Source: Bdellovibrio sp. GT3 | GTDB taxonomy: Bacteria > Bdellovibrionota > Bdellovibrionia > Bdellovibrionales > Bdellovibrionaceae | Length of the DNA stretch: 64,000 bases | Assembly (NCBI RefSeq): GCF_037996765.1 | Contig: NZ_JBBNAD010000004.1 | Location: 806,001 to 870,000 of the forward strand | Reading direction: 5' to 3' | In this document: piece after piece, positions 1 through 64,000 of the stretch | How the letters are laid out: each line of letters starts with the position of its first letter | Position numbering within the stretch: the first letter of the stretch is position 1 | Translations under genes and position numbers: made by a program | Notes under the pieces: generated by a model | Database searches by the model: none | What the model saw: only the letters and a program-made list of their open reading frames with translations | Told to the model about the DNA's origin: nothing

Positions 1-312
1 TGAATCCAGATCCGTCGACGTCAGTTTGGCAAGATCCTCTTCAATAATAACCAGGTCTTTTTGCAGAAGATCATCGATCACTGCCGCGACAATGGCTTCC
101 TTGTTCGCAAAAAACTGATAAAGAGAACCAATACTCACACCGGCCATCTCTGCAATCTTATCGGTTGTGATTGCATGATAGGGTTCTTGCACCAACAGTC
201 TGGCGCAGGATTCAACAATACTTGCCACAGTTTCTTTCGAGCGTTTTTGCACCGGAATTTTCAGCATATATTTTTTGTCCGGATTGTTGTGGCTGATAGG
301 ACTTGCACCCAT
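1..312 (-). CDS. TetR-family transcriptional regulator, 3' end beyond window
   Basis: The first 104 codons of a TetR-type repressor are visible on the minus strand; the rest lies before base 1. After a short charged N-terminal tail comes a typical TetR helix-turn-helix: a helix with RSKETVASIVESCARLL, then ITTDKIAEMAGVSIGSLYQFF followed by NKEAIVAAVIDD, the classic recognition helix and helix-4 pattern (about residues 22-72). Such proteins usually repress their own promoter or a neighbouring efflux or lipid-metabolism gene after binding a small ligand through the C-terminal domain, which is not visible here. The start is the ATG at 312, preceded by AGGAGG in the mRNA sense. The gene is divergent from the LuxR-type gene at 807 across a 494-bp gap. 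Confidence 0.85.
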   Translation of the reverse strand, partial: MGASPISHNNPDKKYMLKIPVQKRSKETVASIVESCARLLVQEPYHAITTDKIAEMAGVSIGSLYQFFANKEAIVAAVIDDLLQKDLVIIEEDLAKLTSTDLDS

Positions 313-806
313 GTTTTCCTCCTTGTTGAGGTTTATTAATTAATCTCAGGTTCATATTCGGTCATGACCCTCGGATATTCAATACCAGTTGGTTAAGTAT
401 TAATAAGCGATACCTAGGATTTACTCCGGGGTACATGTGAGAAATTTTTCCGAACCATTGTCTTACTCTGATACTAGACCTAAAAGCTTCTTGTTTATTA
501 CTTGGTCGCAATAAAACCATCCAAAAACGATCTTTTTACGAGTTTTTCACGGAAAATTTGGCCAATTTATTCACGAATTCCATGAGTTTCCATGGGATTA
601 ATTTAGGAGCCTTCTTACATTTCTGTAATCAAGAGTGTTTGATGCATTCACGAGCATCGTGAGAACACGCGTGTTCACCATGCTGAGTCATTAGGCAAAT
701 GGCCTAGCGGCTCACATTTACAAAATTCAAGAAAATATGATCGGCGTCATCCTAGGTATTAGAGAGTTGGTAGGATAATATAAGCAGTTCAGGAGGAGGT
801 CTTTCC
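313..806. promoter_or_regulatory. Long divergent intergenic region between tetR-like and luxR-like genes
   Basis: This 494-bp gap has no convincing ORF. It holds three visible structures. The 11-nt motif ATCCTAGGTAT occurs at 749-759 on the plus strand and at 410-420 on the minus strand, so each divergent gene has one copy upstream in the same orientation relative to its own transcription. A perfect 14-nt palindrome GAACACGCGTGTTC lies at 663-676 inside a larger imperfect inverted repeat (about 654-684). A small inverted repeat TAGGC/GCCTA lies near 691-705. A GATAAT -10-like hexamer at 774-779 is 17 nt downstream of the CCTAGG core and may be the promoter of the LuxR-type gene. Confidence 0.5.
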
Positions 807-1298
807 ATGAACGGGAAATTAAAACTCAGCGTCTGTGTTCGTGATCACCAAAATCAGGTTTTGGAGCAAAACGAAAATTCCAAAGAAACTTGTGGCGATA
901 GAGTTGGCAGTGTTTGCCACAACTCCACGTGTTCGGATTTGTGCAAGCAAGTTACGGAAATGGCGCCGCTTCAGGACGGTATGAGTGTTTTTAAAAACCA
1001 GAATATCGACGATCATTATGTTGATGTGATGATGGTTAAAAACGGACAGAACGTAACTACAGTCCTGCATCAACTGACTGATGATAATACGAAAGCAGTC
1101 AAACATGCTGAATATCTGGTGGGACGCGGACTGACTCCCAGTGAAGTGCGCATCATTCAAATGGTGGCGAGCGGTCAGACCAATCAGGAGATTGCAAAGC
1201 AGCTGTTTATCTCCAAAGCGACTCTTAAGACTCATCTCAACAATGCCTACAAGAAATTACCTGCAGGCATGCGTCCTCAATCAGGTCGTGTCAGCTAA
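807..1298 (+). CDS. LuxR-type HTH regulator with Cys-rich N-terminus
   Basis: 163 residues. The C-terminal part (about 108-153) is a LuxR/GerE helix-turn-helix: GLTPSEVRIIQMVASGQTNQ, then EIAKQLFISKATLKTHLNNAYKKL, which is the NarL/LuxR DNA-binding fold. The N-terminal half matches no receiver or autoinducer-binding domain that I recognise. It carries five cysteines (C10, C29, C37, C42, C46), four of them within 18 residues, which could bind a metal or Fe-S cluster or sense redox state; this is inference. The start ATG is well supported by AGGAGGAGG at 791-799. The last 4 nt overlap the convergent universal stress gene. A second short LuxR-type protein is at 54898. Confidence 0.8.
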   Translation: MNGKLKLSVCVRDHQNQVLEQNENSKETCGDRVGSVCHNSTCSDLCKQVTEMAPLQDGMSVFKNQNIDDHYVDVMMVKNGQNVTTVLHQLTDDNTKAVKHAEYLVGRGLTPSEVRIIQMVASGQTNQEIAKQLFISKATLKTHLNNAYKKLPAGMRPQSGRVS

Positions 1299-2266
1299 GG
1301 TGCTGGCGTGTCGGTAAAACGATCCTCAGGGTGATCGTAGAAGTGTCTGGTGATGACATACACCGGGCACTCGGCCTTGCGGATCACGTTTCTGGTAAAG
1401 CTTCCCAATAGGGCAGAACTCATCGGCCCACTCTGCGCTTCCATCACAATCATTCCGGAATTTAACTGGGAGACGGCTTCAAGGATCGCCTCGTCAACAG
1501 ACTTATAAGAGCTGTCGATTTGATATTGGGCTGTGACGCCCTCTTTCTGTGCCCAGGTGATCCAGTGGTGAGCTCTTTGCGATTGATACTCCACCTGTTG
1601 CTCGACGATTTGTTCCAGCGTCAGCATCTTGCCCTTGAAATTATAAATCTTAGGGCGAGTGTCCATCTCGAAAAGACTCTCGATGGGGCGGGCAATACAG
1701 TGAAACAAAGTCACTTCGGCGTTCAGCATTTTTGCCAGATTAAGGACGTGGCGGAAATTCTCTTTTGAGTGATCTCCAAATTCAGTTGGAAACAAAATAC
1801 TTGAAACTGGTTTGCCAGTCGCGTGGGTTCCGACCACCATCACCGGGACGGCGGATTCCAGGAGCAGGCTTTCGGCAAAACTTCCCAGTAAGAATCTTTG
1901 AAAGCCCTGGCGGCCGTGATTGCCGACAACAATCATCTCGGCGTGGATTCGTTCTGCAAAATGAGTCAGGGTTTCGGCGGCTCCGGCATGGGACTGGGAG
2001 GCGTGTGGGATCACTTTGGGTTCCAAGAGGAACGGCAGATCATAGTCCTCAAGAACCTCTTTAAACAAAGCCTCGGCGGTTCTGGAGTGATCAGTCACCC
2101 AAGTGGGCACTTCATAGCTGGGCAGGACGATTTCGTTTTCACGAAGCAAATAAACCGGAAGAATGTCAGCTCCGGTGTTTTCATGCAAACGAGTGAGGTA
2201 GGTCGCCATTTTCTGATTGAGTTCTTTGTTGTCTTCAAAGGCATCCATGGCCCAGATAATCGTCAT
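1295..2266 (-). CDS. Tandem universal stress protein (UspA family)
   Basis: 323 residues with two Usp domains in tandem, like E. coli UspE. Domain 1 (about 1-150) starts MTIIWAMDAFEDNK and ends in the nucleotide-site signature GNHGRQGFQRFLLGSFAESL. Domain 2 (about 155-310) starts ILFPTEFGDHS and ends in GPMSSALLGSFTRNVIRKAE. Family members are cytoplasmic stress or starvation proteins; many bind ATP through G-2X-G-9X-G(S/T), which domain 1 carries in recognisable form and domain 2 only partly. The start ATG is preceded by AGGAGGG. It is transcribed away from the upstream OPA-type transporter terminator and ends in a 4-nt tail-to-tail overlap with the LuxR-type gene. Confidence 0.9.
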   Translation of the reverse strand: MTIIWAMDAFEDNKELNQKMATYLTRLHENTGADILPVYLLRENEIVLPSYEVPTWVTDHSRTAEALFKEVLEDYDLPFLLEPKVIPHASQSHAGAAETLTHFAERIHAEMIVVGNHGRQGFQRFLLGSFAESLLLESAVPVMVVGTHATGKPVSSILFPTEFGDHSKENFRHVLNLAKMLNAEVTLFHCIARPIESLFEMDTRPKIYNFKGKMLTLEQIVEQQVEYQSQRAHHWITWAQKEGVTAQYQIDSSYKSVDEAILEAVSQLNSGMIVMEAQSGPMSSALLGSFTRNVIRKAECPVYVITRHFYDHPEDRFTDTPAP

Positions 2267-2365
2267 TGCGTCCCTCCTGGAAGCTTAAAACTCGTGCTTT
2301 CTTATTATTGCGCACGATAAGCACCGGGGACGGCAAGACCTGCCAAGGTGGTTGTGTGAGGATAC

Positions 2366-2393
2366 AAAAAAGGCCCACCAGAGGTGAGCCTTT
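2366..2393 (-). terminator. Rho-independent terminator of the OPA-type transporter gene
   Basis: On the minus strand an AAAGGCTCACC / GGTGGGCCTTT stem with a short loop is followed by a run of T. It lies just downstream of the transporter stop codon at 2401. Confidence 0.8.
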
Positions 2394-2400
2394 AAAGCTT

Positions 2401-3927
2401 TTAGTTTGTCGCCGGGTCGCCCGTGTTGATTGACGTGCCCTGTTCTTTGGCAGCTTCCTGCTCTTTTTTCAGGATGTACTTCTTGGTTGCTTCAGGAAGT
2501 TCGTTCCACATACGCAGGGACAGGAACAAGCCCATGAACGCGAATGGCAGAAGGAACAATGGCCAGTAGTGCCAGCTTTTCACCGACAAGTAACCGATTG
2601 CCAAGGACTGGATACCTGAACCCAGGTAAACGCAACCATCGACGATACCAGACGCCGTGGCAGTCATTTTTTTACCGCCGAAGTCAGCAGCAGCTGTTCC
2701 AGACATCAAGGAGTGAACCCCGATAACGGCAAGTGTGATTAGAACTGCCACACCACCCACGATGTTTGGTTCTTTGGTCAGGAACACAGACATAAGAATC
2801 AAAAGTACGATCATCAAGGCATTGTTGATTGCAGCCGGAGGGCCACGACGGGAGTTGAAGACACGGTCCGACAGCATGCCGGCCATGAAGCCACCCAGGA
2901 TACCAGTCAAACACAGTAGCAAGCCCCAGTTTTTGATAAAGAATTGGGAGCCGTTGTAGAAAGACTCATCGATGCCTTTCATTTCGTGCGCGAAGACCAG
3001 ATACCACTGCATGATACCGTTACGCAGAACGCCGGAAGTGAAATCCACCAATGCGATCGTGTACATGATCGGGCTGGAGAATACTTTTTTAAGAACCACA
3101 GACATTGTGATCTTAAGGTTTTCATCGTCACCGGAAGAAGCATCTGCTGTATCGAAATCACCGAAGTTTGCTTCTTTAGGAGAGTCCTTCAAAAGAACCA
3201 TGTCAATCAAGGCCCAGCAGATCAAAAGGAACGCTGGAATCGTAAATACCAACCAAGTCGCATTCGTCACACCTGTGTCGATGGCGAAGATGTGCTGGAT
3301 GAATCTTTGGAAAGCGGTCATCTGACCTTCGATATGAAGTTTGGAAGCTTCAACGATGGCTTGACCCCAGTCGAATGCAAAGTAAACACCGAAAGAAATC
3401 AAAGTACCAAAGATCGCACCGAAAACGCCGCGTTCACGAACGTGGAACCAGTACGCTTTGACTTTGATGATGGAAACCGCACCGTAGGATTGGAAGAACA
3501 TGTTCAGGGCAAACAGGATGGAGAAAGCCACCACCATATTTGTTTTCAAACGACCCATTAGGTAAAGATAAGTCGCTCCACCCATTAGTAAGTTCATCAA
3601 CGAAGAACCCAGGGTTGCGATGATGATCCCTTTTTTACCGCCGATTTTATCGACGATCGGACCGTTGATCAGGAAAGAAAGACCGTAAGTGATGGTGCCG
3701 GCAGCGAAGATGATACCGAATTGTTCCTTGGTCATCATGTCGCCCAAGGCGTTTTTGGAAACGTTCAGATTGTAACGTCCCATGTAAAGGAATGCGTAGG
3801 ACATGCCCAGCGGAAACCAGTTAATAAAACGACGGATCATAAACTTACGAGAGTGACCCAACGGATTGTTGCTGAAGTAAAGGATGATTACCGCAGCAAG
3901 ACACAGTCCCACTAGAAACAAAGCCAT
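2401..3927 (-). CDS. MFS transporter, organophosphate:phosphate antiporter-like
   Basis: 508 residues from the chosen start. An N-terminal hydrophobic helix is followed by the MFS fold: FPLGMSYAFLYMGRYNLNVS for helix 1, then a loop VDKIGGKKG of the DRxGRR type between helices 2 and 3, about 12 helices in all, and the second-half loop LSDRVFNSRRGPPAA. This pattern fits the OPA family (GlpT, UhpT, PgtP), which exchanges glycerol-3-phosphate or hexose-phosphate for phosphate across the inner membrane; in a predator it could import prey-derived phosphorylated metabolites (inference). A TTG four codons upstream is possible, but GGAGG sits 5 nt before the ATG at 3927, so I use that ATG. Substrate not determinable by eye. 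Confidence 0.82.
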   Translation of the reverse strand: MALFLVGLCLAAVIILYFSNNPLGHSRKFMIRRFINWFPLGMSYAFLYMGRYNLNVSKNALGDMMTKEQFGIIFAAGTITYGLSFLINGPIVDKIGGKKGIIIATLGSSLMNLLMGGATYLYLMGRLKTNMVVAFSILFALNMFFQSYGAVSIIKVKAYWFHVRERGVFGAIFGTLISFGVYFAFDWGQAIVEASKLHIEGQMTAFQRFIQHIFAIDTGVTNATWLVFTIPAFLLICWALIDMVLLKDSPKEANFGDFDTADASSGDDENLKITMSVVLKKVFSSPIMYTIALVDFTSGVLRNGIMQWYLVFAHEMKGIDESFYNGSQFFIKNWGLLLCLTGILGGFMAGMLSDRVFNSRRGPPAAINNALMIVLLILMSVFLTKEPNIVGGVAVLITLAVIGVHSLMSGTAAADFGGKKMTATASGIVDGCVYLGSGIQSLAIGYLSVKSWHYWPLFLLPFAFMGLFLSLRMWNELPEATKKYILKKEQEAAKEQGTSINTGDPATN

Positions 3928-4467
3928 GGAAGCCTCCAAAATTTTATTTGCGGTGAGAACGTAAGCGATAAAAAAGGAATTTGCAATCGGGGGAGTGCGC
4001 TTATTCCCTTCACAATCTTTAGGATTTGGTCAATTTCACTCTCAGATGGCTATAAATTCAGCGCATCACGATATTCATAGAGAGCCTAGAGTTCACATTT
4101 GGAATTTTACCTGCAGATTTTACAGTCACCGCAGACGAGAATTCATCAAAAAGGCTCAAATCGCACTGAATGGCTGCTGCCTTCATGTATAAGCAAATCT
4201 TATGGAAGAGACAAATATTATCGTTTTGTGCTTATAGGTCTAGGTTGATAAGTTGTGTATCAGAAGGAGACAACAAGTTTGATTCTCCTCCCTCGGAAGG
4301 TCCTTGGACCCCTCTCGAACGCAGAGAGCCCTGGTCCCACATATTTTTGCCGCTTTCGCGGCGTTCGAAGTCCCACCTTACAATCCCACCTAAAACAGCC
4401 TACCGAGGGCTTGCGCGCGTCCGCATCAAGCCTTGCCGCAGCCGGTGGTTCTGCTATTCTCAGTTGC
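3928..4467. other. Non-coding gap upstream of fumarase with two hairpins
   Basis: No convincing gene. The 3' part can fold into two strong hairpins. One is GGACC(4306-4310)/GGTCC(4333-4337) enclosing CTCTC(4312-4316)/GAGAG(4324-4328). The other is GCCGC(4349-4353)/GCGGC(4358-4362) with a TTTC loop. An in-frame extension of fumarase would reach 4255, but its translated sequence does not look like a fumarase N-terminus. The region could hold a structured RNA or an upstream terminator remnant. Confidence 0.35.
4433..4460 (+). promoter_or_regulatory. Sigma-70-like promoter abutting the fumarase start codon
   Basis: TTGCCG (4433-4438), 16-nt spacer, TGC-extended TATTCT (4455-4460). Only 7 nt separate the -10 box from the ATG at 4468, so the transcript would begin at or next to the start codon. 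No Shine-Dalgarno is present. Confidence 0.55.
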
Positions 4468-6084
4468 ATGTCATTTAAGTATTTCCCACTCTACGAAAAG
4501 CAAAAAGATACAACTCAATATCGCAAGATTTCCTCAGATCACGTGAGCACCCAAAAAATCGGTGACCGTGAGGTTCTGGTTGTCGCACCAGAAGCATTGG
4601 AACTGATTGCGCAGGAGGCCTTGAGCGACGTGTCGCATTTGCTGCGCTCCGCCCATCTGCAAAAGCTGGAAAATATTCTTCAGGATCCGGAAGCCTCTGC
4701 CAACGACCGCTTCGTGGCAGTGGATCTTTTGAAAAATGCGATTATCGCAGCACAAATGGAGTTTCCATCCTGTCAGGACACGGGGACAGCCATTGTTGTG
4801 GGTAAAAAAGGTGAGGGTGTTTTCACTGGATTTGATGACAAAGAGTATTTGTCCAAAGGTGTTTACAATACGTACCAAAAACGCAATCTGCGCTATTCGC
4901 AAATGGCTCCAATCACTTTCTTTGATGAGAAAAACACCGGCACCAATCTGCCTGCGCAAATTGATATCTACTCTGAAAAAGGTGATGAATATCATTTCTT
5001 ATTTTTGGCAAAGGGCGGTGGCTCAGCCAATAAGTCATACTTGCATCAAAAAACCAAAGCGGTTTTGAATCCGGAAGGATTTGAAAAGTTCGTGAAGGAA
5101 GTTTTGGTGTCATTGGGGACGGCGGCGTGCCCTCCGTACCATTTGGCTTTCTGCGTGGGTGGTACTTCCGCTGAGGAAACTTTGAAAATCGTCAAGTACG
5201 CTTCTGCTGGCTATTTGGATGGATTGCCAACATCAGGTTCAGAAGGTGGACGTGCCTTCCGCGATATCGAAATGGAGAAGCAGGTTGAAAAATGGGCCCG
5301 CGAATCCGGCATCGGTGCGCAGTTTGGTGGAAAATATTTTGTGCATGATGTGCGTGTGATTCGCTTGCCTCGCCATGGTGCCAGCTGCCCGATCGGGGTG
5401 GGGGTGAGTTGTTCGGCGGATCGCAATATTCGCGGCAAAATCACCAAGGAAGGTATCTTCCTTGAGCAATTGGAACTTCATCCAGAGCAATACCTGCCAA
5501 ATCATCTGCAAGACACAGCAGCGGAAGCGATCAGCATTGATTTGAATCAGCCGATTGAGGAAACATTGAAAATTCTTTCTTCATTGAAAGTGGCGACTCG
5601 TGTGATGCTGAATGGTCCGATGATCGTGGCGCGCGATATTGCGCATTCCAAGCTTAAAGAAAAAGTGGATCGCGGTGAAGGTGTGCCGGATTACTTTAAG
5701 CAGTACGCGGTTTATTACGCTGGTCCTGCGAAGACTCCAAAGGGTTATGCTTCCGGTTCATTTGGTCCAACAACGTCCGAACGCATGGATCCTTACGTGG
5801 ATACATTCCAAAGTCTGCGTGGTTCAATGATCATGCTGGGTAAGGGCAATCGCTCGCAGCAGGTCACAGATGCTTGTAAAAAGCACGGTGGCTTCTATCT
5901 GGGATCTATTGGTGGGCCTGCAGCACGCTTGGGCAAGGAGTGCATCACGAAAGTGGAAGTGCTGGATTTCCCAGAGTTGGGGATGGAGTCTGTCTGGAAG
6001 ATCGAAGTCAAAGATTTCCCGGCCTTCATTATCGTCGATGACAAGGGGAATGACTTCTTTAAATCCTTCCTAAGAAAAGTCTAA
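4468..6084 (+). CDS. fumA: Class I fumarate hydratase (Fe-S dependent)
   Basis: 538 residues from the chosen ATG, close to E. coli FumA/FumB (548). It would convert fumarate to L-malate in the TCA cycle using an oxygen-sensitive [4Fe-4S] cluster. Cysteines in the family contexts are visible: [21 protein letters not shown] and [16 protein letters not shown]. The C-terminal beta domain has [11 protein letters not shown] and the [13 protein letters not shown] block. The open frame continues upstream to 4255, but [20 protein letters not shown] is the normal family N-terminus, and a promoter ends 7 nt before this ATG, so translation probably begins on a leaderless mRNA. A bidirectional terminator follows. 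Confidence 0.95.
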
Positions 6085-6120
6085 AGGTCGAAGGTATAGA
6101 CACACATTTTCCATAAAAAT

Positions 6121-6155
6121 AAAAAAAGGCAGGATTTGATGTCCTGCCTTTTTTA
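6121..6155. terminator. Bidirectional terminator between fumarase and AI-2E permease genes
   Basis: A-rich run, stem AAGGCAGGA / TCCTGCCTT with a TTTGATG loop, then a T run. It serves the convergent genes ending at 6084 and 6156. Confidence 0.9.
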
Positions 6156-7235
6156 TTACGTGTCGTTGCTGAAGAACGTTGAACCGTTGTGTTTTAGTTG
6201 TTTCAGCAGTAACGGGATTGCACCATAGGCGAGATTCATGATGACGGGGCCGAATAGTAAGCCTGGAATTCCGAACATTATGACGGCACCGATCACGCAA
6301 GTGAAGCCTACCAGGGGATTGATTTTTTGTTCGCCCATATTGCCGGCTAAAATTGGTTTTAGGATGTTGTCGATTGTCCCAGCCAGGGTTGCGACTATCG
6401 CCATACCGATAGCAGGGCCGATACGGTCGCCAAAAAACGCCAGGATGGCCAATAGGAATCCGACAGGGGCTGCGCCGATGATTGGAATGAAAGAGACCAC
6501 AAAGGTCACCGTGACGACCAACCAGAAATCACCCTCACCAAAAATCAGTCCACCAATACCAATTAAGAATGCCTGAATCACACCGATCACAAATGTTGAA
6601 AACAACGTCACCGCGCAGGCTTCCTTGGCTACTTTAATCAGATCTTCTGTGAGCTTATCATCAACCAGGCTGTAGCGAATGACGAATTCCTTGATCGGTG
6701 CGGCTTTTAGTAAAAGTGCATACAGGAATAATACGAAAACAAAAAAGTTAAATAAAATACCGGGAAGTTGCGTAACCAGTGCTGAAGAAAATTCCAAAGC
6801 CCAGCTGCCGACTTTTCCGAATACGGAAGTCAGCATGCCCTGTGCAGGAGTGACCAGATCATAGCCGGTCCACTCCGTGGCTTGTTTTAGAATATTTAAT
6901 CCCGATGTCTGCAGATTCTTGAGCTGAGTCATGACGGGAGTCGCAGCAAAGTCCTGCGGCGAAGAAAGATGGACGCCGATACGGTAAGTTGCCAGGGTCA
7001 AAGGCAGCCATACCAAGGCAAGTCCCACAATTGTAAGTCCCGCCACTGTTAACCAGCGTGGTGCGCGGGACTTATTACAGATGCGATTTACGAAGTTGAT
7101 TAAACCCATCGCAAAAATGCCAGCCAATAACAACGGCAACAAAAATGGCAGGTTGATGTAGGTGAAAAGACCTGCCATCAAAAGAAGGATTATCCACGTA
7201 ATTAATTCGGATCGTTCTTTAAGTGCGTCAATCAT
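6156..7235 (-). CDS. AI-2E family transporter / PerM-type membrane permease
   Basis: 359 residues, about eight transmembrane segments in the AI-2E exporter (UPF0118) arrangement: paired helices at the N-terminus, a soluble loop (about 75-160), then helices including ALLLKAAPIKEFVIRYS and the conserved region GGLIFGEGDFWLVVTVTF with FIPIIGAAPVG and PLVGFTCVIGAVIMFGIPG. Members export signals such as AI-2 or act as Na+/H+ antiporters; the substrate cannot be told here. I choose the ATG at 7235, not the far upstream one, because a promoter TTGCAA-17-TCTAAT (minus strand, 7266-7271 and 7243-7248) ends 7 nt before it, implying a leaderless transcript. Confidence 0.85.
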   Translation of the reverse strand: MIDALKERSELITWIILLLMAGLFTYINLPFLLPLLLAGIFAMGLINFVNRICNKSRAPRWLTVAGLTIVGLALVWLPLTLATYRIGVHLSSPQDFAATPVMTQLKNLQTSGLNILKQATEWTGYDLVTPAQGMLTSVFGKVGSWALEFSSALVTQLPGILFNFFVFVLFLYALLLKAAPIKEFVIRYSLVDDKLTEDLIKVAKEACAVTLFSTFVIGVIQAFLIGIGGLIFGEGDFWLVVTVTFVVSFIPIIGAAPVGFLLAILAFFGDRIGPAIGMAIVATLAGTIDNILKPILAGNMGEQKINPLVGFTCVIGAVIMFGIPGLLFGPVIMNLAYGAIPLLLKQLKHNGSTFFSNDT

Positions 7236-7242
7236 GAAATAG

Positions 7243-7271
7243 ATTAGACTTTGTTTTCGGGGGCGTTGCAA
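7243..7271 (-). promoter_or_regulatory. Promoter abutting AI-2E permease start
   Basis: Minus-strand TTGCAA (7266-7271), 17-nt spacer, TCTAAT (7243-7248). Seven nt then lead to the ATG at 7235. No Shine-Dalgarno. Confidence 0.55.
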
Positions 7272-7319
7272 GAAAAGACACACGGGAAGTGGAGCCAACG
7301 ATCTGGAGCCTTCCCGTGT
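7270..7319 (-). terminator. Terminator downstream of the PilZ gene
   Basis: Perfect 10-bp arms ACACGGGAAG (7280-7289) and CTTCCCGTGT (7310-7319). In the minus-strand sense the stem is followed by a T-rich stretch (GTCTTTTCTT). It lies between the PilZ stop and the AI-2E promoter, with its tail touching the -35 box. Confidence 0.65.
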
Positions 7320-7341
7320 AAGAAACGAACATTAAATTTAA

Positions 7342-8016
7342 TTAAACTACGATAGAGGAAAGAAATTGAACTCCCAATTCCTGGGTGTTGGTTTCTTTAT
7401 TCCATTTTGACCAGCGCACCTGACCTTCTAGGGAAACAAAATCACCTTCTTTGTTCTGATATGTCAAATTCACGAAGTCTTTGTGTTCATAAAATGGGGC
7501 CTGAATTTTCATGCAGGAGCCATGGATGGACAGGTTTTCAAAGCTGCCGCCCAGAATAGGCTGAAAGCCTTTGTTTTGGTCTCCCAAAGGAAGTTTTGAG
7601 GGACTTAGAAGACCCTTTGAGGTTGCGTGTTCGCGGCGATCCTGGCGGGATTCGACATTTTTGCCATCAAGATATTTGTGAATATTGCGAACAAGGTTGG
7701 TTTCCTCGGTCTTCCACATCACGATGAAGTCATTGTCGGCTTTTAAGCGAATGCGCATAGTGCTGGAAAGTTCGCTGACAATAAAAAAGATTTTAAGATT
7801 CTGCGTGTTTTTTTGCAAGTGACGGTAGAGTTCATAATGGCGAACTTCCAAAAAGGGCAGGAAGGCGACGATGATTTTCTCGGTTTCCGGATCCTGCTTC
7901 ATCAGGTCGCGCAGTTCATACGGATTTTCGACGATTTCTGCTTTGAGTGTTTTGTCTTTCTTTAGTGCTGTTGGAATTGCGTGAATACCATTGATATAGA
8001 TGTGTGCTTTCATCAT
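7342..8016 (-). CDS. PilZ-domain protein, probable c-di-GMP receptor
   Basis: 224 residues. The N-terminal half (about 1-120) resembles a degenerate receiver-like alpha/beta domain (AHIYINGIHAIP, KIIVAFLPFLEV, KIFFIVSELSS). The C-terminal half (about 127-224) is PilZ-like: a basic RQDRREH segment matching the RxxxR c-di-GMP clamp, then ENLSIHGSCMKI matching (D/N)xSxxG, and the barrel strands ending ELGVQFLS. PilZ proteins bind cyclic di-GMP and signal to motility or surface machines. GGGGAGGG lies just before two tandem ATGs; the first (8016) has the best spacing. It ends at its own hairpin terminator. Partner genes are not obvious nearby, but HD-GYP-type proteins are encoded elsewhere in the window. 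Confidence 0.8.
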   Translation of the reverse strand: MMKAHIYINGIHAIPTALKKDKTLKAEIVENPYELRDLMKQDPETEKIIVAFLPFLEVRHYELYRHLQKNTQNLKIFFIVSELSSTMRIRLKADNDFIVMWKTEETNLVRNIHKYLDGKNVESRQDRREHATSKGLLSPSKLPLGDQNKGFQPILGGSFENLSIHGSCMKIQAPFYEHKDFVNLTYQNKEGDFVSLEGQVRWSKWNKETNTQELGVQFLSSIVV

Positions 8017-8124
8017 CGAGCCCTCCCCAGAGCAGATTGTTGAAGTGAAGTAACGTTCTGTACAATGAGACAAAGCAATTTAAAGACCAGAGCCAATTGT
8101 AAAATAAGGGGAGGAGACGCGAAA

Positions 8125-8158
8125 AAGTTAGACAGCTGTCATGGTATTATATGACAGC
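8125..8158 (-). terminator. Hairpin downstream of the Hsp70-like gene, possible weak terminator
   Basis: Perfect 8-bp arms GCTGTCAT (8135-8142) and ATGACAGC (8151-8158). On the minus strand a short TTTTT appears 8 nt after the stem, so it may be a weak terminator for the gene ending at 8194. Confidence 0.45.
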
Positions 8159-8193
8159 CGGTGAATGCTAACAGGTTGAATATGAGCTGTAAA

Positions 8194-9480
8194 TTAAGTG
8201 ACCTTTTGCCCGTTTGCCCAAAAGCTTGCCGATTCCACCAGGCCTGAAAGCACCGAGTGGAAGTGAGCCTGGGTTTGCAGCTTCTGTTTTCCGAAGCGGT
8301 TTTCAAGTTCGCTCTGGATAAAGGGCACTTTGGCTGTTCCACCAGTAAGACAGACCAAGTCCACTTGCTCCGGAGTGAGCCCTGCGGAATCCAGGCAGCG
8401 ATCCAGGCCTTCAAAGATTTTTTGGCGAGTTGTCATTGCCCAGTCGATGAATTGCAGCGCAGTGAATTGCTCCTTCAGCTCAAGTCCTGGGTAGTCGAAT
8501 TCAAACTCGGTGCTATCAGAGGCGGAAAGGCCTCTTTTGGTTTTTTCAATCGCCTCAAAGAACGGAAAGATCTGCTGGTCTTCAAGCAGAATGAAGAGTC
8601 TTTCGATAGCGTCCTTGTCTTTGACTGTGAGGGAGCACTTTTTAACTTCTTTGATGAACTCATAAGTGTCACGTTCTTTAAGATGAACAATGTGCGCCGG
8701 GTGATTCAGTTTTTGCGAAACCGCCGGAGGCATGGTCAGAACATTGCTGCTCATGGGCAGACGATAGCGGGATTTTGCACCGAAATGCTCGCTTAGGCGG
8801 TGACTCATGAAAACAGAATCCAAAGCGTCGCCGGCCATGGGGCAGCCATCTATCGCCAGCACATCTTTGTTGTCAAAACCTTCGGCGCGCAGACGAATCA
8901 AAGTGAAATCCGAAGTTCCTCCGCCAAAGTCACCGATAAGCACGATTTTTTCAGAGGTGACTTGTTTGCGGTAATCGAACGCGGCGGCCAGTGGTTCCGG
9001 TACAAATTGAACTTCCTCGAAGCCGGCCATTTTTGCGGCTTTTTCCATGCGATGCAAAGCAAAGCCATCAGCCACCGCATCCATAGAGTAGCGCGCAGGT
9101 CGGCCAATCACAGCTTTGTTGATGTGGTGATTCAGATGTTTTTCAGCGCGTTTTTTCAGCTCCAACAAAAAGATACCGACCATGTTTTCCAAAGTGACAA
9201 TGCGATTGTCGATTACGGTCCCCAGGTAGCTTTGGTTGGGGAGGTGGGATTTGAAGGAGCGAAACAAGCGGCCTTCCATGTCCTGATCGATGTATTGTTC
9301 AATTGCTTCTGAACCGTAGTAGCACAGATCAGGATTGGGGAAGTAAAGCAGTGTGCGCATTAATGTAGGGTCTGCGGACTTTGGATCCAACGGGAGTGCA
9401 CCGTGGACTTTGCCCTGATGGTAGGCACCCACCAGAGAGTTGCTGGTTCCGAAATCTATAGCAAGAAACGAGTCAGACAT
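8194..9480 (-). CDS. Hsp70-family chaperone-like ATPase (YegD type)
   Basis: 428 residues, much shorter than DnaK (638) and close to E. coli YegD (450). The actin-like ATPase domain is clear: phosphate-1 motif LAIDFGTSNSLVGAY at about residues 6-20, PEPLAAAFDY as connect/phosphate region, VLIGDFGGGTSDFTL as phosphate-2, and VCLTGGTAKVPFIQ as the adenosine motif. There is no canonical beta-sandwich peptide-binding domain, so it is not a general DnaK; its client is unknown. I use the ATG at 9480 (MSDSFLAIDF), which has AAGGA upstream, rather than an in-frame start 27 nt earlier. It is divergent from the Gre-type gene. Confidence 0.85.
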   Translation of the reverse strand: MSDSFLAIDFGTSNSLVGAYHQGKVHGALPLDPKSADPTLMRTLLYFPNPDLCYYGSEAIEQYIDQDMEGRLFRSFKSHLPNQSYLGTVIDNRIVTLENMVGIFLLELKKRAEKHLNHHINKAVIGRPARYSMDAVADGFALHRMEKAAKMAGFEEVQFVPEPLAAAFDYRKQVTSEKIVLIGDFGGGTSDFTLIRLRAEGFDNKDVLAIDGCPMAGDALDSVFMSHRLSEHFGAKSRYRLPMSSNVLTMPPAVSQKLNHPAHIVHLKERDTYEFIKEVKKCSLTVKDKDAIERLFILLEDQQIFPFFEAIEKTKRGLSASDSTEFEFDYPGLELKEQFTALQFIDWAMTTRQKIFEGLDRCLDSAGLTPEQVDLVCLTGGTAKVPFIQSELENRFGKQKLQTQAHFHSVLSGLVESASFWANGQKVT

Positions 9481-9540
9481 ATTGCAATCCTTCACTAAAT
9501 CAGTCACCCTAAAGAAACAATAGTATCACTGGAGTTGTTG

Positions 9541-10020
9541 GTGGATAAGAAAAAACTGATTGAGCATATTCGAGGTGAACTTGAAAAAGATCTGGCGAAT
9601 CTGACGGCAGTTGCAAAAGCCACCATAGAGGCTGTGACTCATGAAGAAAGCAAGCCTGAAAACGAATACGACACCCGTGGGCTTGAGGCCTCTTATTTGG
9701 CGCGGGGCCAAGCCAAGCGCATCTCTGAAATCAAAGAATTGTTGGTGATTTTGAAGCACGTGGTGGTCAAGGACTTCGGTCCGGATGATAAGATTGCCGG
9801 CACGGCTTTGATCGAAGTCGAACACAATGGTAAAACCAGTACGCTATTCATGATGACTCACGGTGGTGGGGTGAATGTTGATTTTGAAGGCAAGCGCATT
9901 CAAATCGTCACACCCAGCAGTCCTTTGGGAGAAGCTTTGCTGGATCTGTATGAAGGTGACGTCGCCATTGTAGAGCAAGGCGATCAGGTTCGCGAATACG
10001 AAATCGTTTCGGTAAAATAG
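9541..10020 (+). CDS. GreA/GreB-family protein
   Basis: About 159 residues. The C-terminal domain (about 85-159) has the Gre FKBP-like signature: TSTLFMMTHGGGVNVDFE, then VTPSSPLGEALLDLYEGD and REYEIVSV. Gre factors bind the RNA polymerase secondary channel and stimulate transcript cleavage in backtracked complexes. The N-terminus is helical with the conserved stretch KPENEYDTRGLEASYLARGQ, found in Gre-like proteins distinct from GreA itself, so this is probably an auxiliary Gre paralogue whose cleavage activity is unproven. GGAG at 9531-9534 lies 6 nt before GTG 9541; TTG at 9535 or 9538 is also possible. The stop abuts the convergent exonuclease gene. Confidence 0.75.
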   Translation: MDKKKLIEHIRGELEKDLANLTAVAKATIEAVTHEESKPENEYDTRGLEASYLARGQAKRISEIKELLVILKHVVVKDFGPDDKIAGTALIEVEHNGKTSTLFMMTHGGGVNVDFEGKRIQIVTPSSPLGEALLDLYEGDVAIVEQGDQVREYEIVSVK

Positions 10021-10905
10021 TTATTTGAAATTATCCATCAAGGGAATATCACGCTGGATGCCATTGAAGGGACCGCAGTAAACGGTGTCTTCAAGCCAGG
10101 TGATTTCGTTTTTCACATCATCCTTAAAGATGACCTTCGACCAAAAACGATTCGTATTGTCCCAGGAGTAGCCGCGGGATTTTAAGTGTTCCTTGGATTC
10201 AAAAGGTGCGGAGCTTGCAATCATATGAGTCATCATACGCTTCGCATTTGATGTTAGCTCCATCAAATACGGTTTTTCACTCTGCGTTTCGGGAATGCTT
10301 AATAGATAAAGAAGTGCATCCACATCATTCAGGGCGCGATGAGAATCAGTGAAGAAGCCATGGTAGATATTTAAAAGCTCAAGTTTGGGGCTGGTAAAAC
10401 CTTTGGAACTCCAGTCCACTTGTTTGAAAGAGCAACCCCAGATTCTTTCCTTGGAGGTTTTTGATTTGCGATCAATAAAGGGGCGGTCAAACTTGGCGTT
10501 GTGAGCAATCACCAGGCAGGATTCCGAGATCAGCTGATCAACATGGTTCCAGTCGATTTTCTGTCCTTCTAAGTCTTGATCGGTGATGCCGGTCAGGGAA
10601 ATGATCTCTGGAGACAGGGGGCGTCCTGGATCCTGAAAAGCTGAATAAGATTTTCCCAGACGCAGAATCTCTCCGGTGTTTTTGTTGAAATCAAACTGGC
10701 GCAGACCAATTTCGATAACCTGATCTTCATTTTGATTCAGTCCGGTGGTTTCCACATCCAATACCATGGCAGTACGGATCAGATCCTGATTGGTGTGCAG
10801 CCAATTTTCGGTGACATACTCTGGCGCGACAACGGGGCAGTCGATTAGTTTCTTCAAAGTGACGGTGTTGCCATCCTGTGATTTGCCGATCCAACGAAAT
10901 GCCAT
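10021..10905 (-). CDS. DEDDh 3'-5' exonuclease, DNA polymerase III epsilon-like
   Basis: 294 residues. The exonuclease motifs are complete: ExoI VLDVETTGLNQ (Asp, Glu), ExoII VIAHNAKFDRPF (Asp), ExoIIIe DSHRALNDVDALL (His, Asp). This is the DnaQ fold, which removes nucleotides from 3' ends of DNA or RNA with two metal ions. A C-terminal segment of about 90 residues (ESKEHLKSRGYSWDNTNRFW and WLEDTVY) resembles the extension seen in some stand-alone DnaQ-like proteins, and an N-terminal 45 residues precede ExoI. It is probably a repair or RNA-processing nuclease rather than the replicative proofreader, but this is not decided by sequence alone. The start ATG has GGGGGA upstream. Stop codons of this gene and the Gre-type gene are adjacent. 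Confidence 0.85.
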   Translation of the reverse strand: MAFRWIGKSQDGNTVTLKKLIDCPVVAPEYVTENWLHTNQDLIRTAMVLDVETTGLNQNEDQVIEIGLRQFDFNKNTGEILRLGKSYSAFQDPGRPLSPEIISLTGITDQDLEGQKIDWNHVDQLISESCLVIAHNAKFDRPFIDRKSKTSKERIWGCSFKQVDWSSKGFTSPKLELLNIYHGFFTDSHRALNDVDALLYLLSIPETQSEKPYLMELTSNAKRMMTHMIASSAPFESKEHLKSRGYSWDNTNRFWSKVIFKDDVKNEITWLEDTVYCGPFNGIQRDIPLMDNFK

Positions 10906-10968
10906 GTTCTATCCCCCGGTGCAGTTTAATGGCTGCGATTATTGTAGATCCTTGGGGGAGTTTCAACT

Positions 10969-12408
10969 CTATTCAACCATAACTTTCTCGGTATCTTTGG
11001 GGCGGCCCACCATTTCTGCGGGCAGCTGCCAAAATATCCAGGCAGAGCTGCAGGTGATCAGTCCCATGCATATGAATGCGGCACGGAAAGCGCCCAGGGC
11101 AAAGCCGCCGTCTGCTGTGCCGGGATAGTGGGCTGCGAAAGTTGAAAGCAGGGCGCCCGCTGCCGCAACACCGAAACTCATTGCCAGCATTTGCACCATG
11201 GAAAACAGACTGTTTCCACTAGAGGCCAGGCGTGGCTGCAGGTCTTTTAGCGTCAGAGTGTTCATCGCTGTGAACTGCAGGGAGTTCACGGTTCCAAATA
11301 TTAAAAGCTGAATGATGCGCAGCCACTGGGGTTGGTTTTCGGTGATCACAGCAAAGCTCGCCATCATGATCCCCAACATCAGTGTGTTGTAAACCAGAGT
11401 GTTGCGATAGCCCCAGCGAGTTATCAATGGTGTTGCCAGTTTTTTCGCGTAGATCCCGGCCAGGGCAACGGGGATCATCGTCATGCCGGCCTCAAAGGGA
11501 GAGTAGTGCAAGCTGATTTGTAAAAACAAGGGAATCAGGAAGGGCATGCTGCTGCTGCCGATACGGGCAAACAGATTTCCCAGGAGTCCGATGGTGTATG
11601 TTGAGGATTGAAACAACGAAAGAGAAAACAGCGGGCGGTGTGCGCGGCGTGCATGCAGCCAATAGGCACTCAGTGATGCCAATCCGAAAATCACCAAAAT
11701 CAAAACGGTTGCTTGGGGGAAGCCCAGTTCAGACATTCCATCCAAGGCCAATGAGATCATCACCATGCTTAGTGAAAGAAGAATAAAACCGGTGATATCA
11801 AACTTCGTCGTTTCCACGCCGCGAATGTCGGGCATGTCGATGTAGGTGGCGATGCAACCAATAATTCCCACAGGTAAATTGATTAGAAATATCCAGTGCC
11901 ACGAAGCGTACTCGACCAGGTAGCCCCCTAAAGTGGGGCCAATCAGTGGGCCGATCAAGGCAGGGATTGTGACAAAGCTGATGGCGCGTAAAAACTGATG
12001 TGCTGGGAATGCGCGCAGGACGGCCAAGCGTCCAACCGGCATCATCATTGCTCCTCCCATCCCTTGCAGTACCCGGGAAGCTACCAGCTGGGTCAATGTC
12101 TGAGAGACCGCACAACAAAGTGATCCTAATGTAAATATGAGGATCGCCGAGAAGAAGACTTTTCTTGTGCCGAAGCGATCCGCGATCCAACCCGATGCGG
12201 GAATGAGGACAGCGATTGTTAAGGCGTAGGCAATGACTACTGCCTGCATCATGAAAGGGCTGGTGTTCAGGCTTTTGGCCATCGAAGGGAGCGCTGTATT
12301 AACAATCGTCGCGTCCAGCGTTTCCATGAAAAAGCCGATGGCGACCAACCATAGCAGGCGGTTGGATGACGGTGATGCTGTGTAAGTGGAAGTCGGAGAC
12401 GTGGACAT
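10969..12408 (-). CDS. MFS drug exporter, DHA2 (EmrB/QacA) type
   Basis: 479 residues, about 14 hydrophobic segments. Family motifs: LDATIVNTALPSMAKSL in helix 1 (motif D1), DRFGTRKVFF (motif A), RVLQGMGGAMMMPVG (motif B), and PLIGPTLGGYLVEYASWHW with FLINLPVGI (motif C). These exporters use the proton gradient to expel drugs or lipophilic compounds across the inner membrane. No EmrA-type adaptor is next to it. Initiation at ATG 12408 is supported by GAGG. The promoter region of the divergent PAP2 operon lies just upstream. Confidence 0.88.
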   Translation of the reverse strand: MSTSPTSTYTASPSSNRLLWLVAIGFFMETLDATIVNTALPSMAKSLNTSPFMMQAVVIAYALTIAVLIPASGWIADRFGTRKVFFSAILIFTLGSLCCAVSQTLTQLVASRVLQGMGGAMMMPVGRLAVLRAFPAHQFLRAISFVTIPALIGPLIGPTLGGYLVEYASWHWIFLINLPVGIIGCIATYIDMPDIRGVETTKFDITGFILLSLSMVMISLALDGMSELGFPQATVLILVIFGLASLSAYWLHARRAHRPLFSLSLFQSSTYTIGLLGNLFARIGSSSMPFLIPLFLQISLHYSPFEAGMTMIPVALAGIYAKKLATPLITRWGYRNTLVYNTLMLGIMMASFAVITENQPQWLRIIQLLIFGTVNSLQFTAMNTLTLKDLQPRLASSGNSLFSMVQMLAMSFGVAAAGALLSTFAAHYPGTADGGFALGAFRAAFICMGLITCSSAWIFWQLPAEMVGRPKDTEKVMVE

Positions 12409-12467
12409 AGAATTGCCTCGGATTCAGTTATACTCCTCTTTCTAAAGGACAGCAAAATAAGATCGCT

Positions 12468-12497
12468 TTGACGTCGTTGTTGAAAAGCAGTTAGACT
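12468..12497 (+). promoter_or_regulatory. Promoter abutting the PAP2 operon start
   Basis: TTGACG (12468-12473), 18-nt spacer, TAGACT (12492-12497). Six nt later the ATG at 12504 begins, with no Shine-Dalgarno, so the mRNA is probably leaderless. Confidence 0.6.
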
Positions 12498-12503
12498 TTC
12501 TAA

Positions 12504-13253
12504 ATGAAATTTCTGCGCCTGTTAATTACCAGTCTCGTATTCACATTTTCTTGTTTGGATTTTGGATTTTCTTCTGATGGTTTACATTGGAATGATCCTA
12601 CTGATTCCAAACCATTTTTTCCATGGTTGTGGGAGGATCAATTCAAACCCACAATCGTGAAAGGTTTTGATGAAACCGGTGCGCGAATTATCATCGGCGG
12701 TTTGATGGCTTCCGCGATTGCCGGAACACAGGATGATAAGGTCCATGAATACACCATGAATCATGAGACAATGTCGGATGATTGGAGACAATTGGGTGCG
12801 ATGTTGGGGAGTGGCGGTCCGGGTGTTATTCTGGCGGCGTCCCAACTTTGGTGGGATCAGCCTGCGGGGCTTCAAGCAATTCGCGCAATGGCTTTGACGA
12901 CTTTGACTCACGTGACGTTGGCAGCCAGTATCAATCGCACGCGCCCGACAGGGGATCGTGGTTGGTCTTGGCCCTCAGGGCACACCTCCAATGCCTTTGC
13001 GATTGCGACTTCATTTGCGTACTCCTACGGTCCGTGGGTTGGTACGGCGGCTTTTACGACGGCGACTTTTATCGGGGCCTCAAGAATTGCCTCGCAGGTT
13101 CATTGGTTGAGCGACACGGTAGCAGCAGCAGCTTTGGGTTTTTACTGGGGGCGTGCGAGTGCTTTGGTTACCAAAGGCGACAAGGATCCGATTTCATTTT
13201 ATCCGGTGCCAGTGCCGGGAGGTTTGATTGTTAACTATTCAAAAAGTTTCTAG
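12504..13253 (+). CDS. PAP2-superfamily phosphatase, secreted or membrane-linked
   Basis: 249 residues with an N-terminal signal peptide (hydrophobic core about 5-22). The three acid-phosphatase motifs are present: INRTRPTGDRGW (K/RxxxxxxRP type), SWPSGHTSNAFA (PSGH) and ASRIASQVHWLSDTVAAA (SRxxxxxHxxxD). PAP2 enzymes remove phosphate from lipid phosphates such as phosphatidate, undecaprenyl-pyrophosphate or lipid A. It is the first gene of a three-gene operon; the next gene overlaps it by 26 nt and the third overlaps by ATGA. The company of a DUF3943 protein and a beta-barrel suggests an outer-envelope lipid job (inference). Confidence 0.88.
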   Translation: MKFLRLLITSLVFTFSCLDFGFSSDGLHWNDPTDSKPFFPWLWEDQFKPTIVKGFDETGARIIIGGLMASAIAGTQDDKVHEYTMNHETMSDDWRQLGAMLGSGGPGVILAASQLWWDQPAGLQAIRAMALTTLTHVTLAASINRTRPTGDRGWSWPSGHTSNAFAIATSFAYSYGPWVGTAAFTTATFIGASRIASQVHWLSDTVAAAALGFYWGRASALVTKGDKDPISFYPVPVPGGLIVNYSKSF

Positions 13254-13923
13254 CACTCTGCTTGCTTTGCTTCTGCTGTTCACGGCAGGGCACAGCTTTG
13301 CCCAAGTCTCGGCGGAGGCAGGCAGTGGTTCGGTCATCGTTGAGAAAAAGCCTTCAAATCTTTTTGAAGACTATCGGCACCTTCCCAGAACGGATATCGA
13401 ACCAGGTGAAAAATGGAAGTACTTTGGGGTCATGTATGGACTGCAGTGGGCTGTGTATCTAGTAACTCAATGGGAGACCATCGAGGATCACGGTTCATTT
13501 GATAACTTTTTCGATCATGCTCTTCATCCGGATTATGACAAAGACACTTACGACTACAACATTTTCAAACATGCGTATTCGGGGCAGCTTTACTATCAAT
13601 TCTATCGTTCGCGGGGCTATGACGAAGTAACCGCATTCTATTGGACTATTGGTTCTTCGTTGGCATTTGAGTTTGCCATTGAACCTTTGACTGAAGTTCC
13701 AAGTTTACAGGATATCTATCTGACGCCGGTCTTGGGAACGATTGTGGGTGTGGGATTTGAAAATCTCAGTTTTTATTTTCACTCCAAAAAGACCTGGCCG
13801 AATCGACTCTTGGGTTACATCTTCAATCCCTTCACCTTGTTGCCTGATTCACATTACGGATATGTGGCTCCGATTGTTTCGGATAAGTTTAAGGGCGTAA
13901 ATGTTGGTTGGAGTTTTGAATGA
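13228..13923 (+). CDS. DUF3943-type envelope protein
   Basis: 231 residues. A signal peptide (STLLALLLLFTAGHSFA, cleavage around residue 25) precedes a mature protein rich in aromatic residues. HAYSGQLYYQFYRSRGYDE, SSLAFEFAIEPLTEVPSLQD and LTPVLGTIVGVGFEN match the DUF3943 pattern as I know it; molecular function is unknown. The start is an unusual TTG inside the end of the PAP2 gene, chosen because GGGAGG at 13217-13222 sits 5 nt before it; translation is likely coupled. Paired PAP2 and DUF3943 genes suggest a shared envelope pathway. Confidence 0.75.
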   Translation: MLTIQKVSSTLLALLLLFTAGHSFAQVSAEAGSGSVIVEKKPSNLFEDYRHLPRTDIEPGEKWKYFGVMYGLQWAVYLVTQWETIEDHGSFDNFFDHALHPDYDKDTYDYNIFKHAYSGQLYYQFYRSRGYDEVTAFYWTIGSSLAFEFAIEPLTEVPSLQDIYLTPVLGTIVGVGFENLSFYFHSKKTWPNRLLGYIFNPFTLLPDSHYGYVAPIVSDKFKGVNVGWSFE

Positions 13924-14627
13924 AACTAAAAGTGTTGCTGTCAGTACTTCTTACGCTGGTTTCTCTTTCGAGCTTCGCGCAAGATCAGAAGGACTATTTA
14001 CTTAAAGGCACGGCCGTTGAGGAGTACATCGTTCAACCGACTGCCATTGATGAGATTTGGAAAGAAGGAACTCATATTGCGGCGGGCTTGGGAATTACCG
14101 GTGGTGCCTACATTGTTGAAGGTGTTTCTCGGGATTTTGGCGGGGGCTTGGCTGGTAAAACCGATGTCGGCTATTACCTCAATGACAAATGGGCACTGGA
14201 AGCGAGTTCTTATATTAAGTTTGCCCGGGTGAATGACTATCGTGTCTGGGGAACAATTTTGTCGGTGGGATTTCGCTATCGTTTGCCGGAAGGTTGGTTT
14301 GATGAGCAGGTTCCGTACTTCAGGGCCTTCACTGGTGCAAATATCAACGTCGTCTATCTGGATGGCCGCAAGATTCCCGAGTTTGATGAAGTCTATAACC
14401 GCATTCAATTCGAGGGCCCGATGGTGGGTATTGCCTTGGGCGGGATGAGACTATCCAAAACCAAGAAAGTTTTATTCTGGGAAGTGGCTGCAACAGGGGA
14501 GTGGATGGTGCGGGAAAGTGGCATCCAAATGGATAAAGATGTGCCTGTTGTTGTGGCAAGGGCCTCGTTGGATGGGCGCTCCCAGCTTTATTCCGTCTAT
14601 GTGACCTTGGGTGGCTTCATATTTTAA
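13920..14627 (+). CDS. Secreted outer-membrane beta-barrel-like protein
   Basis: 235 residues. A signal peptide (MKLKVLLSVLLTLVSLSSFA, cleavage after about residue 20) is followed by alternating hydrophobic strands, for example DVGYYLNDKWALEASSYIKF, GTILSVGFRYRLPE and VLFWEVAATGEWMV, and it ends in Phe (TLGGFIF), the terminal aromatic recognised by the Bam complex. It looks like a small outer-membrane barrel of eight or so strands. I do not recognise a specific family. The ATG overlaps the stop of the DUF3943 gene (ATGA), so it is co-translated with the envelope operon. Confidence 0.7.
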   Translation: MKLKVLLSVLLTLVSLSSFAQDQKDYLLKGTAVEEYIVQPTAIDEIWKEGTHIAAGLGITGGAYIVEGVSRDFGGGLAGKTDVGYYLNDKWALEASSYIKFARVNDYRVWGTILSVGFRYRLPEGWFDEQVPYFRAFTGANINVVYLDGRKIPEFDEVYNRIQFEGPMVGIALGGMRLSKTKKVLFWEVAATGEWMVRESGIQMDKDVPVVVARASLDGRSQLYSVYVTLGGFIF

Positions 14628-14647
14628 TCGTAACGCCGCGCCCAAAG

Positions 14648-14675
14648 TTGACCTTTGGGTAAAGACGGGTATCAT
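14648..14675 (+). promoter_or_regulatory. Promoter of tRNA-Leu
   Basis: TTGACC (14648-14653), 16-nt spacer, TATCAT (14670-14675). Transcription would start around 14682, nine nt before the mature tRNA. The -35 box lies in the loop and arm of a CCCAAAG/CTTTGGG hairpin (14641-14659). Confidence 0.6.
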
Positions 14676-14690
14676 CTGTGCTTCACGATT

Positions 14691-14782
14691 GCCTCGGTGG
14701 CGAAATTGGTAGACGCACAGGACTTAAAATCCTGGGATTCCTTTACCGGGTCGTGCCGGTTCGATTCCGGCCCGAGGCACCA
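14691..14782 (+). tRNA. tRNA-Leu (anticodon UAA), CCA encoded
   Basis: A class II tRNA with a long variable arm. The acceptor arms GCCTCGG (14691-14697) and CCGAGGC (14772-14778) pair perfectly, followed by discriminator A and genomic CCA. The D-loop has the AATTGGTAGACGC sequence, the anticodon loop is CTTAAAA giving UAA, and the T-arm is CCGGTTCGATTCCGG. It reads UUA (and UUG by wobble). The 3' end is part of a 23-nt inverted repeat (see 14777-14926). Confidence 0.97.
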
Positions 14783-14926
14783 TTCTCTCTCCAAATTTCT
14801 TCGGACAGTCCTCGTTCTTTTTTTCATACGGTTAGTTTTGCTGATTTATTGGTTCAATGATTTTTTTGTGGCTTCGTTGTGGCTACAGAGTACTGCGGAA
14901 CTTGAAATTTGGAGAGAGAATGGTGC
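14777..14926. repeat. Perfect 23-nt inverted repeat over the tRNA-Leu 3' end
   Basis: Arm 1 is 14777-14799, covering the last two acceptor bases, the discriminator, CCA and 17 nt of trailer. Arm 2 is 14904-14926 and is its exact reverse complement. Similarity extends further with one indel (the CGAG/CGA acceptor bases). The 104-nt loop holds a T-rich stretch and no gene. Confidence 0.85.
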
Positions 14927-14951
14927 TCGTGGTTTAACCGACCCACTCGCC

Positions 14952-14985
14952 AAAAAAAAGAAGGCACTGATTTTTAGTCAGTGCC
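14952..14985 (-). terminator. Terminator of the tailspike-like gene
   Basis: GGCACTGA / TCAGTGCC stem (14963-14985), followed on the minus strand by a run of T (plus-strand A run 14952-14959). A similar GCACTG hairpin ends the MerR gene at 17104-17124. Confidence 0.85.
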
Positions 14986-14994
14986 CTGATGGAT

Positions 14995-16818
14995 TTATTT
15001 CAGAGCAAAGTATGGCATTGCGAATTGTTCACCATTAATCACCACAGATATATAACCCTTTACTTGTTTTGTGTCGACCGCAGAAGGGTTTATAAGACGC
15101 GTGGCTAGTAATAAATCGCCCTCTTCATTGCCACCTATTCCGGCTTTTCCATTGTGCACACTAAAGCGGGCAGGAGCTACTTCAGTGCTACTCGCGGGAT
15201 CCCGCTGTACCATGGCGGCATCGAAGCGTAAGCACATCCCAGCCAGAAAGCGATCCTTCCCGTTACTTTTCAATAACACGATAACCGATGGAGTCCAGTT
15301 GGCAATTTTAACGAATACTCTGGTGTCTGTGGCGGATCGTGGCTCAATTCGCACTTCCTGCACGGGAGAACTTCCCTCTGCCGACCAACTGGCTTCCGCG
15401 TTGTCCGTTTTGCGTTGCATATGAATTATGGCGCGACCACCAGTGGTTTTTCCACCAATCACATTCTTAAATGGCTGATTGCCACTGCCGGCGTTATATT
15501 GTGTTTGTCCAAATAATTCAATTTCCCAACTATCGCCCATGGTAGGCGTAAAGAAATTGCCTAACTCAAACCATGCCGCCGTACCGGTATTGTTGCTCAG
15601 TCTGAATTTCGAATTAATGTGACCGTATTTCAAACTGCCGTCGAAGGCAGCACCAAAGGACTCAACTCTCGATGAACCCATCTCCCATGCGCTCAGCCAG
15701 CGGCCTTCACTCGGCATGGAATTGTCTATCGTGCTTCCAGATTGCAAATTAATCTGACGCGAATTCAAGCGCGAGTTGCGAGCGTTCAGCGGATTCGTGC
15801 AGCCTTCAAGGCTTAAGGCATCAATAATCCATTGTCCGTTGGAGATATCTCCTGGATCTTTACAGTGCTCAATCCACCCGTTATAAATTAACGCCTGACT
15901 ACAACGTGGTATGTTTAAAACCTTTCCATTTGTGCATCTTTGAACGTTGAAGTTGGAAAGCTCAACCGCAGTGCTGTGGTCCCAAGCTCCGGCTTCTCGG
16001 TCTGACCATTTAACTCTAACAATATCATTTATACAGGCATTGGCGTAGAATTGGTCAATTTTGCAATCTAGCGTATCCATCAAAGATAAAGAAGCCCCTC
16101 CCACATTCTGGAAGCGCAACTGGGACCCACGGAAAAACTGTCCCCCTTCACAAATATTATCGAAGAACCCTTGGTAATTTTGAAATTTATCAATCTGTCC
16201 CTTAAAGACCAGATTTGAAATCTCGGCTCTGCGCGCATTTACCTTAAACACTTGAGAAGTCTTGCCATCGGAAATTATCGTTGTAGACGGAAAATAACCA
16301 AAATTGACAGTCCCGCCCGCTAAACGAAAAAGGGGCAGCTCTGCCGTTCCCATATCCACACGAGATACAAAGAACGTACCCGCAGGAAACTGAACGCCAA
16401 TTCCTGGATGGTTGGCTTTTGACCAAGCATACATCGCTTTGATCGCCGCGGCTGTATCAGATGTACCGTCAGCCTTTGCACCAAAATCAAATACAGTCAG
16501 ATTGTTGGGATCTTTGATCACGCGACGCCAATAAAAACCACTGCCAGCAAAGACAGTCCCGCCATCATCTACTCCAGTTGACAAGTAACCAATAAAGTCG
16601 CCACCACCAACGTTAAGCCCCGAATGGTAGCTTCTTACTGTCATCTTGGCGCCATTAACTGAAGGGCGTGTAGAACGCAGCTCAATTACAGACCCGATGT
16701 CTCCCTGAGCATAACTTGGTGGCAAAGCAGCGGCTTCGGCGCGGGTGGAAATAGCAGCGACCGAGAGAGCAGTGACAAAAGAGGAGGCCGCGGATTGCAA
16801 AACTTGTCTTCTTTTCAT
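14995..16818 (-). CDS. Tat-exported tailspike-like beta-helix protein
   Basis: 607 residues. It begins with a twin-arginine signal (MKRRQVLQSAASSFVTALSV, then AEAAALPP). The mature N-terminus has the phage tailspike adaptor pattern: GDIGSVIELRSTRPSVNG, GLNVGGGDFIGY, DDGGTVFAGSGFYWRRV. It then enters a pectate-lyase-like right-handed beta-helix (TVFDFGAKADGTSDTAAAIK onward, about residues 110-420), with a C-terminal beta-rich domain. Such folds in tailspikes bind and cut surface polysaccharides. The ATG at 16818 has AAGGAAG upstream. The gene stands alone beside a tRNA, with no capsid or tail genes, suggesting a captured or repurposed depolymerase or adhesin (inference). Substrate and catalysis are unproven. 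Confidence 0.7.
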   Translation of the reverse strand: MKRRQVLQSAASSFVTALSVAAISTRAEAAALPPSYAQGDIGSVIELRSTRPSVNGAKMTVRSYHSGLNVGGGDFIGYLSTGVDDGGTVFAGSGFYWRRVIKDPNNLTVFDFGAKADGTSDTAAAIKAMYAWSKANHPGIGVQFPAGTFFVSRVDMGTAELPLFRLAGGTVNFGYFPSTTIISDGKTSQVFKVNARRAEISNLVFKGQIDKFQNYQGFFDNICEGGQFFRGSQLRFQNVGGASLSLMDTLDCKIDQFYANACINDIVRVKWSDREAGAWDHSTAVELSNFNVQRCTNGKVLNIPRCSQALIYNGWIEHCKDPGDISNGQWIIDALSLEGCTNPLNARNSRLNSRQINLQSGSTIDNSMPSEGRWLSAWEMGSSRVESFGAAFDGSLKYGHINSKFRLSNNTGTAAWFELGNFFTPTMGDSWEIELFGQTQYNAGSGNQPFKNVIGGKTTGGRAIIHMQRKTDNAEASWSAEGSSPVQEVRIEPRSATDTRVFVKIANWTPSVIVLLKSNGKDRFLAGMCLRFDAAMVQRDPASSTEVAPARFSVHNGKAGIGGNEEGDLLLATRLINPSAVDTKQVKGYISVVINGEQFAMPYFALK

Positions 16819-16982
16819 TGATCTTCCTTTTGTTAGCATCATGTTAATATGTTTCGGTCGTCCCACCTAACAATCAAGAGTTCGTGAGACACTCGAGTTC
16901 GATTACACAAACAAAACTGATCCATCAGTTTATGACTCCGCGATTTCAGATTGGATAAATAGAGAGAATTTGACCTCACGGT

Positions 16983-17012
16983 TAGCAGACGGGTAACTAG
17001 CAGACGGGTAAC
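16983..17012. repeat. Tandem 15-nt direct repeat
   Basis: Two perfect head-to-tail copies of TAGCAGACGGGTAAC. Confidence 0.95.
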
Positions 17013-17034
17013 AGTTCCCTTTTCGTACTGCGAT

Positions 17035-17056
17035 GCGGAACCGATGTCGGTTCTGC
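17035..17056. repeat. Dispersed hairpin repeat, copy 1
   Basis: GCGGAACCG, ATGT loop, CGGTTCTGC. Flanking bases (GCGATGCGGA upstream and a GTCA downstream) match the copy at 18039-18059. Confidence 0.7.
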
Positions 17057-17095
17057 GTGAGGTCATGCCTGGTGCGTCTGTCTCGAATCAGAAAT

Positions 17096-17129
17096 AAAAA
17101 AAAGCACTGATTTTATGCCAGTGCTTTTT
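17096..17129. terminator. Bidirectional-type terminator after the MerR gene
   Basis: A run (17096-17103), GCACTG/CAGTGC stem (17104-17109, 17119-17124), T run. It lies 37 nt beyond the stop of the MerR gene on the minus strand. Confidence 0.8.
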
Positions 17130-17165
17130 GATGCTGAGTTTGTTCAACTCGCAAGTGTTAAATAG

Positions 17166-17834
17166 TTACTTCAAAGGTGGCGTCCAATTCGGATCTCGTG
17201 CCATATTAAAATATGCTTGAGAGAGCTTTAGGTGCCGCTTGCCTAAACGATCTTCTTTAATCTTCTGGAGACACTTTGCTATGAGGCTATGAGATGTGCC
17301 AAGATCTTTGAGATCTCCCTGATTCGCAGCTTTCAAAACCAAGTCAGCATACGCGCAAGCTACCATTTGTAGCTCTTCATCTACTCCCAGCTTTTTCTTT
17401 TTAAGGCACTCTTCCGCATATTGTAACGTCCAGTCATTAAGATCTGTGAATGCGGCATTTTTAAATGCCTTCTTTTGTCGAGAAGTGAGTGGACTATTTT
17501 TTTGGGAAGCTGTAATCAGCGCCTCAGTATCTCGAATCTGTTTCTGTATTGCGTTCATCTCGCCTTGAAGTTTTTCCAGATTGGCTTCAATATTTTTTGA
17601 AATACTAGCAACACTTAAATCACGTGAAGACTTTAACATCATACCAATTTCATCAATCGAAAAGCCCATTTTTCTAAATTGAGAAATTTTTTTAGCAATC
17701 GAGACCTCTTCTTTGCCATATATGCGATATTTATTCTCTGGATCTCGAATGCTACGAAGAATTCCTTTTTCCTCATAGAAACGAATCGCTCTTGGTGTCA
17801 GGCCTGTAACTTCAGCAAACTTTTTAATTTTCAT
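17166..17834 (-). CDS. MerR-family transcriptional regulator
   Basis: 222 residues. The N-terminal winged helix-turn-helix is typical: MKIKKFAEVTGLTPRAIRFY, EEKGIL, NKYRIYGKEEV, FRKMGFSIDEIGMML (residues 1-66). A coiled-coil dimerisation helix follows (about 75-115, ANLEKLQGEMNAIQKQI), then a helical C-terminal domain of about 100 residues with cysteines in AEECLKKKK, MVACAYAD and IAKCLQKI. It does not match the metal-binding loops of MerR, CueR or ZntR, so the ligand is unknown. The Shine-Dalgarno AAGGAG precedes the ATG. The upstream sequence is a textbook MerR operator (17854-17884), so it almost certainly autoregulates. No other gene shares this promoter. Confidence 0.88.
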   Translation of the reverse strand: MKIKKFAEVTGLTPRAIRFYEEKGILRSIRDPENKYRIYGKEEVSIAKKISQFRKMGFSIDEIGMMLKSSRDLSVASISKNIEANLEKLQGEMNAIQKQIRDTEALITASQKNSPLTSRQKKAFKNAAFTDLNDWTLQYAEECLKKKKLGVDEELQMVACAYADLVLKAANQGDLKDLGTSHSLIAKCLQKIKEDRLGKRHLKLSQAYFNMARDPNWTPPLK

Positions 17835-17853
17835 ATCGATCTCCTTAAAATGG

Positions 17854-17884
17854 AGTCTCAGGGTTCACGCAACGTGAAGGTCAA
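17854..17884 (-). promoter_or_regulatory. MerR-type promoter/operator
   Basis: On the minus strand: TTGACC (17879-17884), a 19-nt spacer containing the perfect dyad TTCACG-TTG-CGTGAA (17864-17878), then GAGACT (17854-17859). A 19-bp spacer with a centred dyad is the hallmark of promoters activated by MerR proteins through DNA distortion. Confidence 0.75.
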
Positions 17885-17991
17885 TAGCTAAAATAGTGCC
17901 ACGATAAATTATTCATTCAACGATATTAGTTGGAAAGCGTATCGAAACGGAATGATTCAAAGCTATCTAGTGCTCGATAACTGGTGCGCTG

Positions 17992-18012
17992 CCGCACCCG
18001 TAGCGGGTGTGG
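17992..18012. repeat. Hairpin with TAG loop, related repeat
   Basis: CCGCACCCG, TAG, CGGGTGTGG. It has the same stem length and loop as the hairpin at 18039-18059. Confidence 0.6.
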
Positions 18013-18038
18013 AAATGTTGTTCATTTTTTATTGCGAT

Positions 18039-18059
18039 GCGGATCCGTAGCGGTTCTGC
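18039..18059. repeat. Dispersed hairpin repeat, copy 2
   Basis: GCGGATCCG, TAG loop, CGGTTCTGC, closely similar to 17035-17056 including flanks. The two copies bracket the MerR gene. Confidence 0.7.
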
Positions 18060-18082
18060 AAGATGTCAGGGGGCGAGTGCGG

Positions 18083-21000
18083 TTAAGGAACAAATCGAGG
18101 TAATAGATTGTTGGTCAAACCCAGTTGGTAGTTTTTATTGAAGCCCCAACATTTCAATTGGTTCGAGGAGGTCGTTGCGCAAGTGTGATAGGCGCCTGCG
18201 CTGACTGTAGAGTATGTCGTGCCGTTGTCGATGATGGTTGGGACCTTTTTGCCCACAAGGGTGCCGTCGCCCAATTGACCGAATTCGTTGTTACCCCAGC
18301 ATTTTAAAACACCAGCAGTGGTGATGCCGCAACTGTGGGAACTGCCCACTGTGACTTCCTTGTAGGAGGTGCCTGAGTCGATCAGGGTCGGTGTGCTGCG
18401 ATTTGTGGTGGTGTTGTCACCAAGCTTGCCGGCTGTGTTGGTGCCCCAGCACTTCATGGCTCCTGCCGAGGTGATGGCGCAGCTGTGAGACTCGTCTGTC
18501 GCGATATTTGAATAGCTTACGCCGGAATCAATCAGTGTCGGAGTTGTACGGGTCGTGGTGGTGCCGTCGCCAAGTAAGCTACCGACATTGTAACCCCAGC
18601 ATTTCAGGGCACCGGATGTGGTGATGCCGCAGGTGTGTTTCATGCCGGCGGCAATCGCCGAGTAGGTGGAACCGACATCAATAAACATCGGTGTTAAGGA
18701 TTCTGTCGTTGTGCCATTGCCCAGTTGGTTGGTGTTGTTATAGCCCCAGCACTTAAGGTCGCCGGAAGTTGTGATGGCGCAAGTGTGCAAATCACCATTT
18801 GCGACGGCAGAGTAGGAAGTGTTCGAGTCCACAAGAACCGGATACGTTCTTTTGGTTTTTGTGCCGTCGCCAATCTCCCCATAGACATTGGATCCCCAAC
18901 ATTTTAGAAGTCCGGTCTCAGTGATGCCGCAAGTGTGGTGGTTTCCTGCGCTATTGCCGTTAACGGCGATAGCTTTATAAGGGGTGCCTGGATCCACGAC
19001 TGTGGGTATTGGTTTGATGGCCGTGGTTCTGTCACCAATCTGACCGCCATAGTTTTCACCCCAGCATTTGATTCCGCGAGCCGTAATTCCACATGTGTTG
19101 ACCTGGCCTGCAGAGGCCTTGCTGTGGGCTGTCGCTGAATCAACAGGTTTAGGGGTTGTGACGATGGAGCCGTAGCCCATACCAAGCTGGCCATACTGAT
19201 TGTCACCCCAGCATTTTAGATACCCGGCGCTCAGTATTCCGCAAGTATGATAGCCGCCCACCGAAACAGAGGTGTAGGCGGTGTTGTCAGTAATGCCCGG
19301 AGTTTTGCGGTCGATGGTTGTGCCATCGCCGAGCTGACCATTCTGGTTGCTTCCCCAACATTTCAAATATCCCATCGTCGTGATTCCGCAGGTCTGGTCG
19401 TAGCCTGTGTTCACTGTGATATAAGAGGTGCCACTGTCGATCATTGTCGGAGTCATCAGAGTGGTTGTGGTGTTGTTGCCCAGCTGGCCCGCGCCGTTGT
19501 AACCCCAACATTTAAGCGAGCCTGTCGTCGTCACTCCGCAAGTGTAGTCCGAAAATGCGGAAACCATTGAATAGGTGGTTGATCCATCAACTAGATTAGG
19601 TGATGAAATCGAACTGGTCCCACCGGTACCCAGTTGACCTGAATCATTTTTACCCCAGCATTTTAGCTGGCCTGAATTCTGGATGGCGCATGTATGAGAT
19701 CCACCCGCTGTGACAGAGGAGTAGATGAAACCGATGTCAATAAGAGCCGGTAAAGAAAGGCTGGTCATAGAACCGTTTCCAAGTTGTCCACTGTCGTTAA
19801 GACCCCAGCACTTCAGTGATCCGGAAGTGGTGATGGCGCAGGTATGTTCATAACCGGCTGCAACTGAACTGAAGGTTACGCCGCTATCAATAACGACTGG
19901 CGCATTTGTGGCAACATTCGTTCCATTACCCAGTTGGCCACTGGTGTTGTCCCCCCAACATTTCAAAATACCACTGGAGGTGATGGCGCAAGTATGGTCA
20001 ATACTCGCAACCACCATCTGATACGAAATTCCATTATCGACGATGGCAGGGGAAGACTGATTGATCGTGCTTCCGATTCCCAATTGTCCGCTATAATTGG
20101 CTCCCCAGCATTTTAAAATTCCCGACTGGGTGATACCACAGGTGTGGGCTTCGCCGCTGGACACTTTCACGAATTTATCAGAAGTACCATCGTCATCAAA
20201 AACGGTTTGGTTATAGGAATTAAAGACGCTGGCAACAACGTTCGCTGTGTTGCTATAAGGAGTCAGGTCCAATTGGAACACCAAAGATGAAGAAGCGAAT
20301 GTGTCGCCGTAAAGCTGGAAATTGGTGCTGGCACTTGAAACGCCCGCTGGCAGGGTCATGCTGTTGTTGGCAAGACTGAAATGCGTGGGATTGATAGCTG
20401 TGGTGATCGCTTTGTTCACCACAAATTCAATTGTGATGTCTGACGTGGTTGCAGGGGCGACCTGCAAATTGATCGAGTGCGAAGCTGTCGAATTGCCTTC
20501 AGAAAGTGGATTAGTTGGTGCCGGCATACCGACGATGTAAATAGTCTGATCTACGATAACAGACGTTCCTGTTTGGTTGAGTGCCAGGTTGCCAACCGCA
20601 TCGGAAGCGGTTCCTGCTGCGATAGAGGGCGCAAGAGTTCCTGCACCTGTGCAGTTTTCCACAATCAGAAGGCGGGAATCAGGGCGATCCAGGCCACCGA
20701 TTTTCTTTGTGCATCCGGTATTTGCACCCTGCAAAGTGATGTCGTTATTGGTTAATGTGATGCTACTCGCGTCCAGATAGGAAATGACCCACACAAAGCT
20801 GGTTGATGACAGTCCCACCGCAGGAGCTGGTGTTGACATCACAACCACCGGTGGTGTGCTGTCTATAAGAATATTTGCAGGCGATGTCAAACTCACATTG
20901 TCGGCTAAATCTGCAGTAGTCGCACGCACTTTGACATTTGCGGAAATCAAAGGGGAGACCCAATTGTAAGTGCCTGATGGAGGTTGTGCCAATACGATTG

Positions 21001-21868
21001 AAGACCATGTTATTCCACTATCCAGTGAATATTCCAAGGCAACCATATTGGGTGCAATGTTGAGATCCGAACTGATCCAGGAAAGACTTACCACATCGCC
21101 ACCGCGAATCATCGAAGGCAGAGTCGAGGTCAATTGGATCAGAGGGGGAGTTGAGTCCAAGTTATACAACAGCCCTGTTGAGCAGGCAGAAACACTTCCG
21201 CCTTGTGAGCGGGTTGCATAAAAGTTGTAAGTGCCATCAGCGCCCAGGATCGGGACATTCAATTTAGCCGTCGTTGTGACGGCCGTTGTTGAAGTAAGAA
21301 AGATTGAACAAGCTGAATCGCTGTAAATGGAAACGATGTCTCCTGAGTTTAAACCACTTGCCAGGATTTCTGGGGTTTGAATTCTTGAGGGAATAGTCAC
21401 AGGATTGCTGAGTTCTAAGTTTGGTGTCGTGACCACTCCTGGAGTCGGTGACGGAGTTGGCGACGGTGAGGGAGTCGGAGTTGGTGAAGGCGAAGCGGCT
21501 ACCAAGTGTACGGAAACGGTCTGACAGGCGAAGTCTTTGCCGTTAATACGATACCGATAGCTGATTTTCTTTTCTCCGATTTCCGGTGACAGAACAAGAT
21601 CGTAAGAGGACTTCTTACTTTGCCATTCCAAACCATCACAGGATTCGCCTTCTCCGATAGCAATCTCTGACACCTGAGGCGGCAGCAGTGAAACAGAAAT
21701 GGAGGGTGTTGAGGTTGTGATGTACTTTTTTGAATCGACAGCGTATTCACCTTCGAAGTTGACGGAGGCACGACTTTCACTTTTTAAAAGTGAAACCATC
21801 GGATCCACATTGGTGCAGCCTCCGAGAATGAAAGTCAGAATGAAAAGTATTGGAAAAAATGAACCCAC
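18083..21868 (-). CDS. Large RCC1-repeat lipoprotein with Ig-like domains
   Basis: 1261 residues. The N-terminus is a lipoprotein signal (FILTFILGGC, Cys18 as the lipidated residue). Then come a small Cys-containing domain, a Ser-Pro-Thr linker (about 126-145), Ig-like bacterial modules (about 150-450), a Calx-beta-like stretch (LSEGNSTASHSINLQVAP), and from about residue 565 to the end fourteen RCC1-type repeats of about 50 residues, the last one partial. Each repeat carries HTCxI...LKCWGxN...GQLGxGT, with two cysteines per repeat. Fourteen repeats would make two seven-bladed propellers. Role is probably surface binding or adhesion (inference). The start is GTG 21868 with only a weak AGAGG; the signal lacks the usual basic N-terminus (see finding). 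Confidence 0.85.
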   Translation of the reverse strand: MGSFFPILFILTFILGGCTNVDPMVSLLKSESRASVNFEGEYAVDSKKYITTSTPSISVSLLPPQVSEIAIGEGESCDGLEWQSKKSSYDLVLSPEIGEKKISYRYRINGKDFACQTVSVHLVAASPSPTPTPSPSPTPSPTPGVVTTPNLELSNPVTIPSRIQTPEILASGLNSGDIVSIYSDSACSIFLTSTTAVTTTAKLNVPILGADGTYNFYATRSQGGSVSACSTGLLYNLDSTPPLIQLTSTLPSMIRGGDVVSLSWISSDLNIAPNMVALEYSLDSGITWSSIVLAQPPSGTYNWVSPLISANVKVRATTADLADNVSLTSPANILIDSTPPVVVMSTPAPAVGLSSTSFVWVISYLDASSITLTNNDITLQGANTGCTKKIGGLDRPDSRLLIVENCTGAGTLAPSIAAGTASDAVGNLALNQTGTSVIVDQTIYIVGMPAPTNPLSEGNSTASHSINLQVAPATTSDITIEFVVNKAITTAINPTHFSLANNSMTLPAGVSSASTNFQLYGDTFASSSLVFQLDLTPYSNTANVVASVFNSYNQTVFDDDGTSDKFVKVSSGEAHTCGITQSGILKCWGANYSGQLGIGSTINQSSPAIVDNGISYQMVVASIDHTCAITSSGILKCWGDNTSGQLGNGTNVATNAPVVIDSGVTFSSVAAGYEHTCAITTSGSLKCWGLNDSGQLGNGSMTSLSLPALIDIGFIYSSVTAGGSHTCAIQNSGQLKCWGKNDSGQLGTGGTSSISSPNLVDGSTTYSMVSAFSDYTCGVTTTGSLKCWGYNGAGQLGNNTTTTLMTPTMIDSGTSYITVNTGYDQTCGITTMGYLKCWGSNQNGQLGDGTTIDRKTPGITDNTAYTSVSVGGYHTCGILSAGYLKCWGDNQYGQLGMGYGSIVTTPKPVDSATAHSKASAGQVNTCGITARGIKCWGENYGGQIGDRTTAIKPIPTVVDPGTPYKAIAVNGNSAGNHHTCGITETGLLKCWGSNVYGEIGDGTKTKRTYPVLVDSNTSYSAVANGDLHTCAITTSGDLKCWGYNNTNQLGNGTTTESLTPMFIDVGSTYSAIAAGMKHTCGITTSGALKCWGYNVGSLLGDGTTTTRTTPTLIDSGVSYSNIATDESHSCAITSAGAMKCWGTNTAGKLGDNTTTNRSTPTLIDSGTSYKEVTVGSSHSCGITTAGVLKCWGNNEFGQLGDGTLVGKKVPTIIDNGTTYSTVSAGAYHTCATTSSNQLKCWGFNKNYQLGLTNNLLPRFVP

Positions 21869-21992
21869 CCGCTAACGTACCTCTGCATAATATATCGGCC
21901 AAAGGCGAGGTCTTGTTTACGAATCATTCATCGATTTAATACTTTTATTGGAAATATCTGACTCAAATTGAGACAAAAAGTAACACAAGGAC

Positions 21993-22769
21993 TTACAAGA
22001 AGACATTTTTGCATTGGGCGTTGTTCGGTGTCCAATAGCTTGGATATTTTAATACCTTTAAAATGCGACCCACGTAATTGCTTCCATTTGAAAAAGGTGC
22101 CAATGAAGGTGGTATGCGGCTCCAGGCTGATTTTTCCATAGACTCGTAAAAATCCCGGCCGTGAAAAGTTGCATTGTAAGGATCGATCATCCAGGTTTTG
22201 TTCCCGTCCTTGATAACAACAAGTGCGTGATCTTCGACACTTTTGCCCGCGTGGACTTTTACATAAACAAAGTGACTTTCGATCCCCAAAGCACGCAGAG
22301 CTTGATGAGTTAGCAAAGCGTTTTCACGGCAGACGCCGGATTTACATTGTAAATAGGCACCCAAGGAAATGTCCTTATTCAATAGACGGTGTTCTTTAAG
22401 CGTCTCCCGGTAGGGCCTTGCATCGTAAGCCTTGCCTGGCAATGCACTGCGGATGGCTTCAGTTGTAAGTTGAATCTTAAGATATTTGGCCTTTAGAAAG
22501 TTGCCACGTTTTTCTGCATTCTGAATTTCTGAATTTTCCTGAGCTTGCTTCATCAGTTCAGTCAAAAACTTTTTCAATTCCTGGTCGTCATCAAGGATTT
22601 GGTAATCGGGTTGAATGCCACCATGTCTGGCGGATCCTTCAATATAGGATCCAAAAGGCAGCTGAATAAATCCGCCTCTTTGTTCTGTGTAACCATCCAG
22701 GTTGCCCGGGATGGCCAAACAAGCTGTTGCGAAAAGTGTAGTTAGGCCGAAGCAAAGAATTTTAATCAT
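21993..22769 (-). CDS. Secreted transglutaminase-like protein
   Basis: 258 residues with a signal peptide (MIKILCFGLTTLFATACLAIPG). A transglutaminase/NlpC-like catalytic arrangement is visible: Cys in KSGVCRENALLTHQALRALG, His in VEDHALVVI and Asp in TWMIDPYN, in the usual Cys-His-Asp order and spacing. Such domains act as cysteine proteases, peptide amidases or protein cross-linkers in the periplasm. The helical N-terminal half has no recognised family. I take the ATG at 22769, which overlaps the stop of the upstream secreted-protein gene (ATGA), so the two are translationally coupled and probably work together in the envelope. Confidence 0.75.
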   Translation of the reverse strand: MIKILCFGLTTLFATACLAIPGNLDGYTEQRGGFIQLPFGSYIEGSARHGGIQPDYQILDDDQELKKFLTELMKQAQENSEIQNAEKRGNFLKAKYLKIQLTTEAIRSALPGKAYDARPYRETLKEHRLLNKDISLGAYLQCKSGVCRENALLTHQALRALGIESHFVYVKVHAGKSVEDHALVVIKDGNKTWMIDPYNATFHGRDFYESMEKSAWSRIPPSLAPFSNGSNYVGRILKVLKYPSYWTPNNAQCKNVFL

Positions 22770-23716
22770 GGCTCCAGCTTCCTTACCATGTACATGCAGT
22801 CTGGGCATGTTTTGTGAATTTGCAGCCACGAACGCAGAGCAGGTTTTCCCTCTAGAAAAGGCACAACCAGAGTGGTTCGTTTGGCCGGATCTGTGAAGTT
22901 AGATTTTTCGGGAGCACGGATCGCGATCATCTCGCCTTGTTTGTTTTGGATCTGCGTGTAGCCATGGGACTGCAGTTTTGCGAACTGCTTTCCGTCGATG
23001 CCACGTTGATAATTGCTTTCCATGATGCGAGTGATGTCGTCCAGGGTGTGTGCTTGTTCGCCCCAGATTTCTTTTCTCATGCGCATCAGGGTCATTACGT
23101 AGTTGTTCATTTTGCGACCATTTTCAGTCACTGGCTCCGCACCAATCATGCGATTGTACAGGAAGTAAGTGGAGATGTTCTGTGAAGTCAGAACCTCGAT
23201 CTCCTTAAAGCCACCGGCTTTAAGAAAATCAAAAAGGCGATCACGCAGATGATTAAAGACCGGAGCCGGCATACCTTTCTTTTCCTGAGCATGGCCCAGC
23301 GTTTTCGAGTCGGAGTTTGCCAGTGGATTTTCAAGGCGAAGGCTTTCGATGACAGCACTTTGGCGGGAGCTTCCCGGCCAGATGGATAAGTGACCGATCA
23401 AAAGACCATCTGAGGTGCTGAAGTTCAGGGTGACGCCGTCGTTGTTTCCCATGACAGGAAGAACACGTGCCGAGACAGTTTTTCCGCCCTGGGAAAGTTC
23501 GGCAATGTAGGAAGCTGGAAGGAAGTCAGAGGCTGCAATCTGAACGGAATCTTTAAGTCCTGGATCCCAGGTTTTAAAGGCGCCAGGGGGAGCAAATATA
23601 TACTCGCAAAGGGGCGCGGCACTTGCCCCCAAAGGCAAGAGCAGGATCAGGTAAATGAAAACAAAAAAGTCCCTCTTGTTCATAAGGGGCTTTGAGTGCA
23701 TCGAAGGTGCCAGCAT
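22766..23716 (-). CDS. Secreted protein of unknown function
   Basis: About 316 residues from the first ATG. The N-terminus contains a signal peptide (NKRDFFVFIYLILLLPLGASA). The mature part has alternating strands and a helical segment (DRLFDFLKAGGFKEIEVLTS, NISTYFLYNRMIG) with the flavour of an acyltransferase (GNAT-like) fold, but no clear catalytic motif. It ends with a CPDC motif (KTCPDCMYMVRKLEP). Three ATGs are possible (23716, 23701, 23683) and none has a good Shine-Dalgarno. It is co-translated with the transglutaminase-like gene, which it precedes. Confidence 0.6.
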   Translation of the reverse strand: MLAPSMHSKPLMNKRDFFVFIYLILLLPLGASAAPLCEYIFAPPGAFKTWDPGLKDSVQIAASDFLPASYIAELSQGGKTVSARVLPVMGNNDGVTLNFSTSDGLLIGHLSIWPGSSRQSAVIESLRLENPLANSDSKTLGHAQEKKGMPAPVFNHLRDRLFDFLKAGGFKEIEVLTSQNISTYFLYNRMIGAEPVTENGRKMNNYVMTLMRMRKEIWGEQAHTLDDITRIMESNYQRGIDGKQFAKLQSHGYTQIQNKQGEMIAIRAPEKSNFTDPAKRTTLVVPFLEGKPALRSWLQIHKTCPDCMYMVRKLEP

Positions 23717-23881
23717 TAAAGCTAACTTATTGGATTTAAGGGTGAAATACCTGTAAAGGTGCCCCTGTAGGGCATTCGATGGTCACTTTGAGTAATCATT
23801 TTAGGGTGTTAACTGACTGCTTTTGTTTTGGGCAGGTTTCTGTTAGAAGAAGTTCCAGCCAAAAACTTAAAAGAGGGTCTT

Positions 23882-24322
23882 ATGAAAGTTCTGTCTATCG
23901 CGGTTTTATTGTCTGGTCTTTGCTTGTCCGGTCTTGCACAAGCATCCCAAGTTCCTAACGAAGTTCTAAATACATTCCAACTTGTTCGCTCTTATACAAG
24001 TCGTTTTCAAACGACGGGTGTTTCTGCGAATGGTGGCAAATGCGTATTGAACGTCGACTACCAACCAGCAGCTGTGGTTGTGACTTTGACTGGCGATGAA
24101 GATGCATTCAAAGAGGCGGCAAGCTATCTGACAGTTTTCACAAAAGTCGAAACTTACACAGGTAAGACGATGACATTTGGTGACTACGGATGGGATGGCG
24201 AGGAAACTCAATTCACCCTTGAAAGCTCAGGCAATGAGCTGACGGTTTCCGCTGAATATCACTTCAGCGAACACTTCGGTGGCGGTTTTGTTTCCGATGT
24301 TTGTGTGTTCAAAAAGAAATAG
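23882..24322 (+). CDS. Small secreted protein of unknown function
   Basis: 146 residues. A signal peptide (MKVLSIAVLLSGLCLSGLAQA) is followed by a beta-rich mature domain with two cysteines (GGKCVLNVDY and SDVCVFKKK), probably disulfide-bonded. I do not recognise a family. GAGGG precedes the ATG at 23882; an upstream in-frame ATG gives a sequence unlike a signal peptide. It ends at a strong bidirectional terminator shared with the serine hydrolase gene. Confidence 0.7.
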   Translation: MKVLSIAVLLSGLCLSGLAQASQVPNEVLNTFQLVRSYTSRFQTTGVSANGGKCVLNVDYQPAAVVVTLTGDEDAFKEAASYLTVFTKVETYTGKTMTFGDYGWDGEETQFTLESSGNELTVSAEYHFSEHFGGGFVSDVCVFKKK

Positions 24323-24330
24323 TTAAAAAT

Positions 24331-24362
24331 AAAAACCCCACTTCAAAAGAGTGGGGTTTTTT
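24331..24362. terminator. Bidirectional terminator
   Basis: AAAAACCCCACT / AGTGGGGTTTT stem between convergent genes ending at 24322 and 24364. Confidence 0.9.
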
Positions 24363-24363
24363 C

Positions 24364-25563
24364 TTATTTAAGTTTCGTGAATTCCTGATCCATTCGATCC
24401 GACAGTCCTTTTAGCAGAGTACCAATCTCGTCCACTTTCTCTATCGGCAGGCGGTTGAAGACCACAGCCCATGCGACGCCGTTGGGTTTCATTACAAAGT
24501 AAGACAGCGTTCCGGTTTCCAGGGCTCCGGCGTGGCCGAACTGTTTGCCGTCTTCAAGACTGACCCACCCCAGGGAGGCACTTGGACTTCCAATCTTGGG
24601 GTTCGGAGCGGTCATGACTTTGATGGTCTCCGGTTTTAACAATTCAGTTTTACCAATACCCGGTGAAACTGCGTGCAGGATCAAAACCAAATCCGAAGGT
24701 GTGCCAATCCAGCCCCCATGGCCATCCATGGTTTTTAAGTAAAACTCGTTATAAGCCATCGGTCCCTTGGTAGTTCCGTCAAATTGCGATGTCACCATAG
24801 GACTGCGAGGGTCATCATAGTAACGGGATTCTTCGGGCAAAAGTTCTTCCAGGCGGCTTCCGCCAATGCGCATGTCGGTAATCCCCAATGGCGCCATGAC
24901 GTTCACTTTCAGATAGTCTTCGTAGGATTGGTTGCTGAGTTTTTCAATCACTCGCGCGAGCACATTGTAGCCGAAGTTTGAGTAGTGATACTGTTTACCC
25001 GGGTCGCGGTCCAATTTCGTATTTTGCAAAACATAGCGAATCACGGTTTTGGCATCAGCAGGCGGTGCCACTTTCATTTTCTGGGCGATTTTGAATAAAT
25101 CGTACTGCGGATCGTAGTCGTCCTTGTCAGATCCCCAGCCGCCAGTGTGCTGCAAAAGATCACGTAAAGTAATCTTCAAAACACGTTTGTCCTTGATGGC
25201 TTTGTACTCGGGCAAATAGCCTTTGCTGCCAAAGACCGTGCGATTCAATGCGACTTGCAGGTCGGTGCCGGATTTTTCCAGAAGTTGAAAAACGGCGATG
25301 GCGGTCAGGGGTTTGGTGGCACTGGCAATACGAAATGGAGTAGAGGCAGAGGCCGGAGTTTGCTTGTCTTTGTCGGCAAACCCAGCGGCGCCGTTATAGG
25401 CAAACACACCATTTTTCGCGACGGTCATTGCTCCACCGGGAATGTTATTGTGTTTGATGAAGTCCTGAAGGATTCCTTCAAAATTGGCATTTTGGGTGGG
25501 TGTCGGTTGGGATGCACAACCCCAAATCAAAGAGCATAAAGCCAGCAAGAACAAGCGCAACAT
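24364..25563 (-). CDS. Serine beta-lactamase-like lipoprotein (class C / PBP4* type)
   Basis: 399 residues. It starts with a lipoprotein signal (LALCSLIWGCAS, Cys16). The penicillin-binding fold motifs follow: SATK (in FRIASATKPLTA) as SxxK, YSN (in YHYSNFGYN) as YxN, and HAG (in QFGHAGALETG) in place of KTG, as in class C-like esterases and D-aminopeptidases. Substrates in this family range from beta-lactams and cell-wall peptides to simple esters; a role in peptidoglycan or prey-wall processing is possible but unproven. AAGGAG precedes the ATG. Spacing to the upstream RluA-type gene is only 15 nt, so they may be co-transcribed. Confidence 0.88.
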   Translation of the reverse strand: MLRLFLLALCSLIWGCASQPTPTQNANFEGILQDFIKHNNIPGGAMTVAKNGVFAYNGAAGFADKDKQTPASASTPFRIASATKPLTAIAVFQLLEKSGTDLQVALNRTVFGSKGYLPEYKAIKDKRVLKITLRDLLQHTGGWGSDKDDYDPQYDLFKIAQKMKVAPPADAKTVIRYVLQNTKLDRDPGKQYHYSNFGYNVLARVIEKLSNQSYEDYLKVNVMAPLGITDMRIGGSRLEELLPEESRYYDDPRSPMVTSQFDGTTKGPMAYNEFYLKTMDGHGGWIGTPSDLVLILHAVSPGIGKTELLKPETIKVMTAPNPKIGSPSASLGWVSLEDGKQFGHAGALETGTLSYFVMKPNGVAWAVVFNRLPIEKVDEIGTLLKGLSDRMDQEFTKLK

Positions 25564-25578
25564 TCTGAAATCTCCTTT

Positions 25579-26259
25579 TTAAGTCGACTGCAGTAGAAGC
25601 ATAAAAGCTTTCATGTCCTCGGGTAAAGCAGATTCTATTTTAACAGGGTTTTGGGTGAAGGGGTGTGTGAACTCCAGGCTCAATGCATGAAGCATCAGGC
25701 GCGGTGCCACGGGTGTTTTATTGCAAGGGTAGATATCGTCGCCGAAAATTCCCATGTGCTCTTCCGCCAGGTGCACGCGAATCTGATGCATTCGACCGGT
25801 GAGTGGCTGAGCTTCAACCAGCATGCCCAGTTTGAATTTTTCTATAATGCGAAATTTTGTGTGAGCCTTGTCGCCCCCGGAAAGGGTCGACTTCATTTTC
25901 ATTTTTTTCAGTTTATTGTCGCGCACTTCTGACAGGTGATTTTTGATTTCCCAGGTTTCAGGCATTTTACGGTTGCGAGTCAGTGCCTGATAGGTTTTTT
26001 GCACCAAGTGGTTCTTAAACATTCCGGCAAGAGGGTCGTTGGCCTCTTTGTTTTTGGCAAAGATCATCACTCCCGAGGTATCGCGATCCAGACGATGATG
26101 AAGAGCCAGGTAGAAATCCTTGCCGCGTTCGTCCTGCAATTGCTTTTTAAGCAGATTGAAAAAATCGGGACGGCTTTTATCCACCGTCGCCTGGGATGGC
26201 AGTCCCGCGGGTTTTTCAGCCGCGAGAAACCAGTCATCTTCGAACAGAATTTTAAACAT
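25579..26259 (-). CDS. RluA-family pseudouridine synthase
   Basis: 226 residues, catalytic domain only, with no S4 RNA-binding domain. The signature HRLDRDTSGVMIF starts at His55; Asp58 is the expected catalytic residue. Further family blocks are present: LVQKTYQAL, GRMHQIRVHLA and LMLHALSLEF. The enzyme isomerises uridine to pseudouridine in rRNA or tRNA; the RNA site cannot be told. Its ATG overlaps the TAA of the secreted HNH nuclease gene (TAATG), an unusual partnership for a cytoplasmic RNA modifier. A serine hydrolase lipoprotein gene follows 15 nt downstream. Confidence 0.9.
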   Translation of the reverse strand: MFKILFEDDWFLAAEKPAGLPSQATVDKSRPDFFNLLKKQLQDERGKDFYLALHHRLDRDTSGVMIFAKNKEANDPLAGMFKNHLVQKTYQALTRNRKMPETWEIKNHLSEVRDNKLKKMKMKSTLSGGDKAHTKFRIIEKFKLGMLVEAQPLTGRMHQIRVHLAEEHMGIFGDDIYPCNKTPVAPRLMLHALSLEFTHPFTQNPVKIESALPEDMKAFMLLLQST

Positions 26260-27215
26260 TATCTTTTATTGATCATGCAGAAATTCAGATTCTGCGTGAT
26301 TGTGTCGCGTTGATTCTCCAGCTCCGCTTTTGTGAACACGAAATCAGACGGACGGCAGTTGTACTTTGAAATGTTCTCAGCAACAGCCTGGGCTTCATCC
26401 GGATTCAAAGTCAATCGCCACAGCATCTTGATTGCCAGCCAGTTGCGGATGTATTGACAACGACCTGGCTCGTAAGGAGGCAGATAGCCTTCAGGACCGC
26501 GGTCGCCCTTGGACATGTTTTCGTGGGCTTCAGCTGATACCAGGTGTTCGCGCAAACCCATGTAATTGGCATAAAGACAGCGCAATTTATAATCCCAGTT
26601 AAAGGCGCCCGACATATAGGCGTTCTTAAGTGGAACCATGTGGTCGATCTGAATGTCTCTTGAAGAAGTCAGCACTGTGCCCGTGTAAGGATCATCCCAT
26701 TTGCCATCTTCAACCACGCAGAACTTGCCATTGCGGTAAGTGACTTCGCCTTTGCTGTCGCGGACCAACACTTTTGCACGAGTGTTCATGCAGGTTTCAT
26801 CCGTAGGATCGTTGATCCAGCGGCCGAAGTGCAGTTTGCGCATGTATTTTTCTGTTGGAACCGGCATGTCGTAGCCGTATTGATTCCAGCGCAACAAATT
26901 AACAACAGCGACCTTGATCTTTGTGGCAAAGGTTTCAAGCAGAGCGCCCGGAGTTAATAGTTCTGGTAATACAGACTTAGGCGCGCGGACGGTGACCTGT
27001 TCATAGTTAACGTCGTCAACCATATAGAACTGATGCCATTGCGGCTTGTCTGTGTAAGGAGCGGGAACCTGCTGCTGGGAATTACCAGCTTGCGATGCGT
27101 TCACTGGAACCTGTGGTTCCAGTTGCTCCTGTGCCTGGGTTGCTTTTGCACTCAGCAATGCTGCTGCAAAGACCCCCATAAACGTAGCGAATTTCATGCC
27201 CCTCACGAAATCCAT
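26259..27215 (-). CDS. Secreted HNH-type nuclease (DUF1524-like)
   Basis: 318 residues. A signal peptide (MKFATFMGVFAAALLSAKATQAQ region) and a Gln/Pro-rich linker precede a C-terminal nuclease-like domain. The key motif is DIQIDHMVPLKNAYMSGAFNW, followed by REHLVSAEAHENMSKGDRGP and CQYIRNWLAIK, the DxDHxVPL...SG...NxxKgdxxP pattern of DUF1524/GmrSD-like HNH enzymes. Cysteines (CMNTRAK, FCVVE, CQY, NCRPS) suggest disulfides. Function would be degrading DNA outside the cytoplasm, attractive for a predator that digests prey genomes (inference). I use the ATG at 27215 with GGGGGG upstream; the ATG 18 nt further is possible. Coupled by TAATG to the pseudouridine synthase gene. Confidence 0.8.
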   Translation of the reverse strand: MDFVRGMKFATFMGVFAAALLSAKATQAQEQLEPQVPVNASQAGNSQQQVPAPYTDKPQWHQFYMVDDVNYEQVTVRAPKSVLPELLTPGALLETFATKIKVAVVNLLRWNQYGYDMPVPTEKYMRKLHFGRWINDPTDETCMNTRAKVLVRDSKGEVTYRNGKFCVVEDGKWDDPYTGTVLTSSRDIQIDHMVPLKNAYMSGAFNWDYKLRCLYANYMGLREHLVSAEAHENMSKGDRGPEGYLPPYEPGRCQYIRNWLAIKMLWRLTLNPDEAQAVAENISKYNCRPSDFVFTKAELENQRDTITQNLNFCMINKR

Positions 27216-27397
27216 TATTCCCCCCGCGAATGAATAGAAACGTACCTTGGGTGTTTGAGGAGTTTCAACCATTCATTCTGTCAGGATTCTGTTTAAAAAT
27301 ATCCGAATGCGTTAAGTAATTGGACGGCCGTGGGTTTGCCATGTATTTGCGCATTGGTGCAGAGGGTAACTTTCGTGGTGCGTCTCGAAGTGTTTTC

Positions 27398-27426
27398 TTG
27401 CTCTGCACGAGAATTAATCACAAAAT
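27398..27426 (+). promoter_or_regulatory. Promoter of the small Cys-rich lipoprotein gene
   Basis: TTGCTC (27398-27403), 17-nt spacer, CAAAAT (27421-27426). A leader of roughly 25 nt with GGGAG precedes the ATG at 27460. Confidence 0.5.
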
Positions 27427-27459
27427 TATTCATGTTACTGATAACAACAGGGAGTTTTC

Positions 27460-27636
27460 ATGAAGAAAATTGTTTTCGCATCCGTTTTGGCGTTGATGCT
27501 GGGTGCTTGTGCTTCTAAATCGACTAAAGAATCTAGCGGCTGCGGTATGGAAAAAGCCAAATGTGCTGGCGAGTGTTCTGTAAAAGGCGACTGTGCTGGT
27601 TGCAAGTCCGAGAAAAAAGCAGAACAGAAACCATAG
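27460..27636 (+). CDS. Small Cys-rich lipoprotein (58 aa)
   Basis: 58 residues. MKKIVFASVLALMLGACASK is a textbook lipoprotein signal, with the lipidated Cys at residue 17. The mature peptide is only about 42 residues and contains six further cysteines in SSGCGMEKAKCAGECSVKGD and CAGCKSEKK, among Lys and Gly. Such a composition suggests metal binding or a disulfide-knit peptide tethered to a membrane. Shine-Dalgarno GGGAG lies 5 nt before the ATG, and a promoter and terminator flank the gene, so it is a free-standing transcription unit. I recognise no named family. Confidence 0.8.
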   Translation: MKKIVFASVLALMLGACASKSTKESSGCGMEKAKCAGECSVKGDCAGCKSEKKAEQKP

Positions 27637-27665
27637 TTTCCTGTTTTTGTTTAAATTCATCTTTT

Positions 27666-27693
27666 TAAGCCCACGCATGTCGTGGGTTTTTTT
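27666..27693 (+). terminator. Terminator of the small lipoprotein gene
   Basis: CCCACG-CATGT-CGTGGG followed by seven T. Confidence 0.85.
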
Positions 27694-27778
27694 ATTTCAA
27701 GTGAACCTTGTTTAGCGCCATTAATTAATTTACGCTTTTGGTTGTACGTCAGTTTGAATCTTCAACAAGGGCTTTTTA

Positions 27779-29209
27779 ATGACGGTTAAGTTCACGATTC
27801 TTCTTTCTCTTGCTTTGGCCTCTTCCGTTTCTGCTTCTGCCATGAATTTGCAAACTTATTTGCAGAATGTGGAAGCCAATCATCGCACCATCAAGTCCTA
27901 TGATCTTTCCAAGCAGGCCGCCGACGATCGAAATACGGCGGGGGATATTGAACTTGTTCCGGTGATGAATGCCGGGGTGAGTTTTCTGAGCGATAAAAAT
28001 CCTCTGAGTCAGTTCGCACTTCTGGGAGTTCCGGAAAGCAAGCAGACCACTTACAATCTGGGCTTTGGCAAAAAGTTTTCATCAGGCACCAATGTCACTC
28101 TGTGGGGGCAGACTTCTGAATTTGATAATGCGGGGATTACAGATCCCGCTTTTCAGCCTTATTCCAAGTTTGGATACGGACAATTGGGTGTGACCCTGGA
28201 GCAGTCTTTGTGGAAAGACTTCTTTGGTGCGGCAACCCGGTTGCGCTGGGAACGTCAGGACGCTGCGACCGCTGCAGTCAAGGGTAGCTATGATTTGCAA
28301 ATCCGTGGCGTTCTGGTGCAGGCCGAAGTGGCGTTCTGGGAGTATCTGTATGCTGTGAACAACTTGAAAACAGCACAGGGCTCACTGGATCGTGCAAGAA
28401 AAATTGAAAGTTGGACCCGTCGACGAGTTAACGACGGTATCAGTGACCGCGCGGATTTATTGCAAGGTCAGGCACTGGTCGCCGGACGCCAGTTGTTGTT
28501 GGTGACGGCTGAAGATGATCTTGAGTCTTCGAAGCAAGCCATCCGTGATTTTATGGAATTAAAGGCTGCAGATCCATTTCCTTTGATTGAGGGAAATCTG
28601 GGTGAAGCGCGTCCCATCAATTCACTTGTCAGCGGTGGCAAGGGGCGGGTCGTGCAGATCGAGGCGTACCTGAAGTCGCTAGAGGCCAAGGCCCGTGCCG
28701 TGACCGCTGAGGAAGTCGATGAAGCCTACAAGCCGGATTTGGTTTTAAGTGGTGCCTATACGACCAACAATGTCAGCGCTGATATGGCGGAGGCCACACA
28801 GAATCTGACTTACACCGAAAAACCCACGACCAAGATCGCTCTTAATTTCCGGTATATGTTCGACACCAGCGTAAAATCAGCGGCGAAAGATGCCGCACGC
28901 AAGGAAGCATTGGCTTCGCGTCTGCAAGCGGAGCGACAGCTCGTGGACAGTGACAGTGCATGGAGTGAATTGAAACGACGTTACGAGGAAATGAACAAGC
29001 GAGTGCAAAGTGCCGCGCAGGTTTACAAGCTGCAAACGGACCGGTCGCGGGCAACGTCTGATTTGTTTAACAAAGGACGTACCATCACCATGAACGTGGT
29101 GGATTCTGAAAACGATGCGGCGACGGCTGAATTGAATTTAAGCCGTTTGATGACCGAGCAAAGAAAAATGGAAGCACAGGGCCGTCTTTATATGACGGTT
29201 GAGGAGTAG
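27779..29209 (+). CDS. TolC-family outer-membrane efflux protein
   Basis: 476 residues with a signal peptide (FTILLSLALASSVSASA). Two internally similar halves of long helices and short strands are typical of outer-membrane efflux proteins; helical stretches such as AEVAFWEYLYAVNNLKTAQG and DSAWSELKRRYEEMNKRVQS form the periplasmic coiled-coil barrel. It would be the outer-membrane exit duct for the RND pump encoded 4 nt downstream. AAGGGC precedes the ATG. The usual membrane-fusion (HlyD-like) adaptor gene is missing from the operon. Confidence 0.88.
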   Translation: MTVKFTILLSLALASSVSASAMNLQTYLQNVEANHRTIKSYDLSKQAADDRNTAGDIELVPVMNAGVSFLSDKNPLSQFALLGVPESKQTTYNLGFGKKFSSGTNVTLWGQTSEFDNAGITDPAFQPYSKFGYGQLGVTLEQSLWKDFFGAATRLRWERQDAATAAVKGSYDLQIRGVLVQAEVAFWEYLYAVNNLKTAQGSLDRARKIESWTRRRVNDGISDRADLLQGQALVAGRQLLLVTAEDDLESSKQAIRDFMELKAADPFPLIEGNLGEARPINSLVSGGKGRVVQIEAYLKSLEAKARAVTAEEVDEAYKPDLVLSGAYTTNNVSADMAEATQNLTYTEKPTTKIALNFRYMFDTSVKSAAKDAARKEALASRLQAERQLVDSDSAWSELKRRYEEMNKRVQSAAQVYKLQTDRSRATSDLFNKGRTITMNVVDSENDAATAELNLSRLMTEQRKMEAQGRLYMTVEE

Positions 29210-29213
29210 TCGG

Positions 29214-32200
29214 ATGAATTTACCAAGTCTTTCCATACGTCGTCCCATTACCATCCTGTGTGTGGTGATCCTGACTTTAATTCTGGGGATTTTTTCCTTG
29301 TTCAAAATGCCGGTGGATCTGTTTCCGGATGTCACGTTCCCGATTCTGTCGGTGCAAATCGTTTATCCGGGGGCTTCGCCACTGGATCTGGAAAAACAGA
29401 TTTCACGTCCTATCGAGGATGAACTGGGAAGTTTGTCAGGATTAAAAACTTTGACCTCGCAAAATCTGGATGGCGTGGCGGTGATCATTCTGGAATTCAA
29501 TCTGGGCACTGACATCAAGGAGATGGAGCAGGATGTGCGAAATCGCATCGGCAACATTCGCCGTGATCTGCCTGACGAAATGTACGAACCGGTCATTCAA
29601 AGATTTGATCCGGCGGATCAGCCCATTGTCACTTTGGCTTTGGTCACAGATCTTCCAGACGGAGAAGCCTACGATCTGGCCAATGAAACCGTGAAACCCA
29701 TTTTTGAACGCCTGGATGATGTGGGGCAGGTGCAGATTTACGGGGGACGTAAGCAGGAAATTCACGTCGTCATAGACAAGAATAAGCTGCAGGATCGCAA
29801 GATCTCGATGCTACAGGTGTCACAAAGAATTCTTGAAACCTCCAAAGACACACCGATCGGGAAAATTGAAACTCCCAAAACCGAAACGACCTTACGCACC
29901 AGTGGTGAGTTCGAATCGCTAAAGCAAATCGAAGATGTGAACGTAAGCTTTATTGGCTCGGACCGCCCGGTTTTGGTCAAGAACATCGGTCAGGTTGTGC
30001 GCAGTCTGGAAGATCAAAAAACCATGGGGCGTATTCAAGGGCAAAAAGCCCTGTTGTTGAACGTTTACAAGCAGCGCGGGTCCAATACAGTGGCGGTTGC
30101 GGATAATATTCAAAACAATATCCAGCGTGCCAATGAATTCCTGAAATCAAAAAACATCAAAGCAGAAATCAAAATGGTCCGTGACACCTCCAGACCAATT
30201 CGTCTGAATGTTGCGGACGTTAATGAATCCATCACCATCGGGATTATTCTGTGCGTGATTGTGGTGTTTTTCTTTCTGGGGTCAGCGCGCTCAACTTTAA
30301 TCACCGGTATGGCCTTGCCCAACTCATTGCTGGGTGGCTTTGTCATTATGTTTGCCATGGGATTCACCATCAATCTGATGACCTTGCTGGCGCTGTCGCT
30401 GGCGGTGGGACTTTTGATCGACGATGCGATCGTGGTTCGGGAAAATATCTTCCGCCATCTGGAAATGGGAAAACGACCCAAGGATGCTGCTTTGGATGGC
30501 ACCAAAGAAGTGGCCATGGCGGTGGTTGCCACCACGCTGGTGGTGATCGCGGTGTTTGGTCCGATCTCTTTCCTGCAGGGGATTGTGGGGCAGTTCTTTA
30601 AGCAGTTCGGTTTGACAGTGGTCTTCACCATGTTGATTTCGTTGTTTGATGCCTTCACAGTGGCGCCGATGATGTCAGCCTACCTGGCTCATCCGGATGA
30701 ACACACCAAGGGAAAAGGTCCGATTGGCAGAATGCTTTCTGCTTTTGATCGCTTCCAGGATTGGTTGGAACGTGTTTACGAACGCATATTAAAGTTCACT
30801 GTGGTTCATCCCAAAACCATCTTGTCGGCAGCGGCGTTGGTTTTCGTTTTATCCATGGCAACGATAATCTGGATTCCGAAAACCTTCCTTCCGAATGCGG
30901 ATGCCGGTGAGTTTTCGGTGAGCGTTGAACTTCCCGTGGGATCTTCGCTGGAGGCGACTGGAAATCTGGTGGCTGAAATTGAAAAACAATTTGAGGGCGA
31001 CAAAGCCGTGGCGATTGTAGTGACCACGATCGGAACCGTGAACAATGAATCCAATAAGGCCAGTCTCTATGTGCGCCTGGTCGATCCGAAAGAACGCACG
31101 ATGATGACCTCGGATTATATAGAGTCCCTCCGTAAAAAGCTGGAGCCGTTTAAATCGCGTGCCTTCGTCAGTATCGGGGATTTCGATCCGGTGAACTCAG
31201 GCGAGAAGCCATTGAATATCAATTTGACAGGGCAGGATCTGGAGGAGCTTAACAAGTATGCGGTCAAAGTTGTTGAGCGCATCAGAAAAATTCCGGGACT
31301 GGCGGATGTGGATACTAATTTCCGCACTGGGAAGCCAGAGTTCCATGTGATTTTTGATCGCAATCGTTCGGAAGCACTGGGTGTGTCCACTGTGATTGCC
31401 GGTGCCGAGCTTCGTAATCGCACCGAAGGTAATGAGAACACCATCTTCCGCGAAAACGGAATTGATTATAAAATTCGCGTGCGCTTTGATGAAAAGAACC
31501 GTGATCTGCGCAGCAACTTTGCAACGACCCAGGTTCCGAATTCCAACTACAATATGATTCCTTTGGCGCGTATCGCCCGTGGCGAGGAAACCAAAGGCTA
31601 TTCGCAAATCAATCGTCAGAATAAAAGTCGTTATATCAGAGTCTCTGCCAACCTTGCCAAAGACGGCGCCCTGGGGACGATTTCCCAGGAGATTGAGAAA
31701 GTTATTAAAACTGAACTTCCGCCACCTCCGGGTGTGGATTTCAAATTTCAGGGACAGGCGGATGACTTTAAGGATTTGATCAACAACATGTTGATTGCGA
31801 TTTTCCTGGGCGTGACTTTTATCTATCTGGTACTGGCAAGCTTGTATGAAAGCTTCATCACACCGTTTACGATTTTGTTGGCCTTGCCCCTGGCAATGAC
31901 CGGTGCATTCATCGCCTTGTTAGTGACGGGAAAAACCATTGATATTTTCTCACTGATAGGAATCGTTCTGCTCTTGGGTGTCGTGGCCAAGAACTCGATT
32001 CTTCTGGTGGATTATACGAATCATCTGTTGCAAGAGGGGATGGACAGAAAAGATGCGTTGCTGAAGGCATGTCGCACGCGACTTCGTCCGATCCTGATGA
32101 CCTCTTTGGCTTTGATTGCCGGTATGATTCCGATTGCCATCGGGCTTAATGAGGCCTCGGCCATGAGAAAGTCCATGGGGATTGCGATCATCGGTGGTTT

Positions 32201-32318
32201 GATCAGCTCGACACTTTTGACTTTGATTGTGGTACCGGCGGCATTTGGATTTATTGATGATTTCAGATCTTGGTTGCGCCAAAAGCTTGCCAAAATTTCA
32301 GGATATCAAGGGGGCTAG
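29214..32318 (+). CDS. RND efflux transporter, AcrB/HAE1-like
   Basis: 1034 residues, normal for AcrB-type pumps. Helix 1 follows MNLPSLSIRRPITI; the first large periplasmic loop has VDLFPDVTFPILSVQIVYPG and ASPLDLEKQISRPIEDEL. The proton-relay helix 4 carries paired aspartates in LAVGLLIDDAIVVREN. Helices 10-12 include LLGVVAKNSILLVDYTN and RLRPILMTSLALIAGMIPIA. The pump uses proton flow to drive out drugs, lipids or metals. A TTG five codons earlier is possible, but GAGGAG is correctly spaced for ATG 29214. The stop overlaps that of the convergent selO gene by 4 nt within a hairpin. Confidence 0.92.
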   Translation: MNLPSLSIRRPITILCVVILTLILGIFSLFKMPVDLFPDVTFPILSVQIVYPGASPLDLEKQISRPIEDELGSLSGLKTLTSQNLDGVAVIILEFNLGTDIKEMEQDVRNRIGNIRRDLPDEMYEPVIQRFDPADQPIVTLALVTDLPDGEAYDLANETVKPIFERLDDVGQVQIYGGRKQEIHVVIDKNKLQDRKISMLQVSQRILETSKDTPIGKIETPKTETTLRTSGEFESLKQIEDVNVSFIGSDRPVLVKNIGQVVRSLEDQKTMGRIQGQKALLLNVYKQRGSNTVAVADNIQNNIQRANEFLKSKNIKAEIKMVRDTSRPIRLNVADVNESITIGIILCVIVVFFFLGSARSTLITGMALPNSLLGGFVIMFAMGFTINLMTLLALSLAVGLLIDDAIVVRENIFRHLEMGKRPKDAALDGTKEVAMAVVATTLVVIAVFGPISFLQGIVGQFFKQFGLTVVFTMLISLFDAFTVAPMMSAYLAHPDEHTKGKGPIGRMLSAFDRFQDWLERVYERILKFTVVHPKTILSAAALVFVLSMATIIWIPKTFLPNADAGEFSVSVELPVGSSLEATGNLVAEIEKQFEGDKAVAIVVTTIGTVNNESNKASLYVRLVDPKERTMMTSDYIESLRKKLEPFKSRAFVSIGDFDPVNSGEKPLNINLTGQDLEELNKYAVKVVERIRKIPGLADVDTNFRTGKPEFHVIFDRNRSEALGVSTVIAGAELRNRTEGNENTIFRENGIDYKIRVRFDEKNRDLRSNFATTQVPNSNYNMIPLARIARGEETKGYSQINRQNKSRYIRVSANLAKDGALGTISQEIEKVIKTELPPPPGVDFKFQGQADDFKDLINNMLIAIFLGVTFIYLVLASLYESFITPFTILLALPLAMTGAFIALLVTGKTIDIFSLIGIVLLLGVVAKNSILLVDYTNHLLQEGMDRKDALLKACRTRLRPILMTSLALIAGMIPIAIGLNEASAMRKSMGIAIIGGLISSTLLTLIVVPAAFGFIDDFRSWLRQKLAKISGYQGG

Positions 32319-32328
32319 TAAAGCCCCC
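32310..32328. terminator. Hairpin spanning two convergent stop codons
   Basis: GGGGGCT (32310-32316) and AGCCCCC (32322-32328) form a 7-bp GC-rich stem whose loop holds both stop codons. No T run follows on either side, so any termination would be weak or factor-dependent. Confidence 0.5.
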
Positions 32329-33724
32329 GGATCGACCGGATCTGTTGCAGCTTTTGCTCAAACAGGGTCCAGTCGTCTTGGTCAGCAATCGGCGCCCAGA
32401 TGGATTCCAATTCGTCGATTAATAGGGAGCAGCACTGACGTTCTTCAAAGTAAGGATGCTCGGCTTTGTCTTCATCCAAGACCTCATAGAATTCCAGATT
32501 CTTTTTGAGGTTGGCGAAGCTGGGGTGTTTATAAGTCTCGGCCTGTACGGAACGAAGCAAGCGTTCGTCATTGATGCCTGAGTGCAAATCAAAAAAAGTC
32601 TGTTCAAACAGTGGTTGCGCCTCATCCAGAAACTTAAAGAAGTTCATCATCATTTCCTGATCCATCTCCAGGGCCGCGTGTTCGTCCTGAAGAGGGTTGC
32701 GGATATTCAAGCGTTTCATGAAGAGTTGGCGGCTGGCGAGATTAAAGCTATCCGCAAACTCTTCAAGGAGTTCTTCAACTGGCAGGTTTTCAAATGCGAA
32801 TTTCAAAGCGAATCCCAGTTGATGCAAATTCCATAGCACTGACGTCGGTTGGCGGCCGTAGCTGTAAAGGCCACTTTGATCAAAGTAGGCTGCGGTAAAC
32901 GCAGGATCATACTTTGGCATGAACCGGTAGGGGCCGTAATCAAAACTCTCACCAGTGATATTCATGTTGTCGGTGTTCAGAACTCCATGAACAAATCCCG
33001 CCATCATCCATTGAGCCGTGGTCATGGCCAAGCTGCGTGCGACGGATTGCAAAAAGGCCGCGGCTTTTTCTTCGCCCTCTAAATGCAGAAGCTCCGGATA
33101 GTAATGGCGCACGCAGTAGTCCAGAAGCTTTTTAAGATTGTCGGTTTCTTTCAAGGCCGCCAATCTTTGGAATGTGCCAAAGCGAATGTGGCTGTGATTC
33201 AGGCGGACCAAAACACCAGCGCGAGTGGGCGAAGGTTCGTCGTGTCTTTCCAGGCTTTCACCAGTTTCAAAAACAGAAAATGTTTTGCTGGTGTTGACGC
33301 CGTAAGATTCCAGGAGCTCCGTTGCTAAAATTTCGCGGAAGGCGCCCTTTAAAGTCAGTCGACCATCGCCGCTTCGTGAGTAAGGCGTGCGACCACTGCC
33401 TTTTGTTCCTAAATCATAAAGTTTTTCTTTAACCAGAAATTGAGCATAAAGGAACCCGCGTCCATCACCAATTTGAGGGTTGTAGGAGCGAAATTGATGT
33501 CCGTGATAGCGCAGGGCCAGGGTCGTGGGCATATTCCCTGAGATGGGTTTAAAGTCGGCGAAATGCTTTTTAAACTCGGTGTCACTAATGCGATCTAAAC
33601 CCACAATGGCTGCCGCGGACTGGTTTCGATAACGCAGTTTTGCCTCTGGGAATGCGGCCGGCTGGACCTCGTCATAAAACGCAGGTCCTAATTCGTAGAT
33701 AGGGGACGCCATGTGTTCGCTCAT
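32315..33724 (-). CDS. selO: SelO/YdiU-family protein adenylyltransferase
   Basis: 469 residues, normal for bacterial SelO (about 480). This pseudokinase-fold enzyme transfers AMP from ATP to Ser, Thr or Tyr of target proteins in redox regulation. Family landmarks: LALRYHGHQFRSYNPQIGDG, then GTKGSGRTPYSRSGDGRLTL (nucleotide loop), REILATELLESYGV, FVHGVLNTDNMNITGESFDY (metal-binding Asn/Asp) and GPYRFMPKYDP. The C-terminus ends RSIRGLY with no terminal selenocysteine or CxxU motif, as in many bacterial members. ATG 33724 has no well-spaced Shine-Dalgarno (GAGG only 1 nt away); a second ATG is four codons on. Confidence 0.93.
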   Translation of the reverse strand: MSEHMASPIYELGPAFYDEVQPAAFPEAKLRYRNQSAAAIVGLDRISDTEFKKHFADFKPISGNMPTTLALRYHGHQFRSYNPQIGDGRGFLYAQFLVKEKLYDLGTKGSGRTPYSRSGDGRLTLKGAFREILATELLESYGVNTSKTFSVFETGESLERHDEPSPTRAGVLVRLNHSHIRFGTFQRLAALKETDNLKKLLDYCVRHYYPELLHLEGEEKAAAFLQSVARSLAMTTAQWMMAGFVHGVLNTDNMNITGESFDYGPYRFMPKYDPAFTAAYFDQSGLYSYGRQPTSVLWNLHQLGFALKFAFENLPVEELLEEFADSFNLASRQLFMKRLNIRNPLQDEHAALEMDQEMMMNFFKFLDEAQPLFEQTFFDLHSGINDERLLRSVQAETYKHPSFANLKKNLEFYEVLDEDKAEHPYFEERQCCSLLIDELESIWAPIADQDDWTLFEQKLQQIRSIRGLY

Positions 33725-33790
33725 ACCTCATGTATGTGCTTTGAAGGACCGAAAGGCAAGCTGTAGAGTTTACGATCTGCTTAGGGCTAG

Positions 33791-33819
33791 TTGACAGTGA
33801 CTTGCATTAAGAGCATAAC
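33791..33819 (+). promoter_or_regulatory. Strong sigma-70-like promoter of the merC-like gene
   Basis: Consensus TTGACA (33791-33796), 17-nt spacer, CATAAC (33814-33819). The predicted transcript starts near 33826, about 5 nt before GTG 33831. Confidence 0.6.
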
Positions 33820-33830
33820 CGGAAGATCAG

Positions 33831-34376
33831 GTGGTGAGTGTGGAAAAGCAGCCGTTCGGTCAAAAGCCAGTATTTAAATCTGTTGAACCCATTGCAAGCG
33901 GGGAGCTTTCTTTTTCTATGAATCCCTCCACGGCAGGCGAAGCATGTTGTGATGTGGATCACACTCAGCACGAGCAGTTTGCTGAACAAACAGACATCTG
34001 GGATCGTCTGGGTATTTATCTTTCCTCTTTGTGTGCCATTCACTGTTTGCTGACTCCGGTATTTCTTTTGGCTTTGCCAGCACTGGGAGAGGTTTTTGAA
34101 TCCACGTGGGTGCACATGTCCATGGCGGCGTTTATTCTGCCGATTGGTCTTTTTGCTTTCTGGTCAGGGTATAAACATCACCGTCAGATGAAAGTAGTCA
34201 GTATGGGTGTGGGTGGCTTGCTTTTGGTTTGTGTCGGTACGCTGATGCACCACGAGTTGGAGGAGATTCTGCCTCAGTTGCCGCACAATACGGTCACTAT
34301 CCTGGGGAGCGTATTGCTTGTGACGGCGCATTTTTTAAACCGCAAAGCCTGCCAGTGCGATTCTCACTCTAAATAG
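33831..34376 (+). CDS. MerC-domain membrane protein
   Basis: 181 residues if GTG 33831 is used. The N-terminal 55 residues are soluble, with ACCDVDHTQHEQ, a Cys-Cys and His-rich segment able to bind metal. The MerC domain follows: DRLGIYLSSLCAIHCLLTPV, where CAIHC is the metal-handling pair in helix 1, then three further helices, ending with ACQCDSHSK. MerC proteins carry mercury or other thiophilic metals across the inner membrane; chromosomal copies without a mer operon are common and may serve other metals. An ATG at 33918 with a distant GGGGAG would give a shorter protein lacking part of the soluble tail. Confidence 0.8.
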   Translation: MVSVEKQPFGQKPVFKSVEPIASGELSFSMNPSTAGEACCDVDHTQHEQFAEQTDIWDRLGIYLSSLCAIHCLLTPVFLLALPALGEVFESTWVHMSMAAFILPIGLFAFWSGYKHHRQMKVVSMGVGGLLLVCVGTLMHHELEEILPQLPHNTVTILGSVLLVTAHFLNRKACQCDSHSK

Positions 34377-34405
34377 ACGTAATTATTAAATTATATCATT
34401 TATTT

Positions 34406-34430
34406 AAGCCGCGAAATTCGCGGCTTTTTT
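34406..34430 (+). terminator. Terminator of the merC-like gene
   Basis: AAGCCGCG / CGCGGCTT stem with an AAATT loop, followed by T6. Confidence 0.88.
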
Positions 34431-34485
34431 ATTTTGCCGCGCAACCAAATGTGGCCTTGCCATCTCCGACCAAAAATGGTTCTAA

Positions 34486-34514
34486 TTGAAAACATAGTGA
34501 AAATGAAATCTATT
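34486..34514 (+). promoter_or_regulatory. Promoter of the HiPIP gene
   Basis: TTGAAA (34486-34491), 17-nt spacer, TCTATT (34509-34514). AGGAGG precedes the ATG at 34546. Confidence 0.5.
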
Positions 34515-34545
34515 TGAGAATAGACATGTTACTCAGGAGGCAACA

Positions 34546-34920
34546 ATGAACGGCAAAATGGATCGTCGCGGTTTTTTCGCTACTTTCGTAAAAATGGCAG
34601 GGGTGGCAGTGATCGCTCCGACAGTATTAAACACAGTTTTTGGTTCTGAAGCTCATGCTCAGAAAAAAAGAGGCGCGGCTCCTGAAGCAGCACCTGCAGC
34701 GAAATCCGGTGGTATGCCGTTCGTGGATCCTAATGATTCTGTGGCAAAAGCTGTTAAGTACGTTGAAGACCATAAGAAAGCTCCAGAAGCCAAAGGCAAT
34801 CACTGTGTGACTTGCGGTTTCTATGGCAAAAAAGATGCGACTTCTGGCACGTGCACAATCTTCGCTGGCAAATTGGTTAAAGCTGACGGCTGGTGTGCTT
34901 CTTGGAATAAGAAAGCTTAA
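34546..34920 (+). CDS. High-potential iron-sulfur protein (HiPIP), Tat-exported
   Basis: 124 residues. A twin-arginine signal (MDRRGFFATFVKMAGVAVIA, cleavage near AHAQ) would carry the folded protein to the periplasm. The mature domain has the four HiPIP cysteines, C87 and C90 (CVTC), C103 and C117, with the usual spacing and conserved GKLVKADGWCASW end. HiPIPs hold a [4Fe-4S] cluster cycling 2+/3+ and shuttle electrons between bc1-type complexes and oxidases or reaction centres. The gene has its own promoter and a strong terminator. Confidence 0.93.
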   Translation: MNGKMDRRGFFATFVKMAGVAVIAPTVLNTVFGSEAHAQKKRGAAPEAAPAAKSGGMPFVDPNDSVAKAVKYVEDHKKAPEAKGNHCVTCGFYGKKDATSGTCTIFAGKLVKADGWCASWNKKA

Positions 34921-34944
34921 TTGTCCCGCGTAAAAAAAAGCGCA

Positions 34945-34973
34945 AAAAAAAGGTCCCTCACGGGACCTTTTTT
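34945..34973. terminator. Bidirectional terminator between HiPIP and fadD genes
   Basis: A run, GGTCCC-TCAC-GGGACC, T run, between convergent stops at 34920 and 34996. Confidence 0.92.
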
Positions 34974-34995
34974 CGTTTCATAGTTTGTTGTAAAG

Positions 34996-36660
34996 CTATT
35001 TTGAATCGCGAAGGGCGCGACGAAGAATTTTTCCAACGTTGGTTTTTGGAAGTTCAGTTCTGAACTCCACCAGCTTCGGAGCTTTGTAACCAGTCAGGCT
35101 CTTTCTTGCGTGAGCGATCACTTCTTCCGGCGTCAAGTTTGGATCTTTTTTAACGATCACCACTTTTACAATTTCACCAGAGTGTTCATCAGGAACACCG
35201 ATGGCCGCCACTTCCAGAACACCTGGGTGAGAAGCAATCACTTCCTCAACTTCATTCGGATAAACGTTGAATCCGGAAACCAGGATCATGTCTTTTTTGC
35301 GATCCACGATTTTAAAGAAACCGTCGTTATCAACCGTCGCGATATCGCCGGTTTTCAACCAGCCATCAGCACTAAGTACCGCCGCTGTTTCATCGTCGCG
35401 ATTCCAATAACCTTTCATCACCTGAGGACCGCGGCAGACAAGTTCGCCCGCTTCGCCCATAGCGACTTCTTTGCCGTCTTCATCAACAAGTTTTACATCT
35501 GTGCTTGGCATCGGCAGACCAATGGTGCCTACGCGGTCTGTGCCATCAATCGGGTTGCACGAAACAACAGGGGAAGCTTCGGTTAAACCGTAACCTTCAA
35601 CGATCGAGGACTTGGTGATGCCCATCCATTTTTCAGTGACAGTTTTTTGCAGAGTCATCGCACCGGCCACGCTGATTTTCACAGACTTAAAGTCGATGGT
35701 TGAAAACTCCGGATTGTTCATCAGAGCGTTGAAAAGAGTGTTCACGCCTGTCAGAGCTGTGAATGGACGTTTTTTCAATTCCTTCACGAAGCCCGGAATG
35801 TCCTTAGGGTTTGTGATCAGGATGTTTTCCGCACCCATTTTCAGGAATGCCAGGCAGTTCACGGTCAAAGCGAAGATGTGATACAGCGGAAGGGCGGCGA
35901 TAACGATCTCTTTGCCTTCCTCAAGTTTAGGGCTCATCCAGGCACGAATTTGCATCATGTTGGAGATGACATTTTTATGTGTCAGCATGGCGCCTTTGGC
36001 AACGCCGGTTGTGCCGCCTGTGTATTGCAGGAATGCCAGGTCGTCGTGAGAGGAAGCCACGTTTTGGTGCGGGCGCATCGCTCCCAGTTCCAAAGCCTGA
36101 CGGAAGGTGTAGGCCTGCGGAATGTTGTAAGCCGGAACCATCTTTTTGATGTATTTAACAACCGAATTCACCAGAATTCTTTTCGGAGTTGGGAACAAAT
36201 CCGCAAGCTCTGTGATCACAACGCTTTCAATTTGTGTGTCTTTGATGATTTCCTGAAGATGATTTGCAAAGTTCGCCAGAATCACGATCGCTTTGGCACC
36301 GGAATCCTTGAACTGATGTTGCATCTCTTTGGCAGTGTAAAGGGGGTTGGTGTTGACGATTGTCAAACCGACTCGCAAAGCTGCAAAAGCGGCCACTGGG
36401 AATTGTAGAACGTTGGGCATCTGGATGGCGATGCGGTCGCCTTTTTTTAGTTTCAATTCATTTTGCAGGAAAGAGGCGAACTTGTTCACCTGTTGGTCCA
36501 GTTCAGTGAAAGTGAGGCTGACACCCATGTTGGTGAAGGCTTTATTTGAAGGAAACTTGCGAATGGCCTCGTCGTAGATCTCGATGAGTGATTGATATTC
36601 GTTTGGATTGATCTCAGGTCCAATACCGGCAGGGTAATTCTTGATCCAAATCTTTTCCAT
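34996..36660 (-). CDS. fadD: Long-chain fatty acid-CoA ligase
   Basis: 554 residues, the length of E. coli FadD (561). It activates fatty acids to acyl-CoA with ATP for beta-oxidation or phospholipid recycling, likely acting on prey lipids (inference). ANL-superfamily motifs: AMP-binding loop AFLQYTGGTTGVAKGAMLTH, VEGYGLTEASPVVSCNP (A5), GWLKTGDIATVDNDGF (A7 Asp), KIVDRKKDMILVSGFNVYP (hinge), and the C-terminal catalytic Lys in LPKTNVGKILRRALRD. AGGAGG precedes the ATG. Monocistronic, ending at a bidirectional terminator. Confidence 0.95.
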   Translation of the reverse strand: MEKIWIKNYPAGIGPEINPNEYQSLIEIYDEAIRKFPSNKAFTNMGVSLTFTELDQQVNKFASFLQNELKLKKGDRIAIQMPNVLQFPVAAFAALRVGLTIVNTNPLYTAKEMQHQFKDSGAKAIVILANFANHLQEIIKDTQIESVVITELADLFPTPKRILVNSVVKYIKKMVPAYNIPQAYTFRQALELGAMRPHQNVASSHDDLAFLQYTGGTTGVAKGAMLTHKNVISNMMQIRAWMSPKLEEGKEIVIAALPLYHIFALTVNCLAFLKMGAENILITNPKDIPGFVKELKKRPFTALTGVNTLFNALMNNPEFSTIDFKSVKISVAGAMTLQKTVTEKWMGITKSSIVEGYGLTEASPVVSCNPIDGTDRVGTIGLPMPSTDVKLVDEDGKEVAMGEAGELVCRGPQVMKGYWNRDDETAAVLSADGWLKTGDIATVDNDGFFKIVDRKKDMILVSGFNVYPNEVEEVIASHPGVLEVAAIGVPDEHSGEIVKVVIVKKDPNLTPEEVIAHARKSLTGYKAPKLVEFRTELPKTNVGKILRRALRDSK

Positions 36661-36771
36661 GATAGGCCTCCTGATGACGTTCTAAATGCTGAGTCCTTAT
36701 TCTAGAGTAAAGGTTCGAATAGGGTAAAGGAAATTCTTGTGTTCAGCTGGGCCCTTTGCAAGACTTAGAGA

Positions 36772-37926
36772 ATGAAAATGCACCATCTCTTCACACTTGT
36801 TATTTCGCTGGTCCTGATTGCATCCTGCACTCGTAAGAAGGAAGCTGTTGTTGAGGAGTCCACTAGTCCTGTTGCCGCGAATATGGTCAATCAGCCACCG
36901 CGCAAGGTCCTGAGTCCGCAGGAAAAGACCGCGAATTTGTTCGTTCATCTGATGGAACAGGCAGATAGTGTGCACCGTGAAGCTTGGTGGGTGTTAACCA
37001 GTGAACGTCGTTCATTGTTAAAGTCTCCCTTTGGAAAAGTTCAGCGGGCGATTCTTTCCCAAGGCAACGGTAAACTTGGCAATAAATCTTTGTTTCGCTG
37101 TGATCGCTATGAAGTTAAACGGGATGTGATGTCGCAATCCGGTTATCCACAGAAAATAGAAATGTATGAGCGTTGCTCCGCCAAAGCCCCGGCCAAGCGC
37201 ATGGCCTTGCTTTATGCACAAAAAGAAGGGGAGTTTGATCTGACTTTCTATCCTGAAGGATTGGAAGAAGTCTTGGGGATCAGCGCTGCCATTCTAAATA
37301 AAACAATCGCGTGTCACATTCGTACCAATGCCAGTGAGCAGTTGTTGGCGCTGACTTGTAAAGATTGGGCGCAGGAAAAAAATAGAGAACAAATGATTCG
37401 TCTGGATGTCTATGACTATCAAAAAGAAGGTCAGGACATGATTAAACTTCGTGGCAAGCTTTATGAAAATCTGACGGACATTCGAAAAATCGAAGCCAAT
37501 GTGCCGATGTCTGGGAAAATCACGGTCACTGAAACTGAACTGTACGCGCCGACACCATCGCCCACTCCAAAACCAAGTCCGACTCCGCAAAAACCAGCAG
37601 TGGTGGAGGGGCAGCCAGCACCAGAGGGTCAGCAGCAACCTGCAGTTGCAAAACCCCAGGAGCCCGTGGCCGTGCCTATGGATCAACAAACCTACGATTT
37701 GCCGGGTGGCGTGATCGGGGGCGTGGGGCAGCCGGCATCTGATGCGGCACCGCCACCAAGTCCGGCAGACCAAGGTTGGCCGACAGATGAAAATGGAAAT
37801 CCCATTGAAAACCCACAACCACTTGATAATAACGGTGATCCAATGCAAGATGGGAACCCTTCGGGCGAAGCACAGCCAGAACAACCACAACTCTTGCACG
37901 ATCAAGGAGCACCCAGTGGCCGCTAA
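36772..37926 (+). CDS. Lipoprotein with Pro-rich C-terminus, unknown function
   Basis: 384 residues. The signal MKMHHLFTLVISLVLIASCT gives a lipobox LIASC with Cys19. Residues about 50-250 form a globular domain with cysteines (FRCDRYEV, YERCSAK, IACHIRT, LTCKDWAQ), possibly two disulfides. From about 255 to the end it is low-complexity, rich in Pro, Gln, Asp and Asn, with a PTPSPTPKPSPTP linker, typical of surface-spanning or wall-spanning tethers. No known family recognised. The Shine-Dalgarno is weak (TTAGAG). The last 11 nt overlap the start of the peroxiredoxin gene. Confidence 0.75.
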   Translation: MKMHHLFTLVISLVLIASCTRKKEAVVEESTSPVAANMVNQPPRKVLSPQEKTANLFVHLMEQADSVHREAWWVLTSERRSLLKSPFGKVQRAILSQGNGKLGNKSLFRCDRYEVKRDVMSQSGYPQKIEMYERCSAKAPAKRMALLYAQKEGEFDLTFYPEGLEEVLGISAAILNKTIACHIRTNASEQLLALTCKDWAQEKNREQMIRLDVYDYQKEGQDMIKLRGKLYENLTDIRKIEANVPMSGKITVTETELYAPTPSPTPKPSPTPQKPAVVEGQPAPEGQQQPAVAKPQEPVAVPMDQQTYDLPGGVIGGVGQPASDAAPPPSPADQGWPTDENGNPIENPQPLDNNGDPMQDGNPSGEAQPEQPQLLHDQGAPSGR

Positions 37927-38386
37927 AGTTGAAATCGGAAAAAAGGTCCCTGCATTTAAAATTCCATCCTCCAGCGGGGAGACGTTTGCGTTGTCATCGA
38001 TGAAGGGTAAAAAAATTGTTCTTTATTTTTACCCAAAGGACAGCACTCCAGGTTGCACGACAGAATCCATCGAGTTCAATGAACTGTTGCCAAAGTTTAA
38101 AAAGGAAAACACCGAAGTCATCGGCGTTTCCCGTGACAGTTTGAAATCCCACGACAAGTTCATCTGCAAGTACGACTTTAAGTTTCAGCTTTTGGCTGAC
38201 GAAGAGGAAGAGCTGTGCAAAATCTTTGATGTGATCAAAGAAAAGAACATGTACGGCAAAAAAGTCATGGGTATCGAACGCTCCACCTTCGTGATCGACG
38301 AAGAGGGGAAGCTAGCAGGGGAGTTCCGCAAAATCAAAGCGGAAGGTCACGCTGCTGAAATGTTGAAATTTGTTAAATCTCTTTAA
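37916..38386 (+). CDS. bcp: Thioredoxin-dependent peroxiredoxin, BCP/PrxQ type
   Basis: 156 residues. The thioredoxin fold contains the PrxQ active site KIVLYFYPKDSTPGCTTE, with peroxidatic Cys47 and the TPGCT context. It reduces hydrogen peroxide and organic peroxides. The resolving cysteine five residues later found in E. coli BCP is replaced by Ile52; another Cys lies in FICKYDF, so this is either a 1-Cys enzyme or uses a different partner. The chosen start is GTG 37916, supported by AAGGAG 6 nt upstream and inside the end of the lipoprotein gene, so translation is coupled to it. Confidence 0.9.
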   Translation: MAAKVEIGKKVPAFKIPSSSGETFALSSMKGKKIVLYFYPKDSTPGCTTESIEFNELLPKFKKENTEVIGVSRDSLKSHDKFICKYDFKFQLLADEEEELCKIFDVIKEKNMYGKKVMGIERSTFVIDEEGKLAGEFRKIKAEGHAAEMLKFVKSL

Positions 38387-38405
38387 GAGCTAAAAAGGAA
38401 GAAAA

Positions 38406-38822
38406 ATGAAAAACAAAAGATGGTTCGCTGTTAAGACTCTTTACGTAACTCGCGCTATTGGCAAAACCAAAGCCAAAGCGACATTTGCAGAGTTGCTTGA
38501 AGAGCGTGTAGTTCTTTTCCAGGCAGCCAATGCCAATGCAGCTGTTAAAGCCGCTGAAAAAGACGCTAAAGAATACTCTCAATACACTTACCAAAATTTC
38601 GAAGGTCAGGCTGTTCGCACTGAATACCTAAATGCCTGTGACGTTTTCGAATTGTACGAAACTTTGGAGAGTGGTGTTGAGCTGTTCGCTTCCACTGAAG
38701 TTCTGACTAAAAAGACTGGCAAAAACGATTTGATCGCGCGCCGTCTGGGTAAACTTGAAACCAACGCATCCATCAAAATGCGCAAACGTTTCATGTCCAA
38801 AGAACTAAGCGCCTACCTTTAA
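38406..38822 (+). CDS. DUF4288-like small protein
   Basis: 138 residues. MKNKRWFAVKTLYVTRAI followed by EERVVLFQAANANAAVKAAE and DVFELYETLESGVELFASTE fits my memory of DUF4288 proteins, short alpha/beta proteins of unknown role. The C-terminus is basic (KMRKRFMSKEL). Shine-Dalgarno AGGAAG is 5 nt before the ATG. It lies 19 nt after the peroxiredoxin gene and probably shares its transcript; a strong bidirectional terminator follows. Confidence 0.7.
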   Translation: MKNKRWFAVKTLYVTRAIGKTKAKATFAELLEERVVLFQAANANAAVKAAEKDAKEYSQYTYQNFEGQAVRTEYLNACDVFELYETLESGVELFASTEVLTKKTGKNDLIARRLGKLETNASIKMRKRFMSKELSAYL

Positions 38823-38879
38823 AAGGTGCCAGGTCCTAGTTCTTATCGCACAGCAGAACCATTCGGTTTTGCGATGTGA

Positions 38880-38911
38880 AAAAAAAAGCCCCGGGAGACC
38901 GGGGCTTTTTT
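38880..38911. terminator. Bidirectional terminator
   Basis: A run, GCCCCGG-GAGA-CCGGGGC, T run, between the DUF4288 gene and htpG. Confidence 0.93.
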
Positions 38912-38932
38912 CGTTTATAAGTAAGTCCGTAC

Positions 38933-40798
38933 CTAGTGAACCGCAGAGATCATCAGTTCAGCTACTTGTTGGCTGAACTTCACTGGATCTGGGATTGAAG
39001 ATCCTTCGTTCAGAAGTGCCTGCGCATACAGGATCTCGGACCATTTTGCCTGTTGGTCCGGGGAAGCCTTTAGCATCTTCGTGAACAACGGATGTTTCGC
39101 ATTGATTTCCATCACGCGTTTCACCGGCTGATTGTACTCTTGACCCATTTGCGCCATTAATTTTTGCATGTGGGCAGAAGGATCGTGGGCTGAAGAAACC
39201 AGGCACACTGGTGTGTTGGTCAAACGCTCGGAAAGAACAACGTCTTTAACGTGGTTTTCCAAAGTTTTCTTCATTGTTTCCATCACTGGCTTCAAGGTTT
39301 CAGCCGCTGATTTCAGCTCTTCTTCTTTTTGCTTTTTCTCTTCTTCAGTATCCAGATTCAAGCCTTCAGCCGTGATGGACTGAAGTTTCTTGTCTTTGAA
39401 TGTGCTGATCGCGTTTACAACCCACTCGTCCACTGGATCCACCATCAAAAGCACTTCCATGCCTTTTTCTTTTAGTTTCTCAAGGTAAGGAGAGTTTGAA
39501 ACCTGACCCAAAGAATCACCGGTGATGAAGTAGATGTCCTTTTGTTCAGGCTTCATGCGCGCCACGTACTCATCCAAAGTCGTCATCTTGTCAGAAGCTG
39601 TCGAGTGGAATAGGCATAGTTCCTGGATTTTGTCTTTGTTCGTAGGATCTACTGGCAAGCCTTCTTTGAAAGTTGAACCGAACTCTGTCCAGAAGTTTTC
39701 GTACTCTGTGCGCTCTTTGTTCAATAGATCCTTCAAGCCGCCCAAAATCTTCGTTGTGACGTTTTTACGGATCGCCGTTACCTGGCGGTCCTGTTGCAGG
39801 ATTTCGCGTGATACGTTCAGTGACAAATCAGAGCTGTCCACCAGACCTTTAATGAAACGCAGGTACTGCGGAAGCAATTCTTTGCAATCCGCCATGATGA
39901 ACACGCGTTTGATGTAAAGGCTAAGACCGTATTCCATTTCGCGGTTGTTGAAGTTCCAAGGGCGTTTGCCCGGGATGTACATCAGCGCATTGAATTCCAT
40001 GGTGCCTTCAGCACGATAGTGGATGGTTTTCAATGGCTCATTAAAGTCATGGCTTAAGTGCTGATAGAATTCCTTGTGCTCTTCTTTGGTCACTTCCGAA
40101 GGGGACTTCAACCAGATCGCTTTTTGTGAGTTCAAAGTTTCATCTTCGCCCTTGTCGTTTTTCATCTTGATTGGATGGGCGACAAAGTCAGAGTATTTTT
40201 TAACCAAAGATTTCAAAACCCAGGCATCCGTGAAATCCTGAACTTCCTCTTCCTCTGCAAACTTCTTCAAGTGCAAAGTGATCGTCGTGCCCGTGCCACC
40301 TGGGCGCGGAACCGAATCGATGGAGTAAGTGCCATCACCAGTGGATTCCCAAACCACACCTTCGTTGGTGCCGGCTTTTTGGGTGTGCAAAGTGACTTTG
40401 TCAGCCACCATGAAAGCGGAATAGAAACCCACACCGAACTGACCGATCAACTCTGGCTTGTTGCGCATTTCCTCATTCATTTGCATGAAGGCTTTGGCAC
40501 CCGAGCGGGCAATAGTTCCGATAAACTGAACCACTTCCTCCTGGTCCATACCGATACCGTTGTCGATGATTTTCAAAGTGGCTTGCTCTTTGTTGCCTTC
40601 CAGACGGATTTCTGGAGACCAGTTTGCTGGCAGCAAGCTTTGATGAGTCAGGGATTGGAATTTCAATTTATCAATTGCATCCGAAGCATTTGAAACCAGC
40701 TCACGAATGAAGATTTCTTTGTGGGAATAAAGTGAGTGAATCACGATATCCAAAAGTTGCTTAATTTCTGCATTAAAGGCTTGAACTTGTTTTGCCAT
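38933..40798 (-). CDS. htpG: Hsp90-family chaperone HtpG
   Basis: 621 residues (E. coli HtpG 624). The GHKL ATPase motifs are complete: ELVSNASDAIDKL (residues about 33-45), IIDNGIGMDQEE, GTIARSGAKAFM and GQFGVGFYSAFMVAD. The middle domain carries the catalytic Arg loop (NVSREILQQDRQV), and the C-terminal dimerisation domain ends SQQVAELMIS. It refolds and matures client proteins with ATP. GGGAG precedes the ATG. The gene begins 15 nt after tryptophan dioxygenase in the same direction, an unusual place for a heat-shock chaperone; no promoter is obvious in the gap. Confidence 0.97.
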   Translation of the reverse strand: MAKQVQAFNAEIKQLLDIVIHSLYSHKEIFIRELVSNASDAIDKLKFQSLTHQSLLPANWSPEIRLEGNKEQATLKIIDNGIGMDQEEVVQFIGTIARSGAKAFMQMNEEMRNKPELIGQFGVGFYSAFMVADKVTLHTQKAGTNEGVVWESTGDGTYSIDSVPRPGGTGTTITLHLKKFAEEEEVQDFTDAWVLKSLVKKYSDFVAHPIKMKNDKGEDETLNSQKAIWLKSPSEVTKEEHKEFYQHLSHDFNEPLKTIHYRAEGTMEFNALMYIPGKRPWNFNNREMEYGLSLYIKRVFIMADCKELLPQYLRFIKGLVDSSDLSLNVSREILQQDRQVTAIRKNVTTKILGGLKDLLNKERTEYENFWTEFGSTFKEGLPVDPTNKDKIQELCLFHSTASDKMTTLDEYVARMKPEQKDIYFITGDSLGQVSNSPYLEKLKEKGMEVLLMVDPVDEWVVNAISTFKDKKLQSITAEGLNLDTEEEKKQKEEELKSAAETLKPVMETMKKTLENHVKDVVLSERLTNTPVCLVSSAHDPSAHMQKLMAQMGQEYNQPVKRVMEINAKHPLFTKMLKASPDQQAKWSEILYAQALLNEGSSIPDPVKFSQQVAELMISAVH

Positions 40799-40813
40799 CT
40801 AAAAACTCCCTAA

Positions 40814-41896
40814 TTATTCGTAATGAAATGACATTCGGTCCGAAATCGATTTTGGCAAGGCCGGGATCTGACTTCTTGGGATAAAAAATGTCGTAAGGTT
40901 AAAGAAATCGCTGAAAATCTTGTGTTTGGCCGTGGCTGCAGCCAGGTATTGGTGCCCGGACGAGCCACCAGTGCCGATCTTATTGCCCAGCATGCGCATC
41001 GCCATCATCGCGTGGCGGTAGCGCCAGTTTGTCATGTTTTCATCGATATCCAACAGGGCGCGGATGATTCGGAATGGAGTCTGAAGAATCGGTTGATCAC
41101 GGTAAAGTTGAATCAATAGGGCTGCGTGCATGGCCTTGTAAGAAAGGCGGAATTGTCCTTCCGCGCGTAGTTTGTTGAAGGCTTCCTCGTTAAAGAGAGC
41201 ATCGAAGCTTTGCAGAGACTTTTCCAGGCCTTCGATGGTTTTTGCTTTTTCTTCAGCGGGGATGCTGGCATTGGCCTTCACTGTGGCGATATCCTCAGAG
41301 AACATTTTGTTCACGGCCTGTTTGTAAGAATCCCAGAAGTTGAAGTTTTCACCTTGCAGGAAGGGCGTGCGCTCCAGCCATTTTTCCAAGGAATCAAATA
41401 GTGAAGGTTGATCCAGAACCCCCAGCATTTTATTTTGCTGTTCTTCGGTCAGGGATTTCCAGAATGGAGCCTGATTGTAAGCCAAACGGTCGCCGATACG
41501 CAGACCCAACTTGGTTTCGATCAAACGCCATTGGAAGCTTTGAAAACCGGAAGCCGGGTAAAGCATGTCGCGGAAATCCAGGAAATCCAGAGGCGTCATG
41601 GTTTCCAGAACATCGATTTGGCCCATGATCAATTTTTGAATCGCCACGATTCTTTCCAGACGTGATGTTGCCTGACCCATTTCTTCTTCAGCGACTTTTG
41701 GTTTTTGGAAAGTCGCAAGAACGGAATCCAATTCAAAAAGAATTTGTTTGAACCAAAGTTCATAAGCCTGATGAACGACGATGAATAGTAATTCATCGTG
41801 GGCAGGTTTGCCGTACTTCACGCTGACAGGATGTTGTGCATCCAGGATTTTTTCGATTCCAAGATAGTCATGATAATGAACGGCAGGGTATTTCAT
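40814..41896 (-). CDS. kynA: Tryptophan 2,3-dioxygenase
   Basis: 360 residues, heme dioxygenase that opens the indole ring of L-Trp to N-formylkynurenine, first step of the kynurenine pathway. Landmarks: AVHYHDYLGIEKIL, HDELLFIVVHQAYELWFKQ (substrate and heme contacts), FQSFQWRLIETKLGL, the axial-His helix WRYRHAMMAMRMLG and the GTGGSSGHQYL loop that closes over the substrate. The ATG at 41896 has AAGGAG upstream and overlaps the stop of the aldolase gene as ATGA. A formamidase or kynureninase gene is not recognised beside it. Confidence 0.95.
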   Translation of the reverse strand: MKYPAVHYHDYLGIEKILDAQHPVSVKYGKPAHDELLFIVVHQAYELWFKQILFELDSVLATFQKPKVAEEEMGQATSRLERIVAIQKLIMGQIDVLETMTPLDFLDFRDMLYPASGFQSFQWRLIETKLGLRIGDRLAYNQAPFWKSLTEEQQNKMLGVLDQPSLFDSLEKWLERTPFLQGENFNFWDSYKQAVNKMFSEDIATVKANASIPAEEKAKTIEGLEKSLQSFDALFNEEAFNKLRAEGQFRLSYKAMHAALLIQLYRDQPILQTPFRIIRALLDIDENMTNWRYRHAMMAMRMLGNKIGTGGSSGHQYLAAATAKHKIFSDFFNLTTFFIPRSQIPALPKSISDRMSFHYE

Positions 41897-42918
41897 CGTG
41901 AAAGCTCCTTGATAGCGTTGGCAAAATTTTGGATGTCTGTACTTTGAGTGTCCCAGGAAGTCATCCAGCGACACTCGAAAGTGTTTTCATCCCAGACGTA
42001 AAAGAAAAATTTCTCGCGCAGGGGTTTTACCCAGGCTTGCGGAATGGTTGCGAACACAGCATTGCTGGTGGGCTTGGTGCGAATTCCCACGCCCGGAATA
42101 TCCTGAATGGCCTGATATAATTCCTGAGCGCGCTCCAGGGAATTACCGGCAATCTCTTTCCAGAGGTCATTCTTAAAGTATTCGCTAAACTGGCAGGCGA
42201 TAAAACGTGACTTGGATGGAAGCTGGGAGCTTTGCTTGCGCACATATTTAAAGTCATGCGCCAGGGCTTTGTTCAGAAATATAACAGCTTCGCCCATCAT
42301 TAAACCGTTTTTGGTGCCACCAAAGCTCACGACATCAACGCCCAGATCGGTGGTGATTTCCTTGAAGGATTTTTTTAAGGATACAGCGGCGTTGGAGAGG
42401 CGTGCTCCATCGATATGAACATAAAGTTTGCGCTCGCGGGCCCACAGGATCAGGGTGCGCAACTCTTCCAAAGAATAAACAGTACCAAGCTCGGTCGGTT
42501 GAGTGATGCTTAATACCGCAGCCTGGGAGAAGTGTTGATCTCCACGACGGATGAATTGCTGTTCAAGGGCGGCGACAGAGATTTTACCATCCACCGAGGG
42601 CACGGTTTGCAGTTTGAATCCACCCATCTGTTCGGGGGCACCGCACTCATCCAGATTGATGTGGGCCACATCAGAACAAAGCACACTTTGCCAAGGACGG
42701 GTGATTGCCCGCAACGCTGTTACGTTGGCGGCAGTGCCATTAAATACAAAGAAAACCTGGGAGTTGTCACCGAAGTGGGACTTAAAAGCATGAGCGGCTT
42801 TTTCAGTCCACTCATCCGTGCCGTAAGAGGGCGCGTGTTCGACATTGGCTTCCTTTAAGGAATCCAAAATCCGGGGATGAACTCCCGCATGATTGTCGCT
42901 GCCAAAACCGCGATTCAT
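41893..42918 (-). CDS. PLP-dependent beta-eliminating lyase, threonine aldolase-like
   Basis: 341 residues, fold-type I PLP enzyme of the low-specificity L-threonine aldolase group, which splits L-threonine or allo-threonine to glycine and acetaldehyde. Landmarks: FGSDNHAGVHPRIL, VFFVFNGTAANVTAL (cofactor phosphate loop), HINLDECGAPE, VHIDGARLSNAA (Asp binding PLP nitrogen) and the Schiff-base lysine in SFGGTKNGLMMGEA. Sister activities (tryptophanase, kynureninase-like) are less likely by motif. It sits between ureohydrolase and tryptophan dioxygenase, 4 nt and ATGA away, in a dedicated amino-acid degradation operon. Confidence 0.88.
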   Translation of the reverse strand: MNRGFGSDNHAGVHPRILDSLKEANVEHAPSYGTDEWTEKAAHAFKSHFGDNSQVFFVFNGTAANVTALRAITRPWQSVLCSDVAHINLDECGAPEQMGGFKLQTVPSVDGKISVAALEQQFIRRGDQHFSQAAVLSITQPTELGTVYSLEELRTLILWARERKLYVHIDGARLSNAAVSLKKSFKEITTDLGVDVVSFGGTKNGLMMGEAVIFLNKALAHDFKYVRKQSSQLPSKSRFIACQFSEYFKNDLWKEIAGNSLERAQELYQAIQDIPGVGIRTKPTSNAVFATIPQAWVKPLREKFFFYVWDENTFECRWMTSWDTQSTDIQNFANAIKELSR

Positions 42919-42922
42919 AGGT

Positions 42923-43879
42923 CTAACCTTTGTTTAAAATTCCAAAGATAAAATTATGGGAAATCAACGCTGCAAGTTTGCTAGTGCGTTTGTCCGAATC
43001 CAGTGGCGGGGAGACTTCGTAAATTCCCATGCCACGCACGTCGTGGTGTTTAAGCATCCAGTGCAGACTTTCCAGGAAATCCTTGGTGAAAAGTCCCGTC
43101 GTCCAGGACTGTGAACAGCCCGGGGCTTCGTTGGAAGTAAAAGCATCAATATCGACGCTTAAGAAAATCTTTTTCTTTTCTTTGCCCTTTAGGTAAGTCT
43201 GCAAAGATTTAAGCAGTCCATTTTCATTGATTTGATCCAAGGTGATGATCTCAGCACCTTTGGATTTTGCCCAGGCGATATGAGCCTGGCTGTTGCATTG
43301 GTTTTGAATTCCAACTTCTGCAAAATCCACGTGACCGGAAAACTCCTGAAGCAGGCGGTGAAAAGGCGTGCCTGAGTTGAAACCCTTGTCGGTTGGGCGC
43401 ACATCCATATGAGCATCAAAGTTGATCACGACCGCATTGTCTTTGTGGTTTTCCGCAAAAGCCGTGCTGTCGCAGTAACCGTAGTCATGACCACCACCGT
43501 AGGAAATCCAGTGTTTGCCCATTTTAACCAAAGAGCTGATCAGTTCGCGCCCTTTGGCGTGACGATCTTCCAGTGGTTTTTCACGGTTCACCAGATCCCC
43601 CAGGTCCAGAATTTTCGGCAGACGAGTCGCTGCCAGATGGGGAGTCATTTTATAAAGATAAGTGCGGATTTCTTTCGGTGCGGCTTGCGCGCCAACGCGG
43701 CCGCCGTTCAAGCCAATGCCTTCATCGTCGGGATAGCCCAAAAGAGCAAAATCAAAATCAAAGGATGTCAGTGATGGCTCGCCCTTTGGAAGAAGCTGTA
43801 CGCATTCCCCAAGGCGAGGATCTTCTTTGTCATTTTTTGTGAAAAGAAGATGCTTGTCAGTGGGATGTAGCCAACTCAT
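42923..43879 (-). CDS. Ureohydrolase (arginase/agmatinase/formimidoylglutamase family)
   Basis: 318 residues. The binuclear-Mn ureohydrolase motifs are present: SYGGGHDYGYC, VVINFDAHMDVRPTDKG and IFLSVDIDAFTSNEAPG. The family cleaves guanidino or formimidoyl groups to urea or formamide. The long N-terminus and SGTPFHRLL after the second motif recall formimidoylglutamase (HutG) of histidine breakdown, but arginase-like activity is not excluded. Its ATG overlaps the TAA of the secreted-protein gene (TAATG). With threonine aldolase and tryptophan dioxygenase downstream, it fits a unit that uses amino acids from degraded prey protein (inference). Confidence 0.88.
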   Translation of the reverse strand: MSWLHPTDKHLLFTKNDKEDPRLGECVQLLPKGEPSLTSFDFDFALLGYPDDEGIGLNGGRVGAQAAPKEIRTYLYKMTPHLAATRLPKILDLGDLVNREKPLEDRHAKGRELISSLVKMGKHWISYGGGHDYGYCDSTAFAENHKDNAVVINFDAHMDVRPTDKGFNSGTPFHRLLQEFSGHVDFAEVGIQNQCNSQAHIAWAKSKGAEIITLDQINENGLLKSLQTYLKGKEKKKIFLSVDIDAFTSNEAPGCSQSWTTGLFTKDFLESLHWMLKHHDVRGMGIYEVSPPLDSDKRTSKLAALISHNFIFGILNKG

Positions 43880-44448
43880 TAATTTAGTCCGGTAGTCATT
43901 CTGTAGAGGATCAGAGTTTTGTTCAGGGCGCCGGTATCTGAGCTGTACATTTTCAGGACAGCAGATCCGCGGCTGAATTGAATTGTTCCAAATTGTGTGC
44001 TTTTGGAATCAGACAGGAACATGACCCACTCTTTACCGGAGGCAGGAACCAGGCTGTAGTTATACTCGATCGGAGTTTGTGACCATTTATGATCTTTCTC
44101 AGCAGCATAAAACTTCATGCTGTTGAAGTCCTCAACTGTAATCACAGCTTCAGTTGAGTACCAGCTGCCCAACATGCGGCGCAGACCCACGTACTCAACG
44201 CTGTCGATAGAAACTGTGCAGTGAGCAGGATTCTTTTTGCCGGTAGCAGTGATCACATCGCCCGGTGCAAGTTTAACCAAAGCACTCAAAGCGATTTCAT
44301 TGTTAGAGGCAACGAGATAGTTATTGCACGGGTCATCCGTCTTAAGGAACATCTGCTGACCCTTAAGTGCAACGGTACCACCAACGGTATTTGCCGCAAT
44401 GGCAACCGCAGAGGTAACTAGCGTGAGGACGAAAAATAATAATCTCAT
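43879..44448 (-). CDS. Secreted protein leading the amino-acid catabolic operon
   Basis: 189 residues with a signal peptide (MRLLFFVLTLVTSAVAIAA). The mature N-terminal part (about 20-85) is OB-fold-like: VGGTVALKGQQMFLKTDD, VKLAPGDVITATGKK. The rest is beta-rich with a C-terminal strand TLILYRMTTGLN. Two cysteines (DPCNNY, AHCTVS) may form a disulfide. I do not recognise a family, and it has no evident link to amino-acid breakdown except its position as first gene of the operon. The ATG 44448 has AAGGG upstream. Confidence 0.7.
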   Translation of the reverse strand: MRLLFFVLTLVTSAVAIAANTVGGTVALKGQQMFLKTDDPCNNYLVASNNEIALSALVKLAPGDVITATGKKNPAHCTVSIDSVEYVGLRRMLGSWYSTEAVITVEDFNSMKFYAAEKDHKWSQTPIEYNYSLVPASGKEWVMFLSDSKSTQFGTIQFSRGSAVLKMYSSDTGALNKTLILYRMTTGLN

Positions 44449-44540
44449 GGCACCCTTGTTCCATGGGTCAAAACGCCGGTCAATATTAAAAGTACAAAGC
44501 AAATTGACCTATATAGTCATGCTTAGATGGTGAGCAAATC

Positions 44541-44569
44541 TTGCTCCTAATGGCATCTGAATCTACACT
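44541..44569 (+). promoter_or_regulatory. Promoter abutting the gene at 44578
   Basis: TTGCTC (44541-44546), 17-nt spacer, TACACT (44564-44569), then 8 nt to the ATG. No Shine-Dalgarno. Confidence 0.55.
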
Positions 44570-44577
44570 GATTCGTA

Positions 44578-45417
44578 ATGTTTAAATCGAATGATCTCAA
44601 TATTTTGTCGTTTCCATTCAATGGTGTGTTGCCGCAATCAAATCAAGTCGTTGTCCGCGATATTGATGTTGTCGGTGTGGGGGCTGTTCGCAAGCAGCAG
44701 TTGCTTAAAATTCAAGCAGAGCGTGAGTTCGTTTTGCAGTCACACTCGTCATTTATTCCGCCGTCTGTAAAAAACATTTATGATGAAGAACTGAAGCGAA
44801 CTTTGCAGTGGTTGAAGCCTGTTCGCGTGACCAGTGTGAGTGATTTTGATTTTCACGCTGAAGTTTTAAACACATTTGAAAAATCTTTTCCGAAGACGAA
44901 TCTTTTTCTGGGAATCATGGGGAAATCCTCGCGTGATAAATATCTGCAGGAGATGGAGTGGAGCAGTTGGTTGTTGCAGGATCACTGGCGCTATTTCGTC
45001 GGCTTTATTCGTCAAAAGTTTCCCGAGAATATGGCATTGCGGGAGCTTGCTCAATGGGAGTGGATTCATGCGTGGCTGGAAATTCAACCGTTCGAAGAAG
45101 AAAAAACCGGTGGTAAACAAATTAAAGTTAATACCAGTTTGCAGACCTTAGCGCTTACCGCGGACAATAAAGAGATCGAACGAATGAAGGGTCTCTATGC
45201 TTTTGTGTACGATCAAGATCTCGTCAAAATTACAGAAAGACAATTGGACATTTACGAGGCGGCGTTGTTGGATCTGCTTGCTGAAGACCGCGTTTATAAC
45301 GAGGAACAACTGCTGGAAATGGCACTCCTTGAGGAGATTGAGCCTCGTATAAACAAAGATGAGTGGAGAAAAAGAATAGAAGTTCTGCTCGCTTCTGCGA
45401 TTCTGGTTCAGCATTGA
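44578..45417 (+). CDS. Protein of unknown function, possibly HvfC-like
   Basis: 279 residues, cytoplasmic, no signal or membrane segments. A helical core contains DHWRYFVGFIRQKFPENMAL and ELAQWEWIHAWLEIQPF, which faintly recalls the N-terminal helices of DUF2063/HvfC proteins (partners of multinuclear-iron peptide-modifying oxidases), but I see neither the precursor peptide nor the oxidase nearby, so this is only a suggestion. The C-terminal part (LLDLLAEDRVYNEEQLLEMA) is acidic and helical. Translation appears to start on a leaderless mRNA. An XRE-type regulator follows 94 nt downstream. Confidence 0.7.
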   Translation: MFKSNDLNILSFPFNGVLPQSNQVVVRDIDVVGVGAVRKQQLLKIQAEREFVLQSHSSFIPPSVKNIYDEELKRTLQWLKPVRVTSVSDFDFHAEVLNTFEKSFPKTNLFLGIMGKSSRDKYLQEMEWSSWLLQDHWRYFVGFIRQKFPENMALRELAQWEWIHAWLEIQPFEEEKTGGKQIKVNTSLQTLALTADNKEIERMKGLYAFVYDQDLVKITERQLDIYEAALLDLLAEDRVYNEEQLLEMALLEEIEPRINKDEWRKRIEVLLASAILVQH

Positions 45418-45511
45418 GTTTTTAAAAAAAATAAAAGCGAACACTTGTTTTTATTGTGCGTCGCTGGTAGCGTTCGAAGTGGACACGGTACGTTTTCGGA
45501 GGAATTGTTAA

Positions 45512-45793
45512 ATGGCTACGCAAGAAAATAAATTGGCAGCGTTTCTTAAAGAATGTCGCTTGAAATCAGGACTTTCTCAAAAGGAAGTTTCCACTGTTCT
45601 AGGTTATGAAACTGCACAATTTGTATCTAACTGGGAACGTGGGGTTTCTTCTCCACCTATTTCAAGTTTGTGGAAGTTGGCGGGATTGTACAAAATTTCA
45701 GCTCAAAAATTGTTCGATGTGGTCCTTGAAGAGGAACTTCGTTTGACTGCGATCAATTTGAAAACTCGCTTTAAACAAGCTAAGTCTTCTTAA
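45512..45793 (+). CDS. XRE-family helix-turn-helix regulator
   Basis: 93 residues. Residues 6-65 form a Cro/CI-type helix-turn-helix: LAAFLKECRLKSGLSQKEVS, VLGYETAQFVSNWERGVSSP and ISSLWKLAGLYKIS. The short C-terminal tail (VVLEEELRLTAINLKTRFKQ) is a single helix, probably for dimerisation. Single-domain proteins of this sort act as repressors or as global regulators; the target is unknown. GGAGG is 9 nt before the ATG. A hairpin terminator follows, so the gene is a unit by itself or with the upstream unknown gene. Confidence 0.88.
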   Translation: MATQENKLAAFLKECRLKSGLSQKEVSTVLGYETAQFVSNWERGVSSPPISSLWKLAGLYKISAQKLFDVVLEEELRLTAINLKTRFKQAKSS

Positions 45794-45820
45794 ATCTTAT
45801 TAAGACAGATCCAGAAAATA

Positions 45821-45853
45821 AAAAAGAGCGGCTCTAGGGCTGCTCTTTTTTTT
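45821..45853 (+). terminator. Terminator after XRE regulator gene
   Basis: AAAGAGC...GCTCTTT stem with an inner GGC/GCT extension and a T8 run; also A-rich on the left, so it may serve the convergent slyX gene. Confidence 0.8.
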
Positions 45854-45867
45854 GTTTAATACGTCTG

Positions 45868-46074
45868 TTAGTAGTGAGGCGGTTTTTCGTGGCCGCGAAT
45901 CTCAGCGTCTTGATCGCCCAATGTTTCCTGCAGGCGTTTCGTTAGTCCCGTTAGCAGCGACTCGAGTTTATCGATGGTCTTTTGCTGCTCATACATAACC
46001 TGATGCAATTCTTCGATCACCTGATCCTGGTGAGAAATTTTGATTTCTAAATTTACGATGCGCGATTCGTCCAC
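45868..46074 (-). CDS. slyX: SlyX-family coiled-coil protein
   Basis: 68 residues. A single coiled coil (VNLEIKISHQDQVIEELHQV, KTIDKLESLLTGLTKRLQET) followed by a short tail ending EKPPHY; the PPHY end is the hallmark of SlyX proteins. Function is unknown; the E. coli protein was found beside slyD. Start is GTG 46074 with AGGA 9 nt upstream. It is 15 nt downstream of the ClC channel gene and probably co-transcribed. Confidence 0.88.
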   Translation of the reverse strand: MDESRIVNLEIKISHQDQVIEELHQVMYEQQKTIDKLESLLTGLTKRLQETLGDQDAEIRGHEKPPHY

Positions 46075-46089
46075 GTGAAAAAATCCTGG

Positions 46090-47421
46090 TTAAGGGGTTT
46101 TCTGTGAGTCTTTGGTGTGAAAGAAGTCCTCTTTCACAAGCTCATAGAAGGAATGTTGACTCACGATATGGGATATACCAGCTGCCACTGCCGCACTCAA
46201 CATCATGGGGAATAGTGAGGAGTGGCGATCGGTCATCTCGAATATAAGGATGAATGCCGTAAACGGGGTCTTCATAAAGCCTGTAAGAAATCCAATCATT
46301 CCGCACAAAATCAAAAGGTGGTGATTGTGTGGCCATAGGATTTCAGAAAACAGGGAGCCGAAAGTGGCGCCAATAGCCAGGGTCGGGGCGAACAGACCGC
46401 CGGCCACTCCAGCAAGGGACATGACGATCGGGCCGACCAATCGGATCAGGACATCTGAAGACGTGGCCCAGGCATCCTTAAACAATAAATCCGTGATGAT
46501 GGCTTTTCCGCCGCCAATGCCGTGATCATTCCAGAAGTAAATGCACAACCAGAAAATCAAACCACAGGCGATATTGATGGCCACAAGTTTGCGCACGTTT
46601 TTAATGACCTTCCTGAATTGGGAGATCTTGAAAAAGATTTTTCCAACGACAGCGCCAAGGATTCCCGTTAAGGCGGCCAAAGTCACAATATAGACGTAAC
46701 TTTGAAAGTTGATGGACTCGATGGAGGGGAAGCCAAAGTACAAATAACCACCCATGGCTGTTTGCACCAATAACCCCGTAGCCATGACTGACCAGAGGAC
46801 GTAGGTTTTAAAGTTATTGAAATAATCTTTGCTGAGTTCCTCAAGGGCGTAAACGATGCCACCCAAAGGCGTGTTAAAAGCAGCGGCCAAGCCAGAGGCA
46901 CCACCGGCCAGGATGAAGGATCTGGTTGAGGCCTGTTGAATCCACTGCGTGGATTTTTCACCGATGCGATAGAAGATGCCGGATGCAATTTGCAGTGTGG
47001 GACCCTCTTGCCCTACGGCGCCTCCGCCCAGCACACAAACGATGGACGAAATTATTTTCACCAGAATCACCCGGATACCAATAAAGGAGCGAATGATTTT
47101 GGAGTCGGTGGACGGATCCAGCTCATTGGCAATCAGCATCTGAGGAATGCCGCTGCCTCCGGCCTGAGGGGCCATGCGGTAGGGAATGTACCAGCTTAAA
47201 AAGATCGTGGTCAGTGTGGCAAAAAGAGACAGGCTCCAGTGCGTTTCATGTAGGATCTTAAGAGAAACTTCCTCGGCAGCAAAAAATATTTTGGTGTAAA
47301 GGACCGAAACCAGAGCGGCGACAAAGCTTGCAACTAAAAACGGCACAACACGAAGGGATTCCTTGTATTGCAGTAATTCGATCAGTTTGTGCAGCTGAAA
47401 GCGTTTCGCCGATTTATCCAT
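46090..47421 (-). CDS. ClC-family chloride channel or H+/Cl- antiporter
   Basis: 443 residues, typical for bacterial ClC (E. coli ClcA 473). Selectivity-filter motifs: GGSGIPQML (GSGIP), GGGAVGQEGPTLQIASGIFY (G(K/R)EGP with Gln instead of Lys/Arg, gating Glu kept), and GVAGGLFAPTLAIGATFG (GxFxP). About ten helices with the inverted repeat. The gating glutamate suggests an exchanger; the proton glutamate at the inner side was not traced. No CBS domains. Shine-Dalgarno is weak (GGGAG is 12 nt away). Confidence 0.9.
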   Translation of the reverse strand: MDKSAKRFQLHKLIELLQYKESLRVVPFLVASFVAALVSVLYTKIFFAAEEVSLKILHETHWSLSLFATLTTIFLSWYIPYRMAPQAGGSGIPQMLIANELDPSTDSKIIRSFIGIRVILVKIISSIVCVLGGGAVGQEGPTLQIASGIFYRIGEKSTQWIQQASTRSFILAGGASGLAAAFNTPLGGIVYALEELSKDYFNNFKTYVLWSVMATGLLVQTAMGGYLYFGFPSIESINFQSYVYIVTLAALTGILGAVVGKIFFKISQFRKVIKNVRKLVAINIACGLIFWLCIYFWNDHGIGGGKAIITDLLFKDAWATSSDVLIRLVGPIVMSLAGVAGGLFAPTLAIGATFGSLFSEILWPHNHHLLILCGMIGFLTGFMKTPFTAFILIFEMTDRHSSLFPMMLSAAVAAGISHIVSQHSFYELVKEDFFHTKDSQKTP

Positions 47422-47496
47422 GTATCAGCAATACTCCCATCAAGGAGTGATGGGAAATATTTTTTCCAATTGTGACAGGATGTCACTTCAGGATAA

Positions 47497-48423
47497 TCAA
47501 ATGCCTTTCATAATATCACTCAGATGCTGAATGTGTTGCAGTGGATGTTGGCCCACTCGTTCCAGCATGAGTTTTTTGGCAGCTTCATTCTTAGGCACGC
47601 CTTCAAAGGTGATCAGGCGATCAATGGCATTGGCGGAGCAGACGATGACAGCCAGAGGGTCAATGTCCTTCTCGCGCATACCCAGAGGGCCTGAGCCATC
47701 GATCAGCTCTTCGTGTTGGGCAATGATGTTGATCACCGTCTGATCAAAGTGCTTTTTGTCGCGAACTTGTGTGGCTCCTTCAGAAGGATGCTTCCACCAA
47801 AGGAGTTTATCCGCAGGGTTCATCGCAGAGACTTTTTGATTCACGTTTAATCCAGTCAGGTAATGACCGTAATCGTGTAGCAGGGCTCCCAAAGTCAGGA
47901 GTTGAGTCTTTTTAAGGTCCGTCACACCCAGTTTTTGCGCCAGAGCGATCGCCAGAGTGGAGACCGTCACGCCGTGATGTGCGAGATTCTTGTCCGTATT
48001 CTCAAGACTCATGATTGAGGCCAGAGATTGTTGGTTGGACATCACAAAGCTGACGTATTTGCCAGCGGCATCCTTGGCATAGTTGTAAGTGACTTCGTTC
48101 TCTGGATTTTCAAACACTTCTTCGGCGTTGGATTGTTGCGCGCCTTGGATGACTTCCACGCGGGTTTGTAGATCTTTACCGGAACTGTTGTCGTATGCCA
48201 TATCAAGATTGCGATCCACATAACCACGGTAAAGCTGTTCCTCTGTGGTCAGGATGTACATTTTGCGGAGCTGTTTTTCTTTCAAACGCTTCAGTCGGTC
48301 GCCTTCAAAGCTGTCGCCACGACGTAGGTAGAGGATCATTTTGTCATTGATTTTGATGTAGGCATTGAAATCAATCTTTTGGTCCCCTCTCAGGGTGCTC
48401 ACGCGAATTGAGACATAATCCAT
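47497..48423 (-). CDS. Unconventional HD-GYP-type protein
   Basis: 308 residues. The N-terminal module (about 1-70) has IDFNAYIKINDKMILYLRRG, then DRLKRLKEKQLRKMYI; a matching module occurs in the protein at 52372. The C-terminal HD domain (about 135-305) keeps HHGVTVSTLAIALAQ, LGALLHDYGHYL (intact HD), HPSEGA and AQHEELIDGSGPLG, where the GYP motif is GSGP with no tyrosine. HD-GYP proteins hydrolyse cyclic di-GMP. An unconventional Bdellovibrio HD-GYP protein lacking that tyrosine, Bd1817, has a solved structure; whether this is its orthologue I cannot tell. I use ATG 48423 rather than TTG 48432. Divergent from the HPt-like gene, whose promoter overlaps this start. Confidence 0.85.
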   Translation of the reverse strand: MDYVSIRVSTLRGDQKIDFNAYIKINDKMILYLRRGDSFEGDRLKRLKEKQLRKMYILTTEEQLYRGYVDRNLDMAYDNSSGKDLQTRVEVIQGAQQSNAEEVFENPENEVTYNYAKDAAGKYVSFVMSNQQSLASIMSLENTDKNLAHHGVTVSTLAIALAQKLGVTDLKKTQLLTLGALLHDYGHYLTGLNVNQKVSAMNPADKLLWWKHPSEGATQVRDKKHFDQTVINIIAQHEELIDGSGPLGMREKDIDPLAVIVCSANAIDRLITFEGVPKNEAAKKLMLERVGQHPLQHIQHLSDIMKGI

Positions 48424-48451
48424 TGCTTCCAAACCTCTCGATTGCTATCGT
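48423..48451 (+). promoter_or_regulatory. Promoter abutting the HPt-like gene
   Basis: TTGCTT (48423-48428), 17-nt spacer, TATCGT (48446-48451), then 7 nt to ATG 48459. The -35 box overlaps the start codon of the divergent HD-GYP gene, so the two genes may share control. Confidence 0.5.
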
Positions 48452-48458
48452 TAAACCA

Positions 48459-48989
48459 ATGTCTATTGATAAAGAAATTGTAAAAGATTTTGTAAGCGAG
48501 TCAAAGATCTTGATAGAGGATTTGATAGATCTTCTCGAAGGTATTGAAGGTGACTTTTCTCAAGTTGAAAAGTTGGCAGAGTATGGGAACGGTGTGGACC
48601 GCATTATGGGGGGAGCCAAGAGCCTTGCTATGTCTGCGCCCACGGATCATGCAGTTCATTTGATTTCTGACTATACGGCACTTTGTAAGGCTGTCGGTTA
48701 CAAAGCTTCACAAATTCAGGGTAATCAGAGTCTCTTTGATGTGTGCGTCGCCACTTTGCTGGACGGGTCTGAAACATTAAGCACATTGCTGGATCGTATT
48801 GATGAGCCGATGGCAGCATTGAAAACCACAATACCGCAGGCATTTATCGATCGATTGCGCTGGGTTTCGGGTAAATTCTCTGACGATGTGGCAATGAGTG
48901 TGAGTGCCAAAGGTGCCGCCTCAGATCAAGGGAAGCAAAAGTTGAAGCAGAACGAAATCGACGATCTTCTAAAAAAGCTAGGACTGTAG
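48459..48989 (+). CDS. Helical HPt-like protein lacking the phospho-histidine
   Basis: 176 residues, all-helical. DFVSESKILIEDLIDLLEGI followed by VDRIMGGAKSLAM resembles the HPt (CheA P1-like) helix pair, in which a phospho-accepting His would sit in HxxKG; here the matching position is a glycine region (MGGAKSL), so it is probably a pseudo-HPt. The C-terminus is a charged helix (KQKLKQNEIDDLLKKLGL) with NEIDDLLKKLG, a pattern seen at the ends of CheY-interacting or flagellar switch-binding proteins. These are inferences from short motifs. It starts on a likely leaderless mRNA. It overlaps queG by 12 nt at the 3' ends. Confidence 0.65.
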   Translation: MSIDKEIVKDFVSESKILIEDLIDLLEGIEGDFSQVEKLAEYGNGVDRIMGGAKSLAMSAPTDHAVHLISDYTALCKAVGYKASQIQGNQSLFDVCVATLLDGSETLSTLLDRIDEPMAALKTTIPQAFIDRLRWVSGKFSDDVAMSVSAKGAASDQGKQKLKQNEIDDLLKKLGL

Positions 48990-50027
48990 CTGTCCCAGGG
49001 TCCACTGGGCCAGTTCTCCCAATTTTTCGTGTTCTGAAAGAGCTTCGACCTCAGGTTGAAGCTCTTTAAGTTTGCGGTTGGCCGTGACAATCAAAGCATT
49101 GCGCTTCAACCCAAAGGAACCAGCCCGCGCTAGCGGGGTGCCAAAGAAATCCTTGCTTAGTTTCTTACCGGAACTTGTCAGAATATAGCGAAGCTCCGTG
49201 GTCAGATCCTTTTCGTGTTCCGAGGTTAGGGACAGGCTTTTTTCAATGGACAGCTGACCTTTGAAGACCTTCTGATTCCAAGGGCACACTGTCTGGCATA
49301 AATCACAGCCGAAAAACCAATCACCAATTTGATTGCGCAGACTCTCTTCAGGAATCTGGCGCGACTCAATGGTCAGATAAGAGATGCATTTACGGGCATC
49401 CATCTTGCGCGGCTCAATCAAGGCGCCAGTCGGGCAAATATCAAGGCAACGAGTGCAGGTGCCGCAAAAATCCGGCAGCGGTTCGATTTCGGTGGTGATT
49501 TTCAGGGAGGTGACAATTTCGCCGATAAAAAACAGACTGCCTTTTTTAGGGTGGATCACGCAGGTGTTTTTACCGACCCAGCCCAGGGCGGCTTTTTTTG
49601 CGAGGTCTCTTTCCAGAAGTGGGGAGCTGTCAGTAAAAGCCAGGAATTCCTCTTCCGGGAAGGCCTTGCCCAATTCCACACAGAGTTTTTGCATCCGTTC
49701 CTTGAACCAAAAATGGTAATCGATCCCTTGGGCGTACATGCTGACCCGGGCGGACTTGAGTGGGAAGTTTTCCATTTTTTCGGGGTGTGGAAAGTAAGGC
49801 ATCGCAAATACCAAGGCACTTTCCGCGCGGGACCATTTGCTTTGGGGATTTTCTTTGATCGGGGCGTGGTCCGCCAGATACTTCATCTCGCCGTGCAGGC
49901 CCTCATCGATCCAGCTGCGATAAAAATCAAAACTCAAAGGATTCTGCAAAGGCGCCCAGCCGAAGTGGGAGACTCCCAGTTCGGCTAAAAATGGATCTAA
50001 AAGTGGTTTTATCTCCTGAGGCGTCAC
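48978..50027 (-). CDS. queG: Epoxyqueuosine reductase QueG
   Basis: 349 residues, close to the family. It converts epoxyqueuosine to queuosine in tRNA wobble position 34 using cobalamin and two [4Fe-4S] clusters. The ferredoxin motifs are clear: CGTCTRCLDICPTGALIEPR and FFGCDLCQTVCPWNQKV. N-terminal cobalamin-binding region: LGVSHFGWAPLQ, ALVFAMPYFPH, LERDLAKKAALGWVGKNTCV. The C-terminal HEAT-like tail carries LARAGSFGLKRNALIV. Start is GTG 50027 without clear Shine-Dalgarno. Divergent from cca with a 48-bp gap. Confidence 0.95.
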   Translation of the reverse strand: MTPQEIKPLLDPFLAELGVSHFGWAPLQNPLSFDFYRSWIDEGLHGEMKYLADHAPIKENPQSKWSRAESALVFAMPYFPHPEKMENFPLKSARVSMYAQGIDYHFWFKERMQKLCVELGKAFPEEEFLAFTDSSPLLERDLAKKAALGWVGKNTCVIHPKKGSLFFIGEIVTSLKITTEIEPLPDFCGTCTRCLDICPTGALIEPRKMDARKCISYLTIESRQIPEESLRNQIGDWFFGCDLCQTVCPWNQKVFKGQLSIEKSLSLTSEHEKDLTTELRYILTSSGKKLSKDFFGTPLARAGSFGLKRNALIVTANRKLKELQPEVEALSEHEKLGELAQWTLGQLQS

Positions 50028-50061
50028 GCGAACAATTTCTTTCTTTCACCCGGTTTTTTTG

Positions 50062-50067
50062 TACACT
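50062..50067 (+). promoter_or_regulatory. Candidate -10 box abutting cca start
   Basis: TACACT ends 8 nt before ATG 50076 and no Shine-Dalgarno is present; the -35 region is not consensus. Confidence 0.4.
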
Positions 50068-50075
50068 GAATTGGT

Positions 50076-51269
50076 ATGGATCAAGTTCGCACTATTTTGC
50101 AATCTCATCCCCATTGGCCCGCTGTGGAGGCAATCTATCACAGTTTGAGCGATAAAGGCTATAAAGCGTTTTTAGCCGGGGGCTGTGTACGTGACGCTTT
50201 ATTGGGTTTTAAAGCCAATGATTTGGATATCGCGACCGATGCGACTCCGGATCAGATCGAAAAATTATTCGAAAAAACTGTCGGGGTGGGTAAAGTCTTC
50301 GGGGTCATGCGTGTTCTCGTGGGTGGGGCTGATATCGAAGTGGCCACCTTTCGCAACGACGGCACCTACGCGGATGGCAGACGTCCTGATCATGTGGAGT
50401 TCTCCTCGCCCGAGGAGGATGCTGAACGCCGCGATTTTACCGTGAATGCCCTGTTTTATGATTTGAAAACGCATCAAGTGCTGGATTTTGTAAATGGCCA
50501 GGCCGATTTACAAAAACAGATTCTGCGCACTGTGGGTGATGCTAAAAAACGCTTCACTGAAGATCACCTGCGCCTGCTGCGCGGGGCTCGCTTTGCAGCA
50601 CAGTTGGATTTTGCGATAGAGCCAGTCACCATGAAAGCCATGACGGAGATGTCTTCGTTGGTCAAGACTGTCAGTGGTGAACGACTGCGCGATGAGATGG
50701 GCAAATTGCTGAAATCAAAGAATGTGCCTCTGGGACTGCGTGTGATGCAGGATACGGGACTGCAGGCCGAGCTGTTTCCCTGGAAGGCCATGGATGTCAG
50801 TTGGACCGGTTATCCCGGTTGTGAAATTTGGCAGAATTTAAGTTTGTATTTGCGATCTGCGGGTTCTGCGGAGTTGTCAAAGAGCATTGAATTATTGCGT
50901 CTTTCAACAAAGGAACGCCGGGGTATCGAAGACGCCTGGAATTTGTGGCATAAGCCAGAGGAATTCCTGATGCAGCGTCTGGGGATTCAGCTGCAGCAAA
51001 TGCAGAAACCGGGTGTGTACTGGGCCCTGGAAGTTTTGATGAAAGAAGGCCATTTTGAGGAACGTATCCTGGCTTTGTTTGCCGAGTCTCAGGATTTCGG
51101 TGAAGAGTTGCCAAAACCATTCCTGACCGGCGAGGATCTGAAAGGCAAACTTCAGGGGCCGGCGATTGGCACGTGTTTGCAGGAAGCTTATTGCCTGCAA
51201 CTGGAAAAAAATCACGGGGATCGCAAGCAAGCGCTCGCGTGGTTGGATCAATACTTAAAGAAAGTCTAA
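50076..51269 (+). CDS. cca: CCA-adding enzyme / tRNA nucleotidyltransferase
   Basis: 397 residues, class II nucleotidyltransferase. Motifs: AFLAGGCVRDALLG (GG-RD), ANDLDIATDATPD (catalytic DxD), EERRDFTVNALFYD-type motif as AERRDFTVNALFYD, and RFTEDHLRLLRGARFAAQLD. It adds or repairs the 3' CCA of tRNA, or polyadenylates RNA if it is the PcnB-like sister; the length and lack of a basic tail favour CCA or A-adding activity. Some Bdellovibrio-like bacteria split CCA and A adding between two enzymes, which cannot be judged here. Followed 11 nt later by the RDD gene. Confidence 0.92.
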   Translation: MDQVRTILQSHPHWPAVEAIYHSLSDKGYKAFLAGGCVRDALLGFKANDLDIATDATPDQIEKLFEKTVGVGKVFGVMRVLVGGADIEVATFRNDGTYADGRRPDHVEFSSPEEDAERRDFTVNALFYDLKTHQVLDFVNGQADLQKQILRTVGDAKKRFTEDHLRLLRGARFAAQLDFAIEPVTMKAMTEMSSLVKTVSGERLRDEMGKLLKSKNVPLGLRVMQDTGLQAELFPWKAMDVSWTGYPGCEIWQNLSLYLRSAGSAELSKSIELLRLSTKERRGIEDAWNLWHKPEEFLMQRLGIQLQQMQKPGVYWALEVLMKEGHFEERILALFAESQDFGEELPKPFLTGEDLKGKLQGPAIGTCLQEAYCLQLEKNHGDRKQALAWLDQYLKKV

Positions 51270-51280
51270 GGTAATTACAA

Positions 51281-51907
51281 ATGAACGACGTCTTTGTTGC
51301 GAGTACTTGGAAAAGACTTTTTGCCATCATGTTGGATCAGATTTTTCTGGTGGTTTGTTACCTGCCTTTCGGGACACTTTTCTATCGTGCTTGGTTTACT
51401 CAAGGTGATGTCGAGATTTCCCTGTTTCAACTGGGGATGCTGTTCCTGGTGCCGGCCCTTTATGAAGCCGTGTCTTTGATGCTGTTGTCGGCCACTCCGG
51501 GGAAATGGTTGTTGGGTTTAAAAGTTGTACCTGCAGATGATCCGACGAAGGAGTTGCAATACACGCAGTGTGTTCTGCGTCCGCTGACCAGTCGTCTGAC
51601 TTTCTTTTTCTCCTGGGCTATTTATGCCCTGGCTTTTTTTAGATATGACCGAACTCATCTTTCTGATTGGGTTGCCGAAACCCGCGTGGTGCAATTTACA
51701 CCGCGCCCTCAGCGTCCCACGATCCGTTGGGTGGTGGGGAGTTTGCTGATTTTGTCTTATGCCTACGAAGGACTGTTGTTTTCATCGAATATCATCAATG
51801 AAATTAACTGGAAAAACGGCAAGGCAGATCTGCGGGCCTTGGTTGCGATCAGTTCCATGGAAGATGTTTCCGTGGATGTGGGTGAAGACATGATGGAGGA
51901 CGAATAA
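51281..51907 (+). CDS. RDD-family inner-membrane protein
   Basis: 208 residues. The RDD domain spans about 5-145: ASTWKRLFAIMLDQIFLVVC (the Arg-Asp pair kept as KR...D), ATPGKWLLGLKVVP and RTHLSDWVAETRVV (second Asp). Three membrane helices in the domain and one more near 150 (WVVGSLLILSYAYEGLLF) are followed by an acidic tail. Some RDD proteins are Na+/H+ antiporters, but most are uncharacterised. It is in an operon with cca (11-nt gap) and the secreted-protein gene (1-nt gap). Confidence 0.85.
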   Translation: MNDVFVASTWKRLFAIMLDQIFLVVCYLPFGTLFYRAWFTQGDVEISLFQLGMLFLVPALYEAVSLMLLSATPGKWLLGLKVVPADDPTKELQYTQCVLRPLTSRLTFFFSWAIYALAFFRYDRTHLSDWVAETRVVQFTPRPQRPTIRWVVGSLLILSYAYEGLLFSSNIINEINWKNGKADLRALVAISSMEDVSVDVGEDMMEDE

Positions 51908-51908
51908 G

Positions 51909-52364
51909 ATGAGACTGATAGTGTTTCTAATCTCCTTGGTGTTCGTGTTCTCGGCCCAGGCCCAGCCTCCAGCGGGTGTGGATTTTTCCAAGATCAACTT
52001 TGTCGGCGTTCAGGTTCTCGGACCCGGTGGGGATAATGCATTTCCATGGAAGGTCAAACCCATGGTGAATGGTTGGGAAGATCTGTACAAGAAGTTGGAG
52101 CAGGTTTCCGGTACCCAGATCTCGTCGCAGATTTTCTATCTGGCGGAAAAGACCTCGTTCAAAAACATCTTTGCCTTTGTGGGTCGCGATAGTGCTGGGG
52201 ATTATCAGTTCGTGAATGTGTTTTATACCATGTCGGGGCAGATGTACGGCTCTAACATGAAGGTGATGAACGTTGAAAAAGATCAGCTGGATGTGGCGCA
52301 GGGAATTCCCAATGAGCAGCCCAAGGACTATTACAAGGTCAAGGCCACTCAGTTGTTTCCGTAG
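51909..52364 (+). CDS. Small secreted protein of unknown function
   Basis: 151 residues. A signal peptide (MRLIVFLISLVFVFSAQA, cleavage near AQA) is followed by a globular domain with no cysteines: FSKINFVGVQVLGPGGDNAF, MVNGWEDLYKKLEQVSG, TSFKNIFAFVGRD and FVNVFYTMSGQMYGS. No family recognised. It begins one base after the RDD stop codon and is the last gene of the cca-RDD operon. Its stop is 7 nt from the convergent HD-GYP-like gene. Confidence 0.75.
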   Translation: MRLIVFLISLVFVFSAQAQPPAGVDFSKINFVGVQVLGPGGDNAFPWKVKPMVNGWEDLYKKLEQVSGTQISSQIFYLAEKTSFKNIFAFVGRDSAGDYQFVNVFYTMSGQMYGSNMKVMNVEKDQLDVAQGIPNEQPKDYYKVKATQLFP

Positions 52365-52371
52365 TGAGATA

Positions 52372-53751
52372 TTAAGGCTTAAATTTTTTAGCGATAGTAC
52401 TGATCATCACCAGATCGTAATTGCCATTGCCGCTGATCGCGTCGTCTTTCATGGTACTCATGGCGATTTGTGGTGCCAGTGCTGAAGCCTGATCGCGCAG
52501 TGCTGTCAATTGATGGAATGAATAAGCGATACTCAACAACTTTCCGATAGCTGTGATGTCTTCAGTTGGTAAAGCTTTAGGGAAGCCGCGACCACCTGGA
52601 AGTTCCCGGTGTTGCATGATTCCGTCTTGAATGTCCTGATTGATCGGAACTTTTTTGGCTTTTACCAGATTCACGGATCTTTCCGGATAGAACTTATAGT
52701 CATGGGCCTGTTCGCCACTTAGTTTGGTGACGTCGATTTCTGTCGCTGAAAAGTTGGCTTGGGACAAGCCGATATTGTGTAGCAAGCCTGCAATCGCCGC
52801 AGATTCACGTTTTTCCTCGGGCCAATCCAAAAGCTGTGCGAAATAGGCCGCGAAGGCGGATACGCAAAGGGCGTCGTGATAGTAAGAACGGGTGTTGCCG
52901 GTGTAGCGGCAGACCTCATCATAGATTTCCGGGCCAGGCAGAGTCTTGTTCAGCTCCAGTTCATTGATGATCGTTTTACATTTATCCAAAATTCCTTTTC
53001 CCATGGAGTAGTCGCCAGAGGCGGCATTCAGGAAAATTTGCATGAATTCGTAGATATTCTTTTTGGAACGATGAAACTTCTCGGTCATGGAGATCGGGAA
53101 GGGGATATTACGCATGCTCATGATGGTGCGCGCGAACTCAAAGAACTGCTTCATTTGAGTTTTCTTGACATACATCTGTTGGCGCATGTTTTTGAACTTT
53201 TCCACGTGGCGGTCTTCGATCACGTCACCACTGTGGCGCAGAATGACGGAACGATGATTTGCTGGAAGATGAACGTAGACATCAAAGTTCAGAGTGATGT
53301 TGGGTTCCATGTCGCGCAAATCCACAGGCATCAGGGCTGTGATCGGGATGTTCTCGCCATCAAGGTCAATCGGAGCCAGCTGCAGAACCATGTCCGAGAT
53401 AAATTCCCGGTCAAAGTTGATATGCATCACCTCGTCGGCACCGTTCTTTTTAACGATGTTAAAATCCAGGGGAGCGGATGAATGCAATACGATCAGGTGG
53501 CAGTCGGGGTAGTTCATTTTGGTGGTTTGAACCCACTCATTGGTGGTGTTCGTACCGTCTTGACCGTCGATTAATGCCAGAATGGGTTTGAATTCGGCGT
53601 TTGAAGAAGCGTCGATGATTTCGTCGACGCTTTTGAATTGTTGCAAGATGTACGGATAGTAGCCCTTTAAAACTGCCTGAATAGTCTCCAAAAATCCCGG
53701 ATGAGGGCTTCCTATGATGACATCAACAGTCTTTCCAGGGCTGGTCGTCAT
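52372..53751 (-). CDS. Receiver-like / degenerate HD-GYP regulator
   Basis: 459 residues. Residues about 8-125 fold like a response-regulator receiver (VDVIIGSPHPGFLETIQAVL, PILALIDGQDG, HLIVLHSSAPLD, GADEVMHINF). The next module (about 150-215) has LNFDVYVHLPANHRSVILRH and HVEKFKNMRQQMYV, like the N-terminus of the protein at 47497. The C-terminal HD-GYP-type domain (about 280-440) has YYHDALCVSAFAAYF, AGLLHNIGLSQ (HD changed to HN), FYPERSVNLV and MQHRELPGGRGFP (GYP changed to GFP). Loss of the metal-binding Asp argues against normal phosphodiesterase activity; a c-di-GMP receptor or scaffold is more likely (inference). TAATG overlap with cheX. Confidence 0.82.
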   Translation of the reverse strand: MTTSPGKTVDVIIGSPHPGFLETIQAVLKGYYPYILQQFKSVDEIIDASSNAEFKPILALIDGQDGTNTTNEWVQTTKMNYPDCHLIVLHSSAPLDFNIVKKNGADEVMHINFDREFISDMVLQLAPIDLDGENIPITALMPVDLRDMEPNITLNFDVYVHLPANHRSVILRHSGDVIEDRHVEKFKNMRQQMYVKKTQMKQFFEFARTIMSMRNIPFPISMTEKFHRSKKNIYEFMQIFLNAASGDYSMGKGILDKCKTIINELELNKTLPGPEIYDEVCRYTGNTRSYYHDALCVSAFAAYFAQLLDWPEEKRESAAIAGLLHNIGLSQANFSATEIDVTKLSGEQAHDYKFYPERSVNLVKAKKVPINQDIQDGIMQHRELPGGRGFPKALPTEDITAIGKLLSIAYSFHQLTALRDQASALAPQIAMSTMKDDAISGNGNYDLVMISTIAKKFKP

Positions 53752-54251
53752 TATTGCACCGTGATCTCCACGTAGAAGGTGGAGCTGTTGGACAGATTGA
53801 AAGGAATGACCAGAGTCGCGCCTTTGTCTGCCTGAGTAATATTAAAATTACCGGAAATTACCGTAGGAATTGCCATTTCGAAGTTGTAGCCCATTTGATT
53901 CAGGGTTGTCTTTGCAGAGCCGTAAATCATGTTGGTCATTTCACCAACCGCGTCTTGAACTTCATTGTTAATTTCGGTGTGTTTTTCACCCAGCATATTC
54001 TCCAGAATATGGAAGATGGAATCTTTGCCGTAAGAAATCAAAAGTGTGCCTTTAAGTGGGGGAGCCACCATACCAACCATTCCTGCGATTTCACCCTTAA
54101 GAACAAAGGAAGGTTCAATAAATGGCTTTCCCGGGGTTGCGTCGGTGTTTGCAATAGTCTTTAAGGTTTTAATAACCCCATCGACGAATGCATTTATAAG
54201 ACGTTTGTCAAATAGTGGATTCATAGCATCCACTTTAGGTGCTGCTGACAT
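53751..54251 (-). CDS. cheX: CheX/CheC-family CheY-P phosphatase
   Basis: 166 residues, the length of CheX. The catalytic signature ExxN is in EVQDAVGEMTNMIYGSAKTT (Glu and Asn on one helix), and the symmetry-related strands TLLISYGKDSIFHILENMLG and TVISGNFNITQADKGATLVI are as in CheX dimers. It would dephosphorylate CheY-P. AAGGAG precedes the ATG. It lies between cheY (26-nt gap) and the receiver/HD-GYP-like gene (TAATG overlap), so the three form one signalling operon. Confidence 0.88.
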   Translation of the reverse strand: MSAAPKVDAMNPLFDKRLINAFVDGVIKTLKTIANTDATPGKPFIEPSFVLKGEIAGMVGMVAPPLKGTLLISYGKDSIFHILENMLGEKHTEINNEVQDAVGEMTNMIYGSAKTTLNQMGYNFEMAIPTVISGNFNITQADKGATLVIPFNLSNSSTFYVEITVQ

Positions 54252-54277
54252 TTTAAATACTCCTTAAATGCATTCAG

Positions 54278-54694
54278 TTAGGCGGCTTTTGCGCCAGCGT
54301 GTTTAGCCCAAACGCGTTCCATTTTCCCCTTCAAAGTCTGGGAATTGAATGGTTTCACCACGTAGTCGGAAACTCCGGCTTTTGCTGCTTCAAGGATGTG
54401 TTTTTGCTCGGACTCTGCAGTCACCAGCATGAAAGGCGTCGCTTTAAATCGAGGGTCTGCCTTGCAGGCTTTTAAAAGGTCGATACCCTGCATTCCCGGC
54501 ATATTCCAGTCAGAGATAATGAACTCGTATGGCTTACCCGCGTCGTGAGCCGCCGCGATCATCGGAAGGGCGGTTTTACCATCGTCCGCCTCCTCGACGT
54601 TAGTGTAGCCAAGTTCGTTTAAAACCTTTTTGATGATTTTTCGCATTGTGGAAAAGTCGTCAACGATCAAAAATTTGGTCGTATTGGGAAACAT
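54278..54694 (-). CDS. cheY: CheY-type single-domain response regulator
   Basis: 138 residues. All receiver residues are present: acidic pair in FLIVDDFSTMRKIIKKVL, phospho-acceptor Asp in EFIISDWNMPGMQGIDLL, switch Thr in PFMLVTAESEQKHI and conserved Lys in DYVVKPFNSQTLKGKM. It closely resembles chemotaxis CheY, which binds the flagellar switch when phosphorylated. AGGAG lies before the ATG. It is the first gene of the cheY-cheX-HD operon, transcribed divergently from the LuxR-type gene at 54898. Confidence 0.93.
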   Translation of the reverse strand: MFPNTTKFLIVDDFSTMRKIIKKVLNELGYTNVEEADDGKTALPMIAAAHDAGKPYEFIISDWNMPGMQGIDLLKACKADPRFKATPFMLVTAESEQKHILEAAKAGVSDYVVKPFNSQTLKGKMERVWAKHAGAKAA

Positions 54695-54897
54695 AATATC
54701 TCCTAAGGGGCTATTTTGTGTAAAATCTACTCCATTATCGGTCTAGTTTTTTAAAACTAGAGTCCAAAGCTATTGCGAATCTCAGAATTTATGTCAGACT
54801 TTATTACAGGTGGTCGTGCTGCTTTTGGACATGAGTCCTGGGCGGTACAAACGGTTTAGATAGAAAAATAAAAAACAATTAGCGGGAGGGAGCAAGG

Positions 54898-55290
54898 ATG
54901 CTCAGAGATGTCCTGATTCAAAAAGGTCTTTCAAATAGAGAGGCAGAAGTTGCTGAACTTGTGTCTAAAGGCTTGTCCAACAAGGAAGTTGCGAACCAGC
55001 TTTTTGTAACTGAAAAAACAGTTAAATTTCACCTTACTAACATCTATAAAAAGATGAATGTGAAATCTCGTGCACAATTGATCGTATGGTGCTTGCCTCA
55101 CCTTGGTTTCGTGGAAAGCGAAATCCGCGCAGAGAGCAACAACCAAAATGCGACTACTGCTCAGACTTACAACAATAACCAAACGCAAACGATCCCAGCA
55201 GGATCTGCGACTGTAGCTGGTGCTACAACTCTTCCAGGTGGCGGCATGAACCGTAATGGTAATTCCGACATCGGTATGGGTGGCATCTAA
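54898..55290 (+). CDS. Short LuxR-type HTH regulator with Asn/Gln-rich tail
   Basis: 130 residues. The DNA-binding domain is at the N-terminus (about 9-65): GLSNREAEVAELVSKGLSNK and EVANQLFVTEKTVKFHLTNI, then YKKMNVKSRAQLIVW. There is no receiver domain. The C-terminal 60 residues are low-complexity (NNQNATTAQTYNNNQTQT, then Gly-rich), probably disordered. A stand-alone regulator, perhaps controlled by its own level. GGGAGGGAGCAAGG precedes the ATG, and a terminator follows. It faces away from the cheY operon across a 203-bp gap and may regulate it. Confidence 0.85.
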   Translation: MLRDVLIQKGLSNREAEVAELVSKGLSNKEVANQLFVTEKTVKFHLTNIYKKMNVKSRAQLIVWCLPHLGFVESEIRAESNNQNATTAQTYNNNQTQTIPAGSATVAGATTLPGGGMNRNGNSDIGMGGI

Positions 55291-55336
55291 TATAGACGCC
55301 CAAAGCGTTGAACTGAATCCGTGAAGGGTTTAGTAT

Positions 55337-55374
55337 AAAAGGCACGGCATTTAATGCTGTGCCTTTTGTTTTTT
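55337..55374 (+). terminator. Terminator of the LuxR-type gene
   Basis: GGCACGGCAT-TTA-ATGCTGTGCC stem followed by TTTTGTTTTTT. Confidence 0.88.
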
Positions 55375-55413
55375 GGTGATAGCAAAAGGGTCCTTCGTGA
55401 AAGGCTCGTTCTT

Positions 55414-55890
55414 ATGGCTAAATCTTCCAAGCCCGTTTCATTTTCTCAAGTCGTTATGACTCAATTGGTTCTTCCGTCGCACACAAATGCCTTGGGCTCT
55501 GTGTTCGGGGGGACGATCATGTCATGGATTGATATCGCAGCGGCCATAGCAGCCCAACGTCACTCGAATAAAGATGTTGTGACAGCCTCCATTGATCGCA
55601 TTAATTTCGTGGCGCCAGTTTATAAAGGATGGGTGGTGAATCTTAAAGCCAGTGTGAACTACACTTCGCGCACCTCTATGGAAGTGGGCGTTCGTGTGGA
55701 TGCAGAGGATCCTAAAACCGGGGAAACCTTTCATACTGCGACGGCATACACCACATTTGTGGCTTTGGGTGCCAATGGTAAGCCGATTGAGGTTCCAGGG
55801 TTGGAGTTGAACACTGAGAACGATAAACGCCGCTACAACGAAGGCAAGGCTCGCCGAGAGCAGCGTCTAAAAGAAAAGCGTCAGGATTAA
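55414..55890 (+). CDS. Acyl-CoA thioesterase, YciA-like hotdog fold
   Basis: 158 residues from ATG 55414. Single hotdog domain: TNALGSVFGGTIMSWIDIAA, with the catalytic acid in MSWIDIAAAI, then DRINFVAPVYKGWVVNLKAS and TSMEVGVRVDAEDPKTG. These enzymes hydrolyse acyl-CoA to free acid and CoA. A charged C-terminal tail (RRYNEGKARREQRLKEKRQD) is typical of cytosolic acyl-CoA hydrolases. AAAGG is 9 nt before the ATG; an in-frame upstream start at 55354 lies inside the terminator of the previous gene and is rejected. It overlaps the convergent membrane-protein gene by 4 nt. Confidence 0.9.
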   Translation: MAKSSKPVSFSQVVMTQLVLPSHTNALGSVFGGTIMSWIDIAAAIAAQRHSNKDVVTASIDRINFVAPVYKGWVVNLKASVNYTSRTSMEVGVRVDAEDPKTGETFHTATAYTTFVALGANGKPIEVPGLELNTENDKRRYNEGKARREQRLKEKRQD

Positions 55891-56423
55891 TCTGTAGAGT
55901 GGGGCTGGCTACGGTCGTACAACAGCCTCAAGCCATATACTTGAACGAATACGAAGACTATCAACATGAACTTCATAAAAAACTCCAAGAGTTGTTCCAG
56001 AATAGGGACAGAGCTTATGGGTTTTGTCATTTGATAGACGATTAAAGTTACGATTGAGATTATCAGATTTCCAAAAACCAATTCCACACGCAACCGATTC
56101 AAAAAAATAACTGGGTTCAGAGCGACGATCAATAACATCGCAATTGCATGATTTATGATGGAGGGGATGGTCATCAGAATTGCCAAAGATGCATACATTA
56201 GGATCGTTTGCGTAATCACTGCAGTCTGATTTCTTTCGATCGTAAAAAACAGGGTGCAAAGTGCTCCGAAAATGGCGATCACGGCCAGGCCCGCAAGTTT
56301 AATCAGGCCAACACCCATTGCCAGATAATAGAAGCAAAAAGTAATGCTGACAGCCCAGACGCTGAGGCAGACATACTTTCCTAAATGGTTTTGATTAATC
56401 GAAAAATTACTACTGCCGAACAT
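55887..56423 (-). CDS. Integral membrane protein of unknown function
   Basis: 178 residues, five hydrophobic segments: LSVWAVSITFCFYYLAMGVG, LAGLAVIAIFGALCTLFF, ILMYASLAILMTIPSIIN with IAMLLIVALNPVIFL, LVFGNLIISIVTLIVYQ and FFMKFMLIVFVFVQVYGL. No conserved catalytic or transport motif is recognised. A TATAAT box lies about 36-42 nt upstream of the ATG, and GGGGA is a possible Shine-Dalgarno. It overlaps the thioesterase gene by 4 nt tail-to-tail. Confidence 0.65.
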   Translation of the reverse strand: MFGSSNFSINQNHLGKYVCLSVWAVSITFCFYYLAMGVGLIKLAGLAVIAIFGALCTLFFTIERNQTAVITQTILMYASLAILMTIPSIINHAIAMLLIVALNPVIFLNRLRVELVFGNLIISIVTLIVYQMTKPISSVPILEQLLEFFMKFMLIVFVFVQVYGLRLLYDRSQPHSTD

Positions 56424-56575
56424 AAACTAAAAATCCCCACCAACGCGATATGGGATTATTATAACTGACATTCGACAGTGACATCATTTTGATCCGGCAA
56501 CACTTTAAAATAGAATCCTGTTTTGAGACGGTATTTTCTCAAAGTATTCGCATTCAAGTGAGGGTTTCCTCATGT

Positions 56576-57841
56576 TTATTTAACGATATAGTCTTTCCAG
56601 CGATTGATCAGCGAAGGGGTGAGCTGCGTGTAGCAGACGGTGCCTTCGGTGGCTGTTTCTTTTCTGCTGATTTGTGCTTCTCTTCCCAGGTCGAAAATTT
56701 TGTATTCTTCGGAGCGTGGGAAGTAGAGTTGCACATCGGTCTGCATTTCGCTGACCATTTGAGCCATCAGCTTTTTTAACTGTTCCATTCCCTGTCCGGT
56801 GAGGGCGCTGACGAAAACCCGCGGGTACTGTTTGACCCGGAATTGTCTTTCAACGGGAGCTGCATCCACCTTGTTAAAGACGTGGATGATTTTTTTATCG
56901 GCCCAGTTGAATTCCTTGATGAGATCTTCAACGACTTCAATTTGTCTTTCCATGTTGGGGGAGGATAAATCCACCACATGAAGTAAAACATCAGCTTCTG
57001 CCGACTCTTCAAGTGTTGCTTTAAATGCCTCAATCAACTGTGTGGGAAGTTTACGAATGAAGCCCACGGTGTCTGTGACGACTGCCGGTGGTCCATCGTT
57101 CAAAAAGATTTTGCGAGTTGTCGGATCCAGGGTTGCGAACACCTGATTTTTTGTCATCACTTGCGCACCAGTCAGGCGGTTCAGTAAAGAACTTTTACCT
57201 GAGTTGGTGTAACCAATTAAAGCAAAGGATGGGATTTCATGGCGTTTACGGGATTGTCTGTGTTGCGCACGGTTTTGGCGAACACCATCAAGTTTTTTCT
57301 TAATTAAAGCGACGCGCTCACGGATACGGCGGCGATCGTTTTCAAGGGCAGTTTCCCCAGGGCCTCTGGTGCCGATACCGCCACCTTGGCGAGACAGAGA
57401 TTCCAACCATGCTCCGACCATGCGGGGCATTTGATCCAGCAACTGTGCAAGTTCCACTTGAAGTTTTCCTTCAAACGTCTGAGCACGTTGGGCAAAAATA
57501 TCCAAAATCAATTGATTGCGGTCAACCACGCGAACTTTAACAATTTGCTCTAAGTTTCTTTGTTGAACGCCAGATAGTTGGTGATCCATGACCACAATCG
57601 TGGCCTGGCTGTCGCGGACCATCTCGGCCACTTCTTCGACTTTGCCGGATCCAATCAGGGTTGCGGGATTCCAAGAAGGCAGAACTTGGATAATGGAGCC
57701 TACAACTTCACCACCAGCGGCGGTGACCAGCTCCTCCAGCTCCAGCAGATTTTCTTTGATTTCGGTGAGTGGTTCGGTTTTTAAACCGACCCCGATGACA
57801 ATCGCTCTATCGTGAACTTTGACATGGGCTTGTTGACTCAA
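56576..57841 (-). CDS. hflX: Ribosome-associated GTPase HflX
   Basis: 421 residues (E. coli HflX 426). The N-terminal HflX domain has LVTAAGGEVVGS and NPATLIGSGKVEEVAE, then the helical linker with GIGTRGPGETALENDRR. The GTPase domain carries G1 GYTNSGKSSLLN, G3 DTVGFIRKLP and G4 NKVD. HflX splits stalled or hibernating ribosomes under stress. An in-frame extension to 57904 exists, but a promoter TTGACC-16-TAGAAT (57893-57898, 57871-57876) lies inside it, so I place the start at TTG 57841, which has GGGAGGG about 9 nt upstream. Confidence 0.93.
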   Translation of the reverse strand: MSQQAHVKVHDRAIVIGVGLKTEPLTEIKENLLELEELVTAAGGEVVGSIIQVLPSWNPATLIGSGKVEEVAEMVRDSQATIVVMDHQLSGVQQRNLEQIVKVRVVDRNQLILDIFAQRAQTFEGKLQVELAQLLDQMPRMVGAWLESLSRQGGGIGTRGPGETALENDRRRIRERVALIKKKLDGVRQNRAQHRQSRKRHEIPSFALIGYTNSGKSSLLNRLTGAQVMTKNQVFATLDPTTRKIFLNDGPPAVVTDTVGFIRKLPTQLIEAFKATLEESAEADVLLHVVDLSSPNMERQIEVVEDLIKEFNWADKKIIHVFNKVDAAPVERQFRVKQYPRVFVSALTGQGMEQLKKLMAQMVSEMQTDVQLYFPRSEEYKIFDLGREAQISRKETATEGTVCYTQLTPSLINRWKDYIVK

Positions 57842-57870
57842 ATCGAAGAACCCTCCCTTGGTCTGCCTTA

Positions 57871-57898
57871 ATTCTATCACCCTCGCGCATTCGGTCAA
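57871..57898 (-). promoter_or_regulatory. Promoter of hflX
   Basis: Minus-strand TTGACC (57893-57898), 16-nt spacer, TAGAAT (57871-57876). A GGGAGGG Shine-Dalgarno follows before TTG 57841. Confidence 0.6.
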
Positions 57899-57975
57899 AG
57901 ACAAATTTTAGACATTTTTGCCTGCCAACAAAGGCCCTTAGGCCCATGCATTTCCACACAATCTGACACGTGAAC

Positions 57976-58004
57976 TTGGCCCTACGGGTTAAACAAATCA
58001 AAAT
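57976..58004 (+). promoter_or_regulatory. Candidate promoter of the glucan synthase gene
   Basis: TTGGCC (57976-57981), 17-nt spacer, CAAAAT (57999-58004). GGGAG precedes ATG 58040. Confidence 0.4.
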
Positions 58005-58039
58005 TTTCTTTTAATGTGGTTGGTTTTTTGGGAGTGGGA

Positions 58040-61000
58040 ATGGCTAAAAAGTTTAACATCTCTTTGCAGGATATATTGGAGCTACCGATCAAGGCTGAGA
58101 TTTTCAGCGCAGAGAGACTTGAGGAATACGCGGTTTACCTGGGCGAGAATTTGCAAACCGGTAAAACCTCGGTAAAGCGTAGAACCTTAATTAAACGCAG
58201 TTCTGAAAATGGTAAAAAGCTTCTGGTCGCGTACCGTTTGCTGGCCACTGTAGGCAGAAAAAAAGAATCCGTTTCTCCCGCAGCCGAATGGCTGATTGAT
58301 AATTTTCATATCGTTGAGGAGCAGTTGCGTGAAATCGAGGAGGATCTTCCTCCATCGTACTATTCGGAACTTCCCAAAGCTATCGAAGGGGAGTTGGCGG
58401 GGTACCCACGTATCTATGCATTGGCATTGGCGATGATTGCACATTCGGACAGTAGGCTGTCGGTGGATTTAATCCGTAGATTCGTTCTGGGTTTTCAAAC
58501 ACGCAACTATTTGAAAATGGGCGAGTTGTGGGCTGTGGCCATCACCCTGCGAATTGCGTTGGTTGAAAACCTTCGTCGGGTGGCCTTGCGGATAGCATGG
58601 GATTTCAATCAATCCGCCATGGCGGATGATCTGGTTGAGCAGTTGCTGGAAAATGTGCGCCAGCCAAAAAAATTTCAGAAATATTTGAAGCAAATCGTCA
58701 GTCATTGTGAAGGACCGGTGGAAACTGAGCTGACCTTCATCGCGCAGGTCGCAAAGCGTCTGCGTGATGCCGAGGCGGATGTCTGGCCCGTGATAGAAGC
58801 GATGAATGCGGAGCTGGGTAAAGCGAATCTGAGTATTGAGCAGATTGTCACCCGGGAACATCAGCATCAGGCCACCACTCAGGTAACAATTGCGAATATT
58901 ATTTCCAGTATGCGTTTGATCAGTAATATCGACTGGAAGCTATTCTTTGAAAGTGTCAGTCATATTGATCGACTCCTGGAGGCGGATCCAACGGGCGATT
59001 ACGCAAAGATGGAATTCGTCACCCGGGATGATTATCGCCACAACATCGAAAGAATTGGAAAGCGCACGAAAACCCCCGAGCGCGATATCGCCAAGAAAGC
59101 CATTGAAAGAAGTCAGCAGGACAATTCCCATGTGGGCTACTATTTGTACGGCAAGGGCTTGCGAAAGCTGGAAAAGGACTTTAATTACCGGCCGCGCTTC
59201 AGTGAATCCTGGTTGCGCCTGACCTTAAGACATCCCACGTTGGTTTACTTTTCCAGTATTGCGATTTTAATTTGTTTAACGATGATTGGTCCCATCGACT
59301 ACGCCGTCAGGAATTCCAAATTTTGGTATGGCATGGTGGTGGCCGTCTTTGTCATGTTTATTCCTTTCAGTGATTTGGCAGTGACACTTTTCAACTATCT
59401 TTTAACCCATGTAGTTCAGCCCCGGAGGCTGGCGAAAATGGATTACCGTCAGGGAGTGCCTGCAGAATACCGAACCTTGGTAATTGTGCCGTGCCTGCTG
59501 GTGGATGAAGAAACCATCGAAAATCTGCTCGAGAAAATCGAAGTTCATTATTTGGGCAATTTGGATGCGCAGGTCTATTTTGCGCTGGCAACGGATTTTC
59601 TGGATGCCGCCAGTGAGCAGGTGGAAGGTGATCAAGGACTGGTTGCCCAGGTGCAAGAGGGCATTGCGCGTCTGAATGAAAAGCACGGTGCGGACCGGTT
59701 TTTTCTGTTGCATCGTAAGCGTCTGTGGAATCCGTCCGAGAAAAAATGGATGGGCTGGGAGCGTAAGCGTGGAAAAATTGAAGAGCTGAATCGCATCCTT
59801 TTGGGCAACGGAGAGACCAGTTATACCATCATGACTATTCCAGAGGAGCTGGTTCATACTTTCAAGTATGTGATCACTCTGGATGCGGATACGCAGTTAG
59901 GATTGGATGGGGCTCGGCACCTTATTGGTGTGGCTTCGCATCCGCTGAACCGGGCTAAATTCAGTGAACTGCGCCGACGCGTGACTGACGGTTATGGAAT
60001 TATTCAACCCCGGGTGAGTATTTCACTCGAAAGCTCCTCGCGCACGATCTTTGCCTCTGTTTTTTCCGGCCATACCGGTATTGATCCCTATACCATGGCA
60101 GTGTCCGATGTTTATCAGGACTTATTTAACGAAGGCAGTTTTACCGGAAAAGGCTTGTACGATATCGAAGCGTTTGATCGGTCGCTGGAAGGCAGGGTTC
60201 CGGATAATACGATTCTTAGCCATGATCTGTTTGAGGGTCTTTATGCCCGCACGGCGCTGGTGACTGATATTGAAGTCATGGATGACTATCCCAGCTCATA
60301 TAAAAGTTTTTCGGCCCGGGCGCATCGTTGGGTGCGGGGAGACTGGCAGGTAGGTCCATGGACTTTGCCGATTGTAAAAAACCATGATGGAAAACTGGTG
60401 GTGAATGATCTGCCCCTGATTTCCCGCTGGAAGATTTGGGATAATCTTCGCCGCAGCCTGGTGGCTCCGTGTTTGATGTTTCTGTTTGTGGCCTCGTGGT
60501 TGATTTTGCCGGGGGATGCCTGGTTCTGGACCGGGGTTGCAACGGTGACGATAGCGATTCCTATCATCCTGCAACTTGTGAATGCCTTGATGGTTTCACC
60601 GCGCGGTGGCAGTTGGACCAAAAGTTTCTGGAGTGAGCTGGGGAAAATACAGACCCACGTCGGTCAGTTTCTTTTGTCTCTGGTATTTCTGCCTCACCGG
60701 GCAGTGAATGATGTGGATGCTATCGTGCGGGCGATCTACCGCACTCGAGTCTCAAAAACCAAAAGACTTGAATGGACCACTGCTGCCGCCGCGGAAAAGC
60801 TGGAAAATCAAGGTGGAAACTTTTGGCGCAGCACTGCCGGAGTTGAAACCATTCTGGCACTGATTCTGGTTTCAGTTATTGTTCGCTGGAATGCGGATGT
60901 GGCGTTGGTGGCTATTCCATTTTTGACCATGTGGGCTCTTTATCCGTGGATCGCGAATCTGACCCAAAGAAAAATTGAAAAGAAAAGAGAGGATCTCTCC

Positions 61001-64000
61001 GCGGACGACAACGAGTATCTGTTCTCGGTGGCGCGGCGAATCTGGTTTTTCTTTGAAACATTCGTGACGGCCAAAGACAACTGGCTTCCTCCTGATAACG
61101 TGCAGGAGGATCCCGAGCAAGTCGTTGCACATCGGACCTCGCCCACAAATATGGGGCTCTATGCACTTTCCATTCTTTCGGCAAAGGACTTTGGATTTAT
61201 CACATTGCGCGCGGGTTCAGATCGCTTGCGGGATCACTTTGCCACCTTGGCTAAATTGGAGCGCTATCGAGGCCACTTTCTAAACTGGTACGACACGATG
61301 TCCTTGGCACCCCTTTATCCGCAGTATGTTTCCACGGTGGATAGTGGAAATATGGCGGGATATTTATTGGTCATTAAAGAGGGCGCGCGGGAGTTGTTGG
61401 AAGCTCCCATTTTCAACCCAAGCTGTCTTCATGCCTTGAAAAACAACCTGGAACTGATGGAGGAGGAAGTTAAAAAACTTCAACTGCAGCGACAGGAAAC
61501 AGGATCTTTAAGCGGGACTCATTTGGTTGAACAAATTAAAAGCACCTTGCAGATTATCGAAGAGGGTGCACCGGCAACGCTGTCCCAATGGGCCGGATTG
61601 ATCCGGGCGATTCAGTTTTCTGTCGAAGACTTCAGGGACAGTCTGGATGCACTGGAAGTCGAACATGGAGTTCGTTTCTATCTAAAACTTCGCGGCTGGA
61701 CGAATGCTTTAAACACCCTGGTAGGTGATCTAAAAAAAGATTCCGACCTGTTTGTTCTGACTCAGTTACTCAGTTCAGAAAATAAAACCTGGCTTGCTGG
61801 CATCTCTGGATATCAGGAGCTGGATCAGGTGAACTCGTTAAGTGTCACTGTAGTTAACTATCGCAGTTTCTTTGCGCGGCTCGCCGATTTTCCAGATAGC
61901 GACTTGCCGGCCGAGATTATCAAGTACCGCGAGTTGGGGACCAAGGTCGTCAACAACACGGTGGCATTGTGTGATGATTTACGGAACGTGTCTGATTTGT
62001 GTGAAACCTATTTCACAGAAATGGATTTTGGCTTTCTGATTGAAAAGGACCGCGAGGTTTTCTCTATCGGATTCAATGTCAGTGAGAATCGCCATGATAA
62101 TTCATATTACGATTTGCTGGCTTCGGAATGCCGGTTGGCGAGCTTCGTGGCGATTGCGAAACGTGATGTTCCTGCCAAACACTGGTTTCGCCTGGGGCGG
62201 CAGCTGGTTCCGGTGGAGGGAAAACGGGCCCTGGTATCCTGGTCAGCCTCCATGTTTGAGTATTTGATGCCCCATCTTGTGATGAAAAGTTATGACAACA
62301 CTCTTATCGGTGAAACCCTTTATGCCGTGGTCGAGCGGCAGATCAGTTATGGTAAAAAATTAAATGTGCCGTGGGGGATATCTGAAGCTGGTTATAATGC
62401 CCGGGATTTAAATTACAACTATCAGTATGGTCCTTTTGGTATTCCCGGCTTGGGACTAAAGCGCGGTTTGGGACATGATCTGGTTGTTTCGCCGTACTCC
62501 AGTTTTCTGGCGGCCTTGGTGGAGCCGGTCATTGCCACCCGGAATCTGCGCAACATGCAGACGCCTGATATTCTGACGGAGTATGGATTTATTGAGGCTA
62601 TCGACTACACACCTGAAAGAATAGCCCCAGAGCAGCCTTATGCTTTGGTTAAATCCTATATGGCTCATCATCAGGGGATGAGTCTTATCGCGATCGATAA
62701 TATTTTAAATGCGGAAATCATGCAAAATCGCTTTCATGCCGAACCACGGGTGCGGGCTGCGCAAATGCTCTTGCAGGAACGAGTGCCGGAGTACATGGCA
62801 TTGACGGAACCGAAAGCCGCCGAGATCGAATGGGAAAGTGCCGGCGATTCTTTGATGAAATCCTTTGTTCGGGTCTATGACGAATCTCCGCATCACAGTC
62901 CTCGGGTGCAGATTCTTTCCAACGGAGAGTATTCGTTGATGCTTTCCACCGGTGGGTCGGGCTTCTCCAAATTCGGAAAACTTGCCGTCACTCGTTGGCG
63001 TGAGGATGCGACTCGCGATAATTGGGGACAGTATATTTATGTCCGGGATGTCGAAATGAACCAGGCCTGGTCAACGACATTCCTGCCGCAGTTGCGCAAA
63101 CCTGAATCTTATAAAGCGGTCTTCTCCGAGGATCAGGTGGAGTTCTTCCGAAAAGACCTGGATATCAAAACGGTCACGCGAGTGATCGTTGCTCCGGAAG
63201 ACAATCTGGAACTCCGTGAAGTGACTTTGACCAATATGTCAGGCGAGGAAAAAGTTCTGGAACTGACCAGTTATCTCGAACCGGTTCTGGCTACTTTGGC
63301 GGCGGATCATGCGCATCCGGGATTTAGTAATTTGTTTTTGCAAACAAACTATTTGGAACAAAAGCGCTGTCTCATCGTCAAAAGACGACCGCGTTCCAGT
63401 GCGCAAAGTGAAATCTATGGATTTCACGGCGTGGTGACGGATGCTGAATTCGTCGGGGAGATCGAATACGAAACCGATCGCTCGCGATTTATCGGTCGAG
63501 GCCGTGATGCCAGCAATCCAATTGCTCTGCGGGCTGGAAGTACATTATCCAACAGTATTGGTTCAGTGCTGGATCCGATTTTAAGCTTACGGGTTAAGTT
63601 GCGGGTGCCGCCGGGTGGAATTCGTAAGGTGACCTTTAAAACTGGTTTTGCCGCCATGTATGACGAACTTTTGCAACTGGTGGATCGCTATCAGGATGTG
63701 CATTCCTTTGATCGCGAATCCAAACTTGCCTGGACGAAATCAAGAATCGATCTGCGCCATCTGGGGATGGATGCCGAATCCGCATATTCATTTCAACGAT
63801 TGGCAGAGCGTCTGTATTTCTCGGATCCATCGATGCGCCAACCGGCCCACTTTCTGGCACAATACACCCGCGAACAGGCCAGTTTATGGCCTTTCGGGAT
63901 CAGTGGTGACGTGCCCATAGTGGCGGTGATGATCGGTGATAAGAAAGACATGGGCTTGGTGCGCAAGCTTCTGCGTGGTCACGAGTACCTGCGCTTAAAA
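58040..64000 (+). CDS. Cyclic beta-1,2-glucan synthase-like protein, 3' end beyond window
   Basis: 1987 codons are visible without a stop; family members (NdvB, ChvB, Cgs) reach about 2800. A soluble N-terminal region (1-395) is followed by membrane helices (about 398-450). The GT84 glycosyltransferase domain has ITLDADTQLG (about 613), QPRVSISLESSSRTIFASVF (about 655), SHDLFEGLYARTALV and AHRWVRGDWQVGP (about 765). More helices (about 790-970) lead to a glycoamylase-like domain with SPTNMGLYALSILSAKDFGF, WGISEAGYNARD and SYMAHHQGMSLIAI (about 1540). The GH94-type phosphorylase region starts around 1620 (LMLSTGGSGFSKFGKLAVTR, WGQYIYVRD). The enzyme primes, elongates and cyclises periplasmic glucans from UDP-glucose. 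GGGAG supports the start. Confidence 0.9.
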   Translation, partial: MAKKFNISLQDILELPIKAEIFSAERLEEYAVYLGENLQTGKTSVKRRTLIKRSSENGKKLLVAYRLLATVGRKKESVSPAAEWLIDNFHIVEEQLREIEEDLPPSYYSELPKAIEGELAGYPRIYALALAMIAHSDSRLSVDLIRRFVLGFQTRNYLKMGELWAVAITLRIALVENLRRVALRIAWDFNQSAMADDLVEQLLENVRQPKKFQKYLKQIVSHCEGPVETELTFIAQVAKRLRDAEADVWPVIEAMNAELGKANLSIEQIVTREHQHQATTQVTIANIISSMRLISNIDWKLFFESVSHIDRLLEADPTGDYAKMEFVTRDDYRHNIERIGKRTKTPERDIAKKAIERSQQDNSHVGYYLYGKGLRKLEKDFNYRPRFSESWLRLTLRHPTLVYFSSIAILICLTMIGPIDYAVRNSKFWYGMVVAVFVMFIPFSDLAVTLFNYLLTHVVQPRRLAKMDYRQGVPAEYRTLVIVPCLLVDEETIENLLEKIEVHYLGNLDAQVYFALATDFLDAASEQVEGDQGLVAQVQEGIARLNEKHGADRFFLLHRKRLWNPSEKKWMGWERKRGKIEELNRILLGNGETSYTIMTIPEELVHTFKYVITLDADTQLGLDGARHLIGVASHPLNRAKFSELRRRVTDGYGIIQPRVSISLESSSRTIFASVFSGHTGIDPYTMAVSDVYQDLFNEGSFTGKGLYDIEAFDRSLEGRVPDNTILSHDLFEGLYARTALVTDIEVMDDYPSSYKSFSARAHRWVRGDWQVGPWTLPIVKNHDGKLVVNDLPLISRWKIWDNLRRSLVAPCLMFLFVASWLILPGDAWFWTGVATVTIAIPIILQLVNALMVSPRGGSWTKSFWSELGKIQTHVGQFLLSLVFLPHRAVNDVDAIVRAIYRTRVSKTKRLEWTTAAAAEKLENQGGNFWRSTAGVETILALILVSVIVRWNADVALVAIPFLTMWALYPWIANLTQRKIEKKREDLSADDNEYLFSVARRIWFFFETFVTAKDNWLPPDNVQEDPEQVVAHRTSPTNMGLYALSILSAKDFGFITLRAGSDRLRDHFATLAKLERYRGHFLNWYDTMSLAPLYPQYVSTVDSGNMAGYLLVIKEGARELLEAPIFNPSCLHALKNNLELMEEEVKKLQLQRQETGSLSGTHLVEQIKSTLQIIEEGAPATLSQWAGLIRAIQFSVEDFRDSLDALEVEHGVRFYLKLRGWTNALNTLVGDLKKDSDLFVLTQLLSSENKTWLAGISGYQELDQVNSLSVTVVNYRSFFARLADFPDSDLPAEIIKYRELGTKVVNNTVALCDDLRNVSDLCETYFTEMDFGFLIEKDREVFSIGFNVSENRHDNSYYDLLASECRLASFVAIAKRDVPAKHWFRLGRQLVPVEGKRALVSWSASMFEYLMPHLVMKSYDNTLIGETLYAVVERQISYGKKLNVPWGISEAGYNARDLNYNYQYGPFGIPGLGLKRGLGHDLVVSPYSSFLAALVEPVIATRNLRNMQTPDILTEYGFIEAIDYTPERIAPEQPYALVKSYMAHHQGMSLIAIDNILNAEIMQNRFHAEPRVRAAQMLLQERVPEYMALTEPKAAEIEWESAGDSLMKSFVRVYDESPHHSPRVQILSNGEYSLMLSTGGSGFSKFGKLAVTRWREDATRDNWGQYIYVRDVEMNQAWSTTFLPQLRKPESYKAVFSEDQVEFFRKDLDIKTVTRVIVAPEDNLELREVTLTNMSGEEKVLELTSYLEPVLATLAADHAHPGFSNLFLQTNYLEQKRCLIVKRRPRSSAQSEIYGFHGVVTDAEFVGEIEYETDRSRFIGRGRDASNPIALRAGSTLSNSIGSVLDPILSLRVKLRVPPGGIRKVTFKTGFAAMYDELLQLVDRYQDVHSFDRESKLAWTKSRIDLRHLGMDAESAYSFQRLAERLYFSDPSMRQPAHFLAQYTREQASLWPFGISGDVPIVAVMIGDKKDMGLVRKLLRGHEYLRLK

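Follow-up and report, generated by a model that had tools for sequence, protein, structure and literature searches.

The closest described system is WceF of Pantoea stewartii (PDB 6TGF), an exopolysaccharide (EPS) hydrolase that carries a Tat signal and assembles as a trimer; it is built of head, neck, right-handed beta-helix, sandwich, and stem (PMC7949094, Irmscher et al. 2021). It hydrolyses stewartan slowly and clusters with it, wceF mutants have longer stewartan, and one role proposed for WceF is to trim the slime of the Pantoea cell itself (PMC7949094). The final location of WceF was left unanalysed in that study. Tailspikes that are encoded by cells and bear a Tat signal thus have a precedent. 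The EPS depolymerases of Erwinia and Pantoea phages (PHROG 4250) are homologous to the protein described below in the neck, beta-helix, and C-terminal region at about 35-42% identity, but they have other N-termini, lack the twin-arginine signal, and are encoded by phages.

Two reports concern the genus Bdellovibrio itself. The MAT fibres of Bdellovibrio bacteriovorus are phage-fibre-like proteins tied to prey glycans, as the protein described here may be, but they were reported as adhesins and not hydrolases, and their tips are of S74, TNF-like, and lectin-like types (PMC10769870); this comparison is one of descriptions, not of homology. An AmsF gene, B9G69_00395, was listed among the unique genes of Bdellovibrio sp. 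SKB1291214, called Erwinia-phage-associated, assigned to amylovoran biosynthesis, and taken as a sign of transfer (PMC5941755). Judged by its name alone, it probably belongs to the family described here. In the literature searched, which included few subscription-only articles and no bioRxiv preprint, we found no description of a headless exported hydrolase of the WceF type in Bdellovibrio.

The wceF-like gene lies at positions 14995..16818 of the window, by which we mean the whole stretch of 64,000 nucleotides of Bdellovibrio sp. GT3 that was analysed. It is read from the minus strand, as are all its parts given below, and encodes, stop included, a protein of 607 amino acids. The open frame noticed in the sequence-only reading is real, and all motifs quoted for it are present. 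The mechanical start of this frame is a GTG at 16866; we preferred the ATG at 16818 because it aligns with the start of WceF and has directly upstream the ribosome-binding-site-like AGGAAG (16823..16828), read from the sequence. The protein begins with MKRRQVLQ, followed by a hydrophobic stretch and AEA. Residues 1-29 (16732..16818, cleavage after AEA assumed) align with the WceF signal, which Irmscher et al. called Tat (PMC7949094), so the twin-arginine signal claimed earlier is probably correct. Then come the neck domain (residues ~38-101, 16516..16707, WceF 166-229), placed by alignment and structure comparison, and the right-handed parallel beta-helix (residues ~107-388, 15655..16500), placed by model and fold comparison. 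The sole Pfam match, below the curated cut-off, is to PF12708, a pectate-lyase-like entry segment in the beta-helix. The beta-sandwich or jelly-roll domain (residues ~402-538, 15205..15615, WceF 531-667) was delimited by alignment and model, and the C-terminal stem (residues ~549-607, 14998..15174, WceF 678-736) by alignment with WceF. An intrinsic-terminator-like hairpin with a T run (14961..14987) stands right behind the gene. With tRNA-Leu downstream and a MerR-type regulator upstream, the gene appears to be a stand-alone unit. A loose pattern of the FliA-type attack-phase promoter was not found in five upstream stretches.

The best PDB match was 6TGF at 3e-245 (phmmer), where residues 28-607 aligned with WceF 156-735 and residues 1-27 separately with the signal, WceF 1-27. 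The profile PHROG 4250, 'EPS depolymerase', was matched at 7.5e-194; NCBIfam gave no match. The homology with the WceF/AmsF exopolysaccharide hydrolases covers neck, beta-helix, sandwich, and stem, and the Pantoea and Erwinia homologues of AmsF type share with the Bdellovibrio protein the order of signal, neck, beta-helix, sandwich, and stem, the same acidic residues, and about 55-65% identity. The AlphaFold model (monomer, 48 aligned rows) had a mean pLDDT of 88, with the first 32 residues below 50; from the single sequence the pLDDT was 32.6. In a Foldseek search the model found three chains of 6TGF on top (best E 1.4e-66), and the first structures other than 6TGF were phage tailspikes at about 3e-13. 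The VIA comparison with 6TGF gave Z 49.4 and an rmsd of 1.8 A over 543 residues at 60% identity, and the next entry had Z 27.7. The beta-helix, for which the sequence-only reading had called for a structure search, is therefore borne out by the model and the fold comparison. The same reading had considered Tat export unexpected for a trimeric beta-helix; this does not hold, since the homologue WceF is a trimer with a Tat signal (PMC7949094).

The earlier suggestion of a tailspike-like N-terminal adaptor stands in part. A tailspike-type neck, the neck domain of WceF, is present, but there is no virion adaptor, and the virion-binding head is absent. The P22-type head (PF09008) is present in a Pantoea WceF and missing from the wceF-like protein by both Pfam and alignment, so we file the protein as a variant and not as a typical WceF/AmsF member. 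Residues ~31-155 of WceF, which include this head (~125 residues), have no counterpart, and the signal runs nearly straight into the neck. The headless state is common to all five copies found in the genus of the window's genome; one of them, G021b, has between signal and neck a stretch of about 10 to 20 residues that is peculiar to it. All of 19 further Pantoea loci (L064-L082) have the signal and the headed length of 735-775 residues. We also considered a remnant of the head, as LPPSYAQG resembles QPAGYQLIG ahead of the WceF neck, and rejected it as too short to count. The head is dispensable in P22, and head-free constructs of WceF were soluble but quickly aggregating (PMC7949094). Since WceF without its head aggregates, the five headless versions are either a natural counter-example or have compensated.

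Four acidic residues, D248, D251, E286, and E338, are the same in every one of 48 aligned rows, and E317 is invariant in 22. All five are kept in the 15 proteins compared (five Bdellovibrio copies and ten WceFs), and the stretch that bears them (15805..16077) holds the candidate catalytic set. The dN/dS values of 0.10-0.32 across the ten pairs of Bdellovibrio copies indicate purifying selection. The kept acids together with this selection point to a putative working enzyme.

The distribution of the gene is uneven. It was detected in four of 59 genomes searched (own genome included), all in the window's genus; within this genus 4 of 24 genomes are positive, with five copies, because one genome (G021) has two. 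Across the phylum the count is 4 of 368, all from one genus. Among Pantoea genomes 59 of 61 matched at 1e-100, some below full length, and of 392 genomes sampled from the family to which Erwinia sp. ErVv1 belongs, 14 did so at 1e-10. In the gammaproteobacterial sample the one positive genome of 369 was Erwinia sp. ErVv1, the sample's own centre. A contig scan with a single query, whose reach is limited to close relatives, gave only two loci, from Erwinia and Pantoea. Matches were found in 15 plasmids (14 from Pantoea) and in 213 phage records, all below 60% identity, with 117 of them covering 80% or more. None of 78 viral open frames has RR within the first 20 residues. Several other forms of the family were seen. 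Many Pantoea carry extra members of about 580-650 amino acids without the signal (for example, L057 7926-9779 and L038-L041), some of them on large plasmids and one behind an autotransporter-domain gene. Broken wceF copies occur in Candidatus Pantoea persica and one relative (L007 and L029), and Xanthomonas phage XaC1 (L051) has two family members side by side.

The five Bdellovibrio copies occupy three unrelated chromosomal sites. The window copy adjoins tRNA-Leu inside a stretch of about 9 kb whose flanking genes are close together in G021; a second site, flanked by a gene for an aromatic amino acid lyase and one for a urocanase, is common to the copies of G011 and G022 and to copy G021b, and copy G021a has a third site. 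By Pfam, no EPS gene was recognised among 20 window genes or among ten near the G021a, G011, and G021b copies. In the one Pantoea locus checked (L059), the signal-bearing homologue lies inside an exopolysaccharide cluster, amid Wzc, EpsG-type, glycosyltransferase, acyltransferase, pyruvyltransferase, and flippase-type genes. The sequence-only reading had noted that no phage structural genes surround the gene, and this was confirmed for ten neighbouring proteins with one ambiguous case, a protein of the serine beta-lactamase family about 7.5 kb off that also matches a profile 'minor tail protein with lysin activity'. Thus two features of a prophage tailspike, the virion adaptor and phage structural neighbours, were not found, and the signal stands in place of the head. 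The sequence-only reading had named as its refutation homologues always encoded in prophages with identical N-termini including the signal; this is not what was seen, for the signal-bearing ones are Pantoea and Erwinia proteins and the 78 viral frames lack an early RR. The earlier view of a cell-exported tailspike-like protein outside a prophage, plausibly a depolymerase, is supported. Relative to WceF, the new features are the Bdellovibrio host, the site outside an exopolysaccharide cluster, and the missing P22-type head; the host is a predator and has up to two copies per genome.

Some other features of this site should be described. Integration at the neighbouring tRNA-Leu was considered and rejected, as no integrase was recognised among 20 window genes tested, and an inverted repeat on the tRNA side turned out to be a separate hairpin element. 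This long hairpin (14777-14926) follows right after tRNA-Leu(UAA), its outer arm of 23 perfect base pairs takes in the 3' end of the tRNA, and its fold has z -8.06. In two further genomes of the genus (L015 ~800-950; L171 ~5975-6125) the tRNA is followed by the same core, which was not seen in G021 (L016). The letters of its arms differ while the pairing is kept, with double changes in 7 of 48 predicted pairs (three rows), so that either it is a structured RNA or its arms are kept alike by conversion. An Rfam search of 14600-15010 at a loose threshold brought only the tRNA to the gathering score. The tRNA-Leu (window 14691-14782; L016 6538-6629, L015 721-812, and L171 5887-5978 in relatives) has in the window, with respect to the same flanking gene block, the opposite orientation to that in G021, G022, and G011. 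Two terminator-like direct repeats, 82% alike and 2,140 bases apart, flank the wceF-like gene (14952-14984 and 17092-17124); they may be the border of an inserted piece or similar terminators of two minus-strand genes. The same variable stretch also encodes a protein of 1,261 amino acids that is rich in RCC1 repeats and begins with a signal-like segment (18083-21868).

The host genome encodes TatC (3.1e-77), a full GspD-type secretin (604.7 bits, cut-off 351), and also PilQ. The presence of TatC and the GspD-type secretin makes a Tat plus type II route possible. A PBP4-like protein of the same genome had as best PDB matches Bd3459 and Bd0816, Bdellovibrio enzymes expressed at prey entry (PMC5941755), and on these matches we take the host for a Bdellovibrio-like predator.

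Our preferred reading, which we hold with moderate confidence, is that the gene encodes a headless, exported, horizontally transferred exopolysaccharide hydrolase of the WceF type, probably acting on prey or biofilm slime. The chain would fold in the cytoplasm and then be carried by Tat over the inner membrane, the trimer forming before or after export; the protein would leave by the type II system or act in a periplasm, either the predator's or that of the prey. By homology to WceF, it may cleave an anionic exopolysaccharide similar to stewartan or amylovoran. Given a predatory host and no EPS genes nearby, the slime or biofilm matrix of the prey would be the most likely target. Against this reading, head-free WceF aggregates, so a protein that has no head may lack stability or act in another way; 20 of the 24 genomes of the genus do not have the gene, which hence is not needed for predation.

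Among other functions, the protein could trim polysaccharide of the predator itself, on its surface or in its biofilm matrix, with the polysaccharide genes located elsewhere in the genome. This is a role proposed for WceF, whose signal and catalytic region are the same and whose loss lengthens stewartan (PMC7949094), but the tested genes near the copies include none for EPS, the copies lie at three unrelated sites, and most genomes of the genus do without the gene; we therefore consider this function rather unlikely. It is less probable still that the protein serves mainly to attach the predator to slimy prey, as a lectin-like adhesin or matrix cross-linker, and cleaves slowly or not at all. 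WceF does cluster with stewartan and cut it slowly (PMC7949094), but all the invariant acids, dispensable for a pure binder, are kept here, and Pfam matched no anchor domain.

How did a hydrolase of this type come to Bdellovibrio? A tree of 42 proteins joins WceF with the Bdellovibrio copies (100/99); within this group, one clade comprises ten WceFs (100/100) and another four of the Bdellovibrio copies (100/99), and G021b stands on the WceF side (93/85). The tree of 24 rows does not resolve the placement of G021b and is compatible with a single Bdellovibrio clade (not rejected, p-AU 0.58), so there may have been one transfer or two. The tree does not nest the Bdellovibrio copies inside the Erwiniaceae clade, which makes donor and direction uncertain and also counts against our reading. 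Base composition, considered as a mark of recent transfer, gave no such sign: GC is nearly the same in the gene (0.474) and in the window (0.475), and by codon distance the gene takes rank 15 among 38 window genes. GC3, at 0.45, is on the low side, and 3 of the 38 genes have lower values. Codon use is thus ordinary for the window and shows no sign of recent arrival, a further point against our reading, and any transfer would not be a recent one. Horizontal transfer from an Erwiniaceae-like donor to Bdellovibrio nevertheless seems most likely, because nearly all Pantoea sampled have the gene while its presence in Bdellovibrio is patchy, and because deletion of a head would be simpler than its insertion.

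The reverse direction, with an older headless Tat protein passing from a Bdellovibrio-like bacterium to Erwiniaceae and the P22-type head added later, agrees with an Erwiniaceae clade of 10 rows that is not interleaved with Bdellovibrio copies and with G021b joining it in the larger tree. We find it improbable in view of the same distribution, the single Bdellovibrio clade that is not rejected, and the greater difficulty that insertion of a head between signal and neck would presumably present. Direct descent from a Bdellovibrio phage tailspike gene, as a prophage remnant independent of WceF, is very improbable and was rejected on neighbours, signal, and tree, for in spite of the relatives in phage records and the phage-associated label of the Bdellovibrio AmsF gene (PMC5941755), identity is 55-65% to most Erwiniaceae WceFs against ~42% at most to phage proteins, WceF and the Bdellovibrio copies form one group with a common signal that the 78 viral frames lack, and no phage genes lie beside the wceF-like gene.

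Taking the transfer from Erwiniaceae as preferred, we can tentatively suggest a longer history, which is quite possible though doubtful: a tailspike domesticated twice, from phage depolymerase to slime trimmer of Erwiniaceae and then to a predator of such bacteria, where the head was dropped and the exported trimer would open the prey slime by the same fold that phages use. If this is true, one enzyme fold would serve predator and phage against the same barrier, and a housekeeping gene of the prey would have been turned into a weapon. It would also correct the printed reading of the Bdellovibrio AmsF as a phage-associated biosynthesis gene. The claim that WceF needs its head for stability meets a natural test in the five headless copies under purifying selection, and the protein itself is a specific candidate for the means by which some Bdellovibrio may cope with slimy or biofilm prey.
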